DNA from: a virus
Length of the DNA stretch: 26,981 bases
Virus record (IMG/VR): IMGVR_UViG_3300033388_001660
Span: 1 to 26,981 of that record
Strand: one strand, 5' to 3'
Under the pieces are notes generated by a model, which was not told the origin of the DNA, ran no database searches, and worked only from the letters and a program-made list of their open reading frames with translations. Both the position numbers and the translations under genes were made by a program. Below, one piece after another: positions 1 through 26,981 of the stretch. How positions within the stretch are numbered: position 1 is the stretch's first letter; every line of letters begins with the position of its first letter.

Positions 1-1
1 A

Positions 2-202
2 TCAGAAGGAACGCCAGTAACGCCGCCTTTTGCAACCGAGAATGAGTTGGTCGATTATCTTGTTGATCACGGCACGTTTTGGGATAACAAAGGTTATGCG
101 CGGGAAACGGCAGAAAAGTTTGTTAAAGCGGGATGGGTTCCGAGCATGATAATGACGGCAGGGAAGCTGTTTAGCGGGATTGATTCTGTGGATGCTGGTT
201 AA
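2..202 (+). CDS. conserved phage protein, C-terminal part (5' truncated by window edge)
   Basis: An open frame enters from the left edge and ends at TAA 200-202, giving 66 residues. It contains TPPFATENELVDYLVDHG, then a tryptophan-rich stretch and AEKFVKAGWVPSM. I recognise this pattern as the C-terminal part of a small phage protein common in accessory regions of Gram-negative phages; its function is not known to me. The start lies outside the window. The stop is 22 nt before the start of the next gene, consistent with one operon. The frame is clearly coding because the segment is conserved-looking and rich in aromatic and charged residues. Confidence 0.7.
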   Translation, partial: SEGTPVTPPFATENELVDYLVDHGTFWDNKGYARETAEKFVKAGWVPSMIMTAGKLFSGIDSVDAG

Positions 203-224
203 TGTTTGCGAAAATGGGGGAGTT

Positions 225-746
225 ATGAAATTTACACTAAATAAAATTAAAGAAAGGCATCCGTGTGAATCGGGGTGGAAAACATTACTTAAGTCTTTAG
301 GTAAATCAAAAGCTGACGATGAAGAATTAGAGTTAACTTACGTTTTAAAATCAAACGGAATAGAAGATGCTATTTGGTGTTTAAGATGCTTTGACTATTT
401 GGATTATTGCTTATTTTTAGCTGATGTCGCTGAAAGCGTTTTACATATTTACGAGCGAAAAAACAAGAGCACAGCCCCTCGGGACGCAATAACGGCAATC
501 AGAGAATATAAGCTAGGTAATATAAAAAAGAGCGATCTAAAAAAAGCTGCTGCTGCTGCTTATGCTGCTGATGCTGATGCTTATGCTGCTGCTGCTGCTG
601 CTTATGCTGCTTATGCTTATGATGCTGCTGCTGCTTATGCTGCTGCTGCTGCTGCTGATGCTTATGCTGCTTATGCTGCTGCTGCTGCTGGAAAGAAAAA
701 GTGGGAAGGCATCGAAAAACTATTTGTTAAGCATTTTGGAGAATAA
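225..746 (+). CDS. Ala/Tyr/Asp-repeat phage protein, resembles Imm5-type putative immunity proteins
   Basis: 173 residues from ATG 225, which has a GGGGGAG purine run just upstream; an in-frame TTG at 180 lies inside the preceding gene and lacks such a site. Residues 1-100 are globular: a CESGWKTLLKSLGK segment, then AIWCLRCFDYLDYCLFLADVAE and an ERK-rich helix. Residues 108-155 contain only Ala (36), Tyr (8) and Asp (4). A charged tail follows (KKKWEGIEKLFVKHFGE). This order (Trp/Cys-containing helical head, AIRxY segment, Ala-aromatic repeat, final W-x-x-IEKLF helix) is what I remember of phage proteins annotated as putative immunity proteins (Imm5-like), in which Ala-Ala-Trp or Ala-Ala-Tyr repeats are typical. 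Function in phages is unknown; superinfection immunity or toxin neutralisation would be inference. The family call is from memory and moderate. Confidence 0.75.
   Translation: MKFTLNKIKERHPCESGWKTLLKSLGKSKADDEELELTYVLKSNGIEDAIWCLRCFDYLDYCLFLADVAESVLHIYERKNKSTAPRDAITAIREYKLGNIKKSDLKKAAAAAYAADADAYAAAAAAYAAYAYDAAAAYAAAAAADAYAAYAAAAAGKKKWEGIEKLFVKHFGE
546..689 (+). repeat. GCT-rich trinucleotide repeat inside a coding region
   Basis: Forty-eight consecutive codons are only GCT (36), TAT (8) or GAT (4). Every alanine uses GCT, so the DNA is an imperfect (GCT)n microsatellite with single-base G-to-T or C-to-A interruptions. Unit changes of 3 nt by slippage would keep the frame. The tract encodes residues 108-155 of the surrounding gene. 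Shifted by one base the same DNA reads as a Leu/Met tract, which is only a shadow. Confidence 0.95.
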
Positions 747-748
747 CC

Positions 749-943
749 TTGAAAACAAAAGTGATGAAAAATAAGAATTTTTACGCCGTACTACCGGACA
801 CTAAAGAAGCTTGTGAGGAGTGGATAATTCAAAGGTTAAGAGAAGACCACCCAACCAAGCTAAAACACGCCAGAATCGGCCCTGCGGAAGTAACACGCCA
901 GGATTTAGATATGGCTGGTATTTTATTAAAACGCAGCCCGTAG
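749..943 (+). CDS. small hypothetical phage protein
   Basis: 64 residues starting at TTG 749, two bases after the stop of the repeat gene, with GGAG (738-741) seven bases upstream. An ATG at 764 (residue 6) is the alternative but has no better site. The protein is basic and contains an EEWIIQRLREDHP helix and a C-terminal GILLKRSP. I do not recognise a domain. The overlap-style packing and the good ribosome binding site argue that it is real; the non-ATG start makes it a little less certain. Confidence 0.6.
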   Translation: MKTKVMKNKNFYAVLPDTKEACEEWIIQRLREDHPTKLKHARIGPAEVTRQDLDMAGILLKRSP

Positions 944-954
944 GAGACGATATT

Positions 955-1257
955 ATGGACTTATTAAAATATAAATTTGAAGACCCGAACAATATGTGCT
1001 TATCAGCCGATAAGAAATTATTAGAAGAATCTGTCAAGCGTGGATTTGGAGCTGGTAATTACACGCCGTACAACAAATTATTTTCACAGCTATTTTTTAG
1101 GGGCGGAAAATTAAACTTCAAAAATGATATTGACGAAGGCTTTAAGGGTCGAGCACTTCCGTATCTTAAGTCTTTTATGAGTTCTTTCGAGCCGAAACAT
1201 GAAGAAAAAGAAGCGATTTGCGCGCTATTGTTGAGCGAGCTTGTGGAGGCATCATAA
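955..1257 (+). CDS. conserved hypothetical phage protein
   Basis: 100 residues from ATG 955, with GGAG at 943-946 partly inside the preceding stop; the frame is open further upstream to 820, but that extension overlaps the previous gene and has no ribosome site. The sequence has a central YNKLFSQLFFRGGK motif and a C-terminal ALPYLKSFMSSFEPKHEEKEAICALLLSELVE helix, a pattern I associate with small phage proteins of unknown function. It is predicted soluble and mixed alpha/beta. It sits in the + strand small-gene operon and its stop overlaps a TAATG restart at 1255-1259. Confidence 0.75.
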   Translation: MDLLKYKFEDPNNMCLSADKKLLEESVKRGFGAGNYTPYNKLFSQLFFRGGKLNFKNDIDEGFKGRALPYLKSFMSSFEPKHEEKEAICALLLSELVEAS

Positions 1258-1289
1258 TGGCCTGTGTGTTGTTGAGGAGAAGCCCGTGA
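1257..1289 (+). other. ten-codon mini-ORF, possible coupling or remnant peptide
   Basis: ATG 1257 overlaps the preceding TAA (TAATG) and opens a ten-codon frame, MACVLLRRSP, whose TGA at 1287-1289 overlaps the GTG start of the next gene at 1286. The mini-ORF covers the GAGGAG ribosome site of that next gene, so its translation could couple the two genes. Its ending resembles the GILLKRSP ending of the protein at 749-943, so it may instead be the 3' scrap of a lost related gene. There is no direct evidence that it is translated. Confidence 0.3.
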
Positions 1290-1495
1290 AAACTAAATTT
1301 AACCCTAAAGACGTGCCTAAGTGGTGTAACTGGATAGCTGTTGATGATGATGGCCGATGTTGGACTTACTCGATAAAGCCAGAGAGAGGCGTCATTGAAT
1401 TTATGTGGTGGCCGCAACAGCATGGACGATGGGGTAAACTTTATGAAGGCAAACCCCCTAAAAACTGGAAAGAGGAGCTATACACATGGAAATGA
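1286..1495 (+). CDS. conserved small phage protein, Trp-rich
   Basis: 69 residues from GTG 1286, chosen because GAGGAG (1274-1279) lies six bases upstream; the frame stays open to TTG 1241 without a ribosome site. The protein has VPKWCNWIAVDDDGRCWTYSIKP, a central EFMWWPQQHGRWGKLYEG and NWKEELY near the end. The pattern (W-x-W-A-x-D-x-D-G, later N-W-[KR]-[DE]-[ES]-L) is one I recognise from small proteins in phage accessory regions whose function is unknown. It probably folds as a small beta domain. Confidence 0.75.
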   Translation: MKTKFNPKDVPKWCNWIAVDDDGRCWTYSIKPERGVIEFMWWPQQHGRWGKLYEGKPPKNWKEELYTWK

Positions 1496-1644
1496 ATAGG
1501 AGAGTATTGCTCATCTGTTTAACTGCAGGCAATTTTTTATACCAGCTTATGGGTGACGGTAACTATGAAACGGCAATCGAGCGCAGTTACTTTATGGGCG
1601 GGGCATTATTCATCCATTATTTATTTAATAGGGTGGTGAAATGA
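1486..1644 (+). CDS. small membrane protein (about 52 aa)
   Basis: 52 residues from ATG 1486, overlapping the previous gene by 10 nt, with GAGGAG at 1472-1477 in good position; ATG 1492 is an alternative. Two hydrophobic helices are visible, about residues 6-22 (RVLLICLTAGNFLYQLM) and 35-47 (YFMGGALFIHYLF), separated by a GDGNYETAIERS loop. The loop resembles small phage inner-membrane proteins with G-N-Y-E-x-A-x-E-R-S-F-F motifs that I have seen in similar operons; their role is unknown. Coupling by ATGA to the next gene at 1641-1644 supports it. Confidence 0.7.
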   Translation: MEMNRRVLLICLTAGNFLYQLMGDGNYETAIERSYFMGGALFIHYLFNRVVK

Positions 1645-1730
1645 AGGTATTTATGCTTGATTGCAAACATCTAACCCGCTTAACATTATGGAAGCGCCTG
1701 ATTGACTTTATGGGGAGTAAGTTTGAATGA
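1641..1730 (+). CDS. 29-residue small phage protein
   Basis: A 29-codon frame starts at ATG 1641 in an ATGA overlap with the preceding gene and ends in a second ATGA overlap with the next (1727-1730). GGTGG lies just upstream. The peptide is basic, with a CKHLTRLTLWKRLIDF core that would form an amphipathic helix. I do not recognise it. The double overlap in an otherwise tightly coupled operon is the main evidence; without this frame there would be an 82-nt gap in a region that has almost none. Confidence 0.5.
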   Translation: MKVFMLDCKHLTRLTLWKRLIDFMGSKFE

Positions 1731-1981
1731 AATTACCGCTAGAACTTTACGAGAAAGATAACAATAATCTTTACGATAATGATGGTGATTTAATGGCTGT
1801 CGTATTTAGCAAGAATAACGTTTCACCCGTAATGAAAGCATGTAACAACCATGACAAATTACTGGAAGCATTGAAAGGCTTGATGAGCAACATTGGTGGA
1901 GGCAAAAAACATTGCGGCCATGACTTCACATGCAGCTGCGCGTGGGATAAGGCTGAAAAAGCAATCAAGGAGGCAGAATGA
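1727..1981 (+). CDS. conserved small phage protein
   Basis: 84 residues from ATG 1727. The C-terminal half has KACNNHDKLLEALKGL followed by a Cys/His-containing segment (CGHDFTCSCAWDKAEKAIKEAE). The CNxHDxLLEAL ... A..AI..A pattern is common in small phage proteins of unknown function located near recombination genes. The clustered Cys and His could bind a metal, but this is inference. It overlaps both neighbours by 4 nt. Confidence 0.75.
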   Translation: MKLPLELYEKDNNNLYDNDGDLMAVVFSKNNVSPVMKACNNHDKLLEALKGLMSNIGGGKKHCGHDFTCSCAWDKAEKAIKEAE

Positions 1982-2298
1982 TTACATTAAAAGAAGAACA
2001 AGCAGAATATGCCCGTAGGCTAGAGGCAAGGGAGTCTTATGAACGCGCTAAGGACACTATTTCTGAGGTTAAAATTGAAGCTGCAGAAATAATAAGTGGG
2101 CTTATAGATCCAATGGAAAGCTTTAGCCCATCGTGGATTTATGATGAATATAGATACCGCATCAAACCTGAACCTCTTGAGTTTTGGGTTAATGTTAATA
2201 GGAGAATGTTAGGTGGTAGTGTGTATGCTTCAAAAGAAGAGGCTGAACTCGGAAAGCACCCAGGCTGGGAAACAATTAAAGGCCGAGAAGTATTATGA
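1978..2298 (+). CDS. conserved phage protein
   Basis: 106 residues from ATG 1978 in an ATGA overlap, with GGAGG just upstream (AAGGAGGCAG ending at 1977). An N-terminal charged helix (LKEEQAEYARRLEARESYERAKD) precedes the conserved-looking YRYRIKPEPLEFWVNVN strand pair and an ETIKGREVL end. The YRIKPEP ... REVL combination is typical of a widespread small phage protein family with no assigned function. Its stop overlaps the next start at 2295. Confidence 0.8.
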   Translation: MITLKEEQAEYARRLEARESYERAKDTISEVKIEAAEIISGLIDPMESFSPSWIYDEYRYRIKPEPLEFWVNVNRRMLGGSVYASKEEAELGKHPGWETIKGREVL

Positions 2299-2435
2299 TC
2301 ACCCAAGACAATCTGGTTTTACAAGACTGGATAAAGACCTCAAATAACATTGATGAAAACTGCCTATTAGTTGTGGATGAAAAGGACAATATCGAGGCAA
2401 TGATTAATTATTTTGAGGAGAAGAAGGATGGATAA
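2295..2435 (+). CDS. 46-residue hypothetical protein
   Basis: 46 codons from ATG 2295 (ATGA overlap) to TAA 2433-2435. It is acidic, with a LQDWIKTSNNIDENCLLVVD core and a MINYFEEKKDG tail. It is not recognised. It bridges the interval between two good genes and its last codons contain the GAGGAG ribosome site of the next one (2415-2420), an arrangement consistent with translational coupling. Confidence 0.6.
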   Translation: MITQDNLVLQDWIKTSNNIDENCLLVVDEKDNIEAMINYFEEKKDG

Positions 2436-2709
2436 GTTTTCAGTTGGTGAGACTGCGGTTTATCAGGGGAACGGCGCAAGGTTCCCTGTGGGGGCAGAGG
2501 TCGAAATAATATCTCCAGAGTATTCTTATAGGGGAAACCAAGCAGGATATGACATTATGGTTGATGGGTTCCCTTGTAGCGCAGCCGACTCTATAAATGG
2601 TGAGTGGCATGTTAGCACGCCATTATTAAGAAAAAAGAAACCGCCCGCAGGAAGCTTGGATGAACTCGAAAAGATTTGCAATTGGCGACCGGAAGGGGTG
2701 ACGGTATGA
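2428..2709 (+). CDS. conserved phage protein, small beta-rich
   Basis: 93 residues from ATG 2428, with GAGGAG seven bases upstream; an upstream TTG at 2413 would add five Arg-rich residues but would use the ribosome site as coding sequence. KFSVGETAVYQGNGARFPVGAEVEIISP at the N-terminus looks like a small SH3-like barrel, and the end has PAGSLDELEKICNWRP. This layout (F-x-V-G-E-x-A-x-Y..., W-x-x-P-x-x-L-R-K, D-E-L-E-K-I-x-x-W-x-P) is a recurrent phage family of unknown function. Confidence 0.8.
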   Translation: MDKFSVGETAVYQGNGARFPVGAEVEIISPEYSYRGNQAGYDIMVDGFPCSAADSINGEWHVSTPLLRKKKPPAGSLDELEKICNWRPEGVTV

Positions 2710-3017
2710 TACCCGCACTTGCCACTCTGACCTCAGATATTGAGATAAGACAAGAAACCATTGCTTTGCTTGATGAGCGTGACTCATTAAAAGCTGATAT
2801 GAGGCGCTTAAGAACAGAAGAAGCACGTATAATCAGGATAACGGCAGAAATAAAAAGAAAGTCTCGTATTGAGCTGGAAAGGCTTGTTGAAATAGCCAAC
2901 GGCCTAACGGAGAAGCTTGCTCCGCTGACTAATCGCAGAATAGGTCTGACAGTGGGGGAGGATGCAAAATACGTGACTAAAGTGGCTCATAATCGCTCTC
3001 AAAGGATGCGAGGGTGA
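2706..3017 (+). CDS. coiled-coil hypothetical protein
   Basis: 103 residues from ATG 2706 (ATGA overlap), with GGAAGGGG upstream. An upstream in-frame TTG at 2676 lies inside the previous gene and is less likely. Residues 14-75 are strongly charged and helical (DIEIRQETIALLDERDSLKA, then a long Arg/Glu helix), predicting a coiled coil. No catalytic motif is visible. It stops over the GTG of the resolvase gene, so it is co-translated with it; whether it acts with it is unknown. Confidence 0.7.
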   Translation: MIPALATLTSDIEIRQETIALLDERDSLKADMRRLRTEEARIIRITAEIKRKSRIELERLVEIANGLTEKLAPLTNRRIGLTVGEDAKYVTKVAHNRSQRMRG

Positions 3018-3346
3018 AGATAAACATTAAGCCTCTGAGTATAAACACTGCATTTCAGGGTAAAAGATTTAAAACCCATGCTTATAAGGCTTATGAGAAA
3101 GAGGTCATGCTGAAATTAAAGCCGATGGAAATACCTGATGGAGATTTGGAAATAGCCATGCAGCTAGGCTTTAGCAATAAACTAAGCGACATCGATAACC
3201 CGGTTAAACCGTTTATCGACATTTTACAGAAATACTACGGATTCAATGATTCACGGGTTTACGCCTTAGTTTTAATGAAAAGAATCGTACCAAAAGGGCA
3301 AGAGTATATTAGCTTTTCAATACATAAATGCTTTAAGGGGGAATGA
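3014..3346 (+). CDS. rusA: RusA-family Holliday junction resolvase
   Basis: 110 residues from GTG 3014, overlapping the preceding stop. RusA enzymes are dimeric endonucleases that cut four-way DNA junctions and, in phages, resolve branched DNA before packaging. The diagnostic core is SDIDNPVKPFIDILQ: D59, D61, N62, K65 and D69, followed by D79 in GFNDSRV. This matches the family's D-x-D-N-x-x-K arrangement with a second-strand Asp about 18 residues on. Length (about 110-120) fits. The N-terminal KPLSINTAFQGKRF is the usual substrate-side strand. Position close to terminase genes is typical. Confidence 0.88.
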   Translation: MKINIKPLSINTAFQGKRFKTHAYKAYEKEVMLKLKPMEIPDGDLEIAMQLGFSNKLSDIDNPVKPFIDILQKYYGFNDSRVYALVLMKRIVPKGQEYISFSIHKCFKGE

Positions 3347-3537
3347 TGAAATTATATGTATGGACGGGTTTTAGCCCTGATTACACAGGCGGACTGGCTT
3401 TCGCTATTGCAGAGGATGAGTCGGACGCGAGAAAGCAGATAGAGTCTAAGCGCGGATTTGAGGTTCATTCGTGGGGGACGCTTTCCGTGCATTGCCTTGA
3501 CAGGCGTGTTGCTGGAAGTGTTTCTGGTGGTGGGTAG
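3343..3537 (+). CDS. conserved small phage protein
   Basis: 64 residues from ATG 3343 (or ATG 3346, which has AAGGGGGA at better spacing). It begins MKLYVWTGFSPDYTGGLAFAIAEDESDA, a strand-turn-strand followed by a helix, and ends in a Gly/Ser-rich tail. I recognise the K-L-Y-V-W ... D-Y-T-x-G-x-A opening from small phage proteins of unknown function. It overlaps rusA by four bases. Confidence 0.8.
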   Translation: MMKLYVWTGFSPDYTGGLAFAIAEDESDARKQIESKRGFEVHSWGTLSVHCLDRRVAGSVSGGG

Positions 3538-3570
3538 CTAGGCATTAGTTAACATATAGAGGGGAATAGA

Positions 3571-3876
3571 ATGAACATATTTAATCGAAAAAAGAAGAAA
3601 CCTAAAAAAGACCCGTTATTTATACCTCTAATAATGAAAGCGGCAAAAAAAGAAAAGGAGGGGTCGGTAGCCTCAAGAATAATGCTTCAATTTACGCAAA
3701 AGGTTGAACTAAGAAAAGCGCCACCAAAGAAAAAACCTCATATTTACGCAGGGCATAAGCAGGATATGGCAGCATATAACGGAACGATAACACTGAGAAA
3801 TAAAGGCGGAATTGCCGGTCAAGCTATAGCAACTATGAAGCGTGACCGCATTTTAGCTGAAAGGGCGAACAGATGA
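3571..3876 (+). CDS. basic hypothetical protein
   Basis: 101 residues from ATG 3571, with GAGGGG upstream after a 33-nt gap. It is very basic: it opens with a Lys/Arg cluster (FNRKKKKPKKD), has a second cluster (KAPPKKKPH) and ends MKRDRILAERANR. Such a composition suggests nucleic-acid or membrane-surface binding, but no known domain is seen. It overlaps the next short frame by ATGA. Confidence 0.65.
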   Translation: MNIFNRKKKKPKKDPLFIPLIMKAAKKEKEGSVASRIMLQFTQKVELRKAPPKKKPHIYAGHKQDMAAYNGTITLRNKGGIAGQAIATMKRDRILAERANR

Positions 3877-3941
3877 ACATAGAAAACTATCAATCAGACT
3901 TACTATTATTCTGTTTATTTATTATATGGGTGATATTGTGA
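3873..3941 (+). CDS. 22-residue hydrophobic peptide
   Basis: ATG 3873 lies in an ATGA overlap with the basic protein and the frame ends at TGA 3939-3941, overlapping the GTG of the next gene. After nine polar residues (MNIENYQSD) the rest, residues 10-22, is a continuous hydrophobic helix (LLLFCLFIIWVIL), just long enough to enter a membrane. Such mini membrane peptides occur in phage operons. Evidence is the coupling on both sides and the composition; there is no homology evidence. Confidence 0.45.
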   Translation: MNIENYQSDLLLFCLFIIWVIL

Positions 3942-4087
3942 GCGCAAAACTTAAACAGGAGCGAGACAAAAAGAATTATTTTGCACGAAAAGAAGCCCAA
4001 GCCGTAGCAGATAAAGCGTATAATAAGGGGCTATGGGGCGCGGTTAAATGGAGAAATCCTTTAGCGTATTTGGTACTTAAAAGATGA
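3938..4087 (+). CDS. 49-residue basic hypothetical protein
   Basis: 49 codons from GTG 3938 to TGA 4085-4087. The N-terminal two thirds is a charged helix (KLKQERDKKNYFARKEAQAV), followed by a WGAVKWRNPLAYLVLK tail. It is not recognised. It overlaps the preceding and following frames by 4 nt each (GTGA, ATGA), which supports its being translated. Confidence 0.5.
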   Translation: MSAKLKQERDKKNYFARKEAQAVADKAYNKGLWGAVKWRNPLAYLVLKR

Positions 4088-4251
4088 AAGAAAAAGACGT
4101 TAACACATGGATGGACAAGCTAGCCGATGATTTTATCAGGGAAGTAAACTATGAGTCTATCATAAACGGCTGTTTTACATGGGAAATACTGGAATACGGC
4201 CAGATTATCGAAAGAAAAGAAAATGTGGTGTGGGTGTATTTTAAAGAATGA
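4084..4251 (+). CDS. 55-residue hypothetical protein, last gene of the small-gene operon
   Basis: 55 codons from ATG 4084 (ATGA overlap) to TGA 4249-4251. It is acidic and Trp-containing: an N-terminal helix (DVNTWMDKLADDFIREVNYE), then probable beta strands (CFTWEILEYG, ENVVWVYFKE). It is not recognised. The control region in front of terS begins directly after it. Confidence 0.55.
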   Translation: MKEKDVNTWMDKLADDFIREVNYESIINGCFTWEILEYGQIIERKENVVWVYFKE

Positions 4252-4254
4252 TGA

Positions 4255-4274
4255 ATTAACAAAATTGTGTTAAT
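4255..4274. promoter_or_regulatory. perfect dyad, possible operator
   Basis: Arms ATTAACA (4255-4261) and TGTTAAT (4268-4274) are perfect inverted repeats around a six-base spacer. Size and symmetry fit a site for a dimeric helix-turn-helix regulator. It lies in the first real gap after the small-gene operon and 36 bases upstream of a candidate -10 element for terS. It is not a terminator: it is AT-rich with no U-tract. The regulator is not identified. Confidence 0.4.
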
Positions 4275-4286
4275 ATAGTATCATAT

Positions 4287-4315
4287 TTTATGACCTTTCC
4301 TTCATATGCTATACT
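4287..4315 (+). promoter_or_regulatory. candidate extended -10 promoter for packaging/late genes
   Basis: TGC followed by TATACT (TGC 4307-4309, hexamer 4310-4315) fits the extended -10 form recognised by sigma-70. The -35 position (about 4287-4292) is poor, as is common with extended -10 promoters. It lies about 75 bases before the terS start in one of the few gaps on the + strand, so it may start the structural transcript. No experimental support is visible. Confidence 0.45.
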
Positions 4316-4343
4316 GAAGATTAATTCCAAGAGAGAGTTATAA

Positions 4344-4385
4344 ATGCTAGTCACCCCTCACAATAACTTAATCCCTACAAGGTAA
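4344..4385 (+). other. 13-codon leader ORF before terS
   Basis: ATG 4344 follows GAGAGAG with usual spacing and opens [13 protein letters not shown], stopping at TAA 4383-4385, seven bases before the terS ATG. The terS start itself has only a weak AAGG, so re-initiation after the leader could set terS translation. This could also be chance; a ribosome site plus short distance is all that supports it. Confidence 0.3.
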
Positions 4386-4392
4386 AGCTAAT

Positions 4393-4875
4393 ATGGTCGC
4401 CCCTAAAGGAAATCAATTTTGGAAAGCGCGTAGCAGTCACGGCCGCAAGCCTATTTTTGATAGTGAAAAGAAACTATTAGAAGCATGTGAAGAATATTTT
4501 CAGTGGGTGGAAGATAACCCGCTTTACGAACAAAAAGCCTTTTCCTACCAGGGCGAGGTAATAAAAACAGACATATATAAAATGCGAGCCATGACCCTGC
4601 AAGGACTAACCTTATTCCTTGATATTAGTATGGATACTTGGTGTAACTACAGAAAGAAAGAAGATTTTTTAGAAGTCACTAGCCAAATTGAAAAAGCAAT
4701 CTACCAGCAAAAGTTTACAGGTGCGTCAGCCGATCTAATAAATGCAAATAATATTGCTAGAGATTTAGGGTTAAAGGATAAAACTGAACAGTCCGGATTA
4801 ATAGGCCATATTGATTTAACAAACAAAACAGATCAGGAATTAAAAGATATTGTTAGCGGAAAGGAAACAGCTTGA
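4393..4875 (+). CDS. terS: terminase small subunit, P22 gp3-like
   Basis: 160 residues from ATG 4393. The opening [18 protein letters not shown], the middle [20 protein letters not shown] and [20 protein letters not shown], and the later [20 protein letters not shown] are nearly the same as in Salmonella phage P22 gp3, the small terminase that recognises the pac site and hands DNA to the large subunit for headful packaging. Length matches P22 gp3 (162). The basic N-terminus and helical core are complete; the last 25 residues diverge. The gene follows a control region and overlaps terL by 26 nt. The likeness argues for pac-type packaging, with a pac site possibly within this gene, as in P22. 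Confidence 0.95.
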
Positions 4876-6547
4876 GTTGCAGGCTGCTGCTGCGATTGAG
4901 TTAAGACGCAGGAAGTCAGCCGGTAAAACAGTTTATGGTGTCGTATGCCCTGAGAAGGGCTTTTTGCATTCTGTCGTTAAGAGAAACAATGAATGGAAAA
5001 GGACGATAGAGAAGCCAGATATTTACATTGCAAAGAAATTCGAGCCGGTATTAAAATCAAGCAAACGTTTCATTATTTTCATTGGGGGTCGTGGCAGCAC
5101 AAAATCAGTGGGTGTTGCTGATTTATGCATTGGTGACGCAAAAGATACTGGAGCGAAAACATATTGTCTGCGTGAATTCCAGTCCAGCATAAAGAACTCT
5201 GTTCATAGTTTAATTAAATCTGAGATACAAAGATTTGGGTTTGATGGGTTCGATATACAAAATCAATCAATAGGATATAAGGACGATCAATCATTTGAAT
5301 TCGCAGGCCTCGCAAGAAATATTGATTCAGTAAAATCAACCCACGGATTCAAACGATTCACAGTAGAAGAAGCACAATTCATTAGCCAGGCGTCACTCGA
5401 TGCGCTAACGCCTACTATTCGAGAAAAACCAAAGAGCGGTCTACCTAAGAAATTCAAAAGCAAGAAAGAAATACTGGATGATATTCAAGACAATCCAGAT
5501 CTCGATAATGTTTCGATTATATTCATTGCCAACCCAGGATCGAAAGCCGATCCATTTAGCAAGCGATTCATAGAGCCGTACAAAAAAGAGCTAGATAAAA
5601 ATGGAATATATGAAGATGATTTGCATTTAATTGTAAAGATAAACTATAACGATAATCCTTGGTTTGATGACTCAGGACTTGAATCAGAAAGGGCGTGGGA
5701 TTTTAAATATCGTTCAAGAGCTTATTATAATCATCGTTGGTTGGCTGAATATAACGACACAGTTGAAGATTCAATTATTAAAGCAGAGTGGTTCGATGCC
5801 GCAATTGACGCTCATAAAATCAAACGACTCAAGAAAGTATTTAAGCCACATGGCGCAATCATTGCTGCACATGATCCGTCTGATACCGGAAGCGATGCAA
5901 AGGGATTCGCATTAAGGCATGGCTCAATTATTAAAATAGTAAAATCGAAATCAACAGGTGAGATTGATGAAGGTTGTGATTGGGCTACTGGGTTAGCAAT
6001 AACACATAATGCTGATTGGTTTGTCTGGGATGGTGACGGAATGGGAACCGGATTAAAGCGTCAGGTTGCAACAGCGTTTGCCGGAATTAATATCAGATAC
6101 CACATGTTCAGAGGTTCTTTATCAGGTAAAGGCCAGGATAATGCAGATCAAATATATATGCCGCAATACGGTGACGAAGAGACAAACCCGAAAACCTATG
6201 CTGAAACATTCAAAAATAACCGTTCTCAGCACTATACAGAATTAGCAAACAGGTTCTATAATGTTTACAGATGTGTTATTAAGGGTGAATATATTGACCC
6301 TGATGAGATGATCAGTTTAGAATCGGAGGGTATCGAGAGCATAGTAGGTCTGAGATCTGAGATTTGCAGGATACCACTGAAGCAAAATTCTAATGGGTTA
6401 ATACAGATTATGAGTAAGAAAGATATGAAGGCGCTCGATATTGATTCACCTAATGAATCGGATTCGTGTATGATGAGCCTATTCAAACCACCATTGCCTG
6501 AAGAAGGCTTTGAAGAATTAAACTATCCACCAGTGAGCGTTGTCTAA
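4850..6547 (+). CDS. terL: terminase large subunit, Sf6 gp2-like ATPase/nuclease
   Basis: 565 residues if started at TTG 4850; TTG 4877 is the next choice and no ATG lies nearby. Walker A is GGRGSTKS (79-86), followed by [17 protein letters not shown] and a Walker B-like RFTVEEAQ (169-176, E173/E174). The nuclease domain has [14 protein letters not shown] (D342), [14 protein letters not shown] (D394/D396) and [10 protein letters not shown] (D538), matching the three catalytic Asp positions of Shigella phage Sf6 gp2, with the DWATGLAI segment between. It pumps DNA into the prohead and cuts it. It is about 95 residues longer than Sf6 gp2: an N-terminal extension of about 55 residues and an insert around 205-230 ([20 protein letters not shown]). 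Pairing with a P22-type TerS is mosaic. Confidence 0.95.
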
Positions 6548-8589
6548 TGGCACAAATGAGCGAAGCCACATTATTACTTGAATTAGATAGGTTATCGAAT
6601 GAGGCAACTGGCAATAACTCAACATTCATAACTGAGAATGAAGAACTCTTAAATCGTTATGAAGGCAATCCGTATGGCGATGAAACACCGGAAAGGTCAA
6701 AGGTAATATCTAATGATTGTATGGATATTGTTGAATCCGACATGCCATCACTTACCAGAATATTTTTAGGTTCAACTGAAGTCTTTAAATTCAAACCAAA
6801 CACCACACAAGAAGAAGATGTAAAAGAAGCTGAAGATAAAACAAAGTACGTTAACTGGCAGGTAAGATCACAGCCTTGGTCGTTCTCGGTATTACATGGC
6901 TTCCTTAAAAATGCAGAAATTCAAAAATTATCCGTTGTTAAATACTTCTTTGAAGAAACGACTGAAATTGAAGAGCATAGTAAATCGGGCTTAAGCAATG
7001 AAGAACTTGCTTTATTTGAAGAAAGCTTAAAAGGTGAAGACGTAAAAAGCGTTGAGATGGTCAGGCAAGAAGAAAACGGCACAGAAGATAACGATATTGT
7101 TTTTAAAGTCGAGCGCACAGTTAAATGCGTAAAGATTGTTGACGTTCCATTAGAAACTTTCAGGATGACAAAGAACGCGACTGATAAAAACAGTGCTCAA
7201 TTAGTCGGTGATGTGTCTTTAATTACTCGCGGTGAATTAGTAGCCAAAGGAATCAAGAAAGCAAAGGTTGCTGAACTCCAGTTAGCAAATCCAATTTCTA
7301 TATCTGAAAACTCAAAACTGCCTGACATTAGAAACGAAGACGAAGGTGGGACTGAAAATAGCATCGCGCTAAATGATTGGGCTAATGAAGAAGTAAAGAT
7401 TCAAGACTTGTATCCGATGATTGATTACGATGGTGACGGTATAGCAGAACGCCGACACATAATGATCAGCGGTGACATTATTTTAGAGAATGAAGTATTT
7501 AATCACGTTCCTTATGCGATGATGAGCGCAATCTTAATGCCTCATAAAGCAATCGGAAAAAGCCGAGTTGAAATCACAGCGCCAACAGCGCTCGCAAAAA
7601 CAGCTATCTTACGCGGTGTTAACGATAATATTTACTCGGTAAATAATCCCCGGATAGCAGCTAATAAAAATGTGAACATGGATGATTTATTAGTCCTTCG
7701 TCCAAATGGAATCATAAGAACAACCAAAGACACAAGCCCAGCAGAAAGCTTGATGCCTGTTGAGATTCCGTATATTGGCGACAAAGCATTACAAGTAATT
7801 CAGTATTGGGATCAAGCCAGAGCACAGACAACTGGATCATTAATGGCTTCACAAGGTCTTAATGCAGACGATCTCGGAAAAGAAACAGCGACAAGATTTA
7901 CAGGTGTTCAAGATGCATCGAAAAGTAAGATTGAATTAGTCGCGCGGGTGATGGCCGAAACTGGATTTAGAGAATTGTTTGAAGGTGTTGCCTGGTTAGA
8001 TGCTAACTTTCAAAACTCAGAAGTTGAAATCGAAATACTCGGTGAAGAACTAAAGTTAAAGCCTTCTGATTGGAAACTAAAACATCATATTGTAAGTAAG
8101 GTCGGTTTAGGTGCTGGCGACGATGAACAGTTCCTGACAACAATGGGTGGTTTATGGTCTTTGCATCAGCAATTACAAGCATCCGGATCACCAATGACCG
8201 ACGAAGTTAAACGTTATAACGTGATTAAGAATTTAGTTAACGGATCTGGATTGCCTGAAGTCGATGAATTCTTTAATAATCCAGAAAGAGAAGAAAAGTT
8301 AATAACTGCACAAAATGAAATCCTCACGAACTTAGTTAAACAATTACAAGAACAATTGCAGAATTTACAGAACCCACTTGCTGAAGCTGAAACAATTAAA
8401 GCTCAAGCTGGATTGCTGAAGGCTCAAGGTGAGCAAAGACTGAGCACAGCTAAATTCATGGAAGATATAAGACAGTTTAACGCTGCACTGAAAAACGATC
8501 AGTCTGAGTTTAACAAAGAAATGGCGCTGAAATTAACAACGTTAGAAAAAACAATGCAGGATAACTTTGAAGCTAGTACCCGCGTATAA
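6547..8589 (+). CDS. portal protein, long podovirus type (SU10/Bcep22-like)
   Basis: 680 residues from ATG 6547 in a TAATG overlap with terL. The portal dodecamer sits at one head vertex, is the docking site for terminase, and becomes the head-tail connector. The N-terminal RYEGNPYGDETPERSKVISNDCMDIVESDMPSLTRIF and the nearby KYVNWQV and KNAEIQKLSVVKYFFEE segments fit the portal family found in SU10- and Bcep22-type phages. Residues 240-500 hold the wing and stem with YDGDGIAERRH and DDLGKETATRFTGVQ. Residues from about 585 form a long helix (LVKQLQEQLQNLQNPLAEAE onward), suggesting a C-terminal barrel like that of P22 gp1. Size is close to P22 gp1 (725). Confidence 0.92.
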   Translation: MAQMSEATLLLELDRLSNEATGNNSTFITENEELLNRYEGNPYGDETPERSKVISNDCMDIVESDMPSLTRIFLGSTEVFKFKPNTTQEEDVKEAEDKTKYVNWQVRSQPWSFSVLHGFLKNAEIQKLSVVKYFFEETTEIEEHSKSGLSNEELALFEESLKGEDVKSVEMVRQEENGTEDNDIVFKVERTVKCVKIVDVPLETFRMTKNATDKNSAQLVGDVSLITRGELVAKGIKKAKVAELQLANPISISENSKLPDIRNEDEGGTENSIALNDWANEEVKIQDLYPMIDYDGDGIAERRHIMISGDIILENEVFNHVPYAMMSAILMPHKAIGKSRVEITAPTALAKTAILRGVNDNIYSVNNPRIAANKNVNMDDLLVLRPNGIIRTTKDTSPAESLMPVEIPYIGDKALQVIQYWDQARAQTTGSLMASQGLNADDLGKETATRFTGVQDASKSKIELVARVMAETGFRELFEGVAWLDANFQNSEVEIEILGEELKLKPSDWKLKHHIVSKVGLGAGDDEQFLTTMGGLWSLHQQLQASGSPMTDEVKRYNVIKNLVNGSGLPEVDEFFNNPEREEKLITAQNEILTNLVKQLQEQLQNLQNPLAEAETIKAQAGLLKAQGEQRLSTAKFMEDIRQFNAALKNDQSEFNKEMALKLTTLEKTMQDNFEASTRV

Positions 8590-8602
8590 AGGCAAATAAA
8601 TA

Positions 8603-8878
8603 ATGGAATCACAAGAAGAAAAATTAAATAAAGAAGTTGAATTTGCTCAAGAGGCCCAAAAGGTTTTAAATAACAGAGCCTATATTGAAGCGATTACATT
8701 ACGAAAAGCACAGATTTTTGAAACGTTTTGCGCCACCACCAAAGATCAGGGTGACATTCGAGAAGAAGCCTGGCGAACCATGATTAATATTAACGCGCTT
8801 GAGGATTATTTTACTGAATTGCTCACAACTGGTAAAATGGCGCAAACTACACTAGAAGGGCTAGGAAAAAACAGATAA
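8603..8878 (+). CDS. small head-region protein of unknown function
   Basis: 91 residues from ATG 8603, 13 bases after the portal stop. It is mostly helical: KEVEFAQEAQKVLNNRAYIEAI, then EAWRTMININALEDYFTELLTTGKMAQ. Small helical proteins with a conserved E-A-W-R-x-M-x-N-x-N-A-L-E-x-Y-F pattern occur between portal and scaffold genes in related phages, so a role in head assembly is likely, but no activity is known to me. Confidence 0.75.
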   Translation: MESQEEKLNKEVEFAQEAQKVLNNRAYIEAITLRKAQIFETFCATTKDQGDIREEAWRTMININALEDYFTELLTTGKMAQTTLEGLGKNR

Positions 8879-8896
8879 TTTTTTTAAATCTAAACG

Positions 8897-8910
8897 ATAA
8901 TGGTTATTAT
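8897..8910. promoter_or_regulatory. small AT-rich dyad before the scaffold gene
   Basis: ATAAT (8897-8901), GGTT, ATTAT (8906-8910) form a perfect 5-bp inverted repeat in the 95-nt gap between the small head gene and the scaffold gene. It is short and AT-rich, so it could be chance; it is listed because it sits just upstream of the promoter candidate. Confidence 0.2.
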
Positions 8911-8921
8911 TTAGAATGTTA

Positions 8922-8950
8922 TTTGCATTTGCGTTTAATTAGGCTAGAAT
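8922..8950 (+). promoter_or_regulatory. candidate sigma-70-like promoter for scaffold/capsid genes
   Basis: TTGCAT (8923-8928), a 16-base spacer and TAGAAT (8945-8950) stand 23 bases before the scaffold ATG at 8974. TAGAAT matches five of six -10 positions, while the -35 is weak. AAGAGGAAG supplies the ribosome site downstream. An extra promoter here would boost the most abundant virion proteins. The same TTGCAT-16-TATAAT layout recurs on the minus strand at 26366-26393. Confidence 0.4.
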
Positions 8951-8973
8951 GAAAATTAAGAGGAAGAATAAAG

Positions 8974-9867
8974 ATGTCTGAAAATAATCCAGCATTGGAA
9001 ATTGAAGATAAATTTTATAAGAATTCAGAGGAGCCGGATCTCGAAGAGGTAGCCGTATCAACTGAAGTTACAGAGACGGACGATCAATTGCCATCTCAGG
9101 ATGAGAAAATAATTGATAAACCAGACGAAGATAAGCCGAAAGGCGAATTAGAATCTGAAGAGTTAGCAGCAACTGATGAAGATGAAGAAACTCAATTCGT
9201 TGAAATAGACGGAAAAGAGATAAGCCTTGATGAAATCAGGCAGGGGTTACAAAGTAACTTCATGCAAAGCGACTACACGAAAAAGACAACCGAACATTCT
9301 CAATTTGCAAAAAAAGAGCGTGATGAAATTGCCTTGGAACGTGAAAATCTGTCGAAAGCAAATGAGTCGATCTCTACAATGCAGGACAAGTTAACAGTCC
9401 TTGTTTCAGAAGACGAATCAATTGATTGGGCAGAGCTTAAGGAAGATGAACCAGAGGAATATATTAAGCTCAAAGAAAAAGCGGATCAGCGCAAAGAAGC
9501 TTTGGCGAAAGTTAAAGCGGAACGAGAAACACTAGCAGATGATCCTGCTCTTATTGAATCAGAAAGGCTGAAGTTTTGGGAATCAAACCCTGACTGGCTC
9601 GATGATAAAAATAAGACAACAGAAGTATTTAAGCATGAGACTGCGTTAATGAGCAATTACGTTTCAAATGCTGGTTTTACTTCTGACGAGTTTAGTAAAC
9701 AAACTGACTCTCGTTATCTTATCGCATTTCTTAAAGCCGCAAAATATGATGAGCTTCAAGAAAAAAGCCGTAAGATTAGAGAGAAGAAAGATAAAATTCC
9801 TGTGGTTACGAAACCTAAAGTAAACGCAGCGCAATCTAAGACTATGGCGGACGTATTCTATAGATAG
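8974..9867 (+). CDS. capsid scaffolding protein
   Basis: 297 residues from ATG 8974. Scaffolding proteins guide capsid subunits into a prohead and leave before or during packaging. Sequence support: a very acidic first 95 residues, an FVEIDGKEISLDEIRQGLQSNFMQSDYTKKT segment typical of phage scaffolds, a long charged coiled coil (about 105-185), and a basic C-terminal end (KIREKKDKIPVVTKPKVNAA) of the kind that binds capsid protein. It lies directly before the major capsid gene. No protease motif is visible. Confidence 0.88.
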   Translation: MSENNPALEIEDKFYKNSEEPDLEEVAVSTEVTETDDQLPSQDEKIIDKPDEDKPKGELESEELAATDEDEETQFVEIDGKEISLDEIRQGLQSNFMQSDYTKKTTEHSQFAKKERDEIALERENLSKANESISTMQDKLTVLVSEDESIDWAELKEDEPEEYIKLKEKADQRKEALAKVKAERETLADDPALIESERLKFWESNPDWLDDKNKTTEVFKHETALMSNYVSNAGFTSDEFSKQTDSRYLIAFLKAAKYDELQEKSRKIREKKDKIPVVTKPKVNAAQSKTMADVFYR

Positions 9868-9906
9868 ATTGTAAATTTTATGGACATGTAACGGAGTTTT
9901 ATTATT

Positions 9907-10926
9907 ATGGCTACATTAGCAGCAACAGTGCTAACTATGGCAGATTGGGCAAAAAGTATTGACCCAGATGGCAAGGTGGCAAAAACGGTTGAGTTATTAT
10001 CTCAATCAAATCGAATCCTCGATGATATGTTATTCAAAGAGGGTAATTTACCAACAGGTGAGCAGACAAGTATTCGTACCGGCTTACCTACATCGTATTA
10101 CAAACTAATTAATCAAGGTACTCCAAACTCGAAGTCTACCAAGGCTCAAGTCACTGAGAATGCAGCGATTCTTGTCGCTCGCTCTTCTGTTGATCAAGAT
10201 GAAGCCGAGCTTAATGGGAATGTAAATCAGTATCGCTTGGATGAAGCAGAAGCATTTGTAGAATCAATGTCCCAAACTCAAGCTGAAACATTGATTTACG
10301 GTTCAGCCGCTAATCCTGAAGAATATGTTGGCTTTGCACCACGCTATAATGATCTAGACGCTACAAATGGTCAGAACATTCTTGATGCTGGCGGCGCAGG
10401 TTCAGACAATACTTCTATCTGGTTGGTTAATTGGGGCGCAAACAAAGTATTCGGCGTATTCCCTAAAGGTTCAAAAGCTGGCTTAAGCCATGAAGATTTA
10501 GGGCTTGACGACGAGTTGGACGGAGACGGCAACCCGTATCGCGCTTATAGAGATTTATGGAAGTGGAAAAATGGTCTTGTTGTTAAAGATTGGCGCGAAG
10601 TTGTTCGCATTTGCAATATCGACGTATCTGATTTAGTGGCGAAAGCAACCAGTCAGGCGATCACAGCGGCAACAGCTATTGATAAATTAATGGCTCGCGC
10701 TATCGACCATCTTCCAAATGACACAGGTGATAAAGCAGCCTTCTATTGTAACCGAACAGTTGCGTCTCATTTGCGTATTATGGCAATGGATCGCAGCACT
10801 GGAGCTGTAACGATAGAGCCTGCTTTAAATCAATTCGGTAAAACTATTCATCAGTTAATGTTCTTAGGTATACCGGTTAAGCTGGTTGATCGAATCATTA
10901 ATACTGAAGCCGAAGTAACTACTTAA
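9907..10926 (+). CDS. major capsid protein, GP7 type
   Basis: 339 residues from ATG 9907, with ACGGAG upstream. The MADWAKSIDPDGKVAKTVELL start and SNRILDDMLFKEGNLPTGEQTSIRTGLPTSYYKLINQG stretch are characteristic of the GP7-type major head proteins found in SU10- and Bcep22-like short-tailed phages, presumed HK97-fold. Later family features include QDEAELNGN, ETLIYGSAANPEEYVGFAPRYND and WLVNWGANKVFGVFPKG. The length and place after the scaffold fit. The protein builds the icosahedral shell; no extra insertion domain is evident. Confidence 0.95.
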   Translation: MATLAATVLTMADWAKSIDPDGKVAKTVELLSQSNRILDDMLFKEGNLPTGEQTSIRTGLPTSYYKLINQGTPNSKSTKAQVTENAAILVARSSVDQDEAELNGNVNQYRLDEAEAFVESMSQTQAETLIYGSAANPEEYVGFAPRYNDLDATNGQNILDAGGAGSDNTSIWLVNWGANKVFGVFPKGSKAGLSHEDLGLDDELDGDGNPYRAYRDLWKWKNGLVVKDWREVVRICNIDVSDLVAKATSQAITAATAIDKLMARAIDHLPNDTGDKAAFYCNRTVASHLRIMAMDRSTGAVTIEPALNQFGKTIHQLMFLGIPVKLVDRIINTEAEVTT

Positions 10927-10937
10927 GGAGATTTATT

Positions 10938-11414
10938 ATGTATTTAGATGCACAACTACAATTTTCCGACGCTCAAGCGGTAGCAGCAGGCGGCGCAGTT
11001 GGAACAAACGTGATCGATCTCAGTTTAGATCGGTCAATCGGTAACGGTGAACCAATGTGCGTTATGTTCACCGTCGATGTAACGGCAACTGTCGCCAACA
11101 ATGACGAAGATTATACCTTCCAAGTTGAATATGCGACAAATGCTGCTCAATCTACTGGCCGTCAATTAATCGGTGAGCGTATTTTTGAATCAGGCACACC
11201 CGATGCGCCTGCTCAAGATGCTGATCTGTTGGTCGCAGGGTTTAGATTCTTCATACCGATACCGCCAACAACACTAGCGGAAAGCGCGCGTTATTTAGGT
11301 ATTCGATATGTCTCGACCGGCACTGATGAAACCGTTACGGTAACAGCACACTTAACGCCAATGAGCATGGTCGATGCAACCAACGATTATGCTGATGGTT
11401 TCGCTATCGTATAA
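10938..11414 (+). CDS. Bbp16-family capsid cement protein
   Basis: 158 residues from ATG 10938, with AAGGAG ten bases upstream. The MYLDAQLQFSDAQAV opening, the NVIDLSLDRSIGNGEPMCVMF strand pair and the ESARYLGIRYVSTG segment match the cement protein named for Bbp16 of Bordetella phage BPP-1, which binds the outside of the capsid and stabilises it. It is beta-rich with little charge. The gene lies directly after the major capsid gene and is followed by a hairpin, so it is probably highly expressed with it. Confidence 0.9.
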   Translation: MYLDAQLQFSDAQAVAAGGAVGTNVIDLSLDRSIGNGEPMCVMFTVDVTATVANNDEDYTFQVEYATNAAQSTGRQLIGERIFESGTPDAPAQDADLLVAGFRFFIPIPPTTLAESARYLGIRYVSTGTDETVTVTAHLTPMSMVDATNDYADGFAIV

Positions 11415-11430
11415 TTTTTAACCCAATAAT

Positions 11431-11453
11431 CTGACGGGGAAATTCCCCGTCAG
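11431..11453 (+). other. strong hairpin after the cement gene
   Basis: CTGACGGGG (11431-11439) and CCCCGTCAG (11445-11453) form a perfect nine-base stem with an AAATT loop. No U-tract follows, and the ribosome site and start of the next gene come within 15 bases. It does not look like an ordinary intrinsic terminator; it may protect the capsid mRNA from 3' exonucleases, pause transcription, or reduce translation of the next gene. Confidence 0.6.
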
Positions 11454-11467
11454 GAATGGAGACAAAT

Positions 11468-11767
11468 ATGAGAGTACGTGTTAAAGAAGGTAAAAAAGGT
11501 TTTATTTATGGTTCTTTACGGCGCGGCGATATTGAAGAGCGCGCCCCCGATGAGTTCACCCTTAAAACTTTTAAGCATCCAAGCAAACTGGATGCCGATG
11601 GTGAGCCGTTAGTGGTCTCTGCTGAAGATCAGTTTAGTAAAGCTTGGATGGAAAACTTATCCGAGCCTCCTGAAGATGAAATTGAAGATTTAGATCCTTC
11701 TGAAAAGAATGATAAAGTCGAGCCTAAGAAAAAGCGTACTAAAAAGAAATCAGCTAAAAAGGATTAG
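11468..11767 (+). CDS. small head/neck-region protein with Lys-rich tail
   Basis: 99 residues from ATG 11468, chosen because GGAG (11458-11461) is six bases upstream; ATG 11456 overlaps that site. It begins MRVRVKEGKKGFIYGSLRRGD, like small phage proteins that open with M-R-V-R-V-K and an F-Y-G-x-x-R-R-x-G-D turn in the capsid region. An acidic middle (PPEDEIEDLDPSEKNDKVEP) is followed by a Lys-rich end (KKKRTKKKSAKKD). Function is unknown; the charged tail could touch DNA or capsid. Confidence 0.75.
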   Translation: MRVRVKEGKKGFIYGSLRRGDIEERAPDEFTLKTFKHPSKLDADGEPLVVSAEDQFSKAWMENLSEPPEDEIEDLDPSEKNDKVEPKKKRTKKKSAKKD

Positions 11768-11770
11768 ATT

Positions 11771-12604
11771 ATGACAACCAAAACAAACGCATTCACAGCA
11801 GTCGGAGGCGGAACCGCGATCCTTATTAGACGCGGCAGCTCTATCACTTACACATTAACTGGCGGAGCCACGGCAACGCTAAACCTTGAGCGAAGCAACA
11901 ATGCTGGCGTAGCTTGGGAGATTATTTCGACTGTCACAGCGAATACCGGCCCGACAACCATTACAAACGAAGGCAACAGTGATGCTTTATACCGCTGGAA
12001 CTGCACTTCTTATGGTTCTGGCACAGCCACAGGCACAGTAAAGGACGCAACCGAAGAATTAATCGGTAAAGGTCTTTCCTCTGTTAACACGGTAACGGCT
12101 TATGAATACGGCGAGACAGTCTCAAAGAAAACCGTTCTTGAGTGTAACGCTTTAATAGTCACTATCACAGATGATGCCGGAACGGCTCAATATGGTGGCG
12201 TAAAAGTCTATGACTTTCCTGAAGGTATGCTATTACTCAAAGGCGCCCGGGCCAATGGTATTTTAACATTAGGTACAACAGGCACTTATATTGACGACTG
12301 GGATGGTGATGTTGCTTTAGGTTCGGCTACTGCGACAACAGGCGCAACTTTAACGGGTACTGAGGCGGATATAATGCCTTCAGTCGCGGTTTCAGCAGGT
12401 GCGAGTGATAAAGACGGTGTAGTAAATGCGGTTTCCGTTGCTACTGCATTAACTGAATCTGGCGCACGCTGGTTTGATGGCACAGCAACAGCTAAGGATC
12501 TATTTCTTAATTTTGTCATTGACGATGATGTGTCTCACACAGCAGGTACAGCAACATTCAATGGTACGATTGAGTTTAATTGGGAAATGCTAGGCGATAA
12601 CTAA
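11771..12604 (+). CDS. probable virion decoration or structural protein
   Basis: 277 residues from ATG 11771. It is rich in Thr, Ala and Gly with alternating hydrophobic residues, predicting an all-beta protein. Residues 1-90 resemble a small Ig-like or beta-sandwich unit (TYTLTGGATATLNLERSNNAG), and the C-terminal third contains DGVVNAVSVATAL and ATFNGTIEFNWEMLGDN, an ending I associate with conserved proteins located near capsid genes. Function is not established; a surface decoration or head-completion protein is inferred from composition and position between cement and adaptor genes. Confidence 0.7.
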   Translation: MTTKTNAFTAVGGGTAILIRRGSSITYTLTGGATATLNLERSNNAGVAWEIISTVTANTGPTTITNEGNSDALYRWNCTSYGSGTATGTVKDATEELIGKGLSSVNTVTAYEYGETVSKKTVLECNALIVTITDDAGTAQYGGVKVYDFPEGMLLLKGARANGILTLGTTGTYIDDWDGDVALGSATATTGATLTGTEADIMPSVAVSAGASDKDGVVNAVSVATALTESGARWFDGTATAKDLFLNFVIDDDVSHTAGTATFNGTIEFNWEMLGDN

Positions 12605-12610
12605 AATATG

Positions 12611-12631
12611 TGCCGTAGTGATCCTGCGGCA
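12611..12631 (+). other. hairpin between structural genes
   Basis: TGCCGTAG (12611-12618) and CTGCGGCA (12624-12631) pair over eight positions (one G-U) around a TGATC loop. The stem lies between the stop at 12604 and the adaptor start at 12643, directly before the AAGGTG ribosome site. As with the hairpin at 11431 there is no U-tract, so a role in mRNA stability or translation is more likely than intrinsic termination. Confidence 0.5.
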
Positions 12632-12642
12632 TAAGGTGATGT

Positions 12643-13272
12643 ATGAGCTTAGACACTTACACAAATCTAAAACAAGAAATAATTGAATGGTCACATCGTA
12701 AAGATATGGGTACTTCCATTGATTCCTTTATTGAAATGGCCGAACAAGAAATGTACGCGAATGATGATGAGGTTCTTCAAATTCGTGACGGTGAAGTGCG
12801 CGGAGCTATCACAACAAGCATTACAACACGCTTTGCATCCTTGCCTTCTGGTTATCAATCACAAAGAAAATTAAGAATTCAAATAGTTGGCGGCGAATCC
12901 TCAGAAATAAAATTCAGAACACCGGCACAATTAAATATTTTAAGTAGTGTCGGCATGCCTTTATTTTTCACTGTAACCGATCAAATAGAATTCGATAGAG
13001 TATCAGACCAAGTTTATACTGGAGAAATGCAGTATTTTCAAGAGTTTACGCCGCTATCAAGTTCAAATGCTACTAATGCGGTGTTAACACGGTTCCCTAG
13101 TATCTATCTATTTGGTTGCTTATGGGCTTTAAAACTTAAAGCAGATCAGCCAATAAGTGCCGGTGAATACTATCAAAGATTTTTAAGATCTATTAATGGT
13201 GCAAATAATAAAGATAATTTAGGGAGGTACGGAGCTTCTCCTGTAATGCGTGTTGAAGGCTCAACACCATAA
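12643..13272 (+). CDS. head-tail adaptor protein (SU10 adaptor-like)
   Basis: 209 residues from ATG 12643. Adaptors bind under the portal and extend the channel to the tail. N-terminal helices (YTNLKQEIIEWSHRKDMGTSIDSFIEMAEQEMY) precede a beta part with FASLPSGYQSQRKL, and a C-terminal helical bundle has LTRFPSIYLFGCLWALKLKADQ. The helix with I-x-x-F-I-x-x-A-E-x-x, the LP-x-x-Y segment and the P-x-I-Y-L-x-G-x-L-W-A helix are the usual marks of this family. It overlaps the tail hub gene by TAATG at 13270-13274. Confidence 0.85.
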   Translation: MSLDTYTNLKQEIIEWSHRKDMGTSIDSFIEMAEQEMYANDDEVLQIRDGEVRGAITTSITTRFASLPSGYQSQRKLRIQIVGGESSEIKFRTPAQLNILSSVGMPLFFTVTDQIEFDRVSDQVYTGEMQYFQEFTPLSSSNATNAVLTRFPSIYLFGCLWALKLKADQPISAGEYYQRFLRSINGANNKDNLGRYGASPVMRVEGSTP

Positions 13273-14699
13273 TGGAATCCGCATTTCAAACTATCCCTGT
13301 TAATGTTGCCGGTGGATCTTACCCTGATCGATCCCGTCCTTTATCTTCTCAAGAAGCAAGAAACCTTTATCCTGAAATTGTCGAGCAAGGTAAAGAACAA
13401 TTTGTTTTAAAATCATTTCCTGGTCAAAAAAATATTGGTTCAGCAACGGCTGGGCAAGATAGAGGTCAGCATCGACTGGCTGAAGTTGCTTATAGAGTCA
13501 TAGGCACAAGCTTATATGAGGTTGATTTTGCTGGTACGCACGTTCTAAGAGGTATAATACCAGGTTCTGATCGATGCATTTTCGCTGATGATGGCGTAAA
13601 TATGTTTATTGTTTCAGATGGTTTGGTAAGTCAATATAGTAATTCAACGCTACTTGTAACCCCTATAACAGATCCTGATATTGTCGGCGCTCAATCAGTT
13701 GCTTATATTAATAATCAATTCGCTTACACCTTTCCGAACTTAACTGTTTTTAGTGTTGTCGGTGACGGAGCAAGCGCGACAAGCCTTAACGCTGTTGGCG
13801 CAGAAAGAGATCCTGATGTTTTGGTAAGAGATTATACATTTGATCAAGTGCTCTATAGGTTCGGAAAAAGATCGTGTGAGGCGTGGTGGAACCCGGGCGT
13901 TGGAACCCCTCCTTTTCAAAGGCTTGAAGGCCAAGGTTTTAATATAGGTTTACAAGCAATTCATTCTGTTGCGCATACCCGCGATTTTATGTACTGGCTT
14001 GGATCTGATAATCAAATATATACAGCAAGAGGAGGCCAAGAACGAGTTGCAAGCACAGCAGCACTTTCAGGTGAGATACAAAGTTATGCGACAACTTCAG
14101 ATGCGTTTGGTGAAACATTCACGATTGATAATAAATCTATTTATACAATAACTTTTAAGAGCGCAAATAAAACATGGTGCTTAATTGAAGAGCTTGGTGA
14201 AAATGGCTGGTTTGAGTTATCAGAAGGTATTACAGACGGCCGGTATAACGCTGGATCAATACTTGAGGTTTATAACAGTGTTTTTATTGGTGATCGAACT
14301 AATGGCAAATTAAACAAATTAGATTTTAATACTTATGATCAAGCCGGTGAAACATGGCGAAGAAGACGCGTTTTAGGATCGATAAACGGTGACAAGTTAC
14401 AAATGAAGGGCCACCGGGTACAGATGAGCCGAATGGAATTCATAATCGAAACAGGCGTTGGATTAATTACCGGCCAAGGTTCAGATCCTAAAATAATGTT
14501 AGAAGCTTCTTATGATGGCGGTCGAAGCTGGGATACAGGAACCTGGTTAGATATAGGCCGGTTAGGCGAGTTTGATATACGCGCGGAATGGTGGTCAATG
14601 GAAAGCTTTTATGATTTAGTTGTTAGATTAACAACATCAGATCCCATTGCTTTAAATATTTATTCTGCTGCAATAGATTTAAGGTTGGCGGGAAGATGA
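13272..14699 (+). CDS. tail hub / packaged-DNA stabilisation protein, P22 gp10-like
   Basis: 475 residues from ATG 13272. P22 gp10 (472 aa) forms the hub that plugs the portal channel and carries tailspikes and needle. Similarities are: an N-terminal EARNLYPEIVEQGKEQFVLKSFPGQKNIGSA (gp10 has NMLATPKE... LRSFPGITK), then YRVIGTSLYEVD, a beta-propeller-like series of repeats, a DQVLYRFGKRSCEAWWNPG segment, and a C-terminal region with ASYDGGRSWDTGTW and RLTTSDPIALNIYSAAIDLRL. The order adaptor, hub, further tail genes supports the call. I judge this from general pattern and length, not an alignment. Confidence 0.78.
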   Translation: MESAFQTIPVNVAGGSYPDRSRPLSSQEARNLYPEIVEQGKEQFVLKSFPGQKNIGSATAGQDRGQHRLAEVAYRVIGTSLYEVDFAGTHVLRGIIPGSDRCIFADDGVNMFIVSDGLVSQYSNSTLLVTPITDPDIVGAQSVAYINNQFAYTFPNLTVFSVVGDGASATSLNAVGAERDPDVLVRDYTFDQVLYRFGKRSCEAWWNPGVGTPPFQRLEGQGFNIGLQAIHSVAHTRDFMYWLGSDNQIYTARGGQERVASTAALSGEIQSYATTSDAFGETFTIDNKSIYTITFKSANKTWCLIEELGENGWFELSEGITDGRYNAGSILEVYNSVFIGDRTNGKLNKLDFNTYDQAGETWRRRRVLGSINGDKLQMKGHRVQMSRMEFIIETGVGLITGQGSDPKIMLEASYDGGRSWDTGTWLDIGRLGEFDIRAEWWSMESFYDLVVRLTTSDPIALNIYSAAIDLRLAGR

Positions 14700-15172
14700 G
14701 TGTTAATGTTAATCCACCACCTGCGTTAAGAATACCCGCAAAGTTTTTTAAAGATCCTGAGTTAAGAACGTTCTTTGAACAGAATAGAACGATACTATTT
14801 CAATTATGGAATAGAACCGGGGGAAGTTCAGACGCTGTTTCCTCAACAGAAGAGGCGCTTACTTCAACCGGATCGCGTGTTGCTCGAAATGCTGTGCGAA
14901 TAAACTCTTTAGAAAAAAAAGATTTTGATATTGAAATTGTAACCGCTAATTTCACAACACAAAGAAATCAAATTGTTATATGTCAAAATACAGCAGCGAT
15001 AACAGTTACATTAGATCCGAACGCTATTGAAGAGGATGAGGTTCATATTAAAAGAACAGACGCAGTTGTGACGGTAGCAGGAACTATTGATGGTAAAACC
15101 AGCAAGATAATAAACGTTAAATATTATTCAATGCATTTAGTATTTGATGGTACCGGATGGAATGAGATATGA
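14696..15172 (+). CDS. tail protein, coiled coil plus beta head (needle or fibre-like)
   Basis: 158 residues from ATG 14696 (ATGA overlap). Residues 1-45 have PAKFFKDPELRTFFEQNRTILFQLWNRTGG, a short segment common in phage tail proteins that may anchor to the hub. Residues 50-75 are helical and coil-forming. Residues 80-158 look like a repeated beta domain (ITVTLDPNAIEEDEVHIKR, then VTVAGTIDGKT and MHLVFDGTGWNEI), seen at the ends of small fibres and needles. Role as plug or needle is inferred from position after the gp10-like gene. Confidence 0.7.
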   Translation: MSVNVNPPPALRIPAKFFKDPELRTFFEQNRTILFQLWNRTGGSSDAVSSTEEALTSTGSRVARNAVRINSLEKKDFDIEIVTANFTTQRNQIVICQNTAAITVTLDPNAIEEDEVHIKRTDAVVTVAGTIDGKTSKIINVKYYSMHLVFDGTGWNEI

Positions 15173-16632
15173 GTAATAACGTCACACAGGAATTGCCGTT
15201 ATCCGCATTCGGTGAAGTGTTAACCACTCAATTAACGCCAATAGTGAATATAGAATTCTCGTATAATCTCCATGGTGATATTGTCATAACAAGAGAAAAT
15301 GGGGGAACGGTATCAATTGATTCAAACCGGGTGAAATTATCTACAGGGGCATCAACAAATCAATCGGCACAGCTATTATCTAAGATACCAGTTAAATATT
15401 ACGCCGGAATTGGTGTTGTCGTAAAATTTACAGGAGTCTTTACTGCGGGGGCTACCGGATCAGAACAGCTAATCGCATTAGGTGATAGCGGGGACGCTAT
15501 AGGCTTTGGGTTCAACGGTTCTAGTTTCGGGGTGCTAAAACGAAACGGGGGCAATCCAGAAATAAGATCGATAGAGGTTACGACAAAATCTACCACAGCA
15601 GAAAATATTACAATCACTTTAGACGGTGATGCGGATGCAACAGTTGCCGTTACGGACGCCACCGCTACAGATGCTACAACAACCGCAAACGAGATCGCCG
15701 CGCATGATTTTTCTAACTTAGGTAGAGGATGGAGAGCTATTGCTGATGGAGCCTTAGTAGAGTTTGTTTCTTATAATTCTGAGCCTCGATCTGGGGTGTA
15801 TTCTTTGTCTGGCGCAACAACGGCGATTGGATCAGCCGCGCAAATCTTGGCTGGTGTAAGCTCTACAGATGACTGGGTTCCTCAAGCATTATGGAGTGGT
15901 TATGATTTGCTGGACAACAGTGGGGATAATTTCATTATTGATCCAACTAAAGGCAATATTTTCATGGTTGTTTTTGGATGGCTTGGCTTTGATGGGATTG
16001 CGTTTTTTGTAAAGAACCCGTCTGATGGTTTATGGCTTTTAGTTCATTTTTATAGCTATGCAAATGCCAATACTATCCCGTCACTTAACAACCCCACTTT
16101 ACCGTTGATGGCTATTGCTGAAAACACAACAAACACAACCGACATCATCACATATAGCTCATCAATGGGTGGCTTTATTCAAGGTAAACAACCGAAACCG
16201 ATTGTGAGGCATACAGAAATTATTGATGTAACTTTTTCATCAACAACAATTGTGCCAGCTATTACCCTACATAGTAGAGTTGTATTTCAAAGCAAAGTTA
16301 ACCGCGTAAGAGCAAAGATTACAAATATTTCTATCGAAGTTGAAAGCGGTAAATCGGTAGTCGTAAAGATTATAAAAGAAGGATTAATTGTAGGGGCATC
16401 ATACGCCGCGCATAGTACTGGTACATCTATAATGCAGACAGATACAGCTGCCTCAGCAATATCAAACGGCGAGGAACTTGATGCATTCACTGTTGCGTCA
16501 GGCGGAGATAAAGATAAATCTGTAGATATAGATATTGAGCCTACAGAGCATTTAACTATAGCAGGCGCTCAGGTAACAGGCGGAGCAAATTCAGTCACTA
16601 AAATTGTAGTTACATGGGCAGAGGATTTTTAA
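15169..16632 (+). CDS. large fibre-like virion protein
   Basis: 487 residues from ATG 15169 (ATGA overlap). It is beta-rich throughout. Residues 65-140 include KYYAGIGVVVKFTGVFTAG and AIGFGFNGSSFGVLKRNGG, a motif (F-G-Y/F-N-G-x-x-F-G-V-L-x-R) found in several tail-associated proteins of marine and other podoviruses. Residues 145-200 form an ITITLDGDADATV repeat-like segment. The C-terminal domain (about 345-487) is a separate beta sandwich ending in VTWAEDF. No enzymatic motif is visible. It is likely a tail or head fibre protein; the exact location is unknown. Confidence 0.7.
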   Translation: MSNNVTQELPLSAFGEVLTTQLTPIVNIEFSYNLHGDIVITRENGGTVSIDSNRVKLSTGASTNQSAQLLSKIPVKYYAGIGVVVKFTGVFTAGATGSEQLIALGDSGDAIGFGFNGSSFGVLKRNGGNPEIRSIEVTTKSTTAENITITLDGDADATVAVTDATATDATTTANEIAAHDFSNLGRGWRAIADGALVEFVSYNSEPRSGVYSLSGATTAIGSAAQILAGVSSTDDWVPQALWSGYDLLDNSGDNFIIDPTKGNIFMVVFGWLGFDGIAFFVKNPSDGLWLLVHFYSYANANTIPSLNNPTLPLMAIAENTTNTTDIITYSSSMGGFIQGKQPKPIVRHTEIIDVTFSSTTIVPAITLHSRVVFQSKVNRVRAKITNISIEVESGKSVVVKIIKEGLIVGASYAAHSTGTSIMQTDTAASAISNGEELDAFTVASGGDKDKSVDIDIEPTEHLTIAGAQVTGGANSVTKIVVTWAEDF

Positions 16633-16976
16633 TGTCTAGTAATCCTTTAACCCCAGCAGTAAGCGGTTTTGATCTGACAACAGCTTTTCAAATAGTGTAT
16701 ACCGTACCTTCTGACAAATTACGCGCTGGAATAGATGCCGCCACCTTTAACAACTATTCAGCTTCAAATGTGACGATCACAATAAGATTAACTCAATCTG
16801 GATCAAGTGATATTTTTGATGAAATAATCACAACAGAGACAATCAGAGCCGGTAAAAACTTCCTTGCTCCAGCGTTGATCGGGCAATCATTAGTTTCAGG
16901 CGGGGTAATTAAGGCGAAAGTAAGCGCAGATGATTCAGTGAATGCTAATATTACAGTGACGGAAATCGACGCATAA
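16632..16976 (+). CDS. small beta-rich virion protein
   Basis: 114 residues from ATG 16632, in a TAATG overlap with GAGGA six bases upstream; the ATG at 16614 would extend into the previous gene. The sequence (FQIVYTVPSDKLRAGIDAATF, then NVTITIRLTQ and VNANITVTEID) predicts a compact beta sandwich of the type found as small fibre-associated or head-surface proteins. It is not recognised beyond this. It is the last gene before a 93-nt stretch with a dyad, which may end the transcript unit. Confidence 0.65.
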   Translation: MSSNPLTPAVSGFDLTTAFQIVYTVPSDKLRAGIDAATFNNYSASNVTITIRLTQSGSSDIFDEIITTETIRAGKNFLAPALIGQSLVSGGVIKAKVSADDSVNANITVTEIDA

Positions 16977-17015
16977 CTATGTTATTTTTTAAATTTGTGT
17001 TATATATTTACATAG
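16977..17015. promoter_or_regulatory. interrupted dyad with weak promoter-like sequence
   Basis: CTATGT (16977-16982) and ACATAG (17010-17015) are perfect inverted repeats 27 bases apart; between them lies an AT-rich stretch with TGTTATATA (16998-17006), a possible weak extended -10 element. The piece reading AATTTGTGTTA resembles AATTGTGTTAA in the terS control region. Operator, promoter or chance cannot be separated from the sequence alone. Confidence 0.25.
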
Positions 17016-17069
17016 CGAATGGTTTTAACGGCAAAACCAAGAACGCCTCAAGTAATGCCGGAGGAAATC

Positions 17070-17570
17070 ATGCGCGAACTAATCAAACAAGATGGCTCTT
17101 TAATTTTAAATGAGGTCGCTGTAAACGATAAAAAAGGTCGTTTAATTGCGCGCGCTAAAATTGAAGAATATCAAAAAGCCCTTCAAAAAAACCTTGGCAG
17201 TGAATCCGGTGAAATGGATTCAATCAACAACAATGGTTTAAAAGAATACTTTGTTAATAACTCTTACGTCAGAGAATTATTTATCCCTAAAGGTGTAACA
17301 ATAGTTAGCCATATCTGGAAAGTGGAGCGCCTATGGATAATCGCAACAGGCGAAGTTACGTTCACGACTGAAATGGGTACACGTAGAGTAAAAGCACCTT
17401 ATACAGAAGTTGTGCCGCTTGGTTCTAAGGTTGCGCTGTATGCGCATGAAGATACTTTGTGGTTTGCTATAACAGGCACGAAGGGAAAAAATACTGATGA
17501 AGTTAAAGCAGATGTTATTGCTGATGATTATAGTGGATGTAATTATCCCTGGCTGGAGATAGTTAAATGA
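17070..17570 (+). CDS. cupin-like phage virion-region protein
   Basis: 166 residues from ATG 17070, which has GGAGGA four to five bases upstream; in-frame ATGs at 17019 and 17055 would add 17 or 5 residues but lack a ribosome site. The core reads YVRELFIPKGVTIVSHIWKVERLWIIATGEVTFTTEMG, then PYTEVVPLGSKVALYAHEDTLWFAI. This is the single-stranded beta-helix (cupin) pattern of a phage family in which a K-x-E/H pair and H-E-D-T are conserved. The usual metal His are reduced here (K-V-E-R-L, H at YAHED). Function in phages is unknown; it lies between tail and ejection genes. Confidence 0.7.
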   Translation: MRELIKQDGSLILNEVAVNDKKGRLIARAKIEEYQKALQKNLGSESGEMDSINNNGLKEYFVNNSYVRELFIPKGVTIVSHIWKVERLWIIATGEVTFTTEMGTRRVKAPYTEVVPLGSKVALYAHEDTLWFAITGTKGKNTDEVKADVIADDYSGCNYPWLEIVK

Positions 17571-18078
17571 GCTGGGGAATAGTTGGCGGTGCAGCCGTTC
17601 TTGGTATCACTGGAGCAATATCAGGTGAAAAACAAGCCAAAGCAATACAGGCTGGAGCAGGGACACAGTTAGCAGGTATTGAAAAAGGTATTGAAGAAAC
17701 AAGACGTGCTTCAGAAGCAGGTCTTGAATTCCTGGCACCTTTTGGTGAATTAGGTTTAGCAGGAATTGAGCAAGCAGATTAAGTGCCGGTGATACGTTAC
17801 AACAATTAAGCCAGAATGTTTTATTATCTGCACAACCTTTGATTGCCAGTCAAAAAAGAAGTATCGGTGATTTACTAAACTTAGGAACGGGTGTCGCTCG
17901 ATCTCAAGCGAATACTGCAATTGGTGCAGGATCAGATATAACAAACTTAATCACATCAGCCGGTGATGTCAGCGCAGCCGGTCAAATCGGTGCAGCTAAT
18001 GTTCGCGCTCAAGCAAGCAGACCATTACAAGAAGCACTTGCACTTGGTGCAGGTGCAGCAATATCAGGAAGGGCGTAA
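17567..18078 (+). pseudogene. ejection-type internal virion protein, split by a frameshift
   Basis: The first frame (ATG 17567, ATGA overlap) encodes 71 residues: MSWGIVGGAAVLGITGAISG, then an Ala/Glu-rich helix and FLAPFGELGLAGIEQAD, then TAA at 17780-17782. The reading continues in the -1 frame from TTA 17779 (LSAGDTLQQLSQNVLLSAQP) to TAA 18076-18078. Restoring one base around 17779 gives one protein of about 171 residues with the composition of phage DNA-ejection proteins (Gly/Ala helices, TLQQL, repeated GxG). Frame 1 has a TGA at 17767-17769, so the shift must fall in 17770-17782. From memory, related proteins carry extra residues between these halves, so an internal deletion is also possible. 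Neighbours at 18081 and 19264 are intact. Confidence 0.75.
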
Positions 18079-18080
18079 TC

Positions 18081-19274
18081 ATGGCTACTAATCCACTTAT
18101 AGCATTACAAAGCGTTGACGCAACGCCAAGTTTTAAGAATGTTTTAACAGGTCTTGAAACTATAGATAAGCAAAGAATACGTGAAGAGCAAGCACCTATT
18201 CGGAATCGTTTACTTGAAGCTCAAGCCGCAACAGCAGAGGCCGGAGTGCCAACTGATATTGCGCAATTCACAGCAAAAGGTCGTGCGTTTGCATCATCTG
18301 TTGCTGATATTTCACGTAGCATTATCCCTGATTTGCAAACTGGGAATGTAAACGTTGCTATTCAAAAAATGCAACAAAGATCCGAAAGGTTAAAGGCTGC
18401 GGGTATTGATAACTCAAATACATTAAAAGCAATTCAACTTGCGCAAGATAATCCACAGGAATTATTAAGGGTTTCTCAAGATGCTGTTACTATTGATGAG
18501 CGTTTAAATCCTCGTAAAACAGTAGGCCAAGCATCTGCAAAAACAGAAATATTGGCAAGCGGTGCAAGCATTCAGGCTTTACCAAGCGGAGAAGTTATTG
18601 TTAAAAATAGCTTAGGCCAAAACGTTACAGGTGATGAAAGGCTCGCGGTTTTAGAAGAAGCGCGGATCGCAAAAATAAAAGCGCAGCAGGAAAGAGCTGA
18701 TATAACAGTTTCAACTGCAAAAAGAGTTGAGCAAGTTAAAAAAGCAACTGCTACAGCCGATAAAGCGTTTGGCTTAGTTGATAAAATCAGATCAAATATT
18801 GAAAACCTAAACGAAGTTGTTACTTTAGTGGGTGAAGGCGCTGATACTGGCCCCATATCAAAATTTTTCCCTAGCTTTAGATCTGCAAGTATTAAGCTTG
18901 ATCAACTACAGAACAGGCTGGGCTTAGATGTTGTTGGCGCAACTACTTTTGGCGCGCTATCAAAAGGTGAGTTAGATTTAGCAAGAGATGTGGCTCTGCC
19001 GAAAGGATTACAAGGCCAGCCGTTGATTGATTGGGTTAATAAGAGGGTAGCAGCTCAAACCAAGCTTGCTAATTATTACGAAGAGCAAGCTATATTTTTA
19101 GGTGAGGGAAACACGCAAAGCGACTGGCTCAAGTTCAAACGAAAAGAATTAAAAGATTTATTTAATGAGACGGGGGCAACTCCTGACAATATAAAGAAAA
19201 CAATGAAGGATAATAATATGACGCGATCAGAAGTTATCCAAGAATTAAAACGGAGAGCGTCCGGTGGCGGGTAG
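18081..19274 (+). CDS. DNA ejection / internal virion protein
   Basis: 397 residues from ATG 18081. It is mostly helical and Ala/Gln-rich: an N-terminal coil (IDKQRIREEQAPIRNRLLEA), a central coiled coil (RIAKIKAQQERADITVST), and a C-terminal conserved portion with GPISKFFPSFRSASIKLDQLQ, GATTFGALSKGELDLARDVAL and a terminal KRRASGGG. The G-P-I-S-x-F-x-P-x-F ... G-A-L-S-x-G-E-L pattern occurs in proteins at this place in P22-like short-tailed phages, where they are packed in the head and ejected to form a DNA channel. Function is by context, not by catalytic motif. Confidence 0.75.
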   Translation: MATNPLIALQSVDATPSFKNVLTGLETIDKQRIREEQAPIRNRLLEAQAATAEAGVPTDIAQFTAKGRAFASSVADISRSIIPDLQTGNVNVAIQKMQQRSERLKAAGIDNSNTLKAIQLAQDNPQELLRVSQDAVTIDERLNPRKTVGQASAKTEILASGASIQALPSGEVIVKNSLGQNVTGDERLAVLEEARIAKIKAQQERADITVSTAKRVEQVKKATATADKAFGLVDKIRSNIENLNEVVTLVGEGADTGPISKFFPSFRSASIKLDQLQNRLGLDVVGATTFGALSKGELDLARDVALPKGLQGQPLIDWVNKRVAAQTKLANYYEEQAIFLGEGNTQSDWLKFKRKELKDLFNETGATPDNIKKTMKDNNMTRSEVIQELKRRASGGG

Positions 19275-21363
19275 AAACTTATTTGCTGATTTAGCGGTTG
19301 AACAAGCGGAGCCTGAAACCAAAGGGATCAATTTGTTTGCTGATAATCCTCCTATTGATGAGCCTGCGACCGACCAACCAAAAGATAATTTGGCCGATGA
19401 AAAAGTAAACCAACTTACAGAAGAAAAGTCTACCTTTATGGGGGACGCGGTTTCCGTTGTAGATTTTATTACAGCACCTCTCGGCCTCCCTAAAGTATCA
19501 ACCCTTGAAGTTGGCGCCACAATAGGAACGAGTATACTGGCAGAACCTGTGGCCGGTATAGCTGGATTAACTACATTAAAATTTGACGATGCGGAACAAG
19601 CTGAATCTAACATTAAAACTGTAAGAGAGGCGATGACTTTTATCCCTAGATCTAAAGAAGGGATGAATAAATTACAAAAAATAGCGCAAATACTACAGCC
19701 TGTAGGTGAAGCAGTAGAGAGGGTTGAAAAAGCAACTGGAGATATTGCGTTTGAAGCCACTGATTCACCTTTAGCCGGAGGCATAGCAACCGCATTGCCT
19801 GAGGCTGTGCTGGAGTTAACCGGATTAGGATTTATAAAAAGAATAGCTGGAGCGGGTAAAAAACTTACGAAAGCAGGAAAAAAAGGCGGTAAAGCACAGC
19901 CAATCGACCAACCGAAACAAGAGCCTGATATTGATGAAGTTTCTTTTGATGAGATAGAAAAAAGCATTAGCCGAAAAAAGGTAGCTGAAACCGCAGAACA
20001 AGTTAAACCGGATAAACAAATTTTAGCTGATGCGCAGGAACTAGGTATTATATTAAACCCTTCCGCTTATTCAACAAACAGAGCATTTATTCAAATTGAA
20101 CAAGCATTAAAAGCCCGTCCAGGATCAAAGCTGGAGGTTGTTGAGGCACAATCAATTATTAAGCTGGGCAATAAAGCAGATGAATTAATCGAAGAGTTAG
20201 GCGGTAGAACGGATAAAAGCGCGCTTGATATTGAGGTGAGAGAAGATTTTACCAAAATGCTTGCTGATTTAGATAGTAAGGCAACAATTGCGTATGATGC
20301 GGTTAATCAAGCTGTAACACCTGCTGTTAAAATACAAACTAAAGCGACAAGGGCGTATCTTGAAAAAACTTTAAAGGAGTTAGGTGGTGATAAAACATTA
20401 TTAACTTCTGCCGAAAAGAGATTACTCGATCTTATTAATGAAGATAAAACGCCGACTTATGGGGCGATAGATCGGGTTAGAAAAGATATTGGTCAAGGTT
20501 TTAAAAAAAGCGGTATATTTAAAGATGATGCAGAAGGCACATTAAAACAAGTTTATAAAGCAATAAGTGAAGATCAACAATTGGCGGCCCAAGCTTTTGG
20601 TGTCGGCGAAGAATACGCAGCCGGTCGAAAATTAGTTAGAACTCGTAAAAATTTAGAAGATACCGCTAAAGGGTTACTCGGTAAAGATTTAGCAAATTCT
20701 ATTGTTCCTAAGATAACAGGGGCTTCCACTGCATTAGTGAAAGGCGATGTTTCGAAGTTTAAAAAACTAATGCAATCTTTGCCTGAAAATAGAAGGCAAG
20801 AAGTAGCCTCAACAATGTTAAACGATCTATTTACATCGGGAGCAAGAAACAAAGGATCGATAGGACAGGGCTTCGCTAATGCGGTCAAAAGTTTAAACAG
20901 AAATAAAGCTGCTAAAAATATTTTATTTGGTCATTTACCTAAAGGCGCAAAAGCAAAATTTGACAGGATTGGGCGTGTTGCTATAGGGATATACGGATCT
21001 AAAGCACTGGAAAATACATCAAGAACTGCAACTGCAATTATTCAAGCAATGGATTCAGGCGGATTGTTTGATAAAATATTATCGGTTGGTAGTCGTGTGC
21101 CTGTAGTTGGCAGTCCTACTACGGCAATAGTAAGTAATTTGTTAAAAAAGACACCAGCAACAAAAGCGGCGGATGAGTTTTTAACATCTCCCTCGCTTAA
21201 AAAAGCATTAGATACCGCGGCTTTAGGAAATACACAGAAAGCAGAGAAACTGTTAAGATTAAGTCCGAAGTTTAAAAAATGGTTAACAAATGTTTCGCCG
21301 GATGACGCTGCAAAAATATCAACCGTTGGCTTTATACAATGGATAACTGAGGAAGAAGAATAA
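19264..21363 (+). CDS. large internal virion / ejection protein
   Basis: 699 residues from GTG 19264, overlapping the previous gene by 11 nt. The first 60 residues repeat a NLFAD element (NLFADLAVEQAEPETKGINLFADN). A hydrophobic Gly/Ala stretch follows (about 70-100, VGATIGTSILAEPVAGIAGL), then another (about 170-200), then long charged helices. The C-terminal half has TAIVSNLLKKTPATKAADEFL. Size and helical composition match the third ejection protein of P22-type phages (gp16, 609 aa), thought to help DNA cross the membrane. No lytic transglycosylase motif is evident. The identity is inferred from position before the tailspike and composition. Confidence 0.7.
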   Translation: MAGRNLFADLAVEQAEPETKGINLFADNPPIDEPATDQPKDNLADEKVNQLTEEKSTFMGDAVSVVDFITAPLGLPKVSTLEVGATIGTSILAEPVAGIAGLTTLKFDDAEQAESNIKTVREAMTFIPRSKEGMNKLQKIAQILQPVGEAVERVEKATGDIAFEATDSPLAGGIATALPEAVLELTGLGFIKRIAGAGKKLTKAGKKGGKAQPIDQPKQEPDIDEVSFDEIEKSISRKKVAETAEQVKPDKQILADAQELGIILNPSAYSTNRAFIQIEQALKARPGSKLEVVEAQSIIKLGNKADELIEELGGRTDKSALDIEVREDFTKMLADLDSKATIAYDAVNQAVTPAVKIQTKATRAYLEKTLKELGGDKTLLTSAEKRLLDLINEDKTPTYGAIDRVRKDIGQGFKKSGIFKDDAEGTLKQVYKAISEDQQLAAQAFGVGEEYAAGRKLVRTRKNLEDTAKGLLGKDLANSIVPKITGASTALVKGDVSKFKKLMQSLPENRRQEVASTMLNDLFTSGARNKGSIGQGFANAVKSLNRNKAAKNILFGHLPKGAKAKFDRIGRVAIGIYGSKALENTSRTATAIIQAMDSGGLFDKILSVGSRVPVVGSPTTAIVSNLLKKTPATKAADEFLTSPSLKKALDTAALGNTQKAEKLLRLSPKFKKWLTNVSPDDAAKISTVGFIQWITEEEE

Positions 21364-23684
21364 TGGCTTTCGCACCTATTGCTTTGACTATACCTCAATA
21401 TGAGGATTACCCGACTTACTGGCTTAAAGCTTATGAAGAAGGAACAACTACGCCACTCGTTATGGCAACAGATGCAACCGGTGGAACAACCGTTGCTAAG
21501 TTTGAATTAGACGCGCAAGGGTTCCCAGTTACAGCGGGTGACGCAAGATTAATTCCGTTTATAGATGGTGATTATGATTTATGGTTATTTCCAACTGAGG
21601 CTGAAGCAGATGCAAATGATACATCTGGTGCAATACAGCTTGCAGATGATTTAAACACAGATCAAACAACAAAATACTGGTATGCGACAAAAGCACTTGC
21701 AGCGGCGGTTACTTTTACTTCATCGGATGCAGGTAATAAAATATTTATAACGTCAGAAGATGGCGGTGAATTTACAGTAAGGTTTAATGTATCTGCCGGT
21801 ACTTATGCAGATAATGGTGGGACTTTTTGCGGTACTCAATTTATACCTTCTGGCGGTGATGGAACAATAGGAATTGTTAGAAATCACGATGGTGATATTT
21901 GGGCACATTGGTTTGGTGCATACGGTGTTGATGGAACGGTTGATGAGTCAGTTTCTATAGATGCAGCTTTTGCTTACTGTATTACTGCTGCCTGGTCTTC
22001 AATATCAGGTGAAGCTGGATGGATGGACGGCGCAACGTCTGCGCTTCAATTCAGAGCAGGCGATTATTTATATAGTGGAGCTGGAATAACTACTGTTGGT
22101 GCGTTTATTAAAATTCGTGGCGCTGGAAAAATGCTCACCCGTATTCGCATCCCTGCTTCAACTTACCTTATAACAACATCAGGCTTTACCACTATTGACG
22201 TTGAAGGAGTTCATTCTTACGGTGGTTCTGGTTTCTTAAAAGAAACATATTCGTCCGCTAATGTTGCTCAGGGTGTTAGGATTGTTAATAATATTTTTTC
22301 AGAGTATACGGAATGCGCTATTGGTACAACTCAAGCAACCGATAAACCATTTTACAATATTGAAGGTAATTCTTTTACAGGTAAAGATAACGGGGCTGTA
22401 ATAAGTATATGCGTCCCTCCTGGTGGCGGCCACAACATACGAAATAATTGGTTTAACCAACATCGTTATGCAATTAAATTAGTTGGTGAACAGCTAGTTG
22501 ATACCGCGCTGCAAAATAACCGGTTTGGAAAATTAAGCAACGCTAATAACACAGCCGCGATATGGATCGTACCTACTACAGGATCGGCAAATCAAGGAAG
22601 AGGGGTCGCGCTTAGTGAAAATACTTTTGGTAATGAAAACGAAATTGCCGGAGATCATAAGATATTAATTGCTGCTGAAGATTCTGGATCGGGTTCTGAT
22701 TTCATGGATCGTCAGCACAGCGCATCAACAACAACAAATAAACTCTATGGAATAACAGTAGATAAAAACAGCTTTGTTTTTGGCGATAACGTAGATAAAG
22801 CAATAATTGTATCTTATACAGAAAACTTTTCAGAGTTTAATTGGGGTACGAATTATATAGAGGGTACAGCCCCGCCCGCAATCTTGGATATTGTACCTGC
22901 TCGATCAGATGATAATTATAGAGCATCGGACAGCATTTTAAATATTAGCCAGATGCAAAACTCAGGAGCTAAAAAATACCCATCAATTGAGCCTGCTGGC
23001 GTGGTTATTGATCCCTTATCTCTTGCGCAAGAAAATATTAGTGTTCCTAATTATTGGGGTGCTGGTGCTGATGATGGATTTGTTGAGCTACTTACAAGCC
23101 GTGATGCATTTACTAATGTAAACCTATCAAACGCTGCAAAGGTTGTTGATACGGATATTTTAGGCGGCAGCAGTGCGGCTGAAATAACGTATTCAGCATC
23201 AAGCGGCCACGCTAGATATGGCGGGGTAACAACAGGATTAATTGCTGATCGGTTAGCATTCGCTGAAATAGATCTAAAAGTTGGCGCAACTCAGCCTATT
23301 GAATATGTAACTGTTGCAATATGGACAACTTCAGGCAATCGCATATTGCAGCGAGTAGTTAAAGTGCCAAGTAGCTGGAAGCGGTTTGTGTTTCCGTTTA
23401 TTCCACCACAATCAGCATCGGCTTATATTATAGCGGTTGAAGCATTTGGTGATTCTTATTCTTCTGGCGTAACCGACAAGGTTCTAGTGGGCAGACCTGC
23501 AATTTATCACGCAAATGAGGCTTGTAATTACTATTCCCATTTACAAGCTCTCGATGGTACGTGGGACGGTAATCACTTGATTCTTGGCACTCACCATTTC
23601 TGGATGAACGGCAATGATTATCGCGGTAGCATCGGCGCACCTGCAAGCGCGACAGACGGCGCATTAATTCAGACGTTGACATAA
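21363..23684 (+). CDS. tailspike protein with beta-helix
   Basis: 773 residues from ATG 21363 (TAATG overlap). Residues 1-100 form a particle-binding domain: YWLKAYEEGTTTPLVMATDA and AKFELDAQGFPVTAG...FIDGDYDLWLF, a motif used by many podovirus tailspikes. WAHWFGAYGVDGTVDESVSIDAAF marks entry to a right-handed parallel beta-helix (about 185-500), with characteristic N-rich turns (RIVNNIFSEYTECAIG, NIRNNWFNQHRYAIKL). Residues 560-773 form one or more C-terminal beta domains. It binds and probably cleaves a surface polysaccharide; active-site acids cannot be assigned from sequence alone. The divergent middle is the expected host-range determinant. Confidence 0.85.
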   Translation: MAFAPIALTIPQYEDYPTYWLKAYEEGTTTPLVMATDATGGTTVAKFELDAQGFPVTAGDARLIPFIDGDYDLWLFPTEAEADANDTSGAIQLADDLNTDQTTKYWYATKALAAAVTFTSSDAGNKIFITSEDGGEFTVRFNVSAGTYADNGGTFCGTQFIPSGGDGTIGIVRNHDGDIWAHWFGAYGVDGTVDESVSIDAAFAYCITAAWSSISGEAGWMDGATSALQFRAGDYLYSGAGITTVGAFIKIRGAGKMLTRIRIPASTYLITTSGFTTIDVEGVHSYGGSGFLKETYSSANVAQGVRIVNNIFSEYTECAIGTTQATDKPFYNIEGNSFTGKDNGAVISICVPPGGGHNIRNNWFNQHRYAIKLVGEQLVDTALQNNRFGKLSNANNTAAIWIVPTTGSANQGRGVALSENTFGNENEIAGDHKILIAAEDSGSGSDFMDRQHSASTTTNKLYGITVDKNSFVFGDNVDKAIIVSYTENFSEFNWGTNYIEGTAPPAILDIVPARSDDNYRASDSILNISQMQNSGAKKYPSIEPAGVVIDPLSLAQENISVPNYWGAGADDGFVELLTSRDAFTNVNLSNAAKVVDTDILGGSSAAEITYSASSGHARYGGVTTGLIADRLAFAEIDLKVGATQPIEYVTVAIWTTSGNRILQRVVKVPSSWKRFVFPFIPPQSASAYIIAVEAFGDSYSSGVTDKVLVGRPAIYHANEACNYYSHLQALDGTWDGNHLILGTHHFWMNGNDYRGSIGAPASATDGALIQTLT

Positions 23685-24376
23685 TGGAATTTATAACACT
23701 AGGTTTAAAAAACCAAATGGGAAGCGTAGATTTAAAATTTCTACCTTCTCAGCAATCGGGATTAAAATTTAATCACCGATTTGATTCTGGTATTACAGAA
23801 GCCGGATCAGGTGTAAGTCAGTGGGATGATGCATCGGGGAATGGATACCATTTAAAACAGGGAACAGACACTAATCGACCAAGCAAGGAATCTGATGGTT
23901 CAATTTTATTTAACGGATCAGATAATAATATGAGAGCAGATGCTTTCACGTTTGAACAGCCTGAAGAATTATATATTTTAGTCAATTTAAAATCATGGAC
24001 TGAGTTTAGGTTTATTTTTGACGGTGAGGCTCTTAATAGCGGAAGAATACAACAGGTAACAGCTACGCCAGAACTAGCAATATACGCTGGTGGTTCGGTG
24101 ATAGGTAATGTATCTTTAACGCTAAACACGTTCGGCATTTTAAGAGTTGTATTTGATGGCGCAAATTCTCTAATACAATTAAATAATGGCACTCCTGTTA
24201 CAGGGAATGCAGGAACAAATGACATGGGCGGCTTTGTTTTAGGTTCACAAGCAAATAACGCCGCATTTGGTCACATACAAGTTAAAGAAACAATTGCGTA
24301 TGATAGTGCGCGAAGTGCAGATCAGGTTGCACAAATATATAATTATCTGTCCTTAGTTGGCGGATTATCAATTTAA
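23684..24376 (+). CDS. LamG/concanavalin-like domain protein
   Basis: 230 residues from ATG 23684, in a TAATG overlap with the tailspike. After about 25 residues, VSQWDDASGNGYHLKQGTDTNRP and GSILFNGSDNNMRADAF mark a laminin-G/concanavalin-A-like beta-sandwich of the kind found in phage tail and bacterial carbohydrate-binding proteins (W-x-D-x-S-G-N-x). The latter half has LRVVFDGANSLIQLNNGTPV and a GFVLGSQANN strand, typical of the same fold. It likely binds glycans. Coupling to the tailspike gene suggests a second receptor-binding or spike-assembly protein. Confidence 0.78.
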   Translation: MEFITLGLKNQMGSVDLKFLPSQQSGLKFNHRFDSGITEAGSGVSQWDDASGNGYHLKQGTDTNRPSKESDGSILFNGSDNNMRADAFTFEQPEELYILVNLKSWTEFRFIFDGEALNSGRIQQVTATPELAIYAGGSVIGNVSLTLNTFGILRVVFDGANSLIQLNNGTPVTGNAGTNDMGGFVLGSQANNAAFGHIQVKETIAYDSARSADQVAQIYNYLSLVGGLSI

Positions 24377-24388
24377 AGGAGAAATATT

Positions 24389-24703
24389 ATGTCAATATTA
24401 CTTATTACAGAATATAAGGAAATGGCTTATGCTGGTGGTGAATTACAAATACCGCAAGAACCACCGGTTGCTGTGCAAGAAGTCGCATTCACCACAAGTA
24501 CAGCAAGTGCAGCATTAAATTCAGAAACTCGCTTTGTAAGTGTTCAATTAAATTCTAACGGACATATTCAGTTTGGGACTGCTCCTACAGCCGTTAATAC
24601 AAGTGGAACAGCGTCAAGCCGGATACATGAAGCAAATGCCGTATCTTTTCACGGTGTTCCTAAAGGCGCATCTTATAAAATTGCAGCGGTAGACGCAGCA
24701 TAA
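24389..24703 (+). CDS. small beta virion protein near the receptor-binding genes
   Basis: 104 residues from ATG 24389, with AAAGGAG upstream. SILLITEYKEMAYAGGELQIP followed by PVAVQEVAFTTSTASAALNSETRFVSVQLNS and GHIQFGTAPTA, ending VPKGASYKIAAVDAA, follows a pattern I recognise in small phage proteins located near tail or structural genes, with a T-x-F-V-x-V-x ... F-G-x-x-P-T-A core. It is a beta-sandwich type protein of unknown function. Confidence 0.75.
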   Translation: MSILLITEYKEMAYAGGELQIPQEPPVAVQEVAFTTSTASAALNSETRFVSVQLNSNGHIQFGTAPTAVNTSGTASSRIHEANAVSFHGVPKGASYKIAAVDAA

Positions 24704-24725
24704 TGCTTGCAAAGGTAAGGCTTAA

Positions 24726-24794
24726 ATGAAATTCCCCCCTCATTTTTCACTAGAAGAATTAACGCGCTCTCAAACAGTATTGAGGAAGTTATGA
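24726..24794 (+). pseudogene. remnant of M15-type peptidase endolysin (N-terminal 22 codons)
   Basis: A 22-codon frame at ATG 24726 reads MKFPPHFSLEELTRSQTVL and ends at TGA 24792-24794. H-F-S-L-E-E-L-T-R-S-Q-T is the usual N-terminus of phage M15_3-type D-Ala-D-Ala peptidases; their zinc-binding H-x-D and later His are absent because the frame ends here. The stop overlaps the amidase start (ATGA). The rest of the peptidase appears to have been replaced by the amidase. It may still serve to couple amidase translation. Confidence 0.65.
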
Positions 24795-25240
24795 GAAACA
24801 TTAATTTGATTGTTGTTCATTGTTCAGCGACTAATCCACATATGGATATTGGTGCGGCTGAGATTGATGAATGGCATCGCGCTAAAGGCTGGGCGAAAAT
24901 CGGCTATCATAATGTTATCCGCAGAAATGGTGCTTTAGAGCATGGCAGAGATTTAGCAGAAATTGGCGCACATGCTTACGGGTTTAACCGTGATTCCCTC
25001 GGGATTTGTATGATAGGCGGGGTTGATTCAGAAAATAACCCTCAAGATAACTTCACGCCGGAGCAATACACAACTTTAAGAGGGTATATTGATACTATGC
25101 TAGACGTATTCCCTGCTAAATTAACAGGTCATAGAGATTTATCTCCTGACATTAATGGTGATGGAGTTATAGAGGAATTTGAGTGGTTGAAATCATGTCC
25201 ATGTTTTGACGTAGTTTCTTGGTATAACAATAAGGACTGA
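24791..25240 (+). CDS. N-acetylmuramoyl-L-alanine amidase (T7-lysozyme-like endolysin)
   Basis: 149 residues from ATG 24791; GAGGAAG upstream is inside the remnant ORF. Amidase_2 enzymes cleave the bond between N-acetylmuramic acid and L-Ala of peptidoglycan. Zinc ligands are H10 (VVHCSAT), H114 (GHRDLSPD) and C136 (KSCPCFDV), with Y39 (GYHNVI) and K134 in the positions of T7 lysozyme's Tyr46 and Lys128. Length is close to T7 lysozyme (151). There is no signal peptide or SAR helix, so export to the wall needs a holin. SPDINGDGVIEEFEW, between H114 and C136, is typical of this subfamily. Confidence 0.95.
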   Translation: MRNINLIVVHCSATNPHMDIGAAEIDEWHRAKGWAKIGYHNVIRRNGALEHGRDLAEIGAHAYGFNRDSLGICMIGGVDSENNPQDNFTPEQYTTLRGYIDTMLDVFPAKLTGHRDLSPDINGDGVIEEFEWLKSCPCFDVVSWYNNKD

Positions 25241-25244
25241 TATA

Positions 25245-25589
25245 ATGGTAGAAAAAAAACGAGTCGATGATGCATTTTTAAGGCGCGTAGCTGGTGCGCT
25301 ACTTATAGCCGCAATAGCTTCCGCAGGTGGATGGATTTGGACGTTAGCTTACCTTCAATCACAAGTTAACACTAATACTGCTGGTGTAGAAGAAATTAGA
25401 GCACTCCAAAGAACCATGAACCATATTAATGAAGGGGTCGTGACTTTGGTTGAAAATAGCAGAATTAGAAATGAATTAATGCAAAAGTACTCAGACAGAC
25501 AAGATTATATATTCGGCGAACAAAAAAGACGCACATCAACCATAAAGCGATCTAATGAGCATATGGACAACAGGAGCATCCACAAATGA
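25245..25589 (+). CDS. single-pass membrane protein of lysis cassette
   Basis: 114 residues from ATG 25245. A short basic N-terminus (MVEKKRVDDAFLRRV) precedes one hydrophobic helix (about 15-37, ALLIAAIASAGGWIWTLAYLQ), then a polar helical region (VNTNTAGVEEIRALQRTMNH) and a basic C-terminal end (KRSNEHMDNRSIHK). It lies between the amidase and the spanins, so a role as holin partner, antiholin or phage membrane regulator is possible. No family is recognised. It overlaps the next gene by 4 nt. Confidence 0.65.
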   Translation: MVEKKRVDDAFLRRVAGALLIAAIASAGGWIWTLAYLQSQVNTNTAGVEEIRALQRTMNHINEGVVTLVENSRIRNELMQKYSDRQDYIFGEQKRRTSTIKRSNEHMDNRSIHK

Positions 25590-25771
25590 AACGACTATTA
25601 TCATCAACCGTATTCCAGTTTAGCTTTTTGATCCTGCTGGTGGGGGCGCTTGCTGTTATCTATTCAGATGTTACGTGGGCGCAATGGTTTGACCAGGCTA
25701 AATACTATGTAGGCATTTACGCCACTAAAGAGGGTGTAAAATACGGCGCAGAGGCATACAAAGGTGAATAA
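25586..25771 (+). CDS. 61-residue membrane protein, candidate holin
   Basis: 61 residues from ATG 25586 (ATGA overlap). A single hydrophobic helix spans about residues 9-27 (FQFSFLILLVGALAVIYSD), followed by an amphipathic stretch with WAQWFDQAKYYVGIYA and a charged end. Small size, one membrane helix and place between amidase and spanin make it the better holin candidate of the two membrane proteins, but one-helix holins are a minority and homology is not established. Confidence 0.55.
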   Translation: MKRLLSSTVFQFSFLILLVGALAVIYSDVTWAQWFDQAKYYVGIYATKEGVKYGAEAYKGE

Positions 25772-26045
25772 ATTTTTAATCGGAGCAATAGGCATAGCTT
25801 TATTGATCGCGGTTGTAGGGTGGTTTTCTTACAAGGCTGGCGTGAACTCAGAAATCGCCGCAGGGCAAAAGATTATCGCTGATTATCAAGCAAAACAAAG
25901 AGAAATGGTTGAAGAACTCGAACATTTCAAAATGAAACGTGAGGTGATTTATCGTGACAAAATTAAGATTATTAAAGAAGTTGTCGATCCTAGCGGGTGC
26001 ATTGATACTAATGTTCCTAACAGCGTCTTGCAGCAGCTCAAATAG
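25764..26045 (+). CDS. inner-membrane spanin subunit (Rz-like)
   Basis: 93 residues from GTG 25764, overlapping the previous gene by 8 nt. One membrane helix (about 3-22, KFLIGAIGIALLIAVVGWFS) anchors a periplasmic coiled coil (about 30-72, IAAGQKIIADYQAKQREMVE), ending CIDTNVPNSVLQQLK. This is the i-spanin layout. With the o-spanin it fuses inner and outer membranes at lysis. The o-spanin gene starts inside its last third in another frame (25954), as in lambda Rz/Rz1 relatives. Confidence 0.88.
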   Translation: MNKFLIGAIGIALLIAVVGWFSYKAGVNSEIAAGQKIIADYQAKQREMVEELEHFKMKREVIYRDKIKIIKEVVDPSGCIDTNVPNSVLQQLK

Positions 26046-26196
26046 AGTCGTTCTCCCTGCTAGCTATCTGACAGTAGACTGCACAAAAGTCACCTTAACG
26101 GGCGTTACATGGCGTGACGTGGCTGAACATGCGGTAACTCAAAAGAAGTCTATTGAAGAATGTACCTCAAGAATGAGGAAAATTAGAACTCAATAG
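25954..26196 (+). CDS. outer-membrane spanin lipoprotein (Rz1-like)
   Basis: 80 residues from GTG 25954, with GAGGTG seven bases upstream. A basic N-terminus and a hydrophobic signal (LSILAGALILMFLTASC) end in a lipobox-like LTASC with Cys26 as lipidation site; Thr at -3 is a relaxed lipobox. The mature part has about 55 residues (SSSNRVVLPASYLTVDCTKV). It overlaps the i-spanin for 92 nt and extends about 150 nt beyond, a partial-overlap (not fully embedded) arrangement. It lies convergent to a minus-strand gene. Confidence 0.85.
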   Translation: MTKLRLLKKLSILAGALILMFLTASCSSSNRVVLPASYLTVDCTKVTLTGVTWRDVAEHAVTQKKSIEECTSRMRKIRTQ

Positions 26197-26327
26197 TCCA
26201 AATCCACAAGCTCAACATCTATAGGCGCCACAGGCTCAGGCAGCACAAACTCTTTGAGTAAATCCATTAGATTCACCTCATTTCGTGACTGAGCTTTCAA
26301 TATCTCTATGGTTAATTCTTGGTTCAT
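26190..26327 (-). CDS. 45-residue acidic hypothetical protein
   Basis: A minus-strand frame runs from ATG at 26327 to TGA at 26192-26190, with a second in-frame ATG at 26267 that has GAGGTG upstream (giving 25 residues). The sequence begins MNQELTIEILKAQ and continues with an acidic LPEPVAPIDVELVDLDY end. It overlaps the last 7 nt of the convergent o-spanin gene. A good -10 element lies upstream on the same strand. It is not recognised; short length makes the call tentative. Confidence 0.45.
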   Translation of the reverse strand: MNQELTIEILKAQSRNEVNLMDLLKEFVLPEPVAPIDVELVDLDY

Positions 26328-26365
26328 GCGCTTTCACTAATATTAGAATCCGGTTAATTAGTTAT

Positions 26366-26393
26366 ATTATAGTCTTAATCGTGCATTATGCAA
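26366..26393 (-). promoter_or_regulatory. candidate minus-strand promoter
   Basis: On the minus strand, TTGCAT (26393-26388), a 16-base spacer and a perfect TATAAT (26371-26366) precede the 45-residue gene, placing a start near 26359. The -35 overlaps the stop region of the upstream DUF551-like gene. The -35 is weak but the -10 is consensus. Confidence 0.45.
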
Positions 26394-26616
26394 TGTCGGC
26401 CGGCTTATCAGGAAGGCAATCAGGGATTTTCCAGTGGGTGACTGTGAAATTTTCTACATCAACAGGCCATCCGTAGGTGTACCAAGCATTTTCAACTTTA
26501 TCAAATACGCCAAATGTTCTGTTCATGCAAACGCCATCCCAAAAAGCAAGTTCAACTTCTTTGTGTTTGGCACTATCCAGCTTTGTTTTATCCGTAACCG
26601 CTATCCATTCACTCAT
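26386..26616 (-). CDS. DUF551-like phage protein
   Basis: 76 residues from ATG 26616 (minus), with GGGAGAG upstream. It starts SEWIAVTDKTKLD and ends with VENFTVTHWKIPDCLPDKP. The W-I-x-V-x-D near the start and the V-T-H-W-x-x-x-P-x-x-P near the end are the signature of DUF551, a small domain frequent in phages and prophages of Gram-negative bacteria, with unknown function. It is part of a minus-strand operon with the next two upstream genes. Confidence 0.8.
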   Translation of the reverse strand: MSEWIAVTDKTKLDSAKHKEVELAFWDGVCMNRTFGVFDKVENAWYTYGWPVDVENFTVTHWKIPDCLPDKPADIA

Positions 26617-26634
26617 TCTATAACTCTCCCTCGA

Positions 26635-26820
26635 TTATTTCATCTGGCGATATTCGACCATTAAAGAGCTTACTTTAGATTCCAGCTCTGCTATTTTCGC
26701 TCTTAAGGCGGACTCTCTGTAAGAAACTGTTTCTTTTAGTAAATCAAATTCTGATTTACCCATCTCATGTCCTGTATTATTGAACCACTCGCTTAGTGTT
26801 TTGAATTTTGGTTCACTCAT
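26635..26820 (-). CDS. 61-residue coiled-coil hypothetical protein
   Basis: 61 residues from ATG 26820 (minus), with a consensus AAGGAGG ribosome site a few bases upstream. A polar N-terminus (SEPKFKTLSEWFNNTGHEMG) is followed by a helix and coiled coil (ALRAKIAELESKVSSLMVEY). It overlaps the upstream partial gene by 4 nt (ATGA) and is 18 nt from the DUF551-like gene. It is not recognised. Confidence 0.65.
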   Translation of the reverse strand: MSEPKFKTLSEWFNNTGHEMGKSEFDLLKETVSYRESALRAKIAELESKVSSLMVEYRQMK

Positions 26821-26981
26821 ATAACCTCCTTAATAATCCCGTCTTTAATAGCTAAGAGGTCGCACGCCTTTGTTCCAGCCCCACCCTCACCTACAGAAAT
26901 AATGTGATGACAGTCTCCTGCTGGCTCCACGCCCGTTAAAACGCAAGGCAGAGTCTTAACCCATTTTCTGTACTTCTTATT
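26817..26981 (-). CDS. HNH/zinc-type small protein, C-terminal part (5' cut by window edge)
   Basis: A minus-strand frame enters from the right edge and ends at TGA 26819-26817 (54 residues visible). It has KKYRKWVKTLPCVLTG, then a GDCHHIISVGEGGAGTKACDLLAI run. Cys, Cys-His-His and the G-G-x-G-T-K-x-x-D turn are what small phage HNH-type or DUF968-like domains show, but the second metal cluster that usually follows (C-x-x-H-H) is missing, as the protein stops after KDGIIKEVI. It may be C-terminally truncated or belong to another family. Its last codons contain the ribosome site of the next gene. Confidence 0.5.
   Translation of the reverse strand, partial: NKKYRKWVKTLPCVLTGVEPAGDCHHIISVGEGGAGTKACDLLAIKDGIIKEVI

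Follow-up and report, generated by a model that had tools for sequence, protein, structure and literature searches.

The gp54 protein of mycobacteriophage Tweety is built of conserved ends around 48 AAxx repeats, in which the third codon positions are invariant (PMC2884959). In Tweety mutants that overcome the defences of the Phrann or MichelleMyBell prophages the number of repeats has risen or fallen, changes that reviews interpret as the tuning of a counter-defence protein (PMC9262239, PMC8549241). A cellular case of an intragenic variable repeat is TolA of E. coli, whose repeats differ in number from strain to strain, with effects on phenotype (PMC3477136). The Imm5 proteins have been predicted to confer immunity in polymorphic toxin systems; their family name, too, expresses a prediction (Zhang et al. 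2012).

The gene described here lies near the left end of a 26,981-base IMG/VR virus record, the whole of which was analysed and is referred to as the window. The original prediction, made from the sequence alone, had presented its product as an Imm5-like phage immunity protein with a tract of only Ala, Tyr and Asp. It missed the main point: the tract is a hypervariable DNA repeat that is common to several unrelated head types. The explanation favoured here, with a probability of roughly 0.4, is that of an early, dispensable accessory protein, counter-defensive or immunity-like, in which a head and a tail are joined by a slippage-tuned tract that retunes the target.

Gene organisation and neighbourhood

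Relatives align from MKFT, so the ATG at 225 is the likely start rather than a TTG upstream at 180. The protein has four parts (Table 1). In profile searches of the N-terminal segment, residues 1–57 matched no separate Pfam family over the threshold, and residues 1–61 alone gave nothing meaningful. Promoter and terminator scans returned scores no better than those of shuffled sequences.

Table 1. Features of the gene and of its surroundings in the window
Feature	Position	Strand	Basis
Upstream ORF end, cut by the contig edge; no PHROG match	2..202	+	ORF and PHROG search
G-rich GGGGGAG just 5' of ATG 225, possible ribosome-binding site with short spacing	216..222	+	Read from the sequence; tentative
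CDS of 173 aa: N-terminal segment, Imm5-like helices, A/Y/D tract, C-terminal helix	225..746	+	ORF list; PHROG_18326 (E 3.8e-25); relatives
Residues 1–57, conserved N-terminal segment TLNxI..PC..GW.KLL..LGK...DDE...ILxSNGIEDAIWCLR	225..395	+	Relatives; pLDDT 95–98
Residues 58–107, Imm5_like helices FLADVAESVLHIYE...PRDAITAIREYKLGNI	396..545	+	PF21805 match at 63–109 without the tract
Residues 108–155, A/Y/D-only tract; 48 codons GCT/TAT/GAT, (GCT)n being a CTG/CAG-type imperfect repeat	546..689	+	Codon count; Tandem Repeats Finder; low AlphaFold2 confidence at 126–152
Residues 156–173, conserved charged C-terminal helix KKKWEGIEKLFVKHFGE (in relatives xKWxEIExLFIKHFG)	690..743	+	Alignment of relatives; AlphaFold2
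Next downstream gene, 64 aa, function not assigned; no PHROG match	749..943	+	PHROG search
RusA-like Holliday junction resolvase	3014..3346	+	phrog_34 (3.5e-4); phrog_11573 (6.9e-38)

An AlphaFold2 model made with 99 family rows had a mean pLDDT of 84 and a pTM of 0.77, with values mostly above 90 from the head to residue 125, below 50 at residues 126–152, and again above 90 for the helix at 157–171. The charged C-terminal helix that had been predicted was therefore modelled confidently. The head had been called helical and rich in Trp and Cys; it is indeed mostly helical, and its richness is mild, since it contains two Trp and four Cys in 100 residues.

The gene sits among small genes of the same strand, 5' of the RusA-like resolvase and of a terminase gene read by eye, and the position of the resolvase places it in an early/recombination block of small genes upstream of the terminase genes. 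In cultured phages the relatives lie near primase, endonuclease, NinB, ERF, RecT or methyltransferase genes, and a tally of 128 neighbour proteins of relatives included RecT, DnaA, DnaB, HNH, NinG and methylases; of the 43 Pfam families in that tally 25 were listed, and none of these is a toxin family. This neighbourhood fits an accessory early gene, and neither a toxin–immunity pair nor a gene of the virion. At the right end of the contig lies a divergent gene (26386–26616, minus strand), which may resemble DUF551.

The original prediction had also allowed for expression in the virion, an idea that found no support, since the annotated relatives are surrounded by genes of early, replication, recombination and nin type. 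That the protein is a component of the virion or tail fibre is highly improbable. The label 'tail fiber protein' is carried by a relative in Curvibacter phage P26059A (L198:4992-5579), but that gene sits among small early/metabolic genes, and the repeat has probably misled its annotation; the remaining annotated relatives are without exception hypothetical genes, most of them close to replication/recombination genes, and the window gene is far from the tail genes.

An Imm5-like head

When the parts outside the repeat were searched separately, the Imm5 likeness proved to be carried by residues 1–109 and not by the Ala tract. Residues 1–109 alone matched PF21805 (Imm5_like) at positions 63–109 with 24.2 bits (3.4e-05), and the full protein scored 22.9 bits, both values lying under the curated cut-off, which is 25 bits for PF21805 and likewise for PF14423 (Imm5). 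The profile searches gave no match of the window protein to PF14423, and no family for the tract and tail alone. The heads of 11 of 19 family members, the window's included, match Imm5_like without their tracts; close relatives score 32–45 bits, five relatives exceed the PF21805 cut-off (L032, L046, L055, L004 and L031), and L032 exceeds that of PF14423 as well, with 28.5 bits. Judged by sequence, the window protein is related to Imm5_like, formally below its cut-off and thus not a formal member. The Imm5-like frame first proposed is upheld by the match outside the repeat and by the relatives over the cut-offs; the immunity function attached to it is not.

What the head has in common with PF21805 and PF14423 is a helix-pair motif, FLADVAESVLHIYE...RPRxAIxAxRxY, which matches without the tract. 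It differs from them in an extra conserved N-terminal stretch of ~57 residues, in the low-complexity tract that replaces the C-terminal half, in being phage-borne, and in that a toxin partner was not found. The phage family PHROG_18326, which carries no functional label, matches over residues 3–155, and its match to the head alone has an E value of 1.7e-18; the window protein is a member of this group with a Tyr/Asp-type tract, and nothing decisive sets the two apart.

Foldseek matched the window model to relatives in the viral library, among them a protein named 'Imm-5-like domain-containing' (E 1.4e-3), and gave no fold match among the solved structures of the PDB. Several other leads were set aside. 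Sequence matches in the PDB were confined to designed repeat proteins, PPR designs and SMAD4 and were rejected as low-complexity, and NCBIfam gave only weak matches of the same nature; PADLOC had no match for the window protein, and its single weak match among the relatives, to BrxF (E 0.024), was disregarded. A literature search by the name Imm5_like found no papers.

If the protein were a classical Imm5-type immunity protein, it would protect the lysogen or the infected cell against a polymorphic toxin, such as a DYW-type deaminase, and the tract would be a variant of the helical C-terminal half of Imm5_like. The matches of relatives to PF21805 and PF14423 point in this direction, as do relatives in which the C-terminal half is helical and non-repetitive (L048, L055), and Imm5 has been listed with DYW deaminases and CdiAC toxins (Zhang et al. 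2012). Because of that listing alone, the best PDB fold match of the L055 model is of interest, weak and non-significant as it is (E 1.6, prob 0.33): it is chain B of 7jtu, SsdAI, the all-helical immunity protein to the DYW-like deaminase SsdA (PMC7901873), for which the sequence searches gave no match. Such a role is nonetheless distinctly unlikely. No toxin gene was found among the listed neighbours, those in the window either having no PHROG match or being RusA; the window protein stays under both curated cut-offs and its model lacks a PDB match; and reshuffling of half the protein from one phage to a near-identical one would be surprising for immunity to one toxin, unless that toxin varies as well. 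Toxin immunity is still a rival to be taken seriously, and it and the counter-defence role favoured here are not exclusive, because a defence effector may itself be a toxin.

The tract as a DNA repeat

The claim of a tract consisting of Ala, Tyr and Asp only was exact: residues 108–155 comprise 36 A, 8 Y and 4 D. They are encoded by GCT (36 codons), TAT (8) and GAT (4), so that 48 of 48 codons end in T, an outcome with a P of about 1.6e-20 when codon usage is taken from 15 other window ORFs. The tract is therefore a tandem repeat at the level of DNA, of CTG/CAG type, and not merely an Ala-rich protein segment. The longest stretch made of three letters was 12 in the other large ORFs of the window, and at most 16 in 1000 shuffles of the window protein. 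Tandem Repeats Finder reported periods of 6, 9 and 36 nt at 546–690. A regular Ala-Ala-Tyr spacing had been proposed; the periodicity of the window tract is no better than that of shuffled tracts (P = 0.51 for non-Ala residues, 0.77 for Y). Hairpin folding of the tract DNA was not notable (z −1.6 and 0.0).

The Imm5-like head type occurs in hundreds of phages, with at least 585 relatives in one viral collection. Scans of viral contigs with the head gave 22, 36, 71 and 79 loci, the last of these scans having kept 80 of 585 confirmed stretches; they held no near-identical relative of the window, the closest head being at 75%. A scan of genome contigs with the head gave one relative only, on a MAG contig, and a plasmid scan also gave one. 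Among complete distinct members, 130 of 151 have an Ala-rich tract of at least 24 residues, with a median of 59.5, and some have a short or non-repetitive C-terminal half (L046, L049, L055, L048).

In the relatives with Trp-type tracts the repeat is strict, with a period of four residues or 12 nt and a Fourier power of 11 against 1 in shuffles. The units follow the pattern GCNGCNnGGGmN, for example GCT GCC [T/A/G]GG G[A/C]C. Two codons that specify one residue agree in 66% of cases within tracts and in 37% within heads, and between units four codons apart in Trp-type tracts, amino-acid-changing differences outnumber silent ones by 1928:294, third positions varying least. Thus a few unit variants have been duplicated and re-ordered, and the variation retained is mostly coding.

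Hypervariability among relatives

The number of repeats varies between otherwise near-identical genes of the relatives. In 16 of 17 distinct pairs whose first 60 residues are at least 95% identical, both tract and length differ, a comparison which shows where the variation falls and not how often, because identical proteins had been merged beforehand. Two loci (L121, L122) are 99.3% identical over 6.1 kb, and the sole gap between them is one 12-nt repeat unit; two others (L171, L183) are 96–97% identical around a difference in tract length of 192 nt (16 x 12); and in a third pair (L158, L165) the head DNA is 99.7% identical and the tail the same, with the tract re-ordered. Pairs with Tyr/Asp-type tracts vary too, L435 and L408 differing by three residues. 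The tracts of the cultured Vibrio phages 51E28.1, 51E28.4 and K45 are identical. One phage (G002) has eight Imm5_like matches, seven of them over the cut-off, and the copies read carry different tracts. Strain-level tract differences for this head type were seen in metagenome assemblies, and some of the length differences may thus be errors made in assembling repeats. Slippage or recombination would be the source of such change, and selection may act in favour of variation.

Repeats of CTG/CAG type and of 12 nt are naturally unstable. This instability would fit a tract that is a slippage-prone and nearly neutral helical spacer, in which case head and tail alone would be important and would do something unrelated, for instance modulate replication of the host or the phage. 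The tract sequence is poorly constrained, some members have the short or non-repetitive C-terminal half mentioned above, and the neighbours include replication and recombination genes, all of which would suit a spacer. Yet the tract stays Ala-rich and in frame in the great majority of complete members; two positions in the unit retain coding variants, with third positions remaining uniform; the same tract is found again on unrelated heads; and repeat number matters in Tweety gp54. A neutral spacer is unlikely.

Variable codons of the forms NGG or NNT at fixed places might suggest a programmed system, such as a diversity-generating retroelement. This idea, extremely improbable in our estimate, was rejected on the codon pattern: within a phage, Arg is nearly always encoded by AGG only or by CGG only, both occurring in five of the 78 tracts that use either. 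Length changes moreover accompany the substitutions, and the window tract is built of three codons, a picture that agrees with a few units being duplicated and lost. Inspection of the window by eye revealed no reverse transcriptase.

The tract on other phage proteins and the comparison with Tweety

A search of viral contigs by tract-DNA pattern, in two samples (L220–L459) and keeping heads of at least 45 residues, yielded 205 unique heads, of which 98 match the head of the window family and 26 that of Tweety. Among 84 scanned sequences without a window-family head, 14 had DUF7666, two DUF6197 and one DUF6745, in addition to unnamed clusters. Several unrelated phage domains thus carry a tract of one kind, among them at least six head types other than that of the window; the AAxx/AAY tract is common to these and the window family, whereas the N-terminal domains differ. 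Motifs of the unnamed clusters are GCTIHS..ELGVP, CMCAQGQALHLL and VCLHGAIR. It is possible, if doubtful, that AAxx/AAY tracts form a shared evolvability module of many unrelated phage accessory proteins, in which slippage retunes the defence or toxin that each head counters, the window protein being one instance of a large unrecognised class.

Like the window family, Tweety gp54 is a non-structural accessory protein in which an Ala-rich tandem repeat stands between conserved N- and C-terminal parts; the third codon positions of the repeat are uniform, and its unit number varies between otherwise identical genes, as it does here among the relatives. Tweety, Taj and Melissauren88 share an identical head of 142 aa, and their whole proteins measure 374, 302 and 254 aa, each difference being a multiple of four; because these phages were isolated and sequenced separately, such length variation is not only an artefact of assembly. 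Tweety gp54 differs in having AAxx units with G/W/Q and S/Y and no Imm5 match, and its strict 12-nt repeat has a counterpart in the Trp-type relatives and not in the window tract, which lacks a significant period. Alignment of the Tweety head with the present head by hhalign scored 9–15.5, inside the null range of 119 phage proteins and 100 shuffles, and homology to the gp54 family was rejected. Since the heads are not detectably homologous, the likeness is an analogy of construction and not of membership. TolA is more distant, being a cellular envelope protein with unrelated ends.

In the counter-defence explanation, the Ala-rich helical tract would join two conserved parts, a helical head from the Imm5/Imm5_like superfamily and a C-terminal helix, and together head and tail would bind or block a factor of the host or of a prophage, most likely a defence or toxin effector. 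Because the tract DNA is an imperfect tandem repeat, the length and order of the tract would change fast, and gain, loss or reshuffling of units in frame would alter the geometry between head and tail, or the surface presented, such that a different target is countered, as for Tweety gp54. The window protein may thus be an adjustable counter-defence protein, because a similar repeat tunes counter-defence in another phage protein; the role may carry over from gp54 through shared architecture only. Early expression, dispensability and a protein target would all belong to this explanation.

Few contingency loci of phages' own are known to us. Should the tract be a tuning device, it would represent a widespread phage means of changing counter-defence specificity through gain and loss of repeat units, and genes bearing such tracts would provide a searchable marker for new counter-defence proteins. 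The predicted Imm5 fold also gains a phage context in which it is testable.

Further observations on relatives

Tracts that are shifted in frame occur at L034:4513-5091 and L072:6001-6555, which read LPQGMPQG and LRGLRGML; these are either real slippage frameshifts or assembly errors. At L038 and G002 (a phage of 44,281 bp), eight Imm5_like matches fall within one phage, five of them forming a near-tandem block, and the tracts diverge. The reading frame of the relative at L003:5001-5927 continues into a C-terminal Peptidase_M15_3 domain (3.7e-08), which may reflect fusion to an endolysin-like enzyme, and the relative in the three Vibrio phages with identical tracts (L062) is a protein of 375 aa with a further C-terminal domain, encoded 3' of a transposase gene.

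In Erwinia phage phiEt88 (L061:6001-6519) the N-terminal part of the relative is unannotated, and the record instead shows an overlapping ORF of the opposite strand there. In Vibrio phage 1.154.O (L199:5358-5446, NVP1154O_52) the tract of the relative has been labelled as CRISPR spacers, an evident artefact of its coding repeat of 12 nt.

Follow-up and report, generated by a model that had tools for sequence, protein, structure and literature searches.

A 17-codon M15_3 peptidase stub before an amidase gene: the probable trace of an endolysin exchange in a viral lysis cassette

Main finding

In a viral metagenome contig of 26,981 nucleotides (IMG/VR record IMGVR_UViG_3300033388_001660, here called the window), an endolysin of the M15_3 peptidase type has very probably been replaced by an amidase of the T7 lysozyme type, with a stub of 17 codons left behind. 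The stub opens a leftover ORF of 22 codons on the plus strand (24726–24794), which translates as MKFPPHFSLEELTRSQTVLRKL and whose TGA overlaps the amidase ATG at 24791 in an ATGA. The exchange of lysis enzyme that the first-pass annotation had proposed is supported by the M15 remnant itself, by the sharpness of the junction and by a full M15 gene at the corresponding place in a relative, contig L012.

The M15_3 remnant

The remnant proper comprises codons 1–17 with the start codon (MKFPPHFSLEELTRSQT; 24726–24776, plus strand), and was recognised by nucleotide identity, blastn, an M15 profile and tblastn. Of these 51 nt, the window shares 45 with the M15 gene of L012 and 44 with that of a second contig, L126, and the two full genes agree with each other at 44; the remnant is therefore as similar to either gene as these are mutually, after which identity is lost abruptly – a pattern that supports an exchange. 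In blastn, no stretch of DNA links the window and L012 more strongly than the first 50 nt of the frame, which match the L012 gene at 90% (E 5e-12).

Protein-level searches lead to the same family. When the 22-residue peptide was compared by tblastn with 50,697 phage records, all 12 matches fell at the starts of endolysin or M15 genes, one of them in a record annotated only as ‘hypothetical protein’. In four of six inspected records the match starts exactly at the annotated gene start; in the MEP301 record it begins three codons into the annotated gene, and in SE2 it lies ten codons downstream of the annotated start, an offset that may reflect a difference in start-site annotation. When every frame of the window and of 87 loci with related amidases was searched with a profile derived from 12 M15 protein sequences, this ORF alone was recovered (profile match at positions 1–21, E 1.8e-5), the next-best matches having E > 2. 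Taken singly, the peptide is a weak match to PHROG 894 (phrog_894; E 0.087), aligning to profile positions 44–63; position 44 also marks the first residue of the complete M15 proteins from L012 and L126. A search of plasmids with the peptide gave no match.

The start of the frame thus carries the N-terminal FTLEELTRSQT segment of Peptidase_M15_3, and the zinc-binding and catalytic core (SxHxxGxAxD ... H) is absent from it. As the frame is only 22 codons long and the profile search found no further M15 piece in the window, it is a remnant rather than a member of the family: compared with Peptidase_M15_3 endolysins (PF08291 / phrog_894), it retains the first 17 codons and has lost the zinc-binding and catalytic part. 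The first-pass annotation had matched the 22-codon frame to the N-terminal motif of M15_3-type peptidases; at the nucleotide level this stands for codons 1–17 (24726–24776) and not for all 22, with homology to M15 genes possibly extending to an AGGAA at 24783–24787.

The amidase and its cassette

The gene whose ATG lies under the leftover stop – correctly described from the outset as a complete amidase – encodes the replacing enzyme, an Amidase_2 endolysin of 149 aa (24791–25240, plus strand). It matches PF01510 with E 1.6e-12 (48.3 bits against a curated cut-off of 26) and PHROG 822 (phrog_822) with E 3.5e-57, and its first residue aligns with the start methionine of relatives from the contigs L007, L025 and L036. 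H10, Y39, H114, K134 and C136 are all present in an H, Y, H, KxC pattern, at what we take to be the positions of the zinc-binding and catalytic residues of T7 lysozyme. Within the T7-lysozyme-type Amidase_2 endolysins (PF01510 / phrog_822) it is a complete member with nothing unusual about it besides its upstream junction. A GAGGAA at 24782–24787 (plus strand), read from the sequence as its probable Shine–Dalgarno site, sits within the final codons of the leftover ORF and is separated from the ATG by 3 nt. When the joined region was compared with cultured phages by blastn, matches were obtained to the amidase part only.

The surrounding genes, all on the plus strand, form a compact lysis region. 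Upstream of the exchanged slot lies a gene for a protein of 104 aa (24389–24703), for which family searches gave no convincing match. Downstream, only 4 nt separate the amidase stop from the ATG of a membrane protein of 114 aa (25245–25589), which is followed by a small protein of 61 aa with a hydrophobic N-terminal stretch and no family match (25586–25771), an Rz-like spanin, the inner-membrane subunit (25764–26045; phrog_8821 Rz-like spanin, E 2e-4), and an Rz1-like spanin lipoprotein with a nested start (25954–26196; PF23793 LysC, E 1.9e-11; phrog_456, E 2.1e-11).

The breakpoint

An alignment across the 5' end of the amidase, the comparison that the first-pass annotation had suggested, shows a sharp switch: against the L012 gene, identity falls from 45/51 to 6/18 nt. 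Over codons 18–23 the window retains 6–7 of 18 nt with the L012 and L126 genes, which still share 17 of 18 with each other. This drop past codon 17 places the end of the old gene between 24776 and 24787, that is, 4–15 nt before the amidase ATG, and defines a breakpoint interval of 24777–24787 (plus strand), so that the 5' junction can be read to within about a dozen bases. Inside that interval, the AGGAA at 24783–24787 is common, in register, to the M15 genes (codons 20–21) and the amidase Shine–Dalgarno site; a crossover at these 5 nt of microhomology may have joined the two genes, although the coincidence is only suggestive.

Relatives with a full M15 gene

The M15_3 proteins of L012 and L126 begin MKFPPHFTLEELTSSQTATRNEIDN... 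and MKFPPHFSLEELTRSQKATRNEIDN..., respectively, and match PF08291 with E 4.4e-19 and 1.2e-18. In L012, the M15 stop overlaps (TAATG) the start of a 113-aa gene whose product is 37% identical to the 114-aa membrane protein of the window (E 8e-11; 39% in the alignment). A full M15_3 gene, sought in relatives as the state before the exchange, is therefore found directly in front of the membrane-protein homologue: the L012 peptidase and the window amidase precede homologous genes, and hence occupy the same slot with unrelated enzymes. Neither L012 nor L126 has an amidase beside its M15 gene.

Three other genes are common to L012 and the window; their products are a head-closure protein (26%), a short tail-fibre protein (53%) and, encoded beyond the lysis region, a DUF968/HNH protein. 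L126 shares another gene with the window (3014–3346, 65%). The window, L012 and L126 phages are mosaic relatives drawing on one gene pool. L012 is the sole syntenic relative found and its backbone is distant: the window portal protein had no detectable relative in either L012 or L126, nor in any other contig compared. Viral-contig searches with the 114-aa membrane protein alone or with a 699-aa virion protein alone recovered no relatives, a search with an alignment of the membrane protein again returned only the L012 contig, and no match was obtained for the 114-aa protein among cultured phages. An alignment of the tail protein at 17019–17570 brought in 20 further contigs, among which none but the L012 contig had the same lysis slot; no close relative showing the state just before the exchange was present among the contigs found. 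This short tail-fibre-like protein recurs at 49–60% identity in several otherwise unrelated viral contigs (L105–L109), and its gene apparently spreads singly.

A proposed course of the exchange

The ancestor would have carried a full M15_3 peptidase endolysin directly before the gene for the 114-aa membrane protein, as L012 does. Recombination would then have swapped the M15 gene from about codon 18 to its end for an amidase of the T7 lysozyme type, which would have brought its own Shine–Dalgarno site and start codon, and the first 17 M15 codons would have remained as a non-functional remnant, presumably of no consequence even where translated. Like the old endolysin, the new one would cleave peptidoglycan during lysis, but its target would be the MurNAc-L-Ala amide and not a peptide bond. 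That the M15 gene was the ancestral one here is the probable direction; the fragment and the amidase could, however, have arrived together from a donor in which they were already fused, in which case the exchange took place outside this lineage.

The replacement of an M15_3 endolysin, wherever it occurred, is probably recent. At three codons the fragment differs from both M15 genes and all three differences are synonymous (P 0.02 under neutrality), as are six of the seven differences from L126 (P 0.002 under neutrality), a signal that rests on few changes, three of them private to the window. Mostly synonymous changes suggest that most of the divergence dates from the time when the fragment belonged to an intact M15 gene, and that the truncation followed not long ago; that the peptide is still under selection is less likely than a recent truncation.

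Scar or leader

Had the 22-codon peptide accompanied amidases in many phages, it would have been better understood as a functional leader than as a scar. Such conservation was sought and the scar reading held: in the search of all frames with the M15 profile, no M15 fragment was found at any of the 87 loci of related amidases, of which 81 extend 200 nt or further upstream. Conversely, a scan for the DNA pattern of M15 starts in 2.9 million viral contigs and a bacterial genome collection – where the pattern demanded a G after ACN, narrower than intended, so that the bacterial negative is a weak one – returned 12 distinct loci, all with a full-length M15 gene. With no M15 piece at the amidase loci and no truncation at the pattern loci, the arrangement in the window is the only one of its kind found.

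Use as a leader would nonetheless concern present function and is compatible with an origin as a scar. Ribosomes might begin at the old M15 start, read the 22 codons and re-initiate at the overlapping amidase ATG, a coupling that the first-pass annotation had also raised and that we consider unlikely without dismissing it. It would draw on the ATGA overlap of the leftover stop with the amidase start, on the weak AAGG site that precedes the leftover start and on conservation of the fragment at the amino-acid level, as well as on a weak predicted hairpin (24768–24787) in which CUCUCA from the M15 part pairs with UUGAGG at the amidase Shine–Dalgarno site and which a translating ribosome would open. 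Yet the predicted fold is no more stable than those of shuffled sequences (z = 0.8), which led us to reject the idea that the junction forms a special RNA structure; the amidase has a good Shine–Dalgarno site of its own, making coupling unneeded; and recent truncation accounts for the conservation equally well. Overlaps of 4 nt of the ATGA type are moreover frequent in the window (eight gene pairs), so that the one at the junction needs no special cause, and the arrangement recurs at none of the 87 related amidases.

A broader proposal, that selection keeps the M15 5' end in its amidase context, either for coupling, as a leader, or for recombination, as a conserved handle, seems improbable; were the handle version true, amidase and M15 cassettes could swap in and out of one slot. 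Between the L012 and L126 M15 genes, the 5' 50 nt are the best-conserved stretch of DNA (44/50), followed by a block near the 3' end (43/50), with interior 50-nt blocks at 30–39/50, and the conserved gene ends could serve as homology handles for exchange.

Other origins of the junction

Phages can carry tandem lysis genes, and an ancestor with M15 and amidase genes in tandem, followed by a deletion that fused the M15 start before the amidase, would yield an identical final sequence. We nevertheless judge this route decidedly improbable, as the neighbourhoods of the 87 amidases contain no M15 gene and the M15 genes of L012 and L126 have no adjacent amidase.

An assembly chimera that joined an M15 phage to an amidase phage is conceivable, the contig being a metagenomic virus record, but very improbable. 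The gene after the amidase is the homologue of the gene after M15 in L012, so that two false joins within one cassette would be required; the junction shares at most 5 nt, far below an assembler overlap, and fragment, amidase and flanking genes are alike in G+C (0.37–0.41). Chance resemblance to M15 starts, conceivable for so short an ORF, is refuted by the blastn E value, by the placement of all 12 database matches at endolysin or M15 starts, and by a control in which 150 random 51-nt segments of the window reached at most 33/51 against L012 and L126, compared with 45/51 for the remnant, and its probability is next to nil.

Relation to known exchanges

Endolysin genes are reported to undergo extensive horizontal transfer (PMC12596118), and in lactococcal phages and prophages the natural exchange of endolysins of different types at coinfection has been shown experimentally (Oechslin et al. 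2022, PMC9371310). There, as in the window under the preferred reading, an endolysin is swapped for one of another catalytic type and the rest of the genome is kept; the lactococcal exchanges, however, use long homologous flanks and take the holin along, whereas the 5' junction in the window lies inside the old gene and leaves the 17-codon stub. For mycobacteriophage lysins, intragenic or illegitimate recombination has been proposed (as cited in PMC9371310), and the junctions likewise lie within lysin genes; there, domains are recombined into working chimeras, unlike the stub in the window, which lies in a different reading frame from the complete enzyme that follows it.

The window is thus a well-documented, cleanly resolved instance of already known endolysin swapping, the unusual detail being the M15 stub in front of an amidase. 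Since the principle of lysis-module exchange is established, this is essentially an ordinary trace of modular phage evolution, albeit a clear one, caught with its 5' junction still legible. It suggests a route by which an enzyme of different chemistry might enter a compact lysis cassette – a join at or close to a Shine–Dalgarno site, ahead of an intact start codon, with the incoming gene supplying the signal for its own translation – and it warns annotators that such a short ORF is a remnant rather than a leader gene.

Other junctions and frames in the window

A second junction of the same design lies on the minus strand, between a DUF968/HNH nuclease gene (26817–26981; PF06147, E 8e-11) and the gene at 26635–26820. 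Homology of the nuclease gene ends after ...KACDLL, before the CxxCH motif; the leftover frame terminates on the start codon of the following gene, again in an ATGA, the AAGGAGG of that gene lies inside the leftover, and a homologue in another contig (L021:8417–8740) is full length. Elsewhere, the frame at 180–746 has a long C-terminal run of low complexity, made up of Ala, Tyr and Asp (AYAADADAYAAAAAAYAAY...), and is overlapped by a Leu/Met-rich frame at 562–774.
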